DNA of 64,000 bases from Hyphomicrobiales bacterium (lineage in GTDB: Bacteria; Pseudomonadota; Alphaproteobacteria; Rhizobiales; Aestuariivirgaceae), in NCBI GenBank assembly GCA_025359215.1, contig JANYHE010000050.1, positions 1-64,000 of the forward strand. Reading direction: 5' to 3'. Both the position numbers and the translations under genes were made by a program. Every line of letters starts with the position of its first letter. The first letter of the stretch is position 1. The notes below the pieces were generated by a model. That model ran no database searches, was not told where the DNA came from, and saw nothing but the letters and a program-made list of their open reading frames with translations. Below are positions 1-64,000 of the stretch, one piece after another.

Positions 1-2183
1 TGCGTTTTGACCAAGCTGATCTTTGGCTGTTGCATCAGCGGCGTAATGGTGGGGGCATCGGCGGTGAGAACGCCGGGATCAGAAAGATCAATCACATGGG
101 TGCCATCAGGGGCCGTGCCGTCGGCCGTGGCGGTGTTGACAACTTCGCCCTTATCCATGTCGGCTTGTGTGATGGTGTAGACGCCTGTGAAATGCGTGGC
201 TTCCACAATGTTTGGTGCAAGCGAAGGCAAGGCAGCGCCGAGCACTGTGATTTTCGGATCGGTCACGATCACATTCGTCAGTGTTTGGTTGCCCACGTTT
301 TTGACGCTGAAGTTATAGGTAATGGTGTCGCCCACATCATTGCGGCCATTGCCATTCACATCGGTGACTGCATTGAATGTTTTCAGCAGCGCGATTGCTG
401 CTTTTGGTGCCAAGCTTACAGTGGTGGGGTTATCGCCTGTCAGGCTGTTCGGGTCTGACAGATCGGTGGTGGTCACCAGTGTTGGCGACAAGCTGCTGAC
501 GGTGGCTTGGTTAAGCACCTTGCCTGCATCAAGATCAGCCTGCACTAGCACATGCGTTGCTGTGAACGCTGTTTTGGTAATGCCGGGAGCGAGACTTGCA
601 ATCGGAGCGCCTGTCACTGCGGCATTCGGATCGGTGACGTCGATATTATAAAGTGTCACGTTGCCTGTATTGGTGATGTCAAAGCTGTAAGTTACGATAT
701 CGCCCAGTGAGGCCACGTTATCGGCACCCAAATCGGCATTGCCAGATTTGATCAAGGCGATAGCGGGGGCTGGTACAATTGGTTGGCTGTAGCTCTTAAC
801 TGACGTGAGCGTTTGATCGACAAGATTCTTCGCCGTTGCGGTTGCCGTGTTGTTGACCACACCCGCATCAATGTTGGCTTGGGTCAGTGTATAAGTTGCA
901 GTGAAGGTGGTCGATTGACCCGCTGCTAAATTGAGAACAGTAGCAGGTGAAATGCTGGCTGAGGCAAAGCTGTCATAAGCTTTGATGCCGGAAAGCGGCA
1001 TTCTATCTTTCAGGTTTTGCGAAATGCGTGTGCCACGAACATTCGATGACACGGTGGCGGGCGCCACAATTTCACCTGAGATGATTTCATCATCGGTCAC
1101 TTCACGGGTGTAAATGATGGTGGCGGTGTCTTGTGCGTTTGGCGCTAAAATATCGAGGCTGTCACCATAAGCAACCGCGTCGGGCTGACCAACTGAAATA
1201 GCCGTCAGTGGAATATCGCCTGTATTATAGAGGCGGTAGACGAAGCCAATTTTATCGCCTGCCTCGACCGTGTCGCCCGTGCCCGACATGCGCACAAGCT
1301 CACGCTCGACATTCAAGTTAGGCAACACAAAGGGCTGAGCAGGAACAGCGGCTTTTGCATATTGCTGAAGCAAAGCAGCAGCATCCACTGGCGCATCCGG
1401 CAATGCTGCTGTGGTTATTGGATCGACTGGAAGTTGGGCGGCATCCAGCATAGCAATCATGCGCTGTTGACCCGCCAAGCTGGCGAAATTCACCAACGGA
1501 TCAGACACTGAAACATCGTGCAGCGGTGTTGGGCCAGTGTTGGTTACTATAAAGCTATAAGTGATGGTGTCGCCGGCGTCAGCGCGGCCATTGGGGCCTA
1601 AATTGAGCACACCTGTTTTTGCAAGTGACATGGACGACACCAGATTCAGTGGTGTTTTTTCAATGGCGCTGGCCGAGGCATTTTGGCCGCTGGCCGCACG
1701 GCCATTGGCAATAGCAATATTGTTGAACAGGCCTGCTGTTATATCACCAATGGTTAAAACGTGAGTGGCCGTGAAGGTGGTGGTGTCAATTGCACCGGGC
1801 GCCAGCGCAGGAATGGGCATGCCTGTGAGAACTGCAAATGGATCATTGATCCCCACATTTTGCAAAGTGACATTGCCAGTGTTTGTAATCGCGAATGTGT
1901 AGGTGATGGTATCGCCGGGATCGGCGCTGCCATCGCCGCCATCATGCAAGGTGCCGGTTTTGACGAGCTTCAAGGCTGGCAGAGCTGGCGTGACACTGAC
2001 GCTGGCGGTGGCGCTGCTTTGAATTTGAACGCCGCCTGAAATACCGGTGGCTTTAACGGTATTCGTGATGACGGCTTTGGCAGCAGTGACCTCCAAGCAA
2101 GCCAATACGCCAGCCACGAGAGCTGTGGTCAGCTTGCGCTGCCACGACCCTTGGGCCTTTGTATATGGTTGCTTGTTGATCAT
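1..2183 (-). CDS. Secreted multi-repeat DUF11-domain protein, 3' end beyond window (partial)
   Basis: Open minus frame from ATG at 2183 (MINKQPYTKAQGSWQRKLTTALVAGVLACLEVTAAKAVITNTVKATG...) to the window edge; signal peptide; repeated D-GDTITYxFxxTNTGNxTL...LAPG...FTATHxLTQAD motifs. Not in the ORF track because it runs off the edge. Confidence 0.85.
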   Translation of the reverse strand, partial: MINKQPYTKAQGSWQRKLTTALVAGVLACLEVTAAKAVITNTVKATGISGGVQIQSSATASVSVTPALPALKLVKTGTLHDGGDGSADPGDTITYTFAITNTGNVTLQNVGINDPFAVLTGMPIPALAPGAIDTTTFTATHVLTIGDITAGLFNNIAIANGRAASGQNASASAIEKTPLNLVSSMSLAKTGVLNLGPNGRADAGDTITYSFIVTNTGPTPLHDVSVSDPLVNFASLAGQQRMIAMLDAAQLPVDPITTAALPDAPVDAAALLQQYAKAAVPAQPFVLPNLNVERELVRMSGTGDTVEAGDKIGFVYRLYNTGDIPLTAISVGQPDAVAYGDSLDILAPNAQDTATIIYTREVTDDEIISGEIVAPATVSSNVRGTRISQNLKDRMPLSGIKAYDSFASASISPATVLNLAAGQSTTFTATYTLTQANIDAGVVNNTATATAKNLVDQTLTSVKSYSQPIVPAPAIALIKSGNADLGADNVASLGDIVTYSFDITNTGNVTLYNIDVTDPNAAVTGAPIASLAPGITKTAFTATHVLVQADLDAGKVLNQATVSSLSPTLVTTTDLSDPNSLTGDNPTTVSLAPKAAIALLKTFNAVTDVNGNGRNDVGDTITYNFSVKNVGNQTLTNVIVTDPKITVLGAALPSLAPNIVEATHFTGVYTITQADMDKGEVVNTATADGTAPDGTHVIDLSDPGVLTADAPTITPLMQQPKISLVKT

Positions 2184-2201
2184 GCTTTCAGATTTTTTTC
2201 G

Positions 2202-3230
2202 TTACTGCAGATTGTCGACGTCAGATTGCGTGACGGTGTAGGTTGCGGTGAAGGTGACAATGTCGCCCGGTGACAGCACGCTCCATGTGCCATCGTTTGC
2301 GGTGGCATCAGTGGAGTCGCCTGCCGGGGCTGCATCTGTTGAAAGGATTTCATTTTTCGGAAGCGGTGCTGGGCCGGATGCGTTATGCGTATCCACCAAA
2401 TTCACTGCTGTGATTTTTGTGTTTCCGGTGTTTTTGGCGGTGTAGGTGTAGGTGATCACATCGCCCACCTTCAGATTGGTGGTCTTGTCGGCCACCTTGG
2501 TGACAAGGATTGTGGAAACCACATTCAACGGAACGCTCTTGGTGTCGGTCGCTGAAACATTGGTGACCGTTGGGCTGCCTTGAGGGTTAGTGTAGATGCC
2601 TGATGCGGTTGCCGTGTTGTGCAAGTTGCCATCAGGAATGGCACCGCCGCCATTGGCGTTAATATCAGCAGCTGTGATCACATAGCTTGAGGTGAAGGTT
2701 ACGGAATCGCCGGGCTTCAAAATGTCCCATTTGTTATTGACCACAGCGTCGGTCGAATCGAGCAGCGGGGCCACATCAGTTGTAAGTGTGGGGTTGGTTG
2801 GCGCTGGTGGTGTGCCTGCGCCGTCATGCGCATCGGCAACACCCACGCCAGTGATCGTGACGTTACCGGTGTTTTTTACAACATAGGTATAATTGATGGT
2901 CTCGCCTGCATCGCCTTTGCCAGCAACACCACCACCGATATCAACCAGCGTTGGCGTTTTAACCACTGTGAGCTTCGGCACAGCAGGAGCCACGGCAACT
3001 GTTGCGGATGCTGTGTTTGTTACATTTACACCCCCGGGTCCTTTGCCGGTGGCTGTCACGGTGTTGTTAATGGTGGCAAATGCAGGAAGCACTTGCAGCC
3101 CGACCACGGCCAAGGCCATTGATCCGGCCGATATGCGGCGCAGCTTTGAGGTTTCTGATTTTCTAATCTGGCGCGCTGACTCGCGGAGAAGTGCACGGCC
3201 TTGTGTTTCGATATTGCGCTTATTGTCCAT
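2202..3230 (-). CDS. Secreted DUF11-domain protein (two repeats)
   Basis: 342 aa ORF; signal peptide ending VLPAFA; two copies of GDxITYTYxxKNTGNxxIT...LxPGDxVTFTxxYxxTxxD; ends SDVDNLQ. Confidence 0.88.
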   Translation of the reverse strand: MDNKRNIETQGRALLRESARQIRKSETSKLRRISAGSMALAVVGLQVLPAFATINNTVTATGKGPGGVNVTNTASATVAVAPAVPKLTVVKTPTLVDIGGGVAGKGDAGETINYTYVVKNTGNVTITGVGVADAHDGAGTPPAPTNPTLTTDVAPLLDSTDAVVNNKWDILKPGDSVTFTSSYVITAADINANGGGAIPDGNLHNTATASGIYTNPQGSPTVTNVSATDTKSVPLNVVSTILVTKVADKTTNLKVGDVITYTYTAKNTGNTKITAVNLVDTHNASGPAPLPKNEILSTDAAPAGDSTDATANDGTWSVLSPGDIVTFTATYTVTQSDVDNLQ

Positions 3231-3272
3231 TTTTGAACCTCATTGAATTTATGTGAACGCGTTGCTTTTGGG

Positions 3273-3800
3273 TCATTGCAGGTTGTCCACATCAGACTGC
3301 TTGACGGTGTAGGTGGCGGTGAATGTGATGGTGTCGCCGGGGGCCAGATCGCTCCACAGGCCATCATTGGCCGTGACGTCGGTTGAATTGCCCAGTGGCG
3401 GATTATCGGTGAGTGTTTCTGAACCCGGCACAGGAGCAGGACCTGCCGCATTGTGCACATCGGCCAGTGTAATATTGTGGATGGTCACATTGCCATCATT
3501 GGTGACTTTGTAAGTGTAGGTGATCACATCGCCTGCCGCGACATTTGCTGTCTTGTCGGCGGTCTTGGTGACCAGCATGTGTAAATTCGTTGTGACGACT
3601 GGCACAGACACCAGCAGAGATTGAGCAGAAACTGGATTTCCTAAATAGGTGCCGTTGACGGTGGCTTGGTTGTCGATGCCAGCAAATGCGAATTTGTTTT
3701 GGGCGAAAATTGCCCCCATAAAAACAGCAGCAAACCCAAGGGCTTTGAGGGCCCCTGGGAAAGCGTTGTTTCGAATATGGAGGTTGAGCTTTTTCATCAC
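3273..3800 (-). CDS. Secreted DUF11-domain protein (single repeat)
   Basis: 175 aa ORF; signal peptide; one GDVITYTYKVTNDGNVTIHNI...LAPGDTITFTATYTVKQSDVDNLQ unit. Confidence 0.87.
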   Translation of the reverse strand: MMKKLNLHIRNNAFPGALKALGFAAVFMGAIFAQNKFAFAGIDNQATVNGTYLGNPVSAQSLLVSVPVVTTNLHMLVTKTADKTANVAAGDVITYTYKVTNDGNVTIHNITLADVHNAAGPAPVPGSETLTDNPPLGNSTDVTANDGLWSDLAPGDTITFTATYTVKQSDVDNLQ

Positions 3801-3850
3801 TTAGAGTGTCAGCGCATGATGTGTGTTCATGCGCCGACCCATTGTTCCGC

Positions 3851-4816
3851 TTAGCCGCCGTCCACTTCGGCCTGTGTGACCAAGTGGTGATAGGTGAAGG
3901 TGACTGTCGCACCCGGCTGGATTGTCGTCCAAATACCGTTGTTGAGCGGCGATGTGGTATCGACAGAGCCTGCCATTGGGCCTGCTGTGGTGAGGGTTTC
4001 GTTCTTGACAGTGCCAGCGGCCAAGTTTGCACCTTCGTGCAAGTCGGTGATGCTGATGCCTGAAATTGCCACGTTGCCCGTGTTGGTAACAGCGTAGGTG
4101 TAGTCGATGAACTCGCCCACTTCGGCCTTGCCAGCCACAGTTCCGTTGGTGTCGTCGAGAACCTTGGTTTTGACCACGGCCAGTTTTGGTGCTGCGGCGA
4201 TTGTTGTCGTCGCTGTTGCTGGAGTGATTGGTGTAATTGTCACGTTGCCTGGCGTTTTGCCGGTTGCACTTGCAGTGTTGGAAACACCATTGGCGATGCC
4301 CGCTCCACGATAAACATCGAGAACTGACAAGCTATAGGTTGCTGTAAACACCTGGGTTGCATTGGGTGCCAAGGTGACTGGCGCAGGTGAGAAGGCACCC
4401 AAAGTGCCAGTGCCCGCTATTGAGTTGAAGGTTGGACCAGCATCGGTTGGTGCCACCGCTGTCAGCGTCACGTTACCTGTGTTTTTCACAGTGTAGGTGT
4501 AGGTGATTGTGTCAGGGGTTCCGCCGTTACCATCCACGATCAAGGGATCTGTGCCGTTTGCAGTTGTTGGCAATGCCGCAGATTTGGTGACCGTTAAGGC
4601 CCCAGCCGCGGTGACAACGGGCACTTGAACCAGCGACGATGAAGCGGTTACGGGGCTTACCCCATAAGTACCATTAACCGTCGCTGTGTTGTCGATGGTT
4701 GCGAGTGCGGGTGTTACCTGAGCTGCAAACACCATCAGTGCGGTGGTTGATGCGCTAAAGCGCCTCAGAAGTTTGTTTTTCCTGATGTTAAAATCAGGGG
4801 GTAATTGGTCTTTCAT
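3851..4816 (-). CDS. Secreted DUF11-domain protein (two repeats)
   Basis: 321 aa ORF; signal peptide ending VTPALA; repeats with TITYTYTVKNTGNVTLTAV and FIDYTYAVTNTGNVAISGI. Confidence 0.88.
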   Translation of the reverse strand: MKDQLPPDFNIRKNKLLRRFSASTTALMVFAAQVTPALATIDNTATVNGTYGVSPVTASSSLVQVPVVTAAGALTVTKSAALPTTANGTDPLIVDGNGGTPDTITYTYTVKNTGNVTLTAVAPTDAGPTFNSIAGTGTLGAFSPAPVTLAPNATQVFTATYSLSVLDVYRGAGIANGVSNTASATGKTPGNVTITPITPATATTTIAAAPKLAVVKTKVLDDTNGTVAGKAEVGEFIDYTYAVTNTGNVAISGISITDLHEGANLAAGTVKNETLTTAGPMAGSVDTTSPLNNGIWTTIQPGATVTFTYHHLVTQAEVDGG

Positions 4817-5684
4817 TTTAGTGCTCCATTTCGAAATTTTAAGTGTGTTTGAATTTTGAATTTCATGACGGTGGTCCTTCGCGCTTGCGGTGCTTTCGCC
4901 GTCGCTTTCGTTGCTTGAACAGGGTGTGGTGTGGTTTCATTGCCGGACATCCACGGCTGGGTGGGTTGAGACGAACGTTGCAGCTGCTGAGGCTCTGCCC
5001 GCATTTGTCCAGCTGCCCGTAGTTGTCTTTGGAATTTCAGAGGGGATGGGAGGTGTTACAACGGCCGAAACGTGATCTATAACCGAGGCCAAGCGCAAAC
5101 CGGCCTTGCGCATTGCTTGCGCAGCCGTGGCTATGAACCCTGACTTTTGGTTGACCTTGAACAATGAGCACCCGCATGAATTGGAATCAGAACACAAACT
5201 GACAGCCAAGACTCAAGTGAGCGGCAACGGCGCTAAACCTCATTGGCAACACACCACAAAGATTCGCGCAAAAAGCGCGTAAAACCTGTGAAAGTGTTAA
5301 TCAGGGCTTAAATTTGAGTGGTTAATGAATACTTAAATTGTGGGGGCTGCTGTGTGGAATTGGGACAATTCATTTACCATTCTGAAGGTTGGTCTTAATG
5401 ATTGATAAGACTTGAGATTTATGGACACAAATTTTTGATTTTTTCGCCTAAAATGGGACAATTTTTAAGACTTCGTTAACCTTTTGGGGCCGCAAATTGA
5501 GGCGGAAAATCGCACAAAATTATGCCAAATTGAATTCAGTTGCTAGGACTTTATATTGATGATAGGCTTTTAACGCTATTTTAAAGCGCGCTAGAGGCCT
5601 TCGCAAAAGGTGCCCGCTAGTGGGGTAGCGCTCGACGGTTTAGTGGGCTGGTGCGCTTCGCACACGCTAACTGTTGATGAGTAA

Positions 5685-5761
5685 TGGTACCACCACCCCG
5701 GCTCGAACGGGGGACCTCTAGATCCACAATCTAGCGCTCTAACCAACTGAGCTATGGCGGC
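5685..5761 (-). tRNA. tRNA-His (GTG anticodon), CCA encoded
   Basis: Reverse complement GCCGCCATAGCTCAGTTGGTTAGAGCGCTAGATTGTGGATCTAGAGGTCCCCCGTTCGAGCCGGGGTGGTGGTACCA folds as a cloverleaf; anticodon loop TTGTGGA. Confidence 0.95.
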
Positions 5762-5966
5762 AACCTGGCCTGCTCCTAGCGCTTGAAGCGAGAAATTTCA
5801 ACACGCATTTGGAAATTCCTGCAAATTTGCACCGCTTTGTTGCGGCGCAGCATAGTCCTGATGTCGAATTGCGTGGATTTGGTTAGCAAAACCTTAATGA
5901 AAGGTGGACGGATTGGCTAAAACTTGATTAGTTCACATTTTTAACGTTACCACAGGACATTGCGTT

Positions 5967-8276
5967 TTGACCGACCAAGCCGTGCAGACTTTGGAAGATT
6001 TGCGCCATGCCAGCACACCCGCTTGGCTGTGGGACGGTGCGCGTGGCCGCATCGTGTGGGCCAATGCTGCTGGAATTTCCAAATTTGACGGTCAGTCCGT
6101 GTTTGATTTGATCGACCGCAAGTTTGACGCCAAAGAACCTGGCATAGAGCGCATTTTTGAACTGACACAGCAATTGCAACAGGGCGAGCGGCAAAATGCC
6201 TTGCTGCATTTTCCCTCCACCGGCCAAACTGTGCCACTGGATTGCCAGTGTTCGCTGCATGCCTTGGCCGATGGGCGCGCTGGTGTGCTGGCTGTTGCGC
6301 GGGCCCCTGAAATTCAACCTGAATCCCAGATTTATGCCAAGGCCTTTGCACAATTGCCTTTGGCTGCCGCGTTTATTGCCCAATCTGGTTTGATTACGCA
6401 TGAAAACAAATCAGCACAGGAGCTTTTCGACGCGACTGATCTGGCTGGGCTGCTGCAAAATTCTGATCAAGCCGCAGAACTGTTGCAGCGCCTGCAGCAT
6501 ACAAATCTTGTCAGCTCCATAGAAAAGATTGCTGGGCATATTGGACAACGCGAAGTGCGCATCACGCTGCAAAGGCTGGCTGATACTGAGGAAGCATTTG
6601 CCGTTATGCTGCTTGAAGACATTACAGATCGGCGCAATGCTGAGCGGCACTTGAATTCTGCGCTTTTACCGAAAGCGAACTTAGCGCCAAACGATGCGCA
6701 GGCATTCGAGATTTTAGCGCGAACGCTTAAAGCTGCAACACAGGCCGATGTTTCAGTTGCCAAAATTGAAAAGCCAAAAGAAATCATTGCCCCGCCGCCG
6801 CCTGAGATTCCTAAAACCATTCGCGATGCTTTGGAGCAAACAGGGCAAGCCATTGCGATTATCCAAAAAGGTGCAGGTGTGTTTGCCACCACAAAGGCAG
6901 CACAAATGCTGGGCTACGATTCCGTCTCAGCGCTGTTCAAAGATAGAACTTTTTGGGCCAATTTGACGGCCGGAACTTGCGAGAATTTGCAAGTTAAAAT
7001 TTCCACGATTCCTTGGATCAATGGGCCGGCACAACAATTTGTGTTGAGTGCTGCCCCAGTGAGTGCTGCCATCTTGCCACCGCCTGTGATGAGCCCTGAT
7101 GTTTCAATCGCAGAGACGCCACAGGTTTTAAACGTTGAAGAAACCGTTGCTCCTTCCAGTGGTGAGGATGACCTCAAATCCATTCTCGATGTGGCATCAG
7201 ACGGCATTATTACGCTGAACAAGCAAGGCCATATTCTGAGCTTTAGCGCAGGGGCCGAAGCTATTTTCGGTTATCGCATTGCTGAAGTTTTGGGCAAGCC
7301 CTTCGAAGAATTTTTGGCACAAGACAGCCGCAAACTGCTGCGCGATTACCTCTCGGGCCTTGATGGACCGGGGCTTGCTGCTGTGTTTAACGATGGCCGC
7401 GAAATCACCGCCGTTGTCAAGCAAGGTGGAACTGTTCCGCTGTTTTTAACCTTGGGCAGAATGCAATCGTCGAAGTCTAAGGCTGCGTTTTGCGCGGTGG
7501 TGCGTGACATCACAACATGGAAGCGCACAGAAAAAGAATTGCGTGAAGCCAAAGAAACAGCCGAAGAAGCCAGCCGGCAAAAATCAGATTTCCTGGCCCG
7601 CATCAGCCATGAGCTGCGCACGCCTTTGAATGCCATCATTGGTTTTTCCGAAGTGATGCGGCTGGGACAATTTGGTGATATTAAAAATGAAAAATATCGC
7701 GGCTATGTGAATGATATTCACAGCAGCGGTGGGCAGCTTTTATCGCTAATTAATGATCTGCTTGATCTTTCGAAGATTGAAGCTGGCAAGATGGAACTCA
7801 ATTTTACGGCCGTAAACATTGTCGATGCCACGGAAGATGCCATGCGCCAACTCCAAGAGAGTGCCACGCGTGGCCGCGTTCTTGTGCGTAAATCATTCCC
7901 CGATAAATTGCCGCGGGTGGTGGCTGATTTGCGGGCCATGCGGCAAGTGATGCAAAATATTTTATCCAACGCCATAAAATATACCAATCCGGGCGGTCAG
8001 GTGATCGTGTCGGCGCATGTTGCTAAATCGGGTGAACTTGCGCTGCGCATCAAAGACACAGGCATTGGCATGAATGCCAACCAAATGAAGGATTCATTGG
8101 AGCCTTTTAAGCGGGTGGAAACATCGGGCCGTGACACCCAAGGAACAGGACTAGGCTTGCCGCTGACCAAGGCCTTGGTTGAGGCTAACCGTGCAAAGTT
8201 TGACATCTCCAGCGAACCCGGCCAAGGAACATTGATCGAGATCACTTTCCCAACGACACGTGTCCTTGCTGAATAA
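5967..8276 (+). CDS. pdhS: PAS-domain sensor histidine kinase, PdhS/PleC/DivJ-like
   Basis: 769 aa; FLARISHELRTPLNAIIGFSEVM, HATPase NLLSNAIKYTNPGG...DTGIGM...GTGLGLPLTKALVEANRAKF, C-terminus FPTTRVLAE as in PdhS-type kinases. Confidence 0.8.
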   Translation: MTDQAVQTLEDLRHASTPAWLWDGARGRIVWANAAGISKFDGQSVFDLIDRKFDAKEPGIERIFELTQQLQQGERQNALLHFPSTGQTVPLDCQCSLHALADGRAGVLAVARAPEIQPESQIYAKAFAQLPLAAAFIAQSGLITHENKSAQELFDATDLAGLLQNSDQAAELLQRLQHTNLVSSIEKIAGHIGQREVRITLQRLADTEEAFAVMLLEDITDRRNAERHLNSALLPKANLAPNDAQAFEILARTLKAATQADVSVAKIEKPKEIIAPPPPEIPKTIRDALEQTGQAIAIIQKGAGVFATTKAAQMLGYDSVSALFKDRTFWANLTAGTCENLQVKISTIPWINGPAQQFVLSAAPVSAAILPPPVMSPDVSIAETPQVLNVEETVAPSSGEDDLKSILDVASDGIITLNKQGHILSFSAGAEAIFGYRIAEVLGKPFEEFLAQDSRKLLRDYLSGLDGPGLAAVFNDGREITAVVKQGGTVPLFLTLGRMQSSKSKAAFCAVVRDITTWKRTEKELREAKETAEEASRQKSDFLARISHELRTPLNAIIGFSEVMRLGQFGDIKNEKYRGYVNDIHSSGGQLLSLINDLLDLSKIEAGKMELNFTAVNIVDATEDAMRQLQESATRGRVLVRKSFPDKLPRVVADLRAMRQVMQNILSNAIKYTNPGGQVIVSAHVAKSGELALRIKDTGIGMNANQMKDSLEPFKRVETSGRDTQGTGLGLPLTKALVEANRAKFDISSEPGQGTLIEITFPTTRVLAE

Positions 8277-9912
8277 AAATCATCATCTTTTATGGGCCTT
8301 TGCTGCCCTTGTTTTGGCCCTGCCCTTGGCATTGCCCTTGTTTAGTATTGTCGTTTTGGCACTGAGCCCCAGCGATAATATTTGGCCGCATCTGATTGCA
8401 ACTGTTTTACCGAATTACCTTGTGCAAACTTTTTTGTTGCTGAGTGGCGTGGGTCTATTGACGTTTGCAATAGGGGTTGCACTTGCTTGGGTTGTGACCT
8501 TTCATGATTTTCCGGGGCGCGCTGCAGTGTTGTGGATGGCGCTGCTGCCCCTGGCCATGCCCGGTTACATTGTGGCTTATACCTATGTTGATTTTCTAAC
8601 TTATGCAGGTCCGTTGCAAACGACATTGCGCGGTATGATGGGATGGACAAAACCCGGTGATTACTATTTTCCAGATATCAGATCCTTGGGTGGGGCCACT
8701 GTCGTTTTAAGTTTTGCACTTTTTCCTTATGTTTATCTCACATCAAGGGCCGCATTGCTGAAGCAATCGATGGCGCAAATTGATGTAGGCCGCACTTTAG
8801 GAAAATCGCCCTTGCAAGTTTTTTTTGGCATTGTTTTGCCTCAAGCTAGGGCTGCTATTGTTGTAGGACTATCTCTCGTGCTGATGGAGTGCTTGAACGA
8901 TATTGGTGCAGTAGGATTTTTTGGCGTGCAAACATTAACCCTCGGCATTTATTCTGCATGGCTAGGGCAAGGCAATTTAGGGGGTGCGGCGCAGCTGGCG
9001 TTCCTTGTATTATTTATCGTTCTTGCGCTTCTATTTATTGAACGACGTTCGCGCGGCAATGATCAGCGCCTGCATATTTCACATCGTCCGAAACCGATTA
9101 TCCGTGTTCGCCTTAAGGGTGTGCGCGCTTGGCTGGCACTTGGCTTTTCTGCTTTGCCTATTGTGATCGGGTTCGTGTTGCCTGCGTTTATTCTTTTGCT
9201 GCAAGGACTTCGCCATGCTGATGTGCTCTATTCTCGAGCATTCTTGGATGCACTGGGCCATTCTCTGTTGATGGCCGGACTTGTTTGCGTTTTAGCTTTA
9301 ATCGCGGCATTGCTCTTGGCCTATGCCAACAGAGTGACGCAATCTCAATTCATCCGTTTACTGACTAATTTTGCCACGCTTGGCTACGCCATTCCAGGGA
9401 CAGTGTTAGCCATTGGTGTGATGGTGCCGCTAGGCCATTTTGATAATTGGCTGGACGCCTGGATGCGCAACCATGTGGGACTTTCGACGGGCTTGCTACT
9501 TTCAGGAAGTATGACAGCCTTGAGCCTCGCCTATGTTGCTCGTTTTCTGATGATTGCATTTGGCACGCTTGAAACTGGGCTGCAAAAAGTGACGCCCAAT
9601 ATCGATGCCGTGGCGCGAACACTGGGACGCAGCGCAGCGCGCGTTTTCTTGGATATTCATCTACCACTTCTGCGCCCCGCAATAATGGCCGCAGCGCTTC
9701 TTGTGTTTGTGGACGCTATGAAGGAACTGCCAGCAACCCTTCTTTTAAGGCCCTTTGGTTTTGATACTTTGGCCACTGCCGTTTTTAGTTTGGCGTCGCT
9801 TGATAAAGTAGAAGAAGGCGCTGTGCCCGCACTTGCCATTGTAGTGGCAGGTCTTTTGCCGGTAATCTTGCTCTCACGAAGTTTGCGTGACCCTGCCATT
9901 AAACGGCCTTGA
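8260..9912 (+). CDS. ABC transporter permease, iron(III)/FbpB-like (two fused permease domains)
   Basis: 550 aa, GTG start overlapping the pdhS-like ORF by 17 bp; two permease domains with EAA-type loops (DVGRTLGKSPLQVFFGIVLPQARAAI; AVARTLGRSAARVFLDIHLPLLRPAI). Confidence 0.85.
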   Translation: MSLLNKNHHLLWAFAALVLALPLALPLFSIVVLALSPSDNIWPHLIATVLPNYLVQTFLLLSGVGLLTFAIGVALAWVVTFHDFPGRAAVLWMALLPLAMPGYIVAYTYVDFLTYAGPLQTTLRGMMGWTKPGDYYFPDIRSLGGATVVLSFALFPYVYLTSRAALLKQSMAQIDVGRTLGKSPLQVFFGIVLPQARAAIVVGLSLVLMECLNDIGAVGFFGVQTLTLGIYSAWLGQGNLGGAAQLAFLVLFIVLALLFIERRSRGNDQRLHISHRPKPIIRVRLKGVRAWLALGFSALPIVIGFVLPAFILLLQGLRHADVLYSRAFLDALGHSLLMAGLVCVLALIAALLLAYANRVTQSQFIRLLTNFATLGYAIPGTVLAIGVMVPLGHFDNWLDAWMRNHVGLSTGLLLSGSMTALSLAYVARFLMIAFGTLETGLQKVTPNIDAVARTLGRSAARVFLDIHLPLLRPAIMAAALLVFVDAMKELPATLLLRPFGFDTLATAVFSLASLDKVEEGAVPALAIVVAGLLPVILLSRSLRDPAIKRP

Positions 9913-9933
9913 GTGTGATTGAAACAACCCCCT

Positions 9934-11568
9934 ATGAAACGGTTTATTCTCCATCCTACTACCCTCATCTGCTTGATTTTAATTGTTATTGCAGCAACTT
10001 GGCTGATTATTTTGCCGACACAACTGGCTGGCAAACTAAAGCAGATTGTTGAAATGCGAACAGGGCGTAGTTTTGATATTGCTGGCGGCTCTGGCTATCG
10101 GTTTTCACCGCAATGGGGACTGGAAGTTTATGATATCACATTTTCTGGGTCATCAGCGTTGGCTGAGCCAGTGCTCAAATCCAAAGTGATGTTCATTCCT
10201 TTATCGATCGGCGTGCTGCTTGGCGCTGTGAATGCTGCATCTCCTTTTACGTTCAGCCAAGCCGATGTGACCGTAGCCTTCAATGAGCAGGGGCATGCCA
10301 ATCTATTGATCAATCAAAATCCAGAAGCCGGAAAAACTGATGTGAATGCGCCAGAGCAATTGCCTGTTTCCGTCAATATTCAATCAGGCACATTTCACTT
10401 CAGTGATGCGCGCGACGGCACTTCATTTGTTCTGCCGCAATTTTCTGGAGTGTTTGATTTCAGTGCAGATGGTGGCTTGGTGATGGTTGGATCAGCCGAA
10501 ATCAATGATCGTCATGCCAATTTTTCTGGAACCGCAAAGTCATTGCCAAGAGCTATAGAAGAAGGCTCACCGTTGGATTTCAATCTTGATAGCGAAGGCC
10601 ATGCCTTTTCATTTTCAGGACGCTTAGCAACCACAGGTGCACTGAATTTGGCAGGCCAAGCCACTGTTGAAACATCTGATGCTCAGAAGTTATTTCACTG
10701 GCTGGGTGTTGATTTTGAAACACTACCGGAAAACTTGAAACTCTCGCTTGATGGACCTCTTGAATCGCAAGGTTCAACATTTGCGTTTAAAAAATCGTCG
10801 CTGCAAATCGACAATTTAAGAGGCTCTGGTGATGTGTTGTTTTCAACGCCAGCTGGACGGAAAAATTTAGCGTTGCAGCTGGATTTTGAATCGTTGCCCA
10901 TCAAGATTGGTGATAGCAAGGCGGCGTGGAGTGAGGTTCCTTTTGTTGTCGCCGCGCTGCAGAATTTTGATGCGCAGTTTCAAATATCCACACCAAAGCT
11001 TTTGATGGGCCTTGCAAATTTGGGTGGTGCCAAATTGGAAGGAACTCTCAAGAATGCGGTTTTTTCTGCCAGTTTGAAAACAGCGTCTTTTAATCTTTCC
11101 CAGTTGAAACTTGATGCTGCGCAATTGTCTGTTGCACTTGATGTGACACTATCTACAATCAATGCCGATGCAAAAACATTGTTGGCTGCATTAACGGGGC
11201 AGAACAAATTAAGTGGTGCAATGACTTTGACAACAAGCATCAAGGCCCAAGGCAAAAGCCAAGCTGAAATGGTTTCCACTTTGAGCGGCGACGTGGATGC
11301 CACCTTTGAAAAGGGAGCATTTGCCACTAATATTGGAACGACTGAATTTAAGCAAATGGCTGCTCACGCATCACTTCAAGATGGCATTGCAACTTTAGCG
11401 GACACTCATTTTACAATTGCTGATCAGGTGGTAAATGCGACGGGTGAAGTTGATCTTTTGCGAAAGACTCTATCGATCAGTGCTGAGCCAATTGCTCAGC
11501 AGAAAATTCTGTTGGATGGGGCTTGGAATGATCCAAAAATTTCGGCAATTGCGCCAACACTGCATTAG
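9934..11568 (+). CDS. AsmA-family protein
   Basis: ~545 aa, N-terminal TM, AsmA-like repeats (FSGRLATTGALNLAGQA..., NATGEVDLLRKTLSI). Longer ORF starts at a TTG at 9919. Confidence 0.75.
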   Translation: MKRFILHPTTLICLILIVIAATWLIILPTQLAGKLKQIVEMRTGRSFDIAGGSGYRFSPQWGLEVYDITFSGSSALAEPVLKSKVMFIPLSIGVLLGAVNAASPFTFSQADVTVAFNEQGHANLLINQNPEAGKTDVNAPEQLPVSVNIQSGTFHFSDARDGTSFVLPQFSGVFDFSADGGLVMVGSAEINDRHANFSGTAKSLPRAIEEGSPLDFNLDSEGHAFSFSGRLATTGALNLAGQATVETSDAQKLFHWLGVDFETLPENLKLSLDGPLESQGSTFAFKKSSLQIDNLRGSGDVLFSTPAGRKNLALQLDFESLPIKIGDSKAAWSEVPFVVAALQNFDAQFQISTPKLLMGLANLGGAKLEGTLKNAVFSASLKTASFNLSQLKLDAAQLSVALDVTLSTINADAKTLLAALTGQNKLSGAMTLTTSIKAQGKSQAEMVSTLSGDVDATFEKGAFATNIGTTEFKQMAAHASLQDGIATLADTHFTIADQVVNATGEVDLLRKTLSISAEPIAQQKILLDGAWNDPKISAIAPTLH

Positions 11569-11583
11569 GGACACACTGGGCTT

Positions 11584-12039
11584 ATGATCAAAGTGCAACA
11601 AGCTGCGTTTGATGTGGGTGCAGAACTCGCGGCACTTAAAGCTGGCCGCACCAGCATTGGGGGATCAGCGCTTTTTGTGGGTTCGGTGCGTGACATTTCA
11701 AGTGGCGCGCATGTTTCGGACATGACGCTGGAACATTATCCCGGCATGACGGAAAAAGCATTGGCCGATATTGAAACGGAAGCGTGCAAACGCTGGCCGC
11801 TTGATGCTTGTTTGATCATTCATCGTTATGGCACTTTGCGGGCGGGCGAAAACATTGTTTTGGTTATCACCTGTTCACAGCACCGCGAGGCCGCCTTTGC
11901 TGCTTGCGAGTTTTTGATGGACTGGCTGAAAACCAAGGCACCATTTTGGAAACTGGAAACTGGCTCAGAGGGCACAAACTGGGTTGAAGCAAAGGACAGC
12001 GACAATGCGGCCGCATCACGCTGGACATTACCAGAATAA
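11584..12039 (+). CDS. moaE: Molybdopterin synthase catalytic subunit MoaE
   Basis: 151 aa; GGSALFVGSVRD, LEHYPGMTEKALADIE, HRYGTLRAGENIVLVITCSQHREAAFAACEFLMDWLKTKAPFWKLE. Confidence 0.93.
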   Translation: MIKVQQAAFDVGAELAALKAGRTSIGGSALFVGSVRDISSGAHVSDMTLEHYPGMTEKALADIETEACKRWPLDACLIIHRYGTLRAGENIVLVITCSQHREAAFAACEFLMDWLKTKAPFWKLETGSEGTNWVEAKDSDNAAASRWTLPE

Positions 12040-12040
12040 A

Positions 12041-12631
12041 TCAACGCCCTTTGGTTTTCTTCTTTGCCGTTGGCTTTTTAACCGCCGGCTTTTTAACCGC
12101 AGGTTTTTTGGCAGCTGGCTTTTTAGCGATAGTTTTTTTAACAGCTGGTTTTTTGACTCCGGCCTTTTTGACGGGTGCCGCCGCACTGCTTGATTTGATC
12201 AAGTTTGCGAATTTCGTAAAAAATTGGCCTGCGAGAGATTGTGCCGTTGCATCAATCAGTCGCGAGCCCAGCATGGCCAGTTTGCCACCAATTTGAGCAT
12301 CGACCGCATAATCCATTTGCGTTTGAGTGGCGCTGATCGCTGTGAGCTTCACTGTTGCCCCGCCTTCCGCAAAGCCTGCAAAGCCGCCTTGGCCTTTGCC
12401 TGAAATCCTGTAGCTTTCTGGTGGTTTCAAATTTGATAGTGTCACCTCACCAGCGAATGAGGCTTTCACTGGACCAACTTTCACAACAACCGTGGCCTTC
12501 ATTGCCGTGGGCGACGTTGCCTCGATAACGCTGCACCCCGGAATGCATTGCTGCAAAATTTTAGGATCATTGAGGCCTTTCCAAACGGCTTCACGAGAAA
12601 CATCGATGACTTGGCTGCCGCTCATTTTCAT
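12041..12631 (-). CDS. coxG: CoxG-family SRPBCC protein with Lys/Pro/Ala-rich C-terminal tail
   Basis: 196 aa; MKMSGSQVIDVSREAVWKGLNDPKILQQCIPGCSVIE is CoxG-like; tail of repeated KKPAVKKPAAKK. Confidence 0.85.
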   Translation of the reverse strand: MKMSGSQVIDVSREAVWKGLNDPKILQQCIPGCSVIEATSPTAMKATVVVKVGPVKASFAGEVTLSNLKPPESYRISGKGQGGFAGFAEGGATVKLTAISATQTQMDYAVDAQIGGKLAMLGSRLIDATAQSLAGQFFTKFANLIKSSSAAAPVKKAGVKKPAVKKTIAKKPAAKKPAVKKPAVKKPTAKKKTKGR

Positions 12632-13848
12632 TTTTGATTTCCTTCAGTTTTCGAAATCCAATTTTTTGGATCATGCGTTACGTTGCGTGGTGATGCAAGT
12701 GTTGCGGCCAATTCTGCCAAGCTGTTTAAACTATGCACAGCGCGAAACTCATCCACAAACGGCATGATGGCGCGAATGCCTGCGGCCTTGGCTTCAAACC
12801 CATCAAAGCGCAAAAGCGGATTGAGCCACACGATGCGTTTGGTAGAACGACGCAAACGCTGCATCTCGTCATGCAAGACCGATATATCATCGCGCTCCAA
12901 ACCATCGGTCATGAGCAGCACATGGGCACCACCTGCTAAAACGCGTCTGGCCCACTTAAAATTGAATTCATGCAAAGCTGTGCCAATACGCGTGCCACCC
13001 GACCAATCGACCACATGTGCTGAAACTTTGGCCACCGCTTCATCGACATCGCGCCGCTGCAAATCCCGTGTCACATTGGTGAGCCTGGTGCCAAACAGAA
13101 ACACTGTAACGCGGGTGCGGTCATTCGATAGCGCATGGAGAAAATGCAGGAAGATCCTACTGTAATTGGAGCATGAACCCGAAATATCACACAGCACCAC
13201 TAGCGGAGGCTCGCGCCAGCGTGGCTGTTTGCGTGTCAAGGTGAAACCACCGCGCAGGGCCTCGCTCAGGGTGCGCCGCATATCAATGCGATGGCCACTT
13301 GCTGATTGCTGAAAGCGCCGTGTGCGAATTTCAATGGGGTTGAGCCGCAACTTGGCAATGGCAGTTTTAGCTTGTGCCTGTTCAGCCACTGACATTTGTT
13401 CAAAATCTTTGGTGCGAAACACCTCATCGACAGAGGCTGTAAACGTAGCATCAATATCCAGCATGTCGTTCTTTTGTGCTGGTGCAGTTTTCATGTGATT
13501 TTTATCAAACATGGCTTCAGCCAAACGCTTGAAACCTGCTGGCTTGGGCTTGTCTTCAGCTTTGCGGGCAATTTGATGATACATCAGCTGCATGAGCTGC
13601 TCGAGCATTTTTGGCTTTTTCCAAAACACGTGAAACGCCTGCTCAAACACTTCGCGGTGCTCCCGTTTTTTCACGAACACAGCATGAAGTGTCCAATAAA
13701 AATCTTCGCGTTCACGCAGGGCTCCGGCTTGGGCGGCATCCAGCGCATCAAGAACGGCGCTTGGCCCCACGGGCATTCCAGCCTCGCGCAAGACACGCGC
13801 AAAATGCATGATATTTTCGGCAAGCTTACCGGAGGGTGCGGAGTTCAT
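12628..13848 (-). CDS. coxE: VWA-domain protein, CoxE-like
   Basis: Start MNSAPSGKLAENIMHFARVLREAG within a longer ORF (to 13938); VVLCDISGSCSNYSRIFLHFLHAL VWA MIDAS motif; WLNPLLRF. Confidence 0.85.
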   Translation of the reverse strand: MNSAPSGKLAENIMHFARVLREAGMPVGPSAVLDALDAAQAGALREREDFYWTLHAVFVKKREHREVFEQAFHVFWKKPKMLEQLMQLMYHQIARKAEDKPKPAGFKRLAEAMFDKNHMKTAPAQKNDMLDIDATFTASVDEVFRTKDFEQMSVAEQAQAKTAIAKLRLNPIEIRTRRFQQSASGHRIDMRRTLSEALRGGFTLTRKQPRWREPPLVVLCDISGSCSNYSRIFLHFLHALSNDRTRVTVFLFGTRLTNVTRDLQRRDVDEAVAKVSAHVVDWSGGTRIGTALHEFNFKWARRVLAGGAHVLLMTDGLERDDISVLHDEMQRLRRSTKRIVWLNPLLRFDGFEAKAAGIRAIMPFVDEFRAVHSLNSLAELAATLASPRNVTHDPKNWISKTEGNQK

Positions 13849-14737
13849 CGCGCACCTGATCGAGAATGCGTTTTGCGGCGGAGCCTTCCATGCGGGCAAT
13901 ATCATCTTGATATTTGAGCAAGACTCCCAGCGTGTCATTCACCACTTGTGGGTCCAGCGTTATGCAGTCGAGCTCATGCAAAGCCGAAACCCAATCGAGT
14001 GTTTCTGCAACACCGGGGACTTTGTAAATGTCACCGCCGCGCAAGGCCTGCACAAAGGCCACCACTTCTTTGGCCAGTGCTTCTGATGCATTGGGGCGCT
14101 TGGCTTTGATGATTGCCAGTTCGCGTGCCGCATCAGGATAACCCACCCAATGATAAAGACAGCGCCGCTTCAAAGCATCATGCACTTCTCTGGTGCGGTT
14201 TGATGTGATGATAACGATAGGGGGTTCAGTGGCTTTGATGGTTCCGAGTTCCGGAATGGTGATTTGGAAATCCGACAGCACTTCGAGAAGATATGCCTCA
14301 AAGGCCTCATCAGTGCGGTCCAGTTCATCAATCAGCAAGATGGGTGCGCCAGCCTCATCGCTTTGCAAGGCTTGCAACAGGGGGCGGCGGATCATAAATT
14401 TTTCTGAGAATATGGATGACGAAAGCTGATCGTGGTTCACAGCACCCGTAGCCTCGGCCAACCTGATCTCTATCATCTGAGCTGCATAATTCCACTCATA
14501 AACAGCAGAGGAAACATCCAGACCTTCATAGCATTGCAAGCGGATGAGCTTGCGGCCCATTGAAGCGGCGAGCACTTTTGCAATTTCAGTTTTGCCAACC
14601 CCTGCTTCACCTTCAAGAAAAAGGGGACGGCCCATTTTGAGCGCGAGGAACACCACTGTGGAAAGATCGCGGCCTGCGATATAGCCTGCAGAAGCGAGAA
14701 GGTTTGCTGTGGCATCGATGGTGGTGGGAAGTTTCAC
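13826..14737 (-). CDS. coxD: MoxR-type AAA+ ATPase, CoxD-like
   Basis: 303 aa; Walker A LEGEAGVGKTEIAK, Walker B ILLIDELDRTDEAFEAYLLEVLSD. Confidence 0.9.
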   Translation of the reverse strand: MKLPTTIDATANLLASAGYIAGRDLSTVVFLALKMGRPLFLEGEAGVGKTEIAKVLAASMGRKLIRLQCYEGLDVSSAVYEWNYAAQMIEIRLAEATGAVNHDQLSSSIFSEKFMIRRPLLQALQSDEAGAPILLIDELDRTDEAFEAYLLEVLSDFQITIPELGTIKATEPPIVIITSNRTREVHDALKRRCLYHWVGYPDAARELAIIKAKRPNASEALAKEVVAFVQALRGGDIYKVPGVAETLDWVSALHELDCITLDPQVVNDTLGVLLKYQDDIARMEGSAAKRILDQVRDELRTLR

Positions 14738-14756
14738 TCATTAGCTCCAAAAATAT

Positions 14757-14854
14757 GTCATCCCGACGAAAGTCGGGAACCAGGAGGAGCGGCACTGTGC
14801 CAAATACTTTACACTTGAGCGGAACTTCTGGGTCCCGACTTTCGTCGGGATGAC
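14757..14854. repeat. REP-like inverted repeat pair between coxD and coxM
   Basis: GTCATCCCGACGAAAGTCGGGAACC (14757-14781) and its near-exact reverse complement GGGTCCCGACTTTCGTCGGGATGAC (14830-14854); each arm contains a CCCGAC-GAAA-GTCGGG hairpin. Confidence 0.85.
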
Positions 14855-14898
14855 GGACAGACAAGGGCCTGCAAATACGACTTGCAGGCCCAGATTTT

Positions 14899-15696
14899 TT
14901 ACTTTGCAGCAGCCACGGCCCTGCCCGCCAGCACGCTGATCAAATGCGCGCGGTATGCTGCTGTTGCATGCATATCGGTGAGCAATCCGTTCGGCTTAAT
15001 TTTAACGCCTGCAATGGCTTTGGCAGAAAAATCCTTGCTCAAGGCTGCTTCAAGATCAGTGGCGCGAAATGCTGAAGCTGCAGCACCTGTCACGCCAACG
15101 CGCACTTTGCCCTTGGCATCTTGGCTCATGAACACGCCTGTTAACGCATAGCGCGATGCGGGGTTGGGGAACTTCTGATGCGCAGATTTCTTAGGGATGG
15201 GAAAGTGAACGGCGGTGATGATCTCACCATCCTTCAAGGCTGTCTCAAACATGCCTGTGAAGAATTTATCGGCCTCAATCTTGCGCTTGTTGGTTTCAAT
15301 GGTTGCGCCAAGACCCAGACATGCTGATGGATAATCAGCGGCGGGATCGGCATTGGCAATTGAGCCACCAATAGTGCCTTTGTTGCGCACATGAACACCG
15401 CCAATTTTTCCAGCCATTTCCCACAAGGCAGGAATGACTTTTTTTATGTCTTTGGAAGTGGCTACCTCCATGTGAGTGGTGCCAGCTTTGATGGAGACGG
15501 CTGTCTTTGACACTTTAATGCCAGAAAAATCCTTTATTGCTGTGAGGTCAACAATATCGGTTGGGGCTGCAAGCCCTTGTTTCATGGTGGGCAGCAGCGT
15601 GTGGCCGCCCGCCATGTATTTTCCATCTTTGGCTTTTTTTAGCATGGCAACGGCCGCTGCGGTGGTGGCGGGGCGATGATAATTGAAGTTTTCCAT
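14899..15696 (-). CDS. coxM: FAD-binding subunit of xanthine dehydrogenase-family enzyme (CoxM-like)
   Basis: 265 aa; MENFNYHRPATTAAAVAMLKKAKDGKYMAGGHTLLPTMKQGL, GGVHVRNKGTIGGSIANADPAADYPSACLGLGA. Confidence 0.92.
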   Translation of the reverse strand: MENFNYHRPATTAAAVAMLKKAKDGKYMAGGHTLLPTMKQGLAAPTDIVDLTAIKDFSGIKVSKTAVSIKAGTTHMEVATSKDIKKVIPALWEMAGKIGGVHVRNKGTIGGSIANADPAADYPSACLGLGATIETNKRKIEADKFFTGMFETALKDGEIITAVHFPIPKKSAHQKFPNPASRYALTGVFMSQDAKGKVRVGVTGAAASAFRATDLEAALSKDFSAKAIAGVKIKPNGLLTDMHATAAYRAHLISVLAGRAVAAAK

Positions 15697-15713
15697 TTGT
15701 CTTCTCCCTTGGC

Positions 15714-18092
15714 TTATTCAGCAGCTTTTTTCATGGATTGCATGGCCGTCCACACTGTGAGAGGTGTTGCCGGCATTGGCAAATCGCGAACGCCAATGGC
15801 GTCCGTGATGGCGTTCATCACAGCGGGTGGTGCGGCAATGGCCCCAGCCTCGCCACAGCCTTTTATGCCCATAGGGTTGGTTGGGCACGGCGTGCAGGTG
15901 AAGCCCAAGCGGAAGTTTTCAATGTGGGGCATGTTGGCAGCACGCGGCATGTTATAATCCATGAAGGAGCCCGTGAGCAGCTGGCCTGAGTCTTCATCAT
16001 AGATAGCGCCCTCAAGAAGCGCTTGACCAATGCCTTGGGCCACACCGCCTTGCACTTGGCCTTCGACAATCATCGGATTGATGAGATTTCCGAAATCATC
16101 AACGGCGGTGTAATCGGCCACTTTGGTAAGGCCCGTATCCATATCCACTTCCACTTCACAAATGTGAACGCCAGCGGGGAACACAAAGTTTGCCGGATCA
16201 TGGAAGGCTGATTCCTTCAACCCAATTTCAATTTCTGATGTGTTGAACTTGTGACCCAGATAAGCTTGCAGTGCCACTTCACCAAAGGCCATTTTTTTGT
16301 CGGTGCCTTTTACGGTGAATGTTCCATCCTTGAATTCAATATCGTCAACTGAAGATTCCATGCAGGCCGCCGCAACGCGTTTGGCCTTGGCTTCAATTTT
16401 ATCCAAGGCTTTGGAGATTGCATGCATTCCCACAGCACCTGAGCGCGAGCCATAAGTGCCCATGCCCATTTGCACTTTGTCAGTATCGCCATGAACGATG
16501 GACACAGAATTAATGTCCACACCCAGCTTGGTTGAGACCAATTGAGCAAAGGTGGTTTCATGGCCTTGGCCGTGACTGTGCGACCCTGTTAGAATCTCGA
16601 CAGTGCCAATGGGGTTGACCCGCACTTCAGCCGATTCCCACAAGCCAACACCTGCACCGAGTGAGCCTACAGCTGCTGAAGGCGCAATGCCGCAGGCTTC
16701 GATATAAGCAGAGAAGCCTACGCCGCGTAGTTTGCCATTTTTGGCGGATTCGGCTTTGCGCTTGGAGAAATTTTTATAATCAGACATCTCCAAAGCTTTA
16801 TCGAGTGCGGCTGCATAATCACCTGTATCATAGCACATGATGACCGGGGTTTGATGCGGGAAGCTGGTGACAAAGTTTTTGCGGCGGAATTCTGCGGGGT
16901 CTTGTTTCAGTTCGCGTGCTGCAGTTTCAACCAAACGCTCCACCACATAAGTGGCCTCAGGACGGCCCGCACCACGATAAGCATCAACCGGGGCCGTGTT
17001 GGTGTAAACGGCATCCACTTCAACATAAATATTTGGAATATTATATTGGCCAGAAAGGAGTGTGCCATAAAGATAAGTTGGAACGGCTGCCGAGAATGTG
17101 GACAGGTAGGCCCCCATGGCGGCAATGGTGTGAACGCGCATTCCGGTAATCTTACCAGATGCATCAATGGCCATTTCAGCTTTGGTCACATGGTCGCGGC
17201 CATGCGCATCAGCGAGAAACGCTTCTGAGCGATCGCCAGTCCATTTAATCGGCCTGCCGCCAATGTGTTTTGATGCCCATGCGCACACCACTTCTTCAGC
17301 ATAAATAAAAATCTTGGAACCAAAGCCACCGCCCACATCGGGCGCAATCACGCGCAGCTTATGTTCAGGTGCCAGTCCATGGAATGCTGAAATGACGAGA
17401 CGCGCCACATGCGGATTTTGGCTGGTTGTATAAAGTGTGTAGCTTTCAGTGCCGTTTTCATAAGAGCCGATGGCCGCGCGCGTTTCCATTGCGTTGGGCA
17501 CCAATCGATTGTTCACGATATCCATCGAGGTCACGTGAGCGGCATTTTTAAAGGCCGCATTGGTGGCTTCCTCATTGCCTAATGACCAATTGAACACCCG
17601 GTTATCAGAGGCCACCTCATGCACCTGGGCTTTGGATTTCATGGCTTTGGCGGCGTCTATCACGTGCGGCAGCACACCATAGGACACGACAATGGCTTGG
17701 GCTGCGGATTTAGCTTGCTCTTTTGTTTCAGCAATCACCACAGCCACATGGTCGCCCACGTAACGCACTTTGCCTTGGGCCAGCACGGGATGAGGGCCAG
17801 CTTTCATGCCGCTTCCATCTTTTGAGGTGATGCCCCAACCGCAGATCAGGCCGCCTAGTTTATCTTTGGCCACATCTTCGCCAACGAATATGCCAACTAC
17901 ACCCGGCATTTTTTTGGCTTTGGCGGTGTTGATTGATTTGATCGTCGCATGCGCATGCGGGCTGCGCAGAAAATAAGCGTAGGTTTGGTCTTTCAGATTG
18001 ATGTCGTCGGTGTAATTGCCTTTGCCGGTGATAAAGCGAAGGTCTTCTTTGCGGCGCACCGAGGCGCCAACGCCTGTATTTGTATCAGCCAT
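15714..18092 (-). CDS. coxL: Molybdopterin-binding large subunit, CoxL form II-like
   Basis: Start MADTNTGVGASVRRKEDLRFITGKGNYTDDI (18092; ORF extends to 18242); active-site motif AYRGAGR; GGGFGSK motif. Confidence 0.92.
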   Translation of the reverse strand: MADTNTGVGASVRRKEDLRFITGKGNYTDDINLKDQTYAYFLRSPHAHATIKSINTAKAKKMPGVVGIFVGEDVAKDKLGGLICGWGITSKDGSGMKAGPHPVLAQGKVRYVGDHVAVVIAETKEQAKSAAQAIVVSYGVLPHVIDAAKAMKSKAQVHEVASDNRVFNWSLGNEEATNAAFKNAAHVTSMDIVNNRLVPNAMETRAAIGSYENGTESYTLYTTSQNPHVARLVISAFHGLAPEHKLRVIAPDVGGGFGSKIFIYAEEVVCAWASKHIGGRPIKWTGDRSEAFLADAHGRDHVTKAEMAIDASGKITGMRVHTIAAMGAYLSTFSAAVPTYLYGTLLSGQYNIPNIYVEVDAVYTNTAPVDAYRGAGRPEATYVVERLVETAARELKQDPAEFRRKNFVTSFPHQTPVIMCYDTGDYAAALDKALEMSDYKNFSKRKAESAKNGKLRGVGFSAYIEACGIAPSAAVGSLGAGVGLWESAEVRVNPIGTVEILTGSHSHGQGHETTFAQLVSTKLGVDINSVSIVHGDTDKVQMGMGTYGSRSGAVGMHAISKALDKIEAKAKRVAAACMESSVDDIEFKDGTFTVKGTDKKMAFGEVALQAYLGHKFNTSEIEIGLKESAFHDPANFVFPAGVHICEVEVDMDTGLTKVADYTAVDDFGNLINPMIVEGQVQGGVAQGIGQALLEGAIYDEDSGQLLTGSFMDYNMPRAANMPHIENFRLGFTCTPCPTNPMGIKGCGEAGAIAAPPAVMNAITDAIGVRDLPMPATPLTVWTAMQSMKKAAE

Positions 18093-18108
18093 TTTCAAAT
18101 GCCTCCCA

Positions 18109-18573
18109 TTACATATTCTGAGCGCCGGCCTGAACGGCCTTGACGATATTATGATAACCCGTGCAGCGGCAAATATTGCCCGATAGCTCGCGGCGGATGA
18201 CATCTTCTGAAACATTTTTGCCGTTGCGTTTAACAATATCAATTGCCGACATGATCATGCCCGGTGTGCAGAAGCCACATTGCAAACCATGATGCTCTTT
18301 AAACGCAGCTTGCATGGCGTGAAGATCAGTGCCCTTTGCCAAGCCTTCAATGGTGGTTACATCAGCCCCTTCGCAAGCCACAGCCAAGGTGGTGCAAGAT
18401 TTAATGGCTTTGCCATTCACATGCACAACGCAAGCTCCACATTGGCTGGTGTCACAGCCCACGTGAGTTCCTGTAAGGCCTTGATGTTCACGGATAAATT
18501 CAACAAGAAGTGTGCGAGATTCAACTTCGCCGCTCACTGCCTTGCCATTGATTTTCATCTTAACTGCAGACAT
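18109..18573 (-). CDS. coxS: [2Fe-2S] small subunit (CoxS-like)
   Basis: 154 aa; [16 protein letters not shown] and [12 protein letters not shown]...[15 protein letters not shown]. Confidence 0.95.
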
Positions 18574-18844
18574 TGTGGTCCTCCCGATTTTTTATTGATA
18601 CTCACCCGATGGTAACCATTCGTCAAGCATACTGTGTGATTCAAGTTGGTTTCATCGCAACAATTCGATGCTGCACTGCACATGGCAGCAATTGCAAACT
18701 GGTATGCTGCAGGATTATTTTCAAATTGGGAGCAGTGAAAATCAGCTGCATATTAAATAATGGCAATGACCAAGCATTTTAACCCTATCTTAAACTGCGT
18801 AAAATAAAACCGCAGACGAACAGTTTCGATAAGGGTGAGGAATT

Positions 18845-19303
18845 ATGAATAGACGTGATATTAGCTTGGCCAGTGCTCTGACACTTGGAACTGCATTGGT
18901 GGGAATGGCCGCATCAACACCGGCGCGTGCCTATGAAACAGACGAAGTTTTAAATGCGATTGAAGACTACCGCGCCGCGATGGTGGCTGGTGATGGCGCT
19001 CGCATTTTGGAATTGTCTTGTGATGATATGTCTTTTGGCCATGCCAATGGCGTGGTGCAGACAAAGGTAGAATTTGTCAAAACCGTTGTCGAAAAATCCG
19101 AAGTTTTTCATTCGATCAAGCTTTATGATCATCATATCCGTGGCGCAGGCGACCTTGCCATTGCACGCCACACCTTTGATGCTGATTTGATGTATCAAGG
19201 CAAAAACATGCAGCTAATGCTCAGCATTGTGCAAACTTGGAAAAAAGAAGATGGCCGTTGGCGCTTGTTTGTGCGCCAAGCCTTCAAACCCATCGTTGTT
19301 TAA
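18845..19303 (+). CDS. SnoaL/NTF2-like protein with signal peptide
   Basis: 152 aa; N-terminal ALTLGTALVGMAASTPARA; NTF2-like fold pattern (EDYRAAMVAGDGARILELSCDDMSF...WKKEDGRWRLFVRQAF). Confidence 0.7.
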   Translation: MNRRDISLASALTLGTALVGMAASTPARAYETDEVLNAIEDYRAAMVAGDGARILELSCDDMSFGHANGVVQTKVEFVKTVVEKSEVFHSIKLYDHHIRGAGDLAIARHTFDADLMYQGKNMQLMLSIVQTWKKEDGRWRLFVRQAFKPIVV

Positions 19304-19327
19304 TTCTTAAGTTCAAAACCAATTAGA

Positions 19328-19355
19328 GCCGTCGGTTTATTCCGGCGGCTTTTTA
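19328..19355 (+). terminator. Rho-independent terminator
   Basis: GCCGTCGG-TTTATT-CCGGCGGC followed by TTTTTATT, 24 bp after the stop at 19303. Confidence 0.75.
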
Positions 19356-19925
19356 TTGCGCAGCCAGCTTTAATTGGCCCAAATTCACCTTGATGCTTTC
19401 GAGCGAAACCAACACTGCACCTTCATCGGTATTTTTTGTGACTAAGGCTATTGCTGAGACTGGCAAAATTACAGGTACGATGCCATCAACTATAGGCTCA
19501 TTTAATTTGATACTGAATGTGTTGGAAACCACATCATCGGGCCCCCAAGTTATGGTTTTCAACACGCCGCCGATCGTAATGTCGAGCGTTGCTGTCGATC
19601 CGGCGGTTTTAACTATATGTCCGCGCAGCTCAATCGTCATTGACGACAATGGCATGTTGCTGGGTTGCTGAACAACGAAACTTCCATTCATACCGGCAGA
19701 ATTTTCGGTTTTGCTGCCATCGGCACTGGCCACTAACGCATTAAGCTTCATATCAAAAGACAATTGCTTCGGGCTGTTTTTAACAGTCACTTTTTTAGGT
19801 TTTACTTTGCTTTCAAAACCAGGACTAAAATTGCCAATTTCGAGCGCCACCATGTCAGCCGATCTTGCGACTGAGCCAAACGCCAACGCGGCAAAGACTG
19901 ACGAACATAACAAACCACGAATCAT
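19353..19925 (-). CDS. Hypothetical secreted protein
   Basis: 190 aa with signal peptide (MIRGLLCSSVFAALAFGSVARSA), beta-rich, no family recognised. Confidence 0.6.
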   Translation of the reverse strand: MIRGLLCSSVFAALAFGSVARSADMVALEIGNFSPGFESKVKPKKVTVKNSPKQLSFDMKLNALVASADGSKTENSAGMNGSFVVQQPSNMPLSSMTIELRGHIVKTAGSTATLDITIGGVLKTITWGPDDVVSNTFSIKLNEPIVDGIVPVILPVSAIALVTKNTDEGAVLVSLESIKVNLGQLKLAAQ

Positions 19926-20004
19926 GTTGAACTCCCTAACAAGGTTAAGGAATACTTAATATTTCAATATGGAGATATCAGATCAGTGAAGATTTCCACT
20001 GCCA

Positions 20005-20706
20005 TTATGGCCGATAGATTGCCAGAGTTGCGACATGGTGGCCAGAAATCGTAGGAAATTTTAAGCACCAATTTTCAGTGGTTCCGAATTCATGTGGAGG
20101 TTCAACGTTATAGCTTGAATCGACGATAAATTTCTCAGGGCCAAATATAACACCTTGCCCGACTGCCTTGAGGCAAGCCTCCTTTATTGTCCACCGCTTC
20201 AAAAATTCCGTATCGAGATCGAGTGCGGCCCGGTTTTCAAGCAGCAAAGCCTCACGACGATCAAAGAATCTATGGGCTAAAGCCAAAGCGTTCAAAACTG
20301 GCCTTACGTGTTCAACGTCAATGCCGAGTTTTGATGTTGCACTCATCGCGGCAATGGCCATGGTTTTGCTGGACGAAAACGACAATGACGCCGAGGGGGC
20401 CAAGCTGCATATCGGACTTGTATCGCGCTGCTGCTGAAGCGGCAATTTGGGCAGTGGTTCTTTAAAATCGAAAACAACCTTTAAAAAACAACGCTGAAAA
20501 GCACGGCGCAAGGCGAAGTGTCGGGCTTCTTCAATATTTTGCAGCAAACTTATTTTATTCACGTCTTCGGAGGGTAAAGCCAGCAAAGCTTCGCTCAAAT
20601 CAATTTCACTGTCATCCTCAAAGGAGGCAAATTTTATATCGTCTCCAATATTCAGTTGCCAGTTCAAGCGTTGCAGTATTTTTGATTCAATTAAGTCACA
20701 AGTCAT
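20005..20706 (-). CDS. 4'-phosphopantetheinyl transferase, Sfp/AcpT superfamily
   Basis: LGIDVEHVRP and FLKRWTIKEACLKAVGQGV motifs; start taken at MTCDLIESK (20706) because the longer ORF (to 21126) overlaps dctP antisense. Confidence 0.85.
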   Translation of the reverse strand: MTCDLIESKILQRLNWQLNIGDDIKFASFEDDSEIDLSEALLALPSEDVNKISLLQNIEEARHFALRRAFQRCFLKVVFDFKEPLPKLPLQQQRDTSPICSLAPSASLSFSSSKTMAIAAMSATSKLGIDVEHVRPVLNALALAHRFFDRREALLLENRAALDLDTEFLKRWTIKEACLKAVGQGVIFGPEKFIVDSSYNVEPPHEFGTTENWCLKFPTISGHHVATLAIYRP

Positions 20707-20844
20707 AAACGTTATTTTCTCAAACAAGCAGGAACCGCTGCAGACCTCACTTGAGAAAAACTTGTACCAACTGATTCTTAACAAGTTTGGGGCATAGCTA
20801 ACTCTCAATGGGCGGTAATTAAATTTGGAATTCAGGGTAAAGCT

Positions 20845-21822
20845 ATGAAGCGCACTCACTTGTTTGTAACGACACTGCTGGCAGCGGCACCATTCATTGG
20901 TCAAAACGCCATTGCCGCTGAAACTTGGGATATGCCCACGGCCTATCCCGCTACGAATTTTCAGACAGTCAACGCCCAAGAGTTTGCTCAGTGCGTCTCT
21001 GATGGCACAGGCGGCGACATCAATATTGTCATTCATGCCAATGGATCGCTTTTCAAGGGCAATGACATCAAGCGCGCGGTGCAAACCGGGCAAGCTCAAA
21101 TTGGTGAGCGCTTGTTGTCTTCTCACGAGAATGAAAATCCAATCTTTGGAACCGACTCTATTCCGTTTCTGGCAACATCTTATGATGACTCGGTGAAGCT
21201 TTTCACCGCCGCACGCCCTGAGCTTGATAAGGTGCTAGATGCTCAAGGCCTGATGTTGCTCTATTCTGTGCCGTGGCCCCCGCAAGGTCTTTATTTCAAT
21301 AAAGACGTGAAAGACGTTGCCGATATGAACGGCGTGAAAATCAGGTCTTATAATAAGGCCACAGCGCGCCTTTCTGAACTCACAGGCATGGTGCCGATTT
21401 CGATTGAAGCGGCCGAAATCAGCCAAGCATTATCGGCTGGTGTTATCTCATCGCTGATCACTTCGGCTGTGACCGGGCAAGACAGCAAGGTTTGGGAAAA
21501 TCTCAATCACTTTTATGAAGTGAAGGCCTGGATGCCACGCAATGCAGTGATTGTGAACAAAGGCAGCTTTACCGGCCTCCCTGAAAAGAGCCAAGCTGCG
21601 GTGAAAGATTGTGCTGCAAAAGCCGAAGTTGCAGGATTGCAAAAATCGAAAGATGCTAATGATGCAGCGCTTGAAACGTTAAAGAAAAATGGCATGCAAG
21701 TGATTGCCCCTGCTGCCCCCTTTGCAGCCGAGCTTCAAAAAATTGGTGCTACGATGACTGATGAGTGGGTGGCGAGAGCTGGTGGCGCTGGTGCTTCGGT
21801 GATTACAGCCTTTAAGAAATAG
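20845..21822 (+). CDS. dctP: TRAP transporter substrate-binding protein (DctP family)
   Basis: 325 aa, signal peptide, GVKIRSYNKATARLSELTGMVPISIEAAEISQALSAGVI. Confidence 0.9.
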   Translation: MKRTHLFVTTLLAAAPFIGQNAIAAETWDMPTAYPATNFQTVNAQEFAQCVSDGTGGDINIVIHANGSLFKGNDIKRAVQTGQAQIGERLLSSHENENPIFGTDSIPFLATSYDDSVKLFTAARPELDKVLDAQGLMLLYSVPWPPQGLYFNKDVKDVADMNGVKIRSYNKATARLSELTGMVPISIEAAEISQALSAGVISSLITSAVTGQDSKVWENLNHFYEVKAWMPRNAVIVNKGSFTGLPEKSQAAVKDCAAKAEVAGLQKSKDANDAALETLKKNGMQVIAPAAPFAAELQKIGATMTDEWVARAGGAGASVITAFKK

Positions 21823-21835
21823 TCGGAATTCAGGC

Positions 21836-22375
21836 ATGGCTTTGGCCCAGCAATCACATTCAGCAATGAAGACAATTTGGAGCCGGCTTGACCGGCTCTA
21901 TCTCTATTGTGGCTATATGGCAGCGTTTTGCATGGTGTGCATTTTTGCTGTCACCCTGCTGCAAATTGCTGGGCGTTTTGTGGGCTTCAATCCCCATGGG
22001 CTCACCGACTATGTGGGCTATTTCATGGGGGCTTCTGCTTTTCTTGCTTTGGCTCACGCCTTGAACCGCGGCGCGCATGTGCGCATTGAATTGTTTCTTT
22101 CGATGATGGGCCGATTTCGCAAAGTGGCTGAGTGGTTTTCCTTTGCAGCAACATCAGTCATTGCCATTTGGCTTACCTATTACGCTTGGTCGCTGGTTTA
22201 TTGGTCCTATAATTTAGGAGACATCAGCCAAGGCTTGGATGCGACGCCAATGTGGATCCCTCAATCGTCAATGGCTGTTGGAATAACTCTTCTTGCAATT
22301 GCTGTGGTGGATCACGCGCTGCGTCTGGTGCTTACGGGCAATCATGGCATCGGCAAAGCGCCCGACGAACTTTAG
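21836..22375 (+). CDS. dctQ: TRAP transporter small permease (DctQ family)
   Basis: 179 aa; four TM segments; position between dctP and dctM; TDYVGYFMGASAFLALAHALNRGAHVRIELF. Confidence 0.88.
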   Translation: MALAQQSHSAMKTIWSRLDRLYLYCGYMAAFCMVCIFAVTLLQIAGRFVGFNPHGLTDYVGYFMGASAFLALAHALNRGAHVRIELFLSMMGRFRKVAEWFSFAATSVIAIWLTYYAWSLVYWSYNLGDISQGLDATPMWIPQSSMAVGITLLAIAVVDHALRLVLTGNHGIGKAPDEL

Positions 22376-22385
22376 AAAGCCCCTG

Positions 22386-23702
22386 ATGGAACATTTCATA
22401 TTTTTCACAACGTTGTTGCTGCTGTTGGCCTTGTTTCTTGGCAGTGGTGTTTGGATCGGCTTTTCACTGGTCGGTGTTGCAGCGTTTGCAATTGAGTTTT
22501 TTGCTCATCGCTCTTCGGGTGCGCCAATTGCGACAACCATGTGGACGGCTTCATCATCGTGGATGCTTTCGTCATTACCCATGTTCATTTGGATGGGTGA
22601 TATTCTGTTTCGAACCAAGCTGTCAGAAGATCTATTCCGTGGCTTGGCTCCCTTGTTAGGACGCTTACCCGGCGGATTGCTGCACACGAATATTATGGGG
22701 TGCACTCTGTTTGGTGCCGTCTCTGGTTCTTCAGTGGCCACATTGACGACCGTGGCACAAATGACAGTGCCTGAACTGAAAAAACGTAATTATCCCGAGC
22801 GCATGATTGTTGGCACATTGGCGGGCCCTGCAACTTTGGGACTTATGATTCCACCTTCTATTATGATGGTGGTTTATGGCGCCATGACCAATGAATCGAT
22901 TGCTGCCATCAGCATTGCGGGCATTATTCCCGGGCTGGTTTTGGCGGCAATATTTACGGCTTACGTTGCGATTACTTGCACATTTATGAAAGACTTTAAC
23001 CCAACGCCAGAACCAATTACAACCTGGCGTGAAAAAATCTATGCGACGCGGCGATTAATCCCCGTTGTCTTGCTCATGTCGTTGGTGTTGGGCACAATGT
23101 TTGTTGGCATTGCAACCGCGACAGAAGCTGCGGCCTTGGGTGTGGCAGGTGCACTCTCACTGGCTTGGTGGCAAGGCACGCTCAATTGGAAAAACTTCAT
23201 CGACAGTTTGATGGCGGCCACACGCACATCGGCCATGATTGCGTTTGTGCTGCTTGCAGGGTCTGCGCTTTCACTGGCGATGGGCTATACTGAATTGCCA
23301 AATCTGCTGGCAGATTGGGTTGCCACCATGCACCTTTCGGCCTTTGGTCTTTTGATGGTGTTGCTTCTGCTGTATACTATTCTAGGTGGCTTTTTGGATG
23401 GTATTTCTTGCATCGTTTTAACGCTGCCACTGATTGAACCCATGTTGCGGGCTGCAGGCATCGATATGATCTGGTTTGGCATATTCATGGTATTGGTGAT
23501 TGAAAAAGCTCAGATTACGCCCCCTATCGGATTCAATCTGTTTGTTCTTCAAGCCATGACCGGGCATAATATTTTCAAAATTGCGGCTTGGTCTTTCCCC
23601 ATGTATCTGATCATGTTGGGCATGGTGTTTGTGATTATTGCTTTCCCCGGCTTGGCAACATGGTTGCCGCACCAGATGATGCATGTGTTGCCGCCAAGCT
23701 AA
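22386..23702 (+). CDS. dctM: TRAP transporter large permease (DctM family)
   Basis: MEHFIFFTTLLLLLALFLGSGVWIGFSL; MVGTLAGPATLGLMIPPSIMMVVYGAMT; GGFLDGISCIVLTLPL. Confidence 0.92.
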   Translation: MEHFIFFTTLLLLLALFLGSGVWIGFSLVGVAAFAIEFFAHRSSGAPIATTMWTASSSWMLSSLPMFIWMGDILFRTKLSEDLFRGLAPLLGRLPGGLLHTNIMGCTLFGAVSGSSVATLTTVAQMTVPELKKRNYPERMIVGTLAGPATLGLMIPPSIMMVVYGAMTNESIAAISIAGIIPGLVLAAIFTAYVAITCTFMKDFNPTPEPITTWREKIYATRRLIPVVLLMSLVLGTMFVGIATATEAAALGVAGALSLAWWQGTLNWKNFIDSLMAATRTSAMIAFVLLAGSALSLAMGYTELPNLLADWVATMHLSAFGLLMVLLLLYTILGGFLDGISCIVLTLPLIEPMLRAAGIDMIWFGIFMVLVIEKAQITPPIGFNLFVLQAMTGHNIFKIAAWSFPMYLIMLGMVFVIIAFPGLATWLPHQMMHVLPPS

Positions 23703-23721
23703 CGAGCAAAAAATTATGTAC

Positions 23722-23757
23722 AAAAAAACCGACCATCATAAATGGTCGGTTTTTTTA
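23722..23757 (+). terminator. Rho-independent terminator (possibly bidirectional)
   Basis: AAAAAAACCGACCATCATAAATGGTCGGTTTTTTT: 9 bp stem flanked by A-tract and T-tract. Confidence 0.9.
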
Positions 23758-23775
23758 TTTCTATATTGCTGCAGT

Positions 23776-24243
23776 TTATGCGGCTGCGCGCTGGCATTCT
23801 GGTGGCAGGGCTACAATTTGTATCCAATAGTGTCCAACAGTTTTCACAATATCGACCAGTTTATCGAATGACACTGGCTTACAGATAAATGAATTCACGC
23901 CCAAATTGTATGTCTTGATAATGTCTTCCTCAGCTTTGGAAGTTGTCAGTATCACGATCGGAATGCGGTGCAACTCAGCGGATTCTTTAATTTCCTTCAG
24001 CGCAGTCCGGCCATCTTTGCGTGGCATGTTGAGATCGAGCAAAATGAAGCCAGGATAAGGCTGCCCAGCAAGGCTGGAATATTTGCCCTCACGCTTGAGG
24101 TACTCCATCAATTCCATTCCATCTTCGACGAAATCGATTGGGTTGCCCAATTTCGATTCCTCAAAGGCATCGCGGATCATCATCCGGTCATCAGCATCAT
24201 CATCAGCCACGACAATGCGAATTGGGAAGTTGGATTTTATCAT
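23776..24243 (-). CDS. Single-domain response regulator (Rcp1-like)
   Basis: 155 aa; RIVVADDDADDRMMIRDAF, FILLDLNMPRKDGRTALKEIK, TTSKAEEDI, KPVSFDKLVDIV. Confidence 0.92.
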   Translation of the reverse strand: MIKSNFPIRIVVADDDADDRMMIRDAFEESKLGNPIDFVEDGMELMEYLKREGKYSSLAGQPYPGFILLDLNMPRKDGRTALKEIKESAELHRIPIVILTTSKAEEDIIKTYNLGVNSFICKPVSFDKLVDIVKTVGHYWIQIVALPPECQRAAA

Positions 24244-26273
24244 TGCAATTGCTCCAAAGAATCTTGTTTTTGTGGAATTGTTATTGTGAATTTTGAACCT
24301 TCGCCGGGCTCACCATGGGCGACGATGAACCCACCGTGGCGCTCAACAATCTTTCGACAGGTGGCAAGGCCGATGCCGGTGCCTTCATATTCGTTGCGAC
24401 TGTGCAGACGCTGGAAGATTGTGAAGATTTGATCTTTGAATTGATTATCAAAGCCAATGCCATTGTCTTCAATTGTGATAACCAACAGCGCCTCACCCTT
24501 CTCCCCGACCGTTTCAGTTGAATTGATTTTTATGATTGGGTTCACATCTGGCTTCTTGAACTTTAGCGCATTGCTTAAAAGATTTTGAATGAGCTGACGC
24601 AATTGAGTTGGATCGCCTTCAATCGTCGGCAATTGACCTTCCTCAATAGTCGCCTCGTTTTCTTCGATGCGAATTTGCAGATCAGATAAAACATCATTTA
24701 GAATATTACCAAGTGCCACAGGCTGGAATGGTTTGGCGTTGGTTGTCACACGAGAATACGACAACAGATCATTGATCAGGCGGCGCATGCGGCTTGCCGC
24801 ATTATGCATACGGTCAACAAACATTTTACCATCGTCCGGCAAAATGTCGGAGTATTTTTTGATCAGTCGATCGCCGAAGGCTTCAATTTTGCGCAGCGGT
24901 TCTTGCAAGTCGTGCGAAGCCACATAGGCAAAATCGATCAGTTCACGGTTTGAATGCTCAAGCTTCTGCGTGTAAAGCAGCATCGTCTCAGCGTTCTTTT
25001 CCACTTCAGTAATGTCTTGATAGGTGGCAATGGTGCCACCATCTGGCATCGGTTCGTTCATCACCGCAATGATACGACCATCTTTCAGGCGCTGTTTAAT
25101 TGTTGTGCGGGTGCTGAGGCGAGCAGGATCATTGCGTTCTGCCAAGGCCTTATCGGCTTCTTCTTTTGTATAGTTGCCTAAGCTGACGCTGTATTCCATC
25201 AACCCACGCAACGTGATGCCTGGCTTTACGATCTCTGCAGAGAAGCCGTAAATCTCTAAATAGCGCCGGTTCACCACGATCAATCGCTGTTCTTTATCGA
25301 ACATGCAAAGGCCCTGAACCATGTTGCTCAAGGCCATATCAAAATGAAGGTTCTTGGCGTGCAGCTGTTGTGAAATGCGGAGCATTTCAAGCTCGCGCAA
25401 TTTTAGCTCTGTGATGTCTGAACGCGTGCCAACGATGCCACCATCATCGGTGCGCTTTTCGGTGATCAGAATCCAGCGACCATCCGTTTGCTGCACTTCA
25501 ACAGGTTCTGTTGGATTGCGGTGCCGCTCTAAACGCCAGGCCACATATTCTTCAGGTGAACGGCCATTCAAAACGAATGCGCCACGGCGAGTGGACTCGC
25601 GCAACAATTCAACTTTGGCCATGCCCGGCGCGATAATATCTGCGGCCAATGGGCTGTAATCGACATATTTCTTATTATAGAGCACCAATCGATCTGATGC
25701 ATCATAGAGCGCAAAACCGTCGGCCATTACGTCAAGTGCATGAGTGAGGCGTGAACGCGATTTTTCGGCGATCATCTCAAACTGGGTGCTAAGATCAACA
25801 CCTGATGCTGGTGTATCAATTTCACGGGCTGTTTCAACCACGGTGCCGTTGGGTAACCTGCGGCGGCGCACTTCAACAACACTGCCACTTGGTGCTGAAT
25901 AGCGGAATGTATAAGCGGTGCCCGGAACCAGAGCTGTTACAATCCGTTCAATTTTATCGGTAATTTCAGCTTGAGGCACGTTCATGCGGTTATAGGAAAT
26001 GCGGATCAATTCACGCAAATTTTTTCCTGAACTCGCTTCCGATGCTTGGTAACCGCACAGTGATCTGTAAAGCGCATTGCAGGCAAGCAAGGAAAGGCCT
26101 GAGTCAAAAAGTGCCAAGCCAATGTCGGCACCTGCAAAGACATCCGCTATTTCCATACCAGACGTGTTGAGCGCTTCCATCTGCATGTCTTTACCAGCAA
26201 CATCAGGAAGGTACGTCACACGATTTTCTGAATTGTTCATCAAATTATCCCCAATTACGGCGTTATGACACAC
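24240..26273 (-). CDS. PAS-domain sensor histidine kinase
   Basis: 677 aa; several PAS domains; DFAYVASHDLQEPLRKIEAFGDRL; QNLLSNALKFKKP...EDNGIGF...EGTGIGLATCRKIVERHGG; overlaps the response regulator by 4 bp. Confidence 0.93.
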   Translation of the reverse strand: MCHNAVIGDNLMNNSENRVTYLPDVAGKDMQMEALNTSGMEIADVFAGADIGLALFDSGLSLLACNALYRSLCGYQASEASSGKNLRELIRISYNRMNVPQAEITDKIERIVTALVPGTAYTFRYSAPSGSVVEVRRRRLPNGTVVETAREIDTPASGVDLSTQFEMIAEKSRSRLTHALDVMADGFALYDASDRLVLYNKKYVDYSPLAADIIAPGMAKVELLRESTRRGAFVLNGRSPEEYVAWRLERHRNPTEPVEVQQTDGRWILITEKRTDDGGIVGTRSDITELKLRELEMLRISQQLHAKNLHFDMALSNMVQGLCMFDKEQRLIVVNRRYLEIYGFSAEIVKPGITLRGLMEYSVSLGNYTKEEADKALAERNDPARLSTRTTIKQRLKDGRIIAVMNEPMPDGGTIATYQDITEVEKNAETMLLYTQKLEHSNRELIDFAYVASHDLQEPLRKIEAFGDRLIKKYSDILPDDGKMFVDRMHNAASRMRRLINDLLSYSRVTTNAKPFQPVALGNILNDVLSDLQIRIEENEATIEEGQLPTIEGDPTQLRQLIQNLLSNALKFKKPDVNPIIKINSTETVGEKGEALLVITIEDNGIGFDNQFKDQIFTIFQRLHSRNEYEGTGIGLATCRKIVERHGGFIVAHGEPGEGSKFTITIPQKQDSLEQLQ

Positions 26274-26392
26274 GAGTTCTGAAAGAAAGGTGAAAGAAAC
26301 ACGGTTAAAGGCAGGAAATTTGATTTTTCTATTATTAACGATTCAACTGTAAGAGATTGAAAGTAGTAATTTTTGTTTGTTAGGCTTTTTAC

Positions 26393-27343
26393 ATGTTGAG
26401 TACGACGGAACGTTCGATTGTATGTTGGCTATTGGCAGGCACAATCCTGATGGGTTTTTTAGTACCCGGAATTTCAGAAATATTTCAAAAATTTACATCG
26501 GCCAGTCTTTTAGTGATGATCATTTTATCCCTTATTCCAATGGGACGATTTGATTTTGAACAGGTGTTCAGTCTTGATCGCAACGTGTGGCGCGTGGTTT
26601 TGTGGCAATTATTTGTATTGCCGGCCATTGTGGTTGCAGCCGCTCACTTAGCAAGAATTAGCCCATTGATAACCGTGTTGATGGTGACAACTGCATCGGC
26701 AGGATCGCTGTTTGCATCACCAACATTTGCCGAACTTTTGCAGGTGAACAAACAGCGTGCTTTGCAATGCATGATCCTGTCCACATTCTTAATGCCGATA
26801 TCTTATTTCATATTTTTCACCTTGGTCATGCATTCATCAGTGAACATCGATGTGATGAGCTTTCTCAATCGTTGTGTTATTTTTCTGGCGCTTCCACTTG
26901 GCCTGTTTCTGGTCTATATGGGATTTGCCAGAGCATTCCCCGAAAAGTTGGTGATGACATTTGAAGGCGCGTCACGTCGCTTGACTATTTTAGCGTTAAT
27001 CGTGTTTGGCCTGGGAATTGTGGGGCCAGCACGAGATTTATTCTGGAATCATTTCAACCAATTTGTTCTTTATCTTTTGGTGGTGATTTCGCTGGGCGCC
27101 GGCATGGCCTATCTCACAGCTGTGGTCATGTTCAGGCAGGGCATCAATGATGCTATTACCGCCAGCATCGTCAGTGGCTTTCGCAATGTTGGATTGGGAT
27201 TTGTTTTATTGTCAGGCGTGTCTTCTGAAGATACGGCAGTCTATGTTGGTATTTCACAAATACCAATTTTCTTAGCGCCTCTGGTTTTGAGCTTTATTGT
27301 GCGTCGCAGCCGCTCGAACGAAGGCGTATTTGCCACCGCTTAA
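26393..27343 (+). CDS. Membrane transporter, bile acid:Na+ symporter (BASS)-like
   Basis: 316 aa, ~9-10 TM helices; VSGFRNVGLGFVLLSGV resembles BASS family. Confidence 0.6.
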   Translation: MLSTTERSIVCWLLAGTILMGFLVPGISEIFQKFTSASLLVMIILSLIPMGRFDFEQVFSLDRNVWRVVLWQLFVLPAIVVAAAHLARISPLITVLMVTTASAGSLFASPTFAELLQVNKQRALQCMILSTFLMPISYFIFFTLVMHSSVNIDVMSFLNRCVIFLALPLGLFLVYMGFARAFPEKLVMTFEGASRRLTILALIVFGLGIVGPARDLFWNHFNQFVLYLLVVISLGAGMAYLTAVVMFRQGINDAITASIVSGFRNVGLGFVLLSGVSSEDTAVYVGISQIPIFLAPLVLSFIVRRSRSNEGVFATA

Positions 27344-27487
27344 CGCAAGGCCTGCTGCTCCATTCTGGTAAGATTAAATTTACTATGTCGAATGGATTGT
27401 TGGTGCAGCAGGCATTTTACACACTGACTTTTACCATTATTTACCACCCTAGCCCCTACAACCATAGATAAGTTGCGGGGAAGTCGA

Positions 27488-28654
27488 GTGAGTAATCTTA
27501 GTTTAAATTTCAGTGAGTTACGGTCTGCCTCGGTAGCAACAGCTGCGCCGAAAGTGGCAAAAGGATTCAAGCCCTCACTCTTTGCATTATCGTTTTTGGT
27601 GGCCACACTGGCCGGTTTGGCTGGTGTTTGGAATGGCAACAAAACTTACGGACCGGAAATGTATGCCGATGACGGCATGGTTCCAGCTGCTGAAGCTTTT
27701 AGCCGTGGCCAAAACTACGCTGTGTTTGATCTCAATCTGAATGTTCGCCATCTAAAAGATGAAACGATAGCAAGATTAACATCAACTCCAGATGTTGTAA
27801 TTCTTGGCGCCAGCCAATGGCAGGAAGCGCATGCCGACCAACTGCCCGGTTATAATATGTACAATGCGCATGTTCACCGCGATTATTGGGAAGATCCGCT
27901 GGCAGTTACCGAAATGCTGGTGCGCCATAACCGTCTTCCTAAAAAAATGATGATCGCTGTTCGCGACTTGCAGTTTACATCTTTGTCCGATCGAAAAGAT
28001 TACCTTTGGGAACCTGGCATTCCATTTTACCGCGACATGGCGGATCGTTTGGGAATTGAAAAAGAAAGCTATTGGGCGTCGCTGCCGATCAATCGCATCA
28101 AAGCACTGTTTTCGATTTCAATGCTGTTTGACAATCTTACCCGTTGGTACACTACCAAAGAGCATCCTCATGCAACGACTGAGCGTCAATTTGATAGTCT
28201 CGATACGCTGTTGCCAGATGGATCAATTGTTTGGTCGAGGAACCACCTAAAATTTTTCACTCAAGAGCGCGCACTGTCTGAAGTTTTAAAGCAGGTGGAG
28301 CTTCGCAAGAATAATACTTTGAATTTGGACCCCGCGGGCATAGCAGCCTTCGAGCACCTCTTGGATTACTTGAAGGCCCAAGGCGTGCAAGTTTACCTGA
28401 CGCATCCTCCATACAATCCACTTTTTTATGATCGTATTCAGGGCACTCCTTTTGCGGAAGGCCTCGCGAAATTGGACGCATTGGTTCAGCGCTGGTCGAG
28501 AGAACGTGACATGCCAATCTTAGGAAGTTTCAATCCCTATGAAGTGGGATGTGACCCTTCAATGTTTATTGATGCCGAACATTCAAATCCAAGCTGCATT
28601 GGCAAAGTGTTGGCACAATTTGCTGCCGTCGACCAAGCAAGGTCTAAGAAATAA
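27488..28654 (+). CDS. Membrane-anchored SGNH/DltD-like hydrolase or acyltransferase
   Basis: GTG start (longer ORF at TTG 27473); N-terminal TM; VVILGASQW block I-like Ser and FIDAEHSNPSCIGK DxxH block V-like motif; immediately upstream of MBOAT. Confidence 0.7.
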   Translation: MSNLSLNFSELRSASVATAAPKVAKGFKPSLFALSFLVATLAGLAGVWNGNKTYGPEMYADDGMVPAAEAFSRGQNYAVFDLNLNVRHLKDETIARLTSTPDVVILGASQWQEAHADQLPGYNMYNAHVHRDYWEDPLAVTEMLVRHNRLPKKMMIAVRDLQFTSLSDRKDYLWEPGIPFYRDMADRLGIEKESYWASLPINRIKALFSISMLFDNLTRWYTTKEHPHATTERQFDSLDTLLPDGSIVWSRNHLKFFTQERALSEVLKQVELRKNNTLNLDPAGIAAFEHLLDYLKAQGVQVYLTHPPYNPLFYDRIQGTPFAEGLAKLDALVQRWSRERDMPILGSFNPYEVGCDPSMFIDAEHSNPSCIGKVLAQFAAVDQARSKK

Positions 28655-30159
28655 TGTCATTCACATCTTATCAATTCATTCTGCTGTTTTTGCCAATTTC
28701 TTATTTGGGCTTCTTGTTGGCTCATCGGTTGGGCGGGTGGCAATGGGCCATTAATTTTCTGGCCGTTCTATCGCTCGCATTTTACGCCATGTGGGGTTTT
28801 TCCTTATTGATTATTCTGTTGGGTTCCTTGGCTTTCAACTATGGCGCAGGCAATGTGATTGCCTGCCTTGGCAATAATCCAAAAGTTGCGCGCAATACAC
28901 TCTTGGGAAGTATTGGTATCAATCTCGCGATTTTGGGCTATCTCAAATATACCAATTTCTTCATTGATCTTGCCAATCAAGCTACGGGTGCTGGTTTTGC
29001 CCACCATGATATTTTGGTTCCGCTTGGGGTTTCATTTTTCACCTTCATCCAAATTGGCTATTTGATTGACGCGTTCAATGGCCAATTGCTGAAGCATGAC
29101 ATTGCAAGATATGTGGTGTTTGCAGCCTTCTTTCCGTGTGTGACAGCAGGGCCATTGGTGATGCAACAGGAAATGATGGCGCAGCTGGATAATCCGCAGC
29201 AGCCAGCCTTTGATGCGCGTCGATTGATTGTGGGGCTCACCATGTTTGGTATGGGCTTGTTCAAGAAAGTTGTTCTCGCAGATACAATTGCACCCTTTGC
29301 AAACCAGGTGTTTGATGGGGCCGCTGCAGGGGTTACGCTCAGCCCTTCACTCGCTTGGATTGGTGCTGTGTGTTACACTTTACAGCTCTATTTCGATTTC
29401 TCTGGCTATTCAGACATGGCCATTGGCATTGGCACCATTTTCGGAATCAAGTTGCCACTGAATTTCGATTCACCTTTCAAGAGCACAAATATTTCAGAAT
29501 TCTGGCGTCGTTGGCACATGACCATGACACGGTTTTTCACCAACTATATCTACTCTGGCTTAGCCATGAAAGGCATGCGCAATAGTTCCAAATGGGGCTT
29601 TGGTCGGGTTGGTCGTTTTGTCTTGGTGGCCGCCATGCCTTCAACTGTCACCTTCTTGGTTGCAGGCGTTTGGCACGGTTCAGGTTGGAACTACGTTCTC
29701 TATGGTCTTTTGCACGGCGTTGCTATTGCGACATTCTTGGCTTGGCGTGAATTCTCCGCCATCAAGCTGCCTGCTGTCTTAGGTTGGGCTATAACATTGG
29801 TGACTGTGATCTCGGGGCTTGTGATGTTCCGTGCGGCCGACGTGCCAGCAGCAATTGGCATTTACTCAAACATGTTGGGCCTTGCTTCACCGGGCACTGG
29901 AACTTTGGTGCTGGACAGTGCGCAGGCCTTGTCGATGGTGGTTCTATACGGCGCAATTACAATGCTGTTTCCAAACACGCAGCAAATCTTGCACCATGAT
30001 TGGCCGGCCATTGATGTGAAGCCTGTAACATCGGCACTTGATGCTGGCCTGTTGGCATGGCGTCCTGCCATTGGCACGGCACTCGTGAGTGCTTGTTTAT
30101 TCACCGTCGCGCTCACCTCAATCGGTAGCGGATCCAGTTTTCTATATTACAAATTCTAA
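28654..30159 (+). CDS. MBOAT-family O-acyltransferase (AlgI/DltB-like)
   Basis: 501 aa polytopic; YFDFSGYSDMAIGIGTIFGIKLPLNFDSPFKSTNISEFWRRWHMTMTRF; GVWHGSGWNYVLYGLLHGV with the MBOAT His. Confidence 0.93.
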   Translation: MSFTSYQFILLFLPISYLGFLLAHRLGGWQWAINFLAVLSLAFYAMWGFSLLIILLGSLAFNYGAGNVIACLGNNPKVARNTLLGSIGINLAILGYLKYTNFFIDLANQATGAGFAHHDILVPLGVSFFTFIQIGYLIDAFNGQLLKHDIARYVVFAAFFPCVTAGPLVMQQEMMAQLDNPQQPAFDARRLIVGLTMFGMGLFKKVVLADTIAPFANQVFDGAAAGVTLSPSLAWIGAVCYTLQLYFDFSGYSDMAIGIGTIFGIKLPLNFDSPFKSTNISEFWRRWHMTMTRFFTNYIYSGLAMKGMRNSSKWGFGRVGRFVLVAAMPSTVTFLVAGVWHGSGWNYVLYGLLHGVAIATFLAWREFSAIKLPAVLGWAITLVTVISGLVMFRAADVPAAIGIYSNMLGLASPGTGTLVLDSAQALSMVVLYGAITMLFPNTQQILHHDWPAIDVKPVTSALDAGLLAWRPAIGTALVSACLFTVALTSIGSGSSFLYYKF

Positions 30160-30168
30160 GGGAAGGGC

Positions 30169-31386
30169 TTGAAAATGAATATGCATATGAAAGATTTTAC
30201 CGAGATTGCGTTGGAATTACCGCGCGAAGTTGACCGCGAGGTTGCGGGCGATATTGAAAAGGAATCGGTTTTCGTTTCACCAATGATTGATCGCATCATT
30301 GTCAACAGCGATGGAAAAACTGCACGCCTTGTAACAAGGCCTGGTGCTGATCTTCAAGTGGCCACTGATAAGGCGTTACGCTTTTTGGCTGTGATGGTTC
30401 GCCAAGTTTCTGGTTTTGAAATTAAAGTTTTTGTGGACACAAAACGCAAAGACACAGGACCCTATCAGATTGGTGTGAATGACGGTTTAGTTGAGCGCGG
30501 GTGGATGCACGATTATGGCAAAGGTCAAGTGGCCTATAGCGGTCCAGTTTTAAAACTTGCGCAGTTGATCAACGAAAAATCGGGCCAACTTTATCACGCT
30601 GCATTTAATGCCATTGATGGACATTACCCCGCGATGATTGATGCCGACACTTTGCACAAGTGCGGCTATTTTGACTCGCATCCCAATGCTGTGACCTTTG
30701 TTGGCAACGTTGTTGAAGATTTCGATGCCATCGAAGAATTCCGTTTGGCCAACTCCTGCTCAGAAGGTGCCTTGATGCCAAAGCAAGAGCACATCCACCA
30801 TGATGGAATGTGTTTAAATCCAGCGGCTTGCTTCCCTTGCTACCCAACACTCACAGGGCAGAAATTTGTTGAAGGTCAATGCTACACATGGCTCGGCCGT
30901 GTGTTCCGCTACGAGTCACGCAATATTAATGGCCTCGACCGCCTTTACGAATTCAACGTTCGCGAATTGGTGTTTGTTGGCGATGAAGATTATGTGCGCA
31001 GCTGCCGTGCCAAAGCCTTGCCAATCGTAGAAGAGTTGGCCTCATTCATAGATATTGATTGCCAAGTGCAAACCGCAACCGATCCGTTCTTCGCAACTGT
31101 TTCTGCTGCCAAAAAGTTCTGGCAGGCAGCACAGGAAGTGAAGAATGAAATCAAAATTCCTGCCCTAGGCAACGATGGCAGCCAAAAAATGCTGGCTTGT
31201 GGATCAATCAATCTCCACGGCAATTTCTTTGGCAAGCGCTTTGATTTTACCTGCGCCAATGGGGAACCTGCACAAACAGGTTGCGTTGGCCTTGGCATCG
31301 AACGTTGGGTTCTTGCTGCATTTACACAACATGGTTTTGAGCCTGCGCGTTGGCCCGAAGCTGTTCGTAACCGTATTTTTTCATAA
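30169..31386 (+). CDS. Amino acid:[carrier protein] ligase, class II aaRS (SerRS)-like
   Basis: 405 aa; class II motif 2-like RVFRYESRN and motif 3-like GCVGLGIERWVLAAF; no tRNA-binding coiled coil visible; followed by a carrier protein gene. Confidence 0.85.
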   Translation: MKMNMHMKDFTEIALELPREVDREVAGDIEKESVFVSPMIDRIIVNSDGKTARLVTRPGADLQVATDKALRFLAVMVRQVSGFEIKVFVDTKRKDTGPYQIGVNDGLVERGWMHDYGKGQVAYSGPVLKLAQLINEKSGQLYHAAFNAIDGHYPAMIDADTLHKCGYFDSHPNAVTFVGNVVEDFDAIEEFRLANSCSEGALMPKQEHIHHDGMCLNPAACFPCYPTLTGQKFVEGQCYTWLGRVFRYESRNINGLDRLYEFNVRELVFVGDEDYVRSCRAKALPIVEELASFIDIDCQVQTATDPFFATVSAAKKFWQAAQEVKNEIKIPALGNDGSQKMLACGSINLHGNFFGKRFDFTCANGEPAQTGCVGLGIERWVLAAFTQHGFEPARWPEAVRNRIFS

Positions 31387-31407
31387 ACAAAACAGGGAAA
31401 TTTAATC

Positions 31408-31665
31408 ATGCAACTCTATCAACTCATTGGCAATGTACTGGGCGTCAATCCTTCAGAATTGAACGAAGATTCAAATGCGCAGAATACTCCGAAGTGGGAT
31501 TCTTTGCGCCACATCGAAGTTGTGTTCGCAATGGAAAATGCATTTCATGTGCGTTTTACAATGCCTGAAATCGCCAGCCTCAGAAAGCTTTCAGACATTC
31601 GCAAATTGCTTGAAGCCAAAAATGTTCGCTTCAACCAAGAGCAAGCGGAACGCAAGTTCGGTTAA
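31408..31665 (+). CDS. Acyl/aminoacyl carrier protein
   Basis: 85 aa; phosphopantetheine Ser in PKWDSLRHIEVVFAMENAF. Confidence 0.9.
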   Translation: MQLYQLIGNVLGVNPSELNEDSNAQNTPKWDSLRHIEVVFAMENAFHVRFTMPEIASLRKLSDIRKLLEAKNVRFNQEQAERKFG

Positions 31666-31696
31666 GCTTTTCATCAACGGGGGTTGAGTACAAAGA

Positions 31697-33745
31697 ATGA
31701 TACCGGGTAAGGCCATAAAGCTGCTTGTCGTGGATGATGATGAGGATGATATTTACCTCATTGTTGACGCATTGAATGGCGTTCAAGGAACACGCTATGC
31801 GGTGACAACGGCATCTTCAGCGCTGACAGCGATGGCAAAACTGGCGCAAGACAGTTTTGATGTCATCTTCAGTGATTATCGACTTGGCGCGGTTACCGGG
31901 ATTGACTTCATCAACAGTGTGCGTGGCGCTGGCATTGACACGCCCATCATCCTGTTGACCGGCATTTCTGATCAGCTGATTGACAATGCTGCACTGAAGG
32001 CTGGCTCATCGGACTTTGTTTCAAAAACCTCCATCACTGCGGATGTGCTAGATCGATCGGTGCGCTATGCTTTAGCCCACGCTGACCGACAACGCTTGCT
32101 GCAAACTGTGTTGCGCAGCACTGAATCCGGAATTGCGGTGCTTGACGTTGACGGGAAAATTACATTATGGAACCCGCAATTTCTGGCATTCGCTGAGAAG
32201 GCTTTTGGCAGTGACCCAGAACGCTTTACCAAGCTAAGGGCACTTGCCGCTGAATCTGACGAGCGCGACATTGTGGTGGGAGATTGCATCGTTGAATCTC
32301 ATGTCACACCATTGCCGGATGGTGGATCAATCTTGGCGCTGCATGATGTGACGCAACGCGTGAATGACTTAATGGCCCGAAAGCTAGCCGAAGACAAAAT
32401 CCGCAAAGTGGCTATGCAAGACGCATTGACCGAACTGCCCAATCGGCTGGCCTTTAACGACTATCTGGATGTCAGCATCGCGGCTGCATCTGGGGCAACC
32501 AAAAAACTTGCCGTTCTTTTGTTTGACTTTAATCGCTTCAAAGAAGTGAATGACCTTTTTGGCCATGCGGCTGGCGATCATATTTTGAAATCCGCCGCAG
32601 TGCGGCTGAAGACAGTTCTTACCGAACGAGAATATGTGGCGCGTTTGGGTGGCGACGAATTTGTTCTCATTCAAAGTGATTCAGACAGCAATTCGGCTAT
32701 GGACTTGGCACAGCGTGTTGTTACTTGCTTGTCGGAACCTTTAAACTGGGAATCGAAAATTATCACCGCTGGTGTGAGTGTTGGTGTAGCCCTCTATCCG
32801 AAACACGGAAGCAATCGGCGAGAACTTTTGGCCAATGCCGATTTGGCAATGTATCGCGGCAAAGCCAAAGTGGGTGAGCCAATTTGCATGTTTGATGCCA
32901 AGATGGATCAGTTCATCAGGCATAGGCGTCAGCTGGCGCATGAATTAATTCACGCCATTAAAGGCGACGAACTTTCACTCAGCATGCAAGGTCAATTTGA
33001 AGTCGACAAGGGCAACTTGGCCGGATTTGAGGCCTTGCTGCGTTGGAAGAGCCCGGTTCGTGGCAATATTTCGCCCGCTGAATTTATACCCTTAGCGGAA
33101 GAAACGGGGCTGATTGTCGAAATTGATGAATGGGTGCTCAGACGCTCTTGCACATTTTTAGCGGCAAACAATTGGATACCGCGATTGGCTGTTAATATTT
33201 CGGCCAAAGCCATTTGCCAACCGAGCATTGTTGCTTTGGTTAGGGACATCATTTTAGAGACGGGTGTAGTCGCGGCGCGGCTGGAACTTGAGGTGACAGA
33301 GACTGCTCTCATCTATGATCTCACGCGGGCTTTACACAATTTGAGGCAAATCAAGGCGATGGGAATTTCTATTGCGTTGGATGATTTCGGCACGGGTTAT
33401 TCGTCGTTATCGCTGCTCAATTCCTTCCCCTTTGACCGGATCAAAGTTGATGGATCTTTCATCCAGCAAACAGGAAGTAACGGGCGCGCCGATGCTATTT
33501 TCAAAGCGGTTGTGGGCCTTGGCGAAGCGTTAAATGTGCCCGTTATAGCTGAAGGTGTTGAGACGATTGAACATTTTGCTTTTGCCACTTTAGCCGGTTG
33601 CAAAGAAGTGCAAGGCTATCACCTTTGTCACCCTGTGCCTGCATGCGATTTGGTCTCGATGCGCCAGTATTTGGGCGAAAACATGAAAGCCCAAGACGTT
33701 AAAGATTGGCTGGGAAAGCGTGTTGCCCAAGCCAAAAGCGCTTAA
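31697..33745 (+). CDS. REC-PAS-GGDEF-EAL cyclic-di-GMP turnover protein
   Basis: 682 aa; REC (LLVVDDDEDD, VIFSDYRLG), GGDEF intact (RLGGDEFVLIQ), EAL intact (GFEALLRWKSP, LEVTETALIYD, DDFGTGYSSLSLLNSFPFDRIKVDGSFI). Confidence 0.95.
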   Translation: MIPGKAIKLLVVDDDEDDIYLIVDALNGVQGTRYAVTTASSALTAMAKLAQDSFDVIFSDYRLGAVTGIDFINSVRGAGIDTPIILLTGISDQLIDNAALKAGSSDFVSKTSITADVLDRSVRYALAHADRQRLLQTVLRSTESGIAVLDVDGKITLWNPQFLAFAEKAFGSDPERFTKLRALAAESDERDIVVGDCIVESHVTPLPDGGSILALHDVTQRVNDLMARKLAEDKIRKVAMQDALTELPNRLAFNDYLDVSIAAASGATKKLAVLLFDFNRFKEVNDLFGHAAGDHILKSAAVRLKTVLTEREYVARLGGDEFVLIQSDSDSNSAMDLAQRVVTCLSEPLNWESKIITAGVSVGVALYPKHGSNRRELLANADLAMYRGKAKVGEPICMFDAKMDQFIRHRRQLAHELIHAIKGDELSLSMQGQFEVDKGNLAGFEALLRWKSPVRGNISPAEFIPLAEETGLIVEIDEWVLRRSCTFLAANNWIPRLAVNISAKAICQPSIVALVRDIILETGVVAARLELEVTETALIYDLTRALHNLRQIKAMGISIALDDFGTGYSSLSLLNSFPFDRIKVDGSFIQQTGSNGRADAIFKAVVGLGEALNVPVIAEGVETIEHFAFATLAGCKEVQGYHLCHPVPACDLVSMRQYLGENMKAQDVKDWLGKRVAQAKSA

Positions 33746-34578
33746 ACTTTTTTTACGTCATTTATGATGTTCATAGTGGCAACACCGCTGTGACCAAGCT
33801 CCACAGAGGCAAATGGTCCGCCATGGCACATTTGGCCTTTATCAGTTGGATCAGGCACCGGGGCTGCGGCGAAAATCTTTTCGGCAAATTGCTCCGCGTT
33901 GTCCTTCGGGCGAAAGCCAAGGAACTGCGCATTGGCATTATCGACGGGCGCGCGATCATTGTTTGATACGCCATATATGATGCTGAAACCTGTAATCGGG
34001 GTATCGATGGCCCTTTGCACCAAATGAACCATATCTTCATAAGACAGCCAGCTGCCAACAGCACGGGCATTGCCGACATTTGCGCAGGAGAGAATGCGCA
34101 AGCACACAGATTCCAGTTGACGTTTATCCCAATAAAGACTGCCCAGATCTTCGGCAAAACACTTGGCGAGGCCATAAAATGAGTCTGGGCGATGCGGTAC
34201 ATCAGTGCCGATGAATTGGTTTTTCGGATACATACCAACGGCGTGGATGGAGCTGGCATAGACCACGCGGCGGAGCTTGTTTTGCGAGGCCGCTTCCCAC
34301 ACATTGTAAGCGCCAATTATATTGGAACCGAGAATTTGATCAAACGGCGCTTCATCACCAATGGCACCGAAATGCACCACCATGTCTGCACCTTTGAGCA
34401 GCGCAATCATGTCATCTAACTTTGTGAGATCGGCTGACACGTAAGATTCACCGGGATAGAGTTTGCCAATATCTGGCTTAATGTCGGACGACACCAGTTG
34501 CTTAGCCATCTTCGTCAAGGGTTCGCGCAAATAGGAACCGAGCCTGCCTGCGGCACCGGTGAGAACGATTTTTTTCAT
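33742..34578 (-). CDS. NAD-dependent epimerase/dehydratase, uronate dehydrogenase-like
   Basis: 278 aa; KKIVLTGAAGRLGSYLREPL, YASSIHAVG, FYGLAKCFAEDL (YxxxK). Confidence 0.82.
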   Translation of the reverse strand: MKKIVLTGAAGRLGSYLREPLTKMAKQLVSSDIKPDIGKLYPGESYVSADLTKLDDMIALLKGADMVVHFGAIGDEAPFDQILGSNIIGAYNVWEAASQNKLRRVVYASSIHAVGMYPKNQFIGTDVPHRPDSFYGLAKCFAEDLGSLYWDKRQLESVCLRILSCANVGNARAVGSWLSYEDMVHLVQRAIDTPITGFSIIYGVSNNDRAPVDNANAQFLGFRPKDNAEQFAEKIFAAAPVPDPTDKGQMCHGGPFASVELGHSGVATMNIINDVKKV

Positions 34579-35771
34579 ATAATTGCTTTTTCCATAAAGG
34601 GCTCATTGCGCTCGATGCGCAAGAAACTGAAGGGCGATAGATCGAGTGTTCGGAATTCACCATAGGTGATCAATTCTGAAAGCCCGCGCCCCATGGCGGG
34701 CGACTGTTGAAAGCCATGGCCAGAAAAACCATTGCAGAACATAAAGTTTTTAATCTGCGTGTGGGAGCCGAGAATGGCATTTTGGTCGAGCACATTATAA
34801 TCATAATGACCTGCCCAGGAATTGATCACTTTAATAGCTTCAAATTGTGGGATGCGGTTGGCTACTGCTGGCCAAATTTTACTTTCCCAAATTTCATGAT
34901 CCATGTCGAAATCATTATGATCCACAGCACAGTCATCATCAGGAGGGCCACCCGTCATATAATATTTTCCTTCTGAGCGCATATGGACGCCGGAAGGATC
35001 AATTGTCAGCGGCAAATCACGGTCCAGCGGCTTTTCTGCATCAAAGATAAACGTCATGCGTTTGCGGGGCTCTATCGGAATTTTTATGCCAGCCATGCCT
35101 GCAATTAAACTCGCACGTGTGCCTGCGCAGTTGACCACTGTGCCACACAATATGATCTCACCACTTTTTAACGTCACTGACTCGATGCGATTGTCAGCCC
35201 GTGCCATGGCCACAACTTCATTGTGAATATACTCAACGCCCTTTTGTTTGGCTTGGCGTTTCCAACAATCAAACAATGTGCCGCCATCAAAGTAACCTTC
35301 ATCGATGAGATTATGATTGCCCGCAATAATATCATCCAGTTGATAGAAGGGATATGCAGCGGCAATCTCATCGCGCGTCATATGTTTGGTGCCTGCCCCA
35401 CATTCACTTTGCATTTTTTGATCAATTTTCAATTGATCGGCAAAGCTTTGCGTGTTAGCCAAATACATATAGCCAAAACTTTGGATGATGGGCTGCGGCA
35501 GCTCCGGCCCGCCACCCATATAGGTTTTAAAGTTCTTCACAAAATCCGCACCAAATTGCGAAATTTTCACATTGATGGGCTCACTGAATTGCATGCGGAT
35601 GGAACTGTTGGTGAGCGAGGTTGCCGCAAATTCATAGGTGGGGTCGCGCTCCACCACCAAAACTTTGCCTGTGAAATCTTTGTTGTTCGACAAGAACCAC
35701 GCCGTTGATGAACCCAACATAGCGCCACCAATAATGACTACATCATATGACTTATGCTTTGGTGTTTGCAT
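34575..35771 (-). CDS. FAD-dependent oxidoreductase (DAO family)
   Basis: Start MQTPKHKSYDVVIIGGAMLGSSTAWFL; C-terminal FSGHGFQQSPAMGRGLSELI. Confidence 0.9.
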   Translation of the reverse strand: MQTPKHKSYDVVIIGGAMLGSSTAWFLSNNKDFTGKVLVVERDPTYEFAATSLTNSSIRMQFSEPINVKISQFGADFVKNFKTYMGGGPELPQPIIQSFGYMYLANTQSFADQLKIDQKMQSECGAGTKHMTRDEIAAAYPFYQLDDIIAGNHNLIDEGYFDGGTLFDCWKRQAKQKGVEYIHNEVVAMARADNRIESVTLKSGEIILCGTVVNCAGTRASLIAGMAGIKIPIEPRKRMTFIFDAEKPLDRDLPLTIDPSGVHMRSEGKYYMTGGPPDDDCAVDHNDFDMDHEIWESKIWPAVANRIPQFEAIKVINSWAGHYDYNVLDQNAILGSHTQIKNFMFCNGFSGHGFQQSPAMGRGLSELITYGEFRTLDLSPFSFLRIERNEPFMEKAII

Positions 35772-35775
35772 AGTG

Positions 35776-36225
35776 TTATAGGCCTTTGCGATAGACAATA
35801 AATGACGAGCGTGGAACGATGGTGTCATAAAGCGAACGGGCCGCTGCATTATATTCTTGGGTTTGCCAGTAAATGCGGAATGCACCTTTTTCTTTGGCTT
35901 TTTCTTCGCATGCAAGAATGAGCTTTTTTGCAGCCCCACCGCCGCGCGCATTGGGGTCCACAAATAAATCCTGCAGATAACAAATCTGTTGCTTGCTCCA
36001 TGTGTGATCATGAAAAACATAATTGCAAATGCCGATGACAACACCATCACGCTCAGCAACCAAGGCATCAATGTTGCTTTCGGAATCGAGTATGCGTTTC
36101 CACGTATTGGCGGTTACATCATCGGCAACTTCTGCACGATAGAATTTGACGTAGCCTGCCCAAAGTTCGCGCCAACGCATCTCATCCTTTGCTTCCGCAA
36201 ACCGAATTATTGTTTCAGACATCAA
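35776..36225 (-). CDS. GNAT-family N-acetyltransferase
   Basis: 149 aa; CYLQDLFVDPNARGGGAAKKLILACEEKAKEKGAFRIYWQTQEYNAAARSLYD. Confidence 0.92.
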   Translation of the reverse strand: MMSETIIRFAEAKDEMRWRELWAGYVKFYRAEVADDVTANTWKRILDSESNIDALVAERDGVVIGICNYVFHDHTWSKQQICYLQDLFVDPNARGGGAAKKLILACEEKAKEKGAFRIYWQTQEYNAAARSLYDTIVPRSSFIVYRKGL

Positions 36226-37922
36226 ACAGTTTCCCCGCGTTTCACAGAATCCAGAACAGTTTTGATTTCAGCATCACTCAATTCGTAATCGTGTTTTGCA
36301 GCTTCAGCTGAAATATAGCCGCGCGATAAATCGCGTTTCACCAATGCAGGATCGCGCTCAGTCGCTTTGCCATAACCCGCACCTCCGGGGAATGCCAGCA
36401 TGACGCGCCTGCCGTGGGCCACAAATTGCTTGCCCTTCCCTCGCATTTTCGTGCCGTCATCTTGACCGATAGTGGTGGCAGCGCCATTGGCTCCGCCCTG
36501 CCTGCCACGGGCGGGATGATCGACGCGATCAAACATCGCTTGGAAATCAAACTCGTGGCCTTTCACGGCACCCACTTCCATAAACTGGCCTAGGCCACCG
36601 CGATATTTTCCAGCGCCTCCTGAATCAGGGCGCAGTTCTTTCCTCCAGATAATCACCGGGCCTGTGTGTTCCGTGGCTTCAATCGGCATCGTCATCACAC
36701 CCGATGGGAAAGCCGTGGCGTTAAGACCATCAACAGTTGGGCGCGCCCCTGCGCCTCCTGAGTTAAAGGTGAGAACTTCGGCCCGCACTGTGCCTTCTGG
36801 TGCGGGTTGATCCATGCGGGGGCGCAAAGAGACTTGAAAATTGCAGAGGCAACCGGCCCCTTCAGCGGGCACCAGATGCGGTAGAATTTTATCGAGCGCA
36901 TCATAAACTGTATCTGGAATCATATGACCAATAACATGGCGCAGCGCTACTGGTGCTGGATGCACCGCATTGAGAATGGAATTGACGGGTGCCACCACTT
37001 CGAACGGCGCAAGCGATGCTGCGTTATTTGGAATTTCTGGTGCGATGGCGCATTTCAACGCGTAGCACGCATAGGCCTTGGTATAAACCAAAGGCACGTT
37101 AATGCCTTTTTTATCGAGGCCCGATGTTCCAGTGAAATCTGAAACAATACGATCGGCGAAAATCTCCAACTTCACTTTCAATTCGATGGGTGTGTCAAAT
37201 CCATCGATCGTCATGGCCCCAGTGGCCGTGCTGCGCGGCAAGGCAGCAATGCGCTCCAATGTGGCGCGGCGCGAATTATCCAGAATGAAATGGCTGATGC
37301 CCGCAAGATCATCCAATTCAAACTCGATCATCATTTCAATGAGGCGGCGGTGGCCGATTTCATTGCAGGTGGCGAGTGCATAGATATCACCCACCAACTG
37401 ATCAGGCTCACGTACGTTACCGCGCACGATTTTAATCAGTGTTGCATCAACCACGCCGCGTGTCGCGAGCTTCATGATGGGAATATAGAGGCCTTCTTCA
37501 TAAACGCTGGCCGCATCAGCGCCAAAGCCGCGCCCCCCAATATCGACGATGTGCGCCGTGCAGGCGAAAAAACCAACATGCGCACCTTTATGAAAAGACG
37601 GTGTTACCACGGTGATATCATGCAGATGGCCGGTGCCCTCCCATGGATCATTGGTGATGTAGACATCGCCTTCAAAAATATTTTCACGGCCAATGCGCCT
37701 GATGAAATGACCCACAGCATCTGCCATGGCATTCACATGACCGGGCGTGCCGGTTACGGCTTGGGCCAGCATCTGGCCCGCGAGATCATAAACGCCAGCA
37801 GAAAGATCGCCTGCTTCCCGCACTGATGTGGAAAACGCGGTGCGAACCAAAGCTTGGGCCTGCTCTTCGACCACGGAAATGAGGCGGTTCCACATGACTT
37901 GATTGGCGACAGTTGTTGTCAT
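36222..37922 (-). CDS. hyuB: Hydantoinase B/oxoprolinase family protein
   Basis: 566 aa; NQVMWNRLISVVEEQAQALVRTAFSTSVREAGDLSAGVYD; VYITNDPWEGTGHLHDITVVTP. Confidence 0.93.
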   Translation of the reverse strand: MTTTVANQVMWNRLISVVEEQAQALVRTAFSTSVREAGDLSAGVYDLAGQMLAQAVTGTPGHVNAMADAVGHFIRRIGRENIFEGDVYITNDPWEGTGHLHDITVVTPSFHKGAHVGFFACTAHIVDIGGRGFGADAASVYEEGLYIPIMKLATRGVVDATLIKIVRGNVREPDQLVGDIYALATCNEIGHRRLIEMMIEFELDDLAGISHFILDNSRRATLERIAALPRSTATGAMTIDGFDTPIELKVKLEIFADRIVSDFTGTSGLDKKGINVPLVYTKAYACYALKCAIAPEIPNNAASLAPFEVVAPVNSILNAVHPAPVALRHVIGHMIPDTVYDALDKILPHLVPAEGAGCLCNFQVSLRPRMDQPAPEGTVRAEVLTFNSGGAGARPTVDGLNATAFPSGVMTMPIEATEHTGPVIIWRKELRPDSGGAGKYRGGLGQFMEVGAVKGHEFDFQAMFDRVDHPARGRQGGANGAATTIGQDDGTKMRGKGKQFVAHGRRVMLAFPGGAGYGKATERDPALVKRDLSRGYISAEAAKHDYELSDAEIKTVLDSVKRGETV

Positions 37923-37925
37923 GGT

Positions 37926-40004
37926 TTAAACCTTCCGTGTGAGATCAATGGTGCCATCGGCTTGCGCCACAGCGTTGCGGCTGGATGGCACGATGATGGT
38001 GGTTTCATCTTCAGTAATAATGGCTGGTCCCTGCACCGTTTGGCCCGGCTTCAGGGAATTTCGGTGAATGACTGAAGCGTTGACCACTTTTGAAAGCCCT
38101 GCATCAAATAATATCCGTGTACTGAATATTTCTGCTGCGGAGGGATTGGGCAAGGACGCAACAGGGGCCACTTTTTCAGTGGGTGTTGTGGCATTGACCG
38201 CCCACACCGTGATTTCAATTTCCATGCCTTCGACCGTGCGGCCAAACAAAGCTGCATAATCGGTTTCAAATAATTTTTGGAACGTTGCCACATCTGGGTT
38301 TCGGGCTTGCTCGACGCTTAGCACAATGGGGATTTCCCAACCTTGACCCTTGTAACGCATGTAAGCTTTAAATTCGGCATTGATAGGCGCAACGGCATCG
38401 CAGGAGCGCACAAAACTTGTGGCTTCTTTTTCTAAATCTGCAAGCAGGGTTTTGATGACTGCGGGAGCAAATTGCGAGAGCTTCATATAAACACTGCGAT
38501 TGGCTTCGAAGCTGAAAGGAGCCCGCAAGAAGCCGATGGCGGAACCTACGCCCGCCCCTTGTGGCACCAGCATGCGGGTGATGCCCAGTTTTTCACACAG
38601 GCGGCCCGCGTGAAGCGGGGCTGCGCCACCGAATGCAATCATTGTATAATTTGCTAAGTCCTCACCATTCTCCACAGCGTGAACACGCGCTGCATTGGCC
38701 ATGTTTTCATCCACAACTTCGGCAAGGCCAAAAGCTGCGGTTTGGGCATCCATGTCCAGCGCTTTTCCAAGCACAGTCTCCAATGCCAATGCCGAACTTG
38801 CTCTGTTCAATTTTATTGAGCCGCCCGCAAAATTATCAGGATCGAGCTTGCCCAAAACTAAATCCGCATCCGTGACCGCTGGCTTCACGCCACCTCGACC
38901 ATAGCAGGCGGGCCCGGGTTCAGAGCCTGCGCTTTCGGGCCCAACTCTGATTTGTCGCATCGCATCAACGTGCGCAAGCGAGCCACCGCCCGCACCAATC
39001 TCCACCATGTCAATCACCGGAATCGAGATCGGCATTCCGGAGCCTTTTTTAAACCGATAAGTGCGGGCTACTTCAAACACGCGGCTGGTTTTTGGCGTTT
39101 GATTTTTGATCAGGCAAATCTTTGCTGTGGTGCCACCCATATCAAAGGACAGAACTTTGTCGAGGCCAAATCGCGCCGCGATGTTGGCGGCAAAAACGGC
39201 TCCACCTGCGGGGCCAGACTCCACCAGCCGCACCGGAAATTCAGCCGCACTTTCGATTGAAATAATGCCACCACCGGAATGCATAAGAAATATTTTGCAT
39301 GTCACACCTTCCACATTGAGACGCGCGCCCAAGCGACTGAGATAAGATTTCATCAACGGTTTGATATAGGCATTGGCCACCGTGGTGTTGAAGCGCTCAT
39401 ATTCGCGCATTTGCGGTGAGACTTCGGATGAGAGCGAGATCATCACGCCGGGTAATTTCTCAGCCAGCACTTCGCGGATCATTTTTTCGTGTGCGTCATT
39501 CAAGTATGAATGGATGAGCCCAACTGCAACGGAGTTGTAACCAGCAAGACGAATATCTTCGACAACACGTTCCACATCATCTCTTTGCAGTGGCACCAGC
39601 ACATCACCTTTGGCGCTCACGCGCTCCAAAACAGTGAAGCGGCTTTGGCGCGGCAGCAGCGGCTCTGGCAGAACGAGATTCAGATCATATTGTTCAAAGC
39701 GTGATTCAGTGCGCATTTCAATCACGTCGCGAAAGCCTTGGGTGGTAATTAGCGCTGTCTTGGCGCCGCGCCGCTCAATCAGAGCATTGGTGGCTAGCGT
39801 GGTGCCGTGGATAATCTGGGTGATTTGAGTTGGTGAAATTTTTGCCTTGGCGCAAACCTGCTTCATGCCCTCGATGATGGCATCTTCTGGGGCTGCGTTG
39901 GTCGTCAAAACTTTGGTGGAGTGTTGCTGATCACCAATCTCTAACACCACATCGGTAAACGTGCCGCCGATATCTACACCGAGGCGGATGGAAGTGATTT
40001 TCAT
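37926..40004 (-). CDS. hyuA: Hydantoinase A/oxoprolinase family protein
   Basis: 692 aa; RLGVDIGGTFTDVVLE, HGTTLATNALIERRGAKTALITTQGFRDVIEM, SFDMGGTTAKICLI. Confidence 0.95.
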   Translation of the reverse strand: MKITSIRLGVDIGGTFTDVVLEIGDQQHSTKVLTTNAAPEDAIIEGMKQVCAKAKISPTQITQIIHGTTLATNALIERRGAKTALITTQGFRDVIEMRTESRFEQYDLNLVLPEPLLPRQSRFTVLERVSAKGDVLVPLQRDDVERVVEDIRLAGYNSVAVGLIHSYLNDAHEKMIREVLAEKLPGVMISLSSEVSPQMREYERFNTTVANAYIKPLMKSYLSRLGARLNVEGVTCKIFLMHSGGGIISIESAAEFPVRLVESGPAGGAVFAANIAARFGLDKVLSFDMGGTTAKICLIKNQTPKTSRVFEVARTYRFKKGSGMPISIPVIDMVEIGAGGGSLAHVDAMRQIRVGPESAGSEPGPACYGRGGVKPAVTDADLVLGKLDPDNFAGGSIKLNRASSALALETVLGKALDMDAQTAAFGLAEVVDENMANAARVHAVENGEDLANYTMIAFGGAAPLHAGRLCEKLGITRMLVPQGAGVGSAIGFLRAPFSFEANRSVYMKLSQFAPAVIKTLLADLEKEATSFVRSCDAVAPINAEFKAYMRYKGQGWEIPIVLSVEQARNPDVATFQKLFETDYAALFGRTVEGMEIEITVWAVNATTPTEKVAPVASLPNPSAAEIFSTRILFDAGLSKVVNASVIHRNSLKPGQTVQGPAIITEDETTIIVPSSRNAVAQADGTIDLTRKV

Positions 40005-40088
40005 GAATAGGACTGTCCTGATGCGGGTATGGTGTTCATTATTTCAAAATACTTGCGTTTGATAGAGCTTCATGATGTAGCTTTAAAC

Positions 40089-40229
40089 ATGGTCGAAAAA
40101 AAATTGCCTGAAAAGAGTTTAGAGCGAAAGAAGCGTGAAGCGGTGGCTTTGAAGGCTAATCTTAAGCGGCGCAAGGAACAGGCCAAGGTGAAGCTTGAGT
40201 CCAAAGGGGACAAGAATGTCGAACGCTAA
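40089..40229 (+). CDS. Small conserved-looking basic protein
   Basis: MVEKKLPEKSLERKKREAVALKANLKRRKEQAKVKLESKGDKNVER; resembles small alphaproteobacterial ORFs (PEK...ERK...LKANLKRRKxQA). Confidence 0.6.
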   Translation: MVEKKLPEKSLERKKREAVALKANLKRRKEQAKVKLESKGDKNVER

Positions 40230-40500
40230 ATCTGCGCTGCATGGTATTTTTTCACTTTTGGCGATTGTGTTTTGGTTGGCGGCCTTGGGCCTTTTGCTGT
40301 GGCAAAGCTGGGGGTGGCTGAGCAGTGGCGTTTGGAATTCAATGCCGATTTCGGCCGTTTTGCCCAACTGGGATCGGGCTTTGATGGCTTCAGGAACATC
40401 CATATATGTGGCAGCTGCCGTTGTTTCCGCGCAATCCCTAGCGCTTGGCTGTGGGTTGCTGGGTGTGTTCTGCAATTTTATTGCGAGAATCACTGATTAA
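40216..40500 (+). CDS. Small membrane protein
   Basis: MSNAKSALHGIFSLLAIVFWLAALGLLLWQSWGWL..., two to three hydrophobic segments, ATG inside 40195 ORF. Confidence 0.6.
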   Translation: MSNAKSALHGIFSLLAIVFWLAALGLLLWQSWGWLSSGVWNSMPISAVLPNWDRALMASGTSIYVAAAVVSAQSLALGCGLLGVFCNFIARITD

Positions 40501-40588
40501 GGGCGCGCGCGATTTAGGGTTGCCCCAATGCAGCCTTTTATGCTTGTTACGGCTCAAATTTGTAGCATTTCAGCAAGGACTTTGATTC

Positions 40589-41881
40589 ATGGATCGTATC
40601 CGCATTCGCGGTGGCAATAAACTTAATGGTGTGATTGATATTTCGGGAGCGAAAAACGCAGCTTTGCCGCTGATGATTATTCCCCTGCTCACGCCTGATA
40701 CTGTGACCCTTCATAACGTGCCACGATTGGTGGACGGAATGCGCTTACAGCGCATTTTGCAGAACCACGGCGTTGATATTACAACTGCTGGCAAGCGCTC
40801 TGGCCAACACGGCGCTGCGGGTGAAACGCTGAAGATTTCAGCCAAGACCATTATCGATACCACTGCCCCTTATGATCTCGTGTCAAAAATGCGGGCCTCA
40901 TTCTGGGTATTAGGGCCTCTAATCGCCCGCATGGGCGAAGCCAAGGTTTCATTGCCAGGCGGCTGTGCGATTGGCACAAGGCCCGTGGATATGCACATTA
41001 TGGCCATGGAAAAGCTGGGCGCTGAATGTGTGATTGAGCAAGGTTATGTCATCGCCAAGGCCAAAAAGGGACTCAAAGGCGGGCATATCTCATTTTCAAA
41101 AGTAACCGTGGGGGCCACCCATGCCGCCTTGATGGCATCGGTTTTGGCGCATGGTGATACTGTGATTGAAAACTGTGCCACCGAACCTGAAATTACTGAC
41201 GTTGCAGAATGCCTCGTTAAGATGGGAGCCAAGATTGAAGGCATCGGCACCCGCACTTTGAATATCACGGGCGTTACCAGCTTGCATGGCGCTGAACATA
41301 CTGTGGTGGCAGACCGCATTGAAACGGGCACCTATGCCATGGCTGTGGGCATGACGGGTGGCGATGTGCTGCTGCGCGGGGCGCGGGCTGACACCATCGA
41401 AAATGTGATCCTCACCATGCAGCGGGCCGGCATCGATGTTTCCACTACCAATGATGGTGTGCGGGTGAAGCGTAATGGTTCCGGCATTTTGCCTGTTGAT
41501 GTGACCACCGACCCCTACCCCGGTTTCCCGACTGACATGCAAGCGCAATTCATGGCTTTGATGACTATGGCAAAAGGCAAGAGCCATATTCGTGAGACGA
41601 TTTTTGAAAATCGCTTTATGCATGTGCAGGAATTGGCTCGCCTTGGTGCTGATATTCATATGCATGGTGACATGGCGGAAGTGCGTGGTGTGACCAAGCT
41701 TACGGGTGCGGATGTGATGGCGACTGACCTTCGGGCTTCGGTGTCTTTGATCATTGCAGGCCTTGTGGCTGAGGGCGATACGATGCTGCACCGGGTTTAT
41801 CACTTAGACCGTGGCTTTGAAGCGCTGGAAGAAAAGCTGCAAGGTGTGGGTGCTGATGTTACCCGGTTGACCGGAGATTGA
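40589..41881 (+). CDS. murA: UDP-N-acetylglucosamine 1-carboxyvinyltransferase
   Basis: 430 aa; [29 protein letters not shown]; catalytic Cys in [15 protein letters not shown]. Confidence 0.97.
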
Positions 41882-41888
41882 TCATTCC

Positions 41889-42302
41889 ATGTTACGGTTG
41901 ACGGCTCAGGATAGTGATGATCTGGCGGTAATTTCTGCGCAAATGCAGGATGCTGTGTTGAAACTCAGCGATGTGAGTTTTAACAGCAAGCGTCGGCGTT
42001 TTGCTTTTGTAGGCAATCGCTTTGCATGGGATGCAGCGCCTGAAAAATTGCGCCGCCGCGCAGGCTTGCATTTTGATAGTGTGCTTTCTGTGAAACGCTT
42101 GGGCTTTGCCAATGCGAGCGGTGATACCATTCTTTCCTTGTTGGCGATCACCTACACTGAAACAAGCGCGCCTTCGGGCTTTGTGACATTGGCTTTTTCT
42201 GCAGGTCATTCCATTCGTTTGGAAGTAGAGTGTTTGGATTGCGCAATGAATGATTTGGGGCCAGCTTGGTCGACTGATCATCAACCCGAACATGCAGGTT
42301 GA
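41889..42302 (+). CDS. DUF2948 family protein
   Basis: 137 aa; LRLTAQDSDDLAVISAQMQDAVLKLSDVSFNSKRRRFAFVGNRFAWD; directly after murA. Confidence 0.88.
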   Translation: MLRLTAQDSDDLAVISAQMQDAVLKLSDVSFNSKRRRFAFVGNRFAWDAAPEKLRRRAGLHFDSVLSVKRLGFANASGDTILSLLAITYTETSAPSGFVTLAFSAGHSIRLEVECLDCAMNDLGPAWSTDHQPEHAG

Positions 42303-42303
42303 A

Positions 42304-42780
42304 ATGACGGCTCGCAATAATCGGCTCAGCACTGTTGATATTGACGATAGCATCGGTCACAGCCCCTCGCCTGAGGCCGAGCAAGACCGGAAAATGGCCA
42401 TTCATGATTTGCTGGAGTTTAACAGTTTCAGTTTGAGCAATGGCATTGCCGGGCCCTATCACTTGAATCTTTCCAGCATTGACAGTCGCTTGATTTTTGA
42501 TGTGCGGGGCGCTGATGAAAAGCCTTTTGCTATTGGGCTTTCACTCTCGCCCTTCCGGCGCATTGTGAAAGATTATTTTCAGATTTGTGATAGTTATAAT
42601 ATGGCTGTCAAAGGCTCAAACCCGCAGCAGATTGAGGCCATTGATATGGCAAGACGGGCTTTGCACAATGATGGCAGCTCTTTGCTGCAAGAGCGGCTTC
42701 ACGGCAAAGCTGAAATGGATTTTGACACGGCACGGCGCTTGTTCACTTTGGTGTGTGCACTTTTATGGCGCACCGCATGA
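42304..42780 (+). CDS. UPF0262 family protein
   Basis: RLSTVDIDDSIGHSPSPEAEQDRKMAIHDLLEFNSF...PFRRIVKDYFQICDSYNMAVK. Confidence 0.9.
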   Translation: MTARNNRLSTVDIDDSIGHSPSPEAEQDRKMAIHDLLEFNSFSLSNGIAGPYHLNLSSIDSRLIFDVRGADEKPFAIGLSLSPFRRIVKDYFQICDSYNMAVKGSNPQQIEAIDMARRALHNDGSSLLQERLHGKAEMDFDTARRLFTLVCALLWRTA

Positions 42781-43202
42781 CGAGGGCTTTGCCGAGTGCA
42801 ATTCTATTTGCATGTACGCTCAACGCCATTCGCTCTCCCATGGCAGCAGCGATTATGCATCATTATCATGGTCACAAGGTCTATGTGGCATCAGCAGGCA
42901 TTGCGGCAGGGGACCCTGATCCATTTGTGGGATTGATTATGGATGAGATTGGCATCGACCTTAAAAAGCATCGCCCGCATAGTTTTGAAGACTTGGAAGA
43001 TTCAGCTTTTGATTTATTGATTACCCTCTCACCTGAAGCGCAAAAACGCGCTGAGGATATGGCCCGCACTATGGCCATTGATGTTGAAAGTTGGCCGATT
43101 GCTGATCCATCCCATGTGACAGGTTCACGTGAACAGATCCTTGATAGCTACCGTGCTGTGCGGGATGATCTGGTTAAGCGGGTTAAGGCTCGGTTTGAGT
43201 AA
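42777..43202 (+). CDS. Low molecular weight phosphotyrosine phosphatase-like protein
   Basis: ATGA overlap with UPF0262 ORF; P-loop ILFACTLNAIRSPMAA (CX5R); IADPSHVTGSREQILDSYRAVRDDL. Confidence 0.87.
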   Translation: MTRALPSAILFACTLNAIRSPMAAAIMHHYHGHKVYVASAGIAAGDPDPFVGLIMDEIGIDLKKHRPHSFEDLEDSAFDLLITLSPEAQKRAEDMARTMAIDVESWPIADPSHVTGSREQILDSYRAVRDDLVKRVKARFE

Positions 43203-43252
43203 GCCGACGTGAGCTGCTAGAAATTAATTCTTGTATGATGGGAATAGAATAT

Positions 43253-43281
43253 TGACAATGTTCTTGTTTTGTTTCTATCTA
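43253..43281 (+). promoter_or_regulatory. Predicted SOS promoter with LexA-like box
   Basis: TTGACA (43253-43258), GTTCTTGTTTTGTTT (43260-43274; one mismatch to GTTC-N7-GTTC), -10-like TATCTA (43276-43281), upstream of imuA. Confidence 0.65.
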
Positions 43282-43381
43282 GCTTTATGCAAGTTATCTT
43301 ACCATTCTGGCAAACCACGGACATCGCGTCTGTCCGAGAGCGCCTTGTTATGCGATTCAATGCTTTGGGCTGCTTTGGCAC

Positions 43382-44185
43382 ATGAAAAGCTTAAATCAAA
43401 CAATCTGCACACACCCGCAAGCTTTGGCTGGAGTTGATGCAGTTTCAGAGGCTTACCTGTGTCGAATTGAAAATCTCACAGCTCTGAGGGCGTTAATAAA
43501 CAAGCCTGAATTCATACAAACACCCACACACACCCCTCTTGGTCATGACGAAGCTGATCTTTTTCTCAGAGGAGGGCTTATGCATGGTGTGTTGCATGAG
43601 GTTTTTGCAGCCATTGGCCATGAAGCAGCCGCGACAGGATTTGTCGCAGGGCTAACGGTGCGCGTGGCCGCAGATAAACACCTGCTTTGGATCAGGCCGA
43701 TTTTTTCAGGGCATGAGTTTGGCGAACTTTCGCCCACGGGCCTGATTGAACTTGGTTTTGACCCAGCGCGCCTATTTTTGCTTTCAGTGGCCAATGCTGG
43801 CGATGGACTTCGCGCCGCACATGATGCGCTGTCTTGTGTCGCACTTGGTGCGGTGGTGATTGAAATTTCGGGGAGTCCGAAAGCCCTCGATATGATGGCA
43901 AGCAGGCGGTTGACACTGGCTGCCGCGCAGAAATCTGTCACCATTTTTCTTTTGCGTTTCAGTGCCCAGCCCAACGCCAGCACGGCAGAAACCCGCTGGT
44001 TGGTGCGGGGTGTCGCTTCGCAAACGCAGAGCGAGGATTGGGGCTACCCAAGTTTTGAAGTTGATCTTGTTCGCAACCGGCATGGAAAAACCGGGCATTG
44101 GTTTATGGAGTGGAATTGTAATGGGCGTATCTTCCAAAGCTCCTCGGCGGATCGTGGCACTGTGGTTTCCACGGCTGGCAACTGA
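43382..44185 (+). CDS. imuA: ImuA-like protein (RecA/SulA-related mutagenesis protein)
   Basis: 267 aa; LRGGLMHGVLHEVFAAIGHEAAATGFVAGL...; followed by imuB and dnaE2. Confidence 0.88.
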   Translation: MKSLNQTICTHPQALAGVDAVSEAYLCRIENLTALRALINKPEFIQTPTHTPLGHDEADLFLRGGLMHGVLHEVFAAIGHEAAATGFVAGLTVRVAADKHLLWIRPIFSGHEFGELSPTGLIELGFDPARLFLLSVANAGDGLRAAHDALSCVALGAVVIEISGSPKALDMMASRRLTLAAAQKSVTIFLLRFSAQPNASTAETRWLVRGVASQTQSEDWGYPSFEVDLVRNRHGKTGHWFMEWNCNGRIFQSSSADRGTVVSTAGN

Positions 44186-45638
44186 CCGGCTGCAACGGCG
44201 CACAAAAACCCAGGATGCGCCCCCTTTGGTGCTGGTTGCAAAAGTGGATAATGCGCTGCGGCTCTCGGCTGTGGATCGCAAGGCCACATCATTGGGCTTA
44301 GTAATTGGCCAGCCTTTGGCCAATGCGCGGGCCATGTTGCCTGATATAAAGGTTGTGCCCACCAATGATTCTGCCGATGCAAAATTGCTCACACAGATTG
44401 CCGATTGGTGCGACCGCTTCACGCCGTTTGTGGCGATCGACGGGCCTCGCCGCCTTTTGCTGGATGTGACCGGTGCCAGCCATCTTTTTGGTGGCGAGCA
44501 GGCCATGCTTGATCGCATTCGAAGCTCTCTTCAGGCCCAAGGCTTCGCACTGCGCGGGGCTATGGCTGGAACTGCTGCAACCGCGCGTGCCATGGCGCGC
44601 TACAGAGACGGGGTTGTTATTGCTTCTGGTGACGAAGAACAGGCGATGAGGCCACTTCCCGTTGAGGCACTTAATCTTGATGCAACAACAACTCATGCAT
44701 TGCGCCGTGCTGGTTTAAAAACTGTAGGGCAAGTGGCCGCGCGCAAACGATCTGAACTTGTAGCAAGGCTGGGCGCTTCCATGCTGGCTATTTTAGATGA
44801 GGCTTTGGGCCATGCCACAAAGCCGATTACGCCGCGCAAACCACCGCCTGATTATTGGCAAGAACAGAATTTTGCTGAGCCTGTTGCCACCGATCATGTG
44901 ATCCGCACCACGCTTAATTCTTTGACTGTAGCGCTTGCAAAAATATTGGAACAACACGGGCAAGGCGCACGCCATCTTGAAGCGGTGTTCTTTCGTGCCG
45001 ATGGTGCGGTGCGCCGCATTGCCATTGAGATGGGGGCGCCCACGCGTGATGCCGCCATGATTGATCGCCTGTTTCGCGAGAAACTGGACACGCTGGCCGA
45101 TCCACTTGATCCGGGTTTTGGTTTTGATCTCATCCGGCTTTCTGCGGTTCGCATTGAAAGTGTGGTTTTGGAGGCTGCCGATCTTGACGCTAATATCAAT
45201 GCTAAAGCTGAGATCAGTTCTCTAGTTGATCGTTTGGCTACACGTTTTGGTGGCCACTGTATTCTCGCCTTCCAACCGCATAACACACATATTCCTGAGG
45301 AGGCTTGGGTTACTGTCCCAGCGCAGCATATGCGGCCTTCAAAATTAGGTTGGAAAGAAACGCGAAAAGCAAAAGAAGCGCCGCGCCGTGCTTTGCGGTT
45401 ATTTTCGCGGCCGGAACCCATAGACTTTGCAAGTGCGCAAAAATTTATCTGGCGGAAAGCCCGTCGTGTTGTTGCGCAATGTGAAGGCCCTGAACGTATC
45501 GCCATGCAATGGTGGCGCCATGAAATGCCACAGCCTGCGCGTGATTATTTTCGCGTCGAAGACAATGAGGGAAAGCGCTATTGGCTCTATCGTAATGATG
45601 CCACTTCGCAGTGGTTCCTGCATGGTGTGTTTGCATGA
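44121..45638 (+). CDS. imuB: DNA polymerase Y-family protein ImuB
   Basis: Start MGVSSKAPRRIVALWFPRLATDRLQRR (ORF opens at 43962); VAIDGPRRLLLDVTGASHLFGGEQAML. Confidence 0.92.
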   Translation: MGVSSKAPRRIVALWFPRLATDRLQRRTKTQDAPPLVLVAKVDNALRLSAVDRKATSLGLVIGQPLANARAMLPDIKVVPTNDSADAKLLTQIADWCDRFTPFVAIDGPRRLLLDVTGASHLFGGEQAMLDRIRSSLQAQGFALRGAMAGTAATARAMARYRDGVVIASGDEEQAMRPLPVEALNLDATTTHALRRAGLKTVGQVAARKRSELVARLGASMLAILDEALGHATKPITPRKPPPDYWQEQNFAEPVATDHVIRTTLNSLTVALAKILEQHGQGARHLEAVFFRADGAVRRIAIEMGAPTRDAAMIDRLFREKLDTLADPLDPGFGFDLIRLSAVRIESVVLEAADLDANINAKAEISSLVDRLATRFGGHCILAFQPHNTHIPEEAWVTVPAQHMRPSKLGWKETRKAKEAPRRALRLFSRPEPIDFASAQKFIWRKARRVVAQCEGPERIAMQWWRHEMPQPARDYFRVEDNEGKRYWLYRNDATSQWFLHGVFA

Positions 45639-48600
45639 AGGCTTATGCTGAAATTGCGGTGACAACCAATTACTCATTCCTGAGGGGTGCTTCGCATCCA
45701 AGAGAATTGATCGAGACGGCGGCACAGCTTGAACATGTCGCTATAGGTATTGCCGATCGCAACTCGCTGGCCGGTGTTGTGCGGGCCTATGCGGCCTTGC
45801 AAGAGATCAAAGGTGACCGCCCCAAATTATTAGTGGGTTCACGTTTGGTTTTTGTTGATGGCACACCAGATATTCTAGCCTATCCAACAGATCGAGCTGC
45901 CTATGGTCATTTATGCCGATTGCTGAGTGCAGGAAAATTGCGAGCGCCCAAGGGTGAATGCTTTTTAACGCTTGATGATCTTCTCGCATGGCAAGATGGT
46001 TTACTGCTTGTTGTAATGCCGCAAAACAACGAAATGCAGAAAGAGCCAGAGGTCAATTTCTGGAACAGGGATTTTTTACTTGAGGAAGGCCCTCATCCCC
46101 CTTCGGGACCTTCTCCCATTTGCAAGAGCAAATGGGAGAAGGCGAATGTTGTGCCTTCTACCGTGCCTGTTGGCATGGGAGAAGGTGGCCGAAGGCCGGA
46201 TGAGGGCCCTTGCAAAGATATCAAACCTCTTCTTTCTACGCTCTGTAAAGTTGCCCCAACACGCATTTGGTTGGGCATTTCCATGCCTTATCATGGCGAT
46301 GATCAACGCCAGTTGCAGCACTGGCAACACATCGCACAGGCGGCCCGTGTGCCTCTGCTGGCCACTAATGATGTGCTTTATCACTGTGCTGAGCGGCGAG
46401 AGCTCCATGATGTTGTCACGTGCATTCGCGAACACGTTGCTCTGAATGATGCGGGCCAGCTTCTGCAGGCCAATGCTGAACGGCATTTAAAATCATTTGA
46501 TGAGATGGCAGAGCTTTTTCACCAAGCGCCAGAGGCCATTGCTGAAACCATTCGCTTTTCTAATCGCATCAGCTTCTCGCTTGATCAGCTCAAATATAAC
46601 TATCCCGACGAGCCCATTCCAAAAGGTAAAACCGCGCAACAGCACTTGAACGACATTACTTGGCAGGGAGCGGCGTGGCGCTATGGCACCATTCCTGAAA
46701 AAGTACGCGCCGCACTGGAAAAGGAACTGGCACTTATTGCCAAGATGGAGATTGCTCCTTATTTTTTGACTGTCCACGACATTGTGAGCTTTGCCAAAAA
46801 TGAGAATATCCTCTGTCAGGGGCGTGGCTCGGCAGCCAATTCAGCCGTCTGCTATATGCTTGGCATAACCGCGGTTGATCCTATGCAAATTGATCTTCTG
46901 TTTGAGCGCTTTATCAGCGAAGAGCGTAAAGAACCGCCCGATATTGATGTTGATTTTGAACATGAACGCCGAGAGGAAGTGATCCAGAATATTTATCAGC
47001 GCTATGGTCGGCACCATGCAGCACTGGCGGCCACGGTCATTTGCTATCGCCCTAAAAGTGCCATTCGTGAAGCAGGCAAAGTGTTTGGCCTTACTGATGA
47101 TGTGACGGCCAATCTGTCCAGCAGCGTTTGGGGAGGCTGGGGCAGCCAGTTGAAAGACAGCCAAGTGCGGCAAGGCAGGCTTGATCCTAATAATCCACTG
47201 GTGGCACGGGCTGTGAAAGTGGCCAATAAATTAATCGGTTTTCCGCGCCATCTTTCACAACATGTTGGTGGTTTTATACTGACGCAAGATCGTTTGGACG
47301 AGTGCGTGCCTGTTGGCCCGGCAACGATGCAAGATCGGTTTTTCATTGAGTGGGACAAGGATGATATTGACACCTTGCGCATGATGAAAGTGGATGTGCT
47401 GGCGCTGGGCATTCTCACTTGCATTCGCAAGGCCTTCGATCTCATTCGTACTCATGAAGGCAAGCCCTATGATCTGGCCACGGTGCCACGTGAAGATCCG
47501 GCTGTTTATGAAATGCTTCAAAAGGCTGATGCCATTGGCGTGTTTCAAGTGGAAAGCCGCGCTCAGATGAACATGCTGCCACGGCTGAAACCTGCGGTGT
47601 TCTATGATTTAGTAATTGAAGTGGCTTTGGTGCGGCCCGGCCCCATTCAGGGAGACATGGTGCATCCTTATTTGCGTCGCCGCAGCGGCCTTGAACCTGT
47701 TGAATATCCATCTCCATCACCAGAGCATGGGGAAGCAGATGAGTTATTTAATGTGTTGAGCAAAACCAAGGGCGTGCCATTGTTTCAAGAGCAAGCCATG
47801 AAGCTTGCCATTGTGGCGGCAAAATTTACAGCGGGCGAGGCCAATGGTCTGCGCCGCGCCATGGCAACGTTTCGCAACGTGGGCACCATTAATAACTTCA
47901 AAGGCATGTTTATTGGCCGCATGGTGGAACGTGGTTATAAACAAGATTTCGCCGAGCGCTGCTTCAAGCAGATTGAAGGCTTTGGCTCTTATGGTTTTCC
48001 TGAAAGCCATGCGGCGAGCTTTGCGCACTTGGTTTACATTTCGGCTTGGATCAAGAAATATCACCCAGCGGCATTTGCCTGTGCACTATTAAATTCACAG
48101 CCCATGGGCTTTTACGCTCCAGCCGAAATTGTGCGTGATGCAAGAGAGCATGATGTGGAAGCACGCCATGTGGATGTGAATTTCAGCACCTGGGATAATT
48201 CACTTGAACTGGGCGCCGATGGAGCGTTGGCATTGCGACTGGGTTTTCGGCAAGTGAATGGCTTTCGGGAGGATTGGGCCAAGACTTTGGCAACCTGCCG
48301 CAGCAATGGTTTTGACACTGTGCATGTGGTGGCGCGCCGCACAAAATTGCCCAAGCGCGCTCTTGTCATTCTGGCAGAAGCCGATAGCTTTCAATCCATC
48401 TCTATGGATCGGCGTGAAATTCTTTGGGCGGTGCGCCGCATTTCTGATGACAGCGACTTGCCACTCTTTGCTGCTCAATATGTAGAAGAGCAGCCAGAAG
48501 AAGAGATTGAGCCCCTGCCCCTGATGCCACTCAGCGAACATGTCTTGGCCGATTATCAGATGTTGCGGCTTTCACTAAAAGCTCACCTGATGGTTTTTCT

Positions 48601-49021
48601 GCGTGATCTTTTCCATAGTGAAGGAGTTAAAAGTTGTGCTGAAATCAACATTGCTCGCAACGGCAGTAAAGCCAAATGCGCAGGCATTGTTCTCACCCGC
48701 CAGATGCCGGGAGACGCTGGCGTCGTTTTCGCAACGCTCAGTGACGAGGCTGGCATTACCAATGTGGTGGTCTGGCCCAAGCTGGTTGAAACCTTCCGCC
48801 GCGAAATTATGGGATCCCGCTTGATGCTGGTTGAAGGTCGGGTTCAGCGCAGCCCTGAAGGTGTGATCCATCTTGTGGCGGAGCGCATTTTTGATCGGTC
48901 AAACGAATTGTTGCGCCTTTCTGAAGATGAAGCACAAGCACCGCCCTTCAGTTCAAAAGCGGTCAAACACCAGCACCCCCGCAACTTGCGGACCGTGCCA
49001 AAATCACGCGATTTTCATTAA
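45635..49021 (+). CDS. dnaE2: Error-prone DNA polymerase DnaE2/ImuC
   Basis: 1128 aa from [80 protein letters not shown]; ends [15 protein letters not shown]. Confidence 0.96.
   Translation: [1128 protein letters not shown]
46086..46211. repeat. Palindromic repeat element inserted in-frame in dnaE2
   Basis: Outer inverted repeat AAGGCCCTCATCC...GGATGAGGGCCCTT, inner CTTCTCCCAT/ATGGGAGAAGG, perfect 13 bp hairpin TTCTCCCATTTGC-AAGA-GCAAATGGGAGAA; encodes [20 protein letters not shown]...[11 protein letters not shown]. Confidence 0.88.
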
Positions 49022-49150
49022 CTCCAAATGCTGAAGCCATGCTGAATGCCGTGGAAGCATGGGCGCCCAGCCAAGTGATGAATGTGGTGATGTTCAAATC
49101 GGAACCCCTTGCCGCATCCGTTTTCCTAGGAAAAACAACTATCTCAATCA

Positions 49151-49978
49151 TCATTTCATCCATTGATGCGATGAGAAGTTAAGAAGATCAGGCAATACCA
49201 CATGGGCGCGCAAATCAGCTTCAATGGCATTAAACGCCGCGTGATCTGCTACACCCGTAGTGATGCCCACAGCAAATGCACCCCCTTTTCGCGCCATAGC
49301 AATTTCCAAGTTTGGGTCATCGCCAACCACCACCATTTCAGACGATGGAACATTGGTGATCTCGCTGATAATCTCAAGGCCCGCAGTAGAAGGTTTTCCG
49401 AACACTTTTGCCGTTACACCAGTGGCGTTATTGATAGCAGCCGCGGCCGCTCCAGAAATTCCCATCAATTTACCCTTGGCACCCGCAAAATAAGGGGCCA
49501 CCGACGTTGCATACAGTTTGGCCCCACGCCAAATTGCTTGGGCGGCCGCATCTAATTGCTGTGAATTAAATTCCTTGGTCCACGCCAACAAAACTACTTC
49601 AACATCAGTCACGCAAGATCTTGCTTCTACAATTTCAATGCCCGCTTGCTCTAACGGCACTCTTGTGCCTTCAGCGCCAATCAGCATCACACGTTTGTGC
49701 CCGAGCGCCACTAACTGCCGCGCAGCCACTGTAGCAGGTGTTAGAATATGACCAGGAGCAAAATGCAAACCTGCATCAGCCAGCGGTGCATAGTAGTGCT
49801 CAGGCGTAAAGAAGGTGCCATTGGTATACGCCACCACAGGAAGCCCGCGTGCAGTCAACTGATTGACGACATCTATCGCGCCGGGTAGTGCCGAATATGT
49901 GCCCTTGTCTTTATCCATCAGTGCAAGCGTGCCATCAACATCAAACACAGCACCGCGGATGGGATTGTTGTGATTCAT
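49151..49978 (-). CDS. HAD-IIA family hydrolase (NagD-like)
   Basis: 275 aa; GAVFDVDGTLALMDK, VVAYTNGTFFTPEHY, GKPSTAGLEIISE, VVVGDDPNLEIAMARKGG. Confidence 0.92.
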   Translation of the reverse strand: MNHNNPIRGAVFDVDGTLALMDKDKGTYSALPGAIDVVNQLTARGLPVVAYTNGTFFTPEHYYAPLADAGLHFAPGHILTPATVAARQLVALGHKRVMLIGAEGTRVPLEQAGIEIVEARSCVTDVEVVLLAWTKEFNSQQLDAAAQAIWRGAKLYATSVAPYFAGAKGKLMGISGAAAAAINNATGVTAKVFGKPSTAGLEIISEITNVPSSEMVVVGDDPNLEIAMARKGGAFAVGITTGVADHAAFNAIEADLRAHVVLPDLLNFSSHQWMK

Positions 49979-50126
49979 AACATCTCCAAGTGAAATCAGT
50001 GCGGTTGATAAGCCAGCGGATATGCCGAAGCTAGACAGTTAATACTTTCATAAAACGCTAGCTAAAAGCATAGCCAAAGTGCAAAAGTGTAGCAATCCTG
50101 ATAGTGAAAACAAATGAAGCAAAATC

Positions 50127-50960
50127 ATGAAAAAAAATCCTTGCATCATCTGCGTTGCCATCACCGGGTCTCTTCCTACAAAAGAGAACAACCCAGCGGT
50201 GCCAATTACCATTGCGGAACAAATTGAAAGCACACAGGAAGCTTTTGAGGCTGGTGCCGCAATTGCCCACTGCCACGTACGTGATGATGAGGGCAAACCC
50301 ACATCTGATCCGGCACGTTTTGCAAGGTTGAAAGAAGGTCTAGATAAACATTGCCCGGGAATGATTGTGCAACTTTCAACGGGCGGTAGATCGGGTGCCG
50401 GACAGGCCCGCGGTGGCATGTTGTCTCTTCGGCCAGATATGGCGTCACTTTCTGTGGGGTCAAATAATTTCCCCACGCGGGTTTATGAAAACCCGCCAGA
50501 CCTTGTGGATTGGTTGGCTTCAGAAATGCTTAGCTATCACGTAAAGCCGGAAATTGAGGCATTTGATTTAAGCCACATCGTTCAAGCAGCAACCATGCAA
50601 AGGGATGGACGGCTGGAAGGTCCTCTCTATGTGCAGTTTGTGATGGGCGTGAAAAATGCCATGCCAGCTGATGAAAAGATTTTGGATTTCTATATAGAAA
50701 CATTAAAACGCTTCTCTCCGGACGCGCAGTGGTGTGCTGCAGGCATAGGCCCGGCGCAGATTGTGATCAATGAATGGGCAATTGCAAAAGGAGGCCACAC
50801 CCGCACAGGAATGGAAGACAATGTGCGCATTGATAAGAATACACTTGCGCCTTCCAACGCTGCTCTCGTTAAACGGACGATCGCAATTTGCGAAAAATAT
50901 GGCCGCCCTGCTGCGACGTGGAAACAGGCCCGCGAAATTCTTAATTTGGAACAAAGATAA
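50127..50960 (+). CDS. BKACE family (DUF849) beta-keto acid cleavage enzyme
   Basis: 277 aa; CIICVAITGSLPTKENNPAVPITIAEQIESTQEAFEAGAAIAHCHVRDDEGKPTSD. Confidence 0.93.
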   Translation: MKKNPCIICVAITGSLPTKENNPAVPITIAEQIESTQEAFEAGAAIAHCHVRDDEGKPTSDPARFARLKEGLDKHCPGMIVQLSTGGRSGAGQARGGMLSLRPDMASLSVGSNNFPTRVYENPPDLVDWLASEMLSYHVKPEIEAFDLSHIVQAATMQRDGRLEGPLYVQFVMGVKNAMPADEKILDFYIETLKRFSPDAQWCAAGIGPAQIVINEWAIAKGGHTRTGMEDNVRIDKNTLAPSNAALVKRTIAICEKYGRPAATWKQAREILNLEQR

Positions 50961-51108
50961 ATTATGGCTGGCGAACCTCTGCTCTCATCTCCCTAATGTG
51001 GAAATTATCGCGGCAGTTGATGGCACTCAATATGACAGAGTTGATATTCGAACCAAGCCCTAACCGTGGATTGCAAACGCACCCTCAAGCCAAAAGTCTA
51101 AACCATGG

Positions 51109-51507
51109 TTAGTCCTGACCGACTACTAACTTCAGCAAGTCATGCACAACCGAATTAAATTGGTCGAGCGAATAGGGTTTGGAGAGGACACGCGAGCCCT
51201 TCAACATGGGTGGTAGTTCAAAGGGCTCGGCTAAAGCCGTTACGAAAGAGAATGGAACATTCATTTTCCGCAGCGCTATCGCCAGGTGGACAGTTGTTTG
51301 TTGGCCAATGATATATTCTATGAGCGCAAAATCGGGCCTGTCTTCCATAATTTTTTTAAGGGCGTCTGCAACATCAGTGATGGGACTCACACGGGAAACC
51401 CCATTTGTCGAAAGCAGGTATTCTATATCCAACAAGATCAAGGTATTATCGTCAACTGCGAGAGCATGAAATGGCTTCCGAAACCCATCTTTCTGACCGT
51501 TCAACAT
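51109..51507 (-). CDS. Receiver-domain protein with Glu at the phosphoacceptor position
   Basis: 132 aa; LAVDDNTLILLDIEYLL, DFALIEYIIGQ (Glu where Asp is expected), SFVTALAE, LSKPYSLDQ. Confidence 0.85.
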   Translation of the reverse strand: MLNGQKDGFRKPFHALAVDDNTLILLDIEYLLSTNGVSRVSPITDVADALKKIMEDRPDFALIEYIIGQQTTVHLAIALRKMNVPFSFVTALAEPFELPPMLKGSRVLSKPYSLDQFNSVVHDLLKLVVGQD

Positions 51508-51606
51508 CTAGCCGGATCCTCAAAGAATTTTGCAAACAAACGCCTAGGACTATTTTCGTTAACCGAAATCCTCCCAAAGGCCGAATTCCCAATTCAATAA
51601 AACTGA

Positions 51607-51631
51607 GGAACAAGTGCGCCCCATAGACGTT
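51607..51631 (+). promoter_or_regulatory. EcfG-like promoter GGAAC-N16-CGTT
   Basis: GGAAC AAGTGCGCCCCATAGA CGTT, ~180 bp upstream of the Crp-family gene. Confidence 0.6.
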
Positions 51632-51809
51632 AAACACCTAAATTTTTACTGCCCGAATTCGGCTGTAAGTAAAGAAGGCATTGGGCGTTATTGGCGATAG
51701 CATGGCTTGCAACAACCCTTTCAGCGAAGCGTAAGCCAAGTAATGTGTGATATAATACTTAACGACCGAGCGAAAGTCTGTCCACTTGTGCACATACGGA
51801 GAAAAATCT

Positions 51810-52553
51810 ATGGCGGACAAAATAGAACAGCCCGTTTGGCTAGAAAATAACTTGATAAGGCTTCTACGCACTCGAGATTTTGAATTGATTTTGCCGCATC
51901 TCAAGCCTTTCCACGCCAAGGACAACGCGCCTCTCTATACGCCGGGCCAAAATGTGGAGACGGTTTATTTTCCTTGCGGGGCGACTTTGGGTTCCTTCGT
52001 GATTGACATGGAGGATGGCAGGGCCATTGAGACAACACTTGTCGGTCGCGAGGGGGCGGTGGGTGGAATTGTAAGTCAAGGTAGGCTGCCAGCTTATTCT
52101 CGCATAATGGTGCAATTTGGTGGGGACTTCGTGACGTTGCCACTTTCAGTTTTAGAATCTGCCAAACTGAAATCTCGGACACTAGACGCTCTCTTTGCGC
52201 GGTATGCTGATTGTGTGGTGGCGCAGATTTTTCAAGCCACCGCGTGCAATGCTGCACACACTATTGAACAACGAGCCTGCAAGTGGATTAATGCAGCCGT
52301 GGAAAGAACCTACAGCCAAGAAGTTCCGCTTACACAAGATCGGCTTTCGGCTGTGCTGGGCGTAGGCAGAAGCTACATCAGTCGCGTAATTAAAACGCTA
52401 AAATCTGATAAAGTCCTGAAGGTTAAACGCGGGAAAATCATCATTGAGGATCGTCAAGCGCTCGCTAACCGCGCTTGCAAATGTAATGACAGTGTCAAAG
52501 ATCATTTCAAACTCGTGTTGTCGGGTGTTTATCCTGCGTACAACGAAGCTTAG
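51810..52553 (+). CDS. Crp/Fnr-family transcriptional regulator
   Basis: Start MADKIEQPVWLENNLIRLL; cNMP-like domain; HTH LTQDRLSAVLGVGRSYISRVIKTLKSDKVLKVKRGKIIIED. Confidence 0.9.
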   Translation: MADKIEQPVWLENNLIRLLRTRDFELILPHLKPFHAKDNAPLYTPGQNVETVYFPCGATLGSFVIDMEDGRAIETTLVGREGAVGGIVSQGRLPAYSRIMVQFGGDFVTLPLSVLESAKLKSRTLDALFARYADCVVAQIFQATACNAAHTIEQRACKWINAAVERTYSQEVPLTQDRLSAVLGVGRSYISRVIKTLKSDKVLKVKRGKIIIEDRQALANRACKCNDSVKDHFKLVLSGVYPAYNEA

Positions 52554-54268
52554 GTAACTGTATCCAAGAGACCTGGTTCAGTTGACGTCTGATTTATCAA
52601 ACTTGGAGGAGGCGCCGAACTCGCGGCGTTGAATTTCTCCGAAAACCGAACGATCCAATAAAATCCTTCGGGTAAATACTGCACGTCAGTCACGCCATTG
52701 AGTTGAAGTGGAACAATTTTCTCGATGAGCGTGCGGCCAAAGCCGGAACTCTGAGGCTGTTTAACGGGAGGACCGCCGCTTTCAACCCAAGACAGTTCAA
52801 TAAATTTGGTGTGGCCCGTCAAAACCTTCCACGCGATCGTAACACTGCCGCGTGGGCCTGCCAAAGCTCCATATTTGGCAGCATTGGTACCAAGTTCATG
52901 AATAGCCATTCCAATTGATCTTGCATTTTCTGGGCTTACCATTACCGCCGGACCTGAACTAGAAATTCGCTTGTGCTTTTCGCTATCGAAACTCTTGATC
53001 TGGGTCTGGATTAACTTGCCAAGTTCAATTGCCTGACCATCATTTTGCATCAACAAATCCTGTGAAGCCGAAAGCGCAAGCAAACGTTCAACGAGAGCAT
53101 CGCGGTAGCCATCGATAGATTTTTGTCCGCGCGCCAATCGGTTCGCCAAACTCACAAGCAGGGTTAATTGATTTTTTGAACGATGGATCAGCTCTCTAAT
53201 AAGAACGTTTACAGATTCTTCTCGCCTGACCAATTGGTCCATAGTTCGGTCAAACTCAAAGCCCAAAATGCCTATCTCTCCATCAGATACTGAAAGTCCC
53301 GTGCGAGCCGAAAACTGGCTATGTTGCCAGCTTCGGACAGTTGACAACAGCTTTTCGAATGGTCGAGTTACAAAAATGCGTACCAGATAGTATGCAAGAA
53401 TTGCGGTTGCCAAAAGTGATATGCTCGTAAAAATCAATTGTCGCCATGTTGCGGTCGTGAGAGATAAAAAGGACTGATTTATAGAAAATCCCGCACTCAC
53501 ATACAGGCCCAGGGGAGAGCTAGAAACCGGGACATAACCTAAGAGTCTCTGTACACCATCGAGGCCCTTACCTGAAATGACACTTGATTCCGGTGCCGTA
53601 ACCAGATGCATATATTGATCGGGGATTCTGGTGCCAACGAACTTATCAGGATCAGGTTGTCGGGCAATAATAGTGCCTGATCGATCTGCAACTGTCACCG
53701 TGCCATCTATTGGTAATCCTCTCAGTAAAAATTGCTGGGAAAGCCATTGGGGATCGACAGAGGTGATCACAGCACCTATATGCTTTCCATCCGCATTCGC
53801 TATAGGAAATGCCAGAGGCAAGGCCGGTTTTTTTGTGATCGAATCTTGCGTGTATTCTCCAATCACCAAATCATCTTTAAGTAATGATTGTTGAAAGTAT
53901 GCCTTGTCGGAAATATTGATATTGAGCTGTTCAGGAAGAGGAGCACATCTGATTTGTCCGTTGCCGTCAGCCACGGTGATAATTGACAGATATTTGATCT
54001 TGTTTGTTAATTGGCCGACAAACTGGCTACATAACTCCGAGTTAAAAGCGCGAACCGATGACGCTTCCCCGACTGCTAGCATGATGCCCCTAAAGCCTCC
54101 CACGATTCTTGATAGCTCGGACGACGCCAATTGCGCTTGGCGCAACGCCATTTGTTGCACTTCCTGCTGTCGCGCTTCAAAAAGTGCTACGGAGTTATAG
54201 ATTTCGATACCAATGATGGGCGTTAGGCCAACCATCACAATCAAGGCAATTCTGTGCGCCAATTTCAT
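52550..54268 (-). CDS. HWE-family sensor histidine kinase with extracellular cache-type sensor
   Basis: 572 aa; two TM segments flanking periplasmic domain, HAMP-like, ELIHRSKNQLTLLVSLANRLA, MAIHELGTNAAKYGALAGPRGSVTIAW. Confidence 0.92.
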   Translation of the reverse strand: MKLAHRIALIVMVGLTPIIGIEIYNSVALFEARQQEVQQMALRQAQLASSELSRIVGGFRGIMLAVGEASSVRAFNSELCSQFVGQLTNKIKYLSIITVADGNGQIRCAPLPEQLNINISDKAYFQQSLLKDDLVIGEYTQDSITKKPALPLAFPIANADGKHIGAVITSVDPQWLSQQFLLRGLPIDGTVTVADRSGTIIARQPDPDKFVGTRIPDQYMHLVTAPESSVISGKGLDGVQRLLGYVPVSSSPLGLYVSAGFSINQSFLSLTTATWRQLIFTSISLLATAILAYYLVRIFVTRPFEKLLSTVRSWQHSQFSARTGLSVSDGEIGILGFEFDRTMDQLVRREESVNVLIRELIHRSKNQLTLLVSLANRLARGQKSIDGYRDALVERLLALSASQDLLMQNDGQAIELGKLIQTQIKSFDSEKHKRISSSGPAVMVSPENARSIGMAIHELGTNAAKYGALAGPRGSVTIAWKVLTGHTKFIELSWVESGGPPVKQPQSSGFGRTLIEKIVPLQLNGVTDVQYLPEGFYWIVRFSEKFNAASSAPPPSLINQTSTEPGLLDTVT

Positions 54269-54536
54269 GCGATTAGTCCCTTAAAGGCCATAAATCAGTT
54301 AAACTGGCAAATGATTTTGACGTAGATCACTTATCATTTGACAAATGAAATGGCAATATCGTTAGGGAACTGAGTTGGGCACCATGGACGGGTGAAAGGC
54401 TCGCCTGCCATTTCGTTGGCTGCAAGAGGAAACCAGAAAAACTATTGCATTCCTCATTCCCGCCGCATCTGGTTGATACATGGTGCTTACATATTAAACG
54501 TTCGTCTTTCTTTCGCGTTCCTTGTCTTCAGTATAA

Positions 54537-54722
54537 TTATCTGCCTTTATGCTCGGGCAGACCAGATTGCTTTGTACTGGCGAGTTTCTCAAGCTGTTTT
54601 TTTGACATCGCATTATACATTTCGGAAGATGCCCCTTTAAGGTCCTTAGGGGAAGCGTCACCTTTTTTCGCTGATAATGCAGCGCCGGCCGCTTTTTGTT
54701 GTGCTTTCGATTTTGCAGGCAT
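54537..54722 (-). CDS. DUF3008 family small protein
   Basis: 61 aa MPAKSKAQQKAAGAALSAKKGDASPKDLKGASSEMYNAMSKKQLEKLASTKQSGLPEHKGR. Confidence 0.9.
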   Translation of the reverse strand: MPAKSKAQQKAAGAALSAKKGDASPKDLKGASSEMYNAMSKKQLEKLASTKQSGLPEHKGR

Positions 54723-54817
54723 TTTAATCTCCTTAGCTCGCCCATTTCGGGCGGAAAAATTTTTGGAACATCAACGCGGCAACTCATGCGCCAATTTCAA
54801 TTCGAGTTAGGTTTAAA

Positions 54818-54852
54818 AATTAAAAGGGGAAGACAGGTGCCTTCCCCTTCCA
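54818..54852 (-). terminator. Rho-independent terminator of the 54861-55034 gene
   Basis: Minus-strand GGGGAAGGCACCTGTCTTCCCCTTTTAATTTTT. Confidence 0.7.
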
Positions 54853-54860
54853 GCAACCTA

Positions 54861-55034
54861 TCAACGTTGCGTTCCGCTACGTTGATCATCAGAGTGTGAA
54901 CCCGACGAACCGCTCTTGTTTCCTTGTCCTGAGGATTGAGTGCCGCCACGCTTGTTATCCGCGTCGGAGCCACGCGATCCGGATTTATCGGACTTTGAGG
55001 TCTTTGACCCCTTATTTCCATCATTGTTCTGCAT
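54861..55034 (-). CDS. Small low-complexity hydrophilic (Ser/Gly/Asp/Lys-rich) protein
   Basis: MQNNDGNKGSKTSKSDKSGSRGSDADNKRGGTQSSGQGNKSGSSGSHSDDQRSGTQR, ATG preceded by AAAGGAAAG; followed by a terminator and preceded by an EcfG-like motif. Confidence 0.65.
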   Translation of the reverse strand: MQNNDGNKGSKTSKSDKSGSRGSDADNKRGGTQSSGQGNKSGSSGSHSDDQRSGTQR

Positions 55035-55104
55035 AATCTTTCCTTTACATATCTTGTTGAGGGCCGAAAATTGGTAGCACACCAAATTGTTCTCCCGCTG
55101 AAAA

Positions 55105-55129
55105 AACTCTGTTGATGAATTGAAGTTCC
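55105..55129 (-). promoter_or_regulatory. EcfG-like promoter GGAAC-N16-AGTT
   Basis: Minus strand GGAAC TTCAATTCATCAACAG AGTT upstream of the 55034 start. Confidence 0.5.
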
Positions 55130-55201
55130 GGAGTTGACAAAAATTAATTCGAAGCCGGTCAAAAATTCGCGACCAGTTTGAAATTCAATCGATAATTGTT
55201 T

Positions 55202-55226
55202 GGAACAATTTTGTAGAGAAGGCGTT
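55202..55226 (+). promoter_or_regulatory. EcfG-like promoter GGAAC-N16-CGTT
   Basis: GGAAC AATTTTGTAGAGAAGG CGTT, 58 bp upstream of the 55285 ATG. Confidence 0.65.
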
Positions 55227-55284
55227 TCGAAGTTCAGATTGTTATTTTATGCAATTTTACGAAGAACCCAAAAGGAGAATTAAA

Positions 55285-55488
55285 ATGGCACTTCTTGACC
55301 CGGAACTGCGAAACTATAATCAGCCCTCTGTTGAAGGCGAAAATTTTCAAGACACTCAAACAGGTCGTTTCGAAACTCGGAATCGTAACGCAGCCTATTT
55401 TGAGTCACTTGACGTCGTTGCAGTTTTGTTGGGCGCTGTGATGATGTTAGGGCCTCTCACCGCAACAGTTGCAGGTTTTGGCAGCTAG
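55285..55488 (+). CDS. Small protein with C-terminal hydrophobic segment
   Basis: 67 aa MALLDPELRNYNQPSVEGENFQDTQTGRFETRNRNAAYFESLDVVAVLLGAVMMLGPLTATVAGFGS; RBS AAAAGGAG. Confidence 0.7.
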   Translation: MALLDPELRNYNQPSVEGENFQDTQTGRFETRNRNAAYFESLDVVAVLLGAVMMLGPLTATVAGFGS

Positions 55489-55686
55489 CCACAGCGCAAA
55501 TTTGCAAACAGACTTTGGTGTGTGATTGAAAGCGTTGAATAAGCAAATCACTTCGATGGGCATTCACTTGCAAGGTTCTTCTCTGTTTGAAATTAAAGAC
55601 GTGGTTTGTTTGAGTTTTACCGAATGCTGATCTGCAGCAACTCTATCCAAAATAGCGTGATAAATCGGATAATAAGGAAAATCATA

Positions 55687-56175
55687 ATGACCAAAAAACC
55701 ATTTCAACATGTGAAGGACCTTGTCAAAGATTTTGATAAGGCAATGTTAATCACTCAGAAACAACAAGGCAAAATTCATGTTCGTCCCATGCAAATTGCA
55801 GAAACAACCGATGAAGGTGTGCTGCGCTTTGCAACCTCTTTGCGCTCCGCAAAAATAAGGGAAATTTCCGACGATAATCGGGTCAATTTGGTTTTTCAGA
55901 ATTCGTCTCAATTTTTAGTTATGTCTGGTGAAGCCAAAATTGAAACGAACGTCAATTAGATTAACCGCCTTTGGTCTGAGTCTTGGAAGGTCTGGTTTCC
56001 TGAGGGCAAAAACGATCCTACGATTTGTTTGATTACTATCACAGCCAAAGAAGCCGAATTTTGGGATAATTCGGGCACGAGGGGTATTGCCTACGCATTC
56101 AAGGCTGCCAAAGCCTACATCCAAGGCACGATTCCGGAAGAAGACACGGATGCTCACGGAAAAGTTTTACTTTAG
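55687..56175 (+). pseudogene. Pyridoxamine 5'-phosphate oxidase-like (general stress protein 26-type) gene interrupted by in-frame TAG
   Basis: Frame MTKKPFQHVKDLVKDFDKAMLITQ...GEAKIETNVN-TAG(55957-55959)-INRLWSESWKVWFPEGKNDPTICLITITAKEAEFWDN...HGKVLL stop at 56175, no frameshift. Confidence 0.8.
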
Positions 56176-56277
56176 AGTGTTTGCAAATTAGGCCGACCAC
56201 GGATCGAATAACAATTTTGTGTAACTACCATGAGCGGCAATCCTGACACTGAGTATTAACTGAACCCAGTTTGAAAT

Positions 56278-58479
56278 TCAGACCAACTTAGCAAGAATTA
56301 CTTTTGAAGATTTGCGAGATAGTCTTAATTTTCGAACCTTTTTCAATGTAATTTCGATATTACAAGTAAAGCCTTGCTCTTCAAAAGTATTTTTGACCTT
56401 TGCTCCAGCCAAGCTTTTTTCAATGAGCATGGCTCCAAATTTGGGACTTATATTTTTTGAAGGAGGCGGGCCGCCGCGCTCGCGCCACGTCAGAAAGATT
56501 GTAATTTTTGAATCCAAATGCCTTTCTGTTCGCCAATAGAGCTGAACGTTTCCCGTCGGAACTGACAAAGCACCATATTTCAATGCGTTGCTCGCTAATT
56601 CATTAAAAATGAGGCCAAACGGAGCCGCATATTCCGCCGAAAGATTCACGGCAGGTCCTGATATGTCAATGCGGTTATCGTTGTCTCGCAAATAGGTTGC
56701 AAACTGAAGACGAGCCAGGGCTCCCAACTCTGCTCCTTTCCAATCACTTGCCGAAAGTACGTCTTGCGCCATCGCCAAGCTGTGCAGACGTCCTTCAAAA
56801 GCAGTAGCGAATGCTTGGGGATTTTCTGCAGTGCGTAAAGTTGATCGCAAGATTCCTTGCAACACAGCAAATGTGTTTTTAGAACGATGAGCCAATTCTA
56901 AGTTCATCAAGCGCTGTCTAGCCTCCCATTCACGACGTTCTGTCACGTCATGCATCGCGACTGAAATTCCTATAGTGCGGCCATCCAGCGATTTTACGGG
57001 TGCCAAGGTAACAGAGATATAAACATAGCTGCCGTCTTTGCGGAGTCGTCTGGCTTCATAAGGGCCAACCGGATGATCTCCTTTGGCCATTTCTTTAAAT
57101 TGCATTTGTTCTGTTCGCTGCGAAGGTTCAGCAAGCATGCTGACATGTTGACCAATTGCTTCCTCCGCGGAATAGCCAAAAAGTCGACTGCACGCCGGGT
57201 TCCAGGTTTCAATAATACCATCAACTGACAAGCCAAATAACGCGTCGTGCGATGCCAGCGCAACTGAAGCCATCCGAGCATTAAATGCTTCGGTTAGACG
57301 GCGAAGGGTGATGTCATGATCGGTCTCCATCACCAACCATTCACCCTCACTGTCTATCGCTTGTTGACGTGTTTCAACAAATATTTGACGGCCGTCTTTG
57401 CTCAGGTGCTCAAGTTCGCCGGTCCAACTTCTTCCCACCTGCAGAATTTGCAAAAGTTCACTCTCTGATAATTCTGCGCGGGTCTTGAGAAGCCTGTGAC
57501 TGGAGCGCCCGATAGCTTCGGCTTTTGAGAATCCATATAAATTTTCCGCGCCGCGATTCCATTCGACAATACCTTTTTGGGGATGCCAAACAAAAATTGG
57601 CTCAAAGGACAAATCGATGAGATTAGCTAGTCGACTATTCGAAGCTTCAATTTTTTTGCGCTGAGAAATATCGATTGAAGCGCCAGCCATTCTAACAATG
57701 TCACCGGCTACATTGCGAAAAACCTTCCCCGAGTCGAGCAGCCAAACATAGTGGCCATCACGGTGACGAATTCTATATTCTAAAATATAGGAGTCATTGG
57801 GCTGTAGATAGTCTTTGATGTCAAGATTCTTCAATCTTTCGGCATCATCAGGATGACGAAGATTTTCCCAATCTACTTGTCTCAGGCCAATTTCCTCTGC
57901 TGACCAGCCTAAAATTCGAGAGGTACTTTTACTGCGCCATACCTCATCATTCTTTAAATCGATATCATATACGACAGCTCCTGCCGCCTCTTCCGCAGTC
58001 TCAAGGCGTTCCACTCCAAGGCGTAATGCATCCTGCGCAAGCTTCTGCTCGGTAATATTCTGTGTAGCTGCTATAACGCGAGTGGCAACCTGAGCAGCGT
58101 CTCTGATGAACTTCCCGCGCACATTCCAGAAAGCCCGATCTTGATCGACCGACACCCCCCGAAAGGCAAAAGCAAAATTTTCTTCGCCATTTTCCAATGC
58201 TCGGTTAAATTCCGCCATCATAGGTCCGCGATCATCCGGATGGGCAAAAAAGTTAGCCCGAGAAGGATCCGCAGAAAGCTCATCCGGAGAACAGCCAATA
58301 ACGCGAGCCGAATTGGCAGCCCAGATAATCTTATTTTCAGTTAAATCTAGTTCCCAAGCAAACATATTGGCCGCTTCTGTCGCCAATCGAAGCCGTTCTT
58401 CACTCTCCACAACGGATGAGACCAAGGCCTGAGAATTTGAAATTAGATCAGCCACTCGATCTTGTATCCGTACTTGCAC
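56278..58479 (-). CDS. PAS-domain HWE-family sensor histidine kinase
   Basis: 733 aa; at least four PAS domains; LELAHRSKNTFAVLQGILRSTLR, LIFNELASNALKYGALSVPTGNVQLYWRTE. Confidence 0.93.
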   Translation of the reverse strand: MQVRIQDRVADLISNSQALVSSVVESEERLRLATEAANMFAWELDLTENKIIWAANSARVIGCSPDELSADPSRANFFAHPDDRGPMMAEFNRALENGEENFAFAFRGVSVDQDRAFWNVRGKFIRDAAQVATRVIAATQNITEQKLAQDALRLGVERLETAEEAAGAVVYDIDLKNDEVWRSKSTSRILGWSAEEIGLRQVDWENLRHPDDAERLKNLDIKDYLQPNDSYILEYRIRHRDGHYVWLLDSGKVFRNVAGDIVRMAGASIDISQRKKIEASNSRLANLIDLSFEPIFVWHPQKGIVEWNRGAENLYGFSKAEAIGRSSHRLLKTRAELSESELLQILQVGRSWTGELEHLSKDGRQIFVETRQQAIDSEGEWLVMETDHDITLRRLTEAFNARMASVALASHDALFGLSVDGIIETWNPACSRLFGYSAEEAIGQHVSMLAEPSQRTEQMQFKEMAKGDHPVGPYEARRLRKDGSYVYISVTLAPVKSLDGRTIGISVAMHDVTERREWEARQRLMNLELAHRSKNTFAVLQGILRSTLRTAENPQAFATAFEGRLHSLAMAQDVLSASDWKGAELGALARLQFATYLRDNDNRIDISGPAVNLSAEYAAPFGLIFNELASNALKYGALSVPTGNVQLYWRTERHLDSKITIFLTWRERGGPPPSKNISPKFGAMLIEKSLAGAKVKNTFEEQGFTCNIEITLKKVRKLRLSRKSSKVILAKLV

Positions 58480-58946
58480 ATTCAGACGCTAACCTGGGTT
58501 CACACAGATAATAATTCGATTGCAACATGTTTGGTTCCAGAACAAGTACCATTACAAAATAAATACCTAAAATAAGGAACCAATTTCAATATCAGTTTTT
58601 ATATTCGCCCTCTTATTTAGCAAAACTAAATGAACTTTTATGCGGCGATTATGAAAATTGGGTCTTTTATACAACAAAACCGGAAAGAAATTTTGGACAA
58701 TATAACTCATAGTGCCAGAATTCATACACTATCAAGCAATCGTCCTCGTTTTCAATCGGTCTGATAGTAAAACTCACGTTAACTCGGATGTTTTGGTTTC
58801 CGAGCGGGTTTACCTTCACTACGTTGACTACACTGTTTTGAGTTGCCTTAGCACAACAAGTTCTTCAAACTTTTATAGCGAGAGCTAGAAGTCTGTTGAA
58901 TTTTTCCGGCCTCTCTAAAAATTTTATGCTTACACGTTCATGCCGC

Positions 58947-58971
58947 GGAACTTTGTAGTGCCAACAAAGTT
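58947..58971 (+). promoter_or_regulatory. EcfG-like promoter GGAAC-N16-AGTT
   Basis: GGAAC TTTGTAGTGCCAACAA AGTT, 56 bp upstream of the 59028 ATG. Confidence 0.55.
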
Positions 58972-59027
58972 ATACAATCCAAGCGCCTAGGAGCGTGCCA
59001 AATACATTTTTGAAACAAGGAAAAATC

Positions 59028-59477
59028 ATGAAATCATTTTTTATGACAGCCGTTGTTTGTTTAGTTGTTAGTGGACCAGCGTCCGCCATGAGCGACGAAG
59101 ACTGCCAAACAATGTGGAAACAAGCAGACACCGATAGCAATGGCGTTCTTAATGGGTCTGAAGCCAATCGCTATTTAGCAATGATGCGAACCGCTAATAA
59201 AGCAATGGCTTCTGATGCTGCCTTTAACGAAGCGATGTTTATTGAAAACTGCAAAGCTGATATTTTTAAACCTGCAAGTATTGATGCCGGAGCTCCGTTA
59301 GAGGGTGCCAATAGTTTCACCGAGGAACAGGCAAAAGTTCGCATCTTGGCCGCAGGTTTGGTTCAGCCCAGTGCATTGACTAAAGACGAAAAGGGAATTT
59401 GGCGTGGAACTGCAACCAAGAATGGGTCGAGCGTTAAGGTTGCTGTTGACTACAAAGGCAACGTTGTTGCGCAATAA
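59028..59477 (+). CDS. Secreted small protein with EF-hand-like loop
   Basis: MKSFFMTAVVCLVVSGPASAMS signal peptide; DTDSNGVLNGSE 12-residue EF-hand pattern. Confidence 0.75.
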   Translation: MKSFFMTAVVCLVVSGPASAMSDEDCQTMWKQADTDSNGVLNGSEANRYLAMMRTANKAMASDAAFNEAMFIENCKADIFKPASIDAGAPLEGANSFTEEQAKVRILAAGLVQPSALTKDEKGIWRGTATKNGSSVKVAVDYKGNVVAQ

Positions 59478-59507
59478 GTTCAACTTACAAACTTGAAAGG
59501 CAATTAC

Positions 59508-60089
59508 ATGAAAACGATTACAAAAGTTTATGATGGCTATGAAAAAGCGCGTAACGTCGTTGACGATTTGTTGGCCGCAGGAATTCCGATGGCATCCATT
59601 AGTGTTCTGGCAAGCCGTGATGCCACTGATCAATATGAGAATATGGATGAGGGTTCAGAAGCTGGTGCAGGTGCAGGTGTAGGTGCCACCGTCGGAGGCG
59701 CAGCTGGGCTTCTGGCAGGCCTTGGCCTAATCGCTATCCCTGGATTGGGGCCAGTTGTGGCGGCAGGATGGCTTGCCTCGTTAGCTCTAGGGGCTGCAGC
59801 AGGTGGTGCAACGGGCGGAATCGTCGGTGCGCTTATTGGCGCCGGTGTCCCAGAAGAACATGCACATGTTTATTCTGAATCCGTGCGTCGTGGTGGAACA
59901 ATAGTTTCAGTGCAAGCAGAAGACCACAACATCAATACAGTGCAATCTATTCTAAACAATTCTGTAGCGATTGATCCTCACACGCAAGGTGAGTCTTATC
60001 GCAGCACTGGTTGGAACCAATTTGATCCTGATGCAGGCCCTTATGAATCTATTCGCACCGCTGCCGAACGAGATCGGCATTTTAGTTAG
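59508..60089 (+). CDS. General stress protein 17M-like domain protein with Gly/Ala-rich hydrophobic centre
   Basis: MKTITKVYDGYEKARNVVDDLLAAGIPMASISVLASR...GAGAGVGATVGGAAGLLAGLGLIAIPGLGPVVAAGWL. Confidence 0.8.
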   Translation: MKTITKVYDGYEKARNVVDDLLAAGIPMASISVLASRDATDQYENMDEGSEAGAGAGVGATVGGAAGLLAGLGLIAIPGLGPVVAAGWLASLALGAAAGGATGGIVGALIGAGVPEEHAHVYSESVRRGGTIVSVQAEDHNINTVQSILNNSVAIDPHTQGESYRSTGWNQFDPDAGPYESIRTAAERDRHFS

Positions 60090-60128
60090 TCCATCCGCGA
60101 ACTCTAAAAAATCAAACAGGAGAATGTT

Positions 60129-60629
60129 ATGGCTAAATCCTCTAAGCAACTTGACGAATTATTTCACAACGCCTTGAAAGATATCTATTTTGCAGAAAAG
60201 AAGATCGTGGCAACTTTGCCTAAGATGGCAAAAGCGGCGAACTCCCCCGAACTGAAAGAATCTTTTGAGAAGCATAAAGTTCAATCGGAGGGCCACGTCA
60301 AAAGGCTCGACGAAGTATTTGCTATGATTGATGCAAAACCCCAAGCCAAAACTTGTGACGTAATAATGGGCATTGTGAAGGAAGGTGAAGGCCTTATGGA
60401 GGAATACAAAGGCTCACCTGCCCTAGACGCTGCACTTCTCGCTGTAGCGCAAGCTGTAGAGCATTACGAAATCTCCCGCTATGGCACTTTGAAATGCTGG
60501 GCTGAGGAATTGGGAATCGATGAAGCCGTTTCGCTCTTGGACGATACTCTGCAAGAAGAAGAGGAGACGGATATTGCGCTGACGGCGTTAGCAAAGTCAG
60601 TCGTGAATATGCAAGCTGAAGCTGCATAG
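60129..60629 (+). CDS. YciE/YciF (DUF892) ferroxidase-like family protein
   Basis: 166 aa; LDELFHNALKDIYFAEKKIVATLPKMAKAANSPELKESFEKHKVQSEGHVKRLDEVF. Confidence 0.93.
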   Translation: MAKSSKQLDELFHNALKDIYFAEKKIVATLPKMAKAANSPELKESFEKHKVQSEGHVKRLDEVFAMIDAKPQAKTCDVIMGIVKEGEGLMEEYKGSPALDAALLAVAQAVEHYEISRYGTLKCWAEELGIDEAVSLLDDTLQEEEETDIALTALAKSVVNMQAEAA

Positions 60630-60696
60630 AGCTGAATTTCAATACTGATATCCTGCGCAAGATAGAAATAGCGCGGGATTATTTTTTTGACTCTCT

Positions 60697-60721
60697 GGAA
60701 CAATTTTCAGTGATCGGCGTT
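60697..60721 (+). promoter_or_regulatory. EcfG-like promoter GGAAC-N16-CGTT
   Basis: GGAAC AATTTTCAGTGATCGG CGTT. Confidence 0.6.
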
Positions 60722-60737
60722 CCTGACAGGAGTGATT

Positions 60738-60860
60738 TTGAAATCATCATTCGCATGCAATGAGCTCAATTCGATTAGTTATCGTGGTGTGCGCGTCGAA
60801 AGTATGCCTCGTGCTACGGCTGGTCAGGCTCCGTCAAGTTCGAAGGTAACTACTCACTAA
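60738..60860 (+). CDS. Candidate 40-aa small protein with TTG start
   Basis: AGGAG 6 nt upstream of TTG; open frame MKSSFACNELNSISYRGVRVESMPRATAGQAPSSSKVTTH; below the ORF track's length cutoff; 17 bp after an EcfG-like motif. Confidence 0.45.
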   Translation: MKSSFACNELNSISYRGVRVESMPRATAGQAPSSSKVTTH

Positions 60861-60986
60861 ATTGTATTTTAAAAAGTCAAATGCCACCAAGAATTTTCAG
60901 ACGGAAGCGACAGACCTACCGCAAGTGTAGATGGGTATATTTGACGGGCTCGAAAAATTATTGCACTTCATTTGGGGTATCTGACC

Positions 60987-63900
60987 ATGCTGCGATTTTT
61001 TAATCGGAACTCCCCACAATGGGATGACTCGCAGCCAATTAGTGCTGAAATTTTTGGACTTGAGCGACTTCGCCAACATGCACGCAGTTTGGCCGAAAGC
61101 CAAAAAGTGACGGACCAACAGTTCCATGTCTATTCAATTATTGATAGATTGCGCGACAATGCAGTGGCCTTGGACATTGCTGACAGTGAAATTTGCCATG
61201 CGGTTGCTTTGGGGAAATCGATAACGCCAGCGGCCGAATGGTTGATTGATAATTATCATTTTGTTGAAGAACAAATTCGTCAAACACGAACCGATTTACC
61301 CCCCAGATTTTATCGTCAACTGCCCAAATTGGCTGGGGGTCCTTTGGCTGGGCACCCACGTATTTTTGGTTTGGTTTGGGCACATGTGGCCCACACAGAC
61401 AGTCGATTTGATATACAGTCACTGACGGAATTTGTGAACGAATATCAACAAGTTCACGAGCTGACAATTGGTGAATTGTGGGCGGTGGCGATTAGTCTAC
61501 GTTTGATACTTGTAGAAAATTTGCGTCGAATTTCACAACGTATTGTTGAGTCCCGCATCGCTCGCGACGCCGCTGATGCTGTTGCAGATGAAGTCTTAAA
61601 AGTAAACCGACGCCAATCTACAATCGCTGATATTTTCAAACAAATAAGTGAACCAACAGTCACTCAAGCATTTGCAGTGCAACTCATTCAGCGCTTGCGC
61701 GATCATAATGGCCTGTCCGTTCAGATGCTTGATTGGTTGAAGAGCAAAACTGAAAGTTTGGGATACGCTCTAGAGTTCGCTGTTAATGAGGAACACCATC
61801 GCCAGAGCGCCGCGAATGTAACTGTGCGAAATATCATCACAAGTCTTCGCTTGATTTCGGATGTGAATTGGGAACTGTGGTTCGATAGCGTTAGCCTAGT
61901 TGATGCACTTTTGCGCAATACTTCAACTTATGCCGAAATGGATTTTCCTAGCCGCACCCTATATCGCACAGCAGTTGAGGAGTTGGCGCGGGGCTCAATG
62001 TTTAACGAGATTGATGTTGCAAAGCGTGCAATTGAGGGAACAGATGATGCTGGGCACAGACTGATCGGAATCGGACGAAAAGATTTTGAGTCGACTTTGA
62101 AATTTCGAGCGCCTGTAATACGGCGCATTCGTATGGGCCTGCGTTCTGCGGGATTGAGTGGCTATCTCATCAGCTTGGCATTTTTTGCGACTGCTCTGCT
62201 TATTTCAGGTCTCCTTCCCTTAGTTAATTTTGAACATTCAACTCTTACTATTGTACTCATTGCACTTCTAGCAATTATCCCGATTTCCGATGCCGCATTG
62301 GCATTGATTAATTTTGCAATCACGCGATTGTTGGACGCGTCAATTATTCCGGGACTTGCACTTCGCGACGGTGTCCCTGCCCACCTACGCACGTTGGTTG
62401 TTATTCCGGCACTCCTCACTTCGCACGACGATATTGAAGAGTTGGTGGAACGTTTGGAAATTCATTACCTCTCAAATGGTGATGGAGAACTCTATTTCGC
62501 ACTCGCTACAGATTGGACGGATTCAGATTCTGAACATTCCGCGCCTGATGAACAATTGCTGCGTACTGCAATTGATGGAATTGCCCGTCTCAATTTTCGC
62601 CACGATACGAATCGATTCATATTGCTTCATCGGTCAAGAAGGTGGAACCCACAGCAGGGCAAATGGATGGGTTGGGAGCGCAAGCGTGGAAAGCTGCATG
62701 AGCTCAATCGGCTGTTGCGGGGAGCGATTGACACCAGCTTTATGCTGATTGTTGGGCGTCTGCCGGATGCCATTAAATATGTGCTGACGTTGGATGCAGA
62801 TACCAGATTGCCGCGCGATGCAGCGCGTCGATTGGTCGGAAAAATCGCCCACCCTCTCAATCAACCTAAGTTTGCTCTTAAAGAGCAGCGTGTTTTGAGC
62901 GGGTTTGGTGTGATGCAACCACGCGTAACGCCTTCGCTGCCCGTAGGCCATTATGGTTCATTGTTCCAACAAGTGTACTCTTCAACACGCGGCATTGATC
63001 CTTACGTGTTTGCGGTTTCGGATGTTTACCAGGACGTTTTTGGTGAGGGTACATTCGCAGGCAAAGGTATTTACGATATTGATACTTTTGAGGCCGCTAT
63101 GGCTGACAAAATTCCTGAAAACACCATGCTCAGTCATGATCTATTTGAAGGCATATTTGCGCGTTCGGCTTTGGTGACCGACGTCGAAGTTGTTGAAGAA
63201 TTTCCAGAGCGATACGATGTTGCTGCAGCGCGGCAGCACCGTTGGGTGCGCGGCGATTGGCAGCTTCTGTATTGGATGTTGGGCAGATCATCAACCAACA
63301 CGATCATTCCACCATTGGGTTTGTGGAAAATGATTGATAATATCCGCCGCTCGCTCTCAACTCCGACGACGATGCTGAGTTTGTTTGCTGGCTGGGTGTT
63401 GCTGCCTCCAACGCCTGCTGCATTTTGGACAATTTTCACTGTATCGCTGATCCTGATCCCTTCGCTTTTGCCAGCCATTTCCAACGCGATGCCAAGGGCT
63501 CAGGCCCTAACATTGGAAAGTCGGTTGAAATCGATTGGTGAAGATTTTGCCCAAGCCCTAGCCACAACAGGTTCCAATCTTGTGTTCCTTGCCCATCAAT
63601 CCTATTTGATGACCGACGCAATCGCGCGCACGATTTATCGACTACTTTTTAGCCGAAAAAATCTTCTGGAGTGGACGACGGCTGCGCAAAGTCATTCCAA
63701 TTCAAAGTCCGGCATAGTGGCAAGCTATAGCGCCATGCTGCCAAGCATAGCGTTTGGGCTATTTGCCTTTGCCATCGCTATATATCGCACAGGTACGATG
63801 TGGACCGTTGTTTTACCTTTCGCCATTGCATGGATTTTGGCACCATTCGTTGCCTATAGAATGAGCCTCACACCAGAATTGGAAGATGCGCTAGCGGCCT

Positions 63901-64000
63901 CACCAGATGAAAGCAAAATCTTGCGGTTGGTGGCGCGACGGACATGGTCATATTTCGAAACTTTTGTCACAGCAGCAGACTCGATGTTGCCCCCTGATAA
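60987..64000 (+). CDS. ndvB: Cyclic beta-1,2-glucan synthase-like protein (NdvB/ChvB family), partial
   Basis: Open frame MLRFFNRNSPQWDDSQPISAEIFGLERLRQHARSLAESQ... to window end; GT motifs YVLTLDADTRLPRDAARRLVGKIAHPLN, FGEGTFAGKGIYDIDTFEAAM, RQHRWVRGDWQLLYWMLG; multiple TM helices. Confidence 0.9.
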   Translation, partial: MLRFFNRNSPQWDDSQPISAEIFGLERLRQHARSLAESQKVTDQQFHVYSIIDRLRDNAVALDIADSEICHAVALGKSITPAAEWLIDNYHFVEEQIRQTRTDLPPRFYRQLPKLAGGPLAGHPRIFGLVWAHVAHTDSRFDIQSLTEFVNEYQQVHELTIGELWAVAISLRLILVENLRRISQRIVESRIARDAADAVADEVLKVNRRQSTIADIFKQISEPTVTQAFAVQLIQRLRDHNGLSVQMLDWLKSKTESLGYALEFAVNEEHHRQSAANVTVRNIITSLRLISDVNWELWFDSVSLVDALLRNTSTYAEMDFPSRTLYRTAVEELARGSMFNEIDVAKRAIEGTDDAGHRLIGIGRKDFESTLKFRAPVIRRIRMGLRSAGLSGYLISLAFFATALLISGLLPLVNFEHSTLTIVLIALLAIIPISDAALALINFAITRLLDASIIPGLALRDGVPAHLRTLVVIPALLTSHDDIEELVERLEIHYLSNGDGELYFALATDWTDSDSEHSAPDEQLLRTAIDGIARLNFRHDTNRFILLHRSRRWNPQQGKWMGWERKRGKLHELNRLLRGAIDTSFMLIVGRLPDAIKYVLTLDADTRLPRDAARRLVGKIAHPLNQPKFALKEQRVLSGFGVMQPRVTPSLPVGHYGSLFQQVYSSTRGIDPYVFAVSDVYQDVFGEGTFAGKGIYDIDTFEAAMADKIPENTMLSHDLFEGIFARSALVTDVEVVEEFPERYDVAAARQHRWVRGDWQLLYWMLGRSSTNTIIPPLGLWKMIDNIRRSLSTPTTMLSLFAGWVLLPPTPAAFWTIFTVSLILIPSLLPAISNAMPRAQALTLESRLKSIGEDFAQALATTGSNLVFLAHQSYLMTDAIARTIYRLLFSRKNLLEWTTAAQSHSNSKSGIVASYSAMLPSIAFGLFAFAIAIYRTGTMWTVVLPFAIAWILAPFVAYRMSLTPELEDALAASPDESKILRLVARRTWSYFETFVTAADSMLPPD

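Follow-up and report, generated by a model that had tools for sequence, protein, structure and literature searches.

A SerRS-like ligase next to an MBOAT/SGNH pair: a candidate carrier-dependent aminoacylation system of Alphaproteobacteria

Organization of the locus

The window, i.e. the whole stretch of 64,000 nucleotides that was analyzed, carries four plus-strand open reading frames encoding, in this order, an SGNH protein, an MBOAT acyltransferase, a SerRS-like ligase and a carrier protein. The first two overlap by 1 base, and gaps of 15 and 21 bases separate the MBOAT from the ligase and the ligase from the carrier, respectively; the tightly spaced four-gene array described in the sequence-only reading is thus present in full. 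The arrangement is not due to chance, since it recurs across families (see below). Just upstream, on the same strand, lies a gene (26393..27343) for a multi-TM transporter resembling the BART superfamily, whose product shows nine hydrophobic segments and weak PanS-like and Mem_trans matches. It belongs to the module, because in-frame transporter-SGNH fusions of 810-827 amino acids are encoded at five related ligase loci (L035/L076, L075, L093, L039 and L127) and in another alphaproteobacterium, G049.

Regulatory genes flank the module on both sides. A PAS histidine kinase (24240..26273) and a small response regulator (23776..24243), both on the minus strand and assigned with Pfam, are conserved neighbours. 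On the plus strand, a response regulator-PAS-GGDEF-EAL protein (31697..33745, Pfam), whose role is likely regulatory, adjoins the module in most module loci. In one genome (G160), the SGNH protein itself carries a fused receiver domain. A search for structured RNAs between 20 and 41 kb of the window found none, and a scan for promoters and terminators gave no excess over shuffled sequences. The sequence-only reading had overlooked these regulatory neighbours, as well as the transporter-like gene, a phosphopantetheinyl transferase (PPTase) gene and a FLYYKF motif in the MBOAT.

Features of the four proteins

The SGNH gene extends from 27488 (GTG) or 27473 (TTG) to 28654 on the plus strand. A single N-terminal transmembrane helix is predicted and the GAS and DAEH motifs are conserved, in keeping with the earlier description of an anchored protein with GAS and DxxH signatures. 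The catalytic triad consists of Ser109 (27812-27814), Asp362 and His365, and these residues line up across all members of the alignment, including that of the actinomycete Nonomuraea. When the AF2 model (pLDDT 90.7) was compared to the PDB with Foldseek, all 12 matches with E<0.001 were DltD, at a TM-score of only ~0.4; among solved structures, the model is therefore nearest to DltD, distantly. An assignment to DltD by sequence was rejected: the Pfam DltD score falls under the cut-off, hhalign gave no match, and the fold search alone points in that direction.

The MBOAT (28654-30159, plus strand; PF03062, 4.1e-22) contains a WHGSGW sequence and the catalytic His341 (29674-29676). It ends in FLYYKF (30139..30156, plus strand), with Tyr498 as the predicted acceptor. 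Since this is the FXYXXF acyl-shuttle motif of DltX and PatA, whose mechanism has been described (PMC12148441), the shuttle is fused to the MBOAT. F[LIV]YY was found in every module MBOAT, and a DltX control carries the same motif as FIYNEF. In a phmmer search the MBOAT matches DltB (6bug, 5e-31). Nevertheless, the DltB profile TIGR04091 gives only 180 bits against a cut-off of 375, ordinary AlgI-type MBOATs scoring 148-165, and the tree places the protein outside the DltB branch; orthology to DltB was thus discarded. Going by the tree and its fused C-terminal shuttle motif, the MBOAT is a member of the AlgI/PatA-type radiation; its earlier description as DltB-like is not supported. According to the sequence-only reading, tight grouping with the carrier-less AlgI/PatA systems would have spoken against an aminoacylation pathway. 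The objection carries only half its weight: the protein is indeed of that type, but the module MBOATs form a clade of their own in the tree, with distinct conserved residues, and are always linked to a carrier. Twelve alignment columns distinguish these carrier-linked MBOATs from 26 ordinary ones, and a carrier was found near an ordinary MBOAT at only 1 of 21 loci, at a distance of 6.6 kb.

The third gene (30175, ATG, to 31386, plus strand) was assigned as a SerRS-like amino acid:[carrier protein] (aa:CP) ligase by sequence and fold matches. Its top sequence matches are methanogen-type SerRS (mSerRS; 3w3s, 1e-30) and the Bradyrhizobium Gly:CP ligase Bll0957 (3mey, 3e-29); in the fold comparison, mSerRS comes best (1.7e-22), followed by Bll0957 (about 4e-17). 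The Zn ligands C219, E264 and C370 are invariant, as are Arg245 of motif 2 and Arg377 of motif 3, which agrees with the class II motifs noticed earlier. The enzyme retains a SerRS-length motif-2 loop and motif 3, and its ~120 extra N-terminal residues align with part of the mSerRS N-terminal region. Two family assignments were considered and rejected. A translational methanogen-type SerRS is contradicted by the score against the NCBIfam SerRS equivalog (133.7 bits versus a cut-off of 611), by the length (403 amino acids versus 518), by the lack of a full tRNA-binding domain and by the operon context. Membership in the canonical aa:CP ligases fails with 152.8 bits versus a cut-off of 357 for the NCBIfam equivalog NF005479, a separate clade and different neighbours.

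The carrier gene (31408-31665, plus strand) encodes an 85-residue protein with a PP-binding match (PF00550, 5e-4) and the WDSL motif reported before, Ser32 (31501-31503) being the predicted attachment site. A minus-strand gene for an Sfp-type 4'-phosphopantetheinyl transferase (about 20005..20760, start approximate; PF01648, 7.9e-14) is a candidate for the enzyme that activates it. A PPTase gene also lies close to the module in another genome (G023) and is the next gene in the Nonomuraea operon.

Conservation of the module and exchange of the activating enzyme

The carrier follows the module ligase at all 29 scorable loci, and the order SGNH-MBOAT-ligase-carrier is kept in 28 of 30 scorable relatives from several alphaproteobacterial families. 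The two exceptions (L074 and L089) keep ligase, carrier and regulators and are missing SGNH and MBOAT. The module is rare, since a class-wide search with the ligase profile recovered the window's own genome and only one further genome; likewise, among the 397 genomes of a phylum sample, the only hit of the SGNH profile was the window's own.

The strongest evidence that the ligase acts in place of DltA is an exchange of the activating enzyme. Nonomuraea has homologues of the SGNH protein (35%, 2e-67), the MBOAT (40.5%, 1e-127) and the carrier (36%, 1e-16), without the ligase; downstream of these come the gene for an NRPS C-A protein, whose T domain is degenerate, and that for the PPTase. In G049, too, the module lacks the ligase; an adenylation (A)-domain gene lies beside it, and the G049 MBOAT nests within the ligase-bearing clade. 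Three divergent regulatory genes separate this A-domain gene from the operon, and it adjoins a glycosyltransferase/radical-SAM cluster, which the A domain could serve instead. Taken together, the linkage of the module and the NRPS-type stand-in in two lineages constitute strong comparative evidence for the aaRS-like enzyme in the DltA role; the earlier proposal that it is the activating module is, by computation, well supported.

Proposed pathway and alternatives

The substrate of the ligase is most likely L-serine, because the A domain of G049 is identical to EntF at 9 of 9 aligned code positions (DVWHFSLVD, a serine code) and because the ligase has a SerRS-length motif-2 loop, motif 3 and mSerRS as best fold match. 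A Bradyrhizobium ligase mutant is said to gain serine activity, which we left out of the evidence. The amino acid may differ between systems, since the code of the Nonomuraea A domain, read by eye, is that of cysteine. This non-serine code, together with the naming of Bll0957 as a Gly:CP ligase in PDB entries, makes it conceivable that ligase-bearing operons use glycine or alanine, like the characterized aa:CP ligases, and that serine is wrong for them. We regard this as a tenable minority view, given that the ligase clade stands apart from the Gly/Ala ligases and keeps SerRS-like motifs 2 and 3, and that the serine code occurs in a nested operon.

From gene order, motifs, active-site residues, fusions and the activator swap, all read from the sequences themselves, we infer the following steps, including serine and the acceptor. 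The zinc-dependent ligase would adenylate a small amino acid, for which L-serine is the likeliest candidate, and load it onto the phosphopantetheine arm of the carrier. The MBOAT would then carry the aminoacyl group across the membrane to its own Tyr498, from which the anchored SGNH protein would take it on Ser109 and pass it to an acceptor outside the cytoplasm, for which LPS and glucan had been named among the candidates. For the transporter-like domain, the histidine kinase, the response regulator and the GGDEF-EAL protein, a part in regulating or supplying the system is probable. We consider it probable (about 0.8) that the module is a carrier-dependent system for aminoacylation in the envelope or outside the cell. 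Its fullest form, in which an aaRS-derived ligase feeds a transmembrane MBOAT/SGNH relay making an L-serine ester on an extracytoplasmic acceptor, with aaRS-like and NRPS-type activators exchanged in evolution, is favoured at somewhat better than even odds.

One could suppose that MBOAT and SGNH form an ordinary acetyl-CoA-dependent O-acetyltransferase, ligase and carrier performing a separate cytoplasmic chemistry and being co-transcribed through shared regulation. The AlgI/PatA-type MBOAT with its fused motif would suit this, studied members of that type use acetyl-CoA or acyl-CoA (PMC12148441), and L074 and L089 have ligase and carrier but no MBOAT. It is nonetheless improbable: the linkage of carrier and MBOAT holds almost perfectly between families and even beyond the phylum while the activator alone changes, and both the separate MBOAT clade with its conserved residues and the scarcity of carriers near ordinary MBOATs argue against it. 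Somewhat less unlikely, yet still doubtful, is a product that is a secreted small molecule or lipid and not a polymer, the fused transporter domain bringing the acceptor to the SGNH protein. The fusions in several genomes are compatible with this, the hosts (a monoderm actinomycete and diderm alphaproteobacteria) have few envelope polymers in common, and AlmEFG provides a precedent for carrier-based lipid aminoacylation (PMC4790380); but polymers are the targets of known MBOAT/SGNH pairs (PMC12148441), and Nonomuraea lacks the transporter-like gene.

If the aminoacylation reading is correct, one clade of tRNA-synthetase-like carrier ligases acquires a concrete downstream use, the role of their known relatives being unsettled. 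The Dlt-type relay would be modular, with the same carrier, MBOAT and SGNH protein charged by two unrelated activating enzymes. The predicted serine ester would be a new surface modification in uncultured Alphaproteobacteria, with a related one in a cultured actinomycete.

Comparison with known systems

In this rare gene set, activation appears to be performed by an aaRS-derived enzyme where known systems use an unrelated starter enzyme. A search of openly available literature found no description of an MBOAT paired with a SerRS-like ligase. The Bradyrhizobium and Agrobacterium aa:CP ligases (Mocibob 2010, as cited in PMC9437257) share with the module ligase the SerRS-derived catalytic core, the Zn ligands and an adjacent carrier gene. 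The module ligase differs in forming a separate clade, about 30% identical, and in its longer N-terminal domain and SerRS-length motif-2 loop. Canonical ligase loci are clusters of carrier, acyl-CoA dehydrogenase, ligase and DUF1839 genes, and none of the 10 checked has an MBOAT nearby; as the neighbours differ, the earlier proposal that the operon explains the role of these orphan ligases is not supported. As early as 2010, a note had predicted, for the canonical system, the attachment of an amino acid to a sugar amine at the cell surface (PMC2922099).

AlmEFG, which adds glycine to Vibrio lipid A, resembles the proposed pathway in that a Gram-negative host forms aminoacyl esters in a Dlt-like, carrier-based manner, but the scheme described has no MBOAT, SGNH or aaRS-like activator (PMC4790380). 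PatA/PatB and AlgI-type O-acetylation systems share the MBOAT branch, the conserved His and the fused C-terminal FXYXXF. They differ in having no carrier and in using an acyl-CoA donor, where the module operon encodes a carrier together with an enzyme for amino acid activation; the module MBOAT also has FLYY for FxYF, plus 11 other distinct columns.

The Dlt D-alanylation system (DltA/B/C/D/X), whose acceptor is teichoic acid, offers a parallel in logic: the amino acid would pass from adenylate to carrier, then to the MBOAT via the Tyr of FXYXXF and on to an SGNH protein whose best fold match is DltD. The module lacks DltA, its activator being a class II aaRS-like enzyme, except in G049 and Nonomuraea, where an NRPS-type A domain occurs. 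It also lacks the DltX microprotein, FXYXXF being fused to the MBOAT C-terminus so that no small ORF is needed. Finally, its MBOAT lies outside the DltB branch, the amino acid is probably serine, and the hosts are Gram-negative.

The operon and its neighbours

The four plus-strand genes that the sequence-only reading had described are all real in the window, and they are indeed closely packed. The first (27488-28654) encodes an SGNH protein which, as had been claimed, is anchored, by a single N-terminal TM helix, and has its catalytic motifs, the Ser-Asp-His triad being aligned across all relatives. Because DltD structures were the only PDB matches of its predicted structure (pLDDT 90.7) at E < 0.001, with a TM-score of about 0.4, the modelled fold is judged DltD-like, yet distant. 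The MBOAT (28654-30159) contains the catalytic His region and ends in the six residues FLYYKF. The product of the third gene (30175-31386) is indeed SerRS-like, matching methanogen-type SerRS and the Bradyrhizobium Gly:carrier protein (CP) ligase at similar strength, and the carrier (31408-31665) has the WDSL phosphopantetheine site. Our verdict, on comparative sequence grounds, is that this module would act as an MBOAT/SGNH aminoacyl relay that depends on the carrier, is supplied by an aaRS-like activator and has its shuttle fused to the MBOAT.

The operon extends beyond these four genes. In the window the SGNH gene is preceded, at a distance of 144 bases, by a transporter-like gene (26393-27343), which is fused in frame to SGNH at loci L035/L076, L075, L093 and L039 and in the related genome G049. 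In another genome, G160, SGNH is fused not to the transporter but to a response-regulator receiver domain, joined via a TM helix (L147:7328-9034), with a histidine kinase and a response regulator upstream, an arrangement suggestive of direct control over the transfer step. The module is regularly accompanied by genes for a histidine kinase, a small response regulator and a GGDEF(-EAL) regulator. An Sfp-type PPTase is found 6 kb away in the window and also near the module in G023. A TRAP transporter, DctP-DctQ-DctM, lies between the PPTase and the regulators (20845-23702), and several other module loci likewise have DctQ-DctM genes nearby. Hydantoinase A/B genes occupy 36222-40004 in the window, and a HyuA-HyuB pair follows the module at L036/L079.

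Conservation

Among 100 related genomes searched, there were 12 orthologous ligases beyond the window's own, at 66-85% identity where intact, plus one core-deleted copy; ten canonical (Bradyrhizobium/Agrobacterium-type) ligases, at ~30% identity, were clearly separate. Scanning a single genome of each species yielded 31 loci, every one from an alphaproteobacterial metagenome assembly (Hyphomicrobiales, Neomegalonema, Kiloniellaceae and a Rhodobacteraceae bin). Among loci whose contig permits scoring, the gene after the ligase encodes the carrier in 29 of 29, and SGNH-MBOAT comes before the ligase in 28 of 30 (hand counts from the locus table, G160 included). The exceptions, L074 and L089, keep regulators, ligase and carrier, SGNH and MBOAT being absent between them through either loss or misassembly of these metagenomes. 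At L039 (7304-7801, genome G087) the ligase is 165 aa long, its catalytic core deleted; no A-domain was found in the vicinity, and the module looks decayed.

Exchange of the activator

No ligase was found in G049 in the search of 100 genomes. Its locus comprises the fused transporter-SGNH, MBOAT and carrier, with a free-standing A-domain gene on the far side of divergent regulators; this A domain could instead serve the adjoining glycosyltransferase/radical-SAM genes. The G049 MBOAT scores 775 bits, versus 757-885 for most ligase-bearing module MBOATs (only 637 for L092) and at most 464 for non-module MBOATs. The Nonomuraea gerenzanensis genes run SGNH, MBOAT, carrier, an NRPS-type C-A protein whose T domain is without its serine, and PPTase. 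In the MBOAT tree, Nonomuraea branches at the base of the module clade, and G049 falls within it, beside L075; the clade survives omission of long branches. Since the G049 MBOAT lies inside the ligase-bearing clade, sequence comparison indicates that an NRPS-type enzyme took the ligase's place at least once, carrier, MBOAT and SGNH being retained. This replacement is the chief argument that one relay is fed by all three activators, and it is comparative evidence for the proposal that the aaRS-like enzyme is the activating module. A separate A-domain and carrier pair occurs in G007, of the same genus as the window, in a surface-sugar cluster 5 kb from an ordinary MBOAT (L136:13949-15672).

At all nine aligned specificity positions the G049 A domain equals EntF (DVWHFSLVD), the serine-code reference. 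The Nonomuraea residues, DLYNLSLIW, we take to be a cysteine code, this reading and the position names following the published codes. In the window ligase the Zn ligands C219, E264 and C370 are retained, as are the two motif arginines; in its motif-2 loop and in motif 3 it resembles SerRS, not the Gly:CP ligase. Its predicted structure, of moderate quality (pLDDT 75), best matches mSerRS, then Bll0957, a Gly:CP ligase. Module ligases form one clade apart from the canonical ligases, and the join of this clade with SerRS is weak (86/60).

The sequence-only reading also held that the operon would explain the orphan Bradyrhizobium/Agrobacterium ligases. This did not hold: the canonical ligases are located in other contexts, and therefore their role is not explained by the module. 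For the canonical system, attachment of an amino acid to the amine of a surface sugar had already been proposed in a 2010 note (PMC2922099). On a plasmid of Streptomyces sp. NBC_00557 (L158:5410-8912), a SerRS-like ligase and carrier lie in an NRPS/PKS cluster beside an acyl-CoA dehydrogenase and a hydroxyacyl-CoA dehydrogenase, the gene set to be expected where an aminomalonyl-type unit is made from serine.

Relation to Dlt and PatA

Twelve alignment columns, including Thr296 (Arg in the others) and Tyr499 (Phe in the others), set the module MBOATs (with that of Nonomuraea) apart from 26 ordinary ones; a carrier is near just 1 of 21 ordinary MBOAT loci. On Tistrella mobilis pTM1 (L169:3312-9247), an MBOAT and a neighbouring hypothetical protein adjoin an acyl carrier protein, with a methyltransferase and a HAD-IIIC (FkbH-like) protein; here too an MBOAT may be fed by a carrier, with yet a third type of activator.

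In Dlt, the MBOAT passes D-Ala from the carrier to the Tyr of the DltX FXYXXF motif, and from there to DltD; in PatA, FXYXXF is fused to the MBOAT and charged from acetyl-CoA (PMC12148441). The likeness to Dlt stands for the carrier in the operon but not for the grouping of the window MBOAT, which belongs to the AlgI/PatA-type radiation, outside DltB. The fused motif is common to PatA and the window, whose operon adds a carrier gene.
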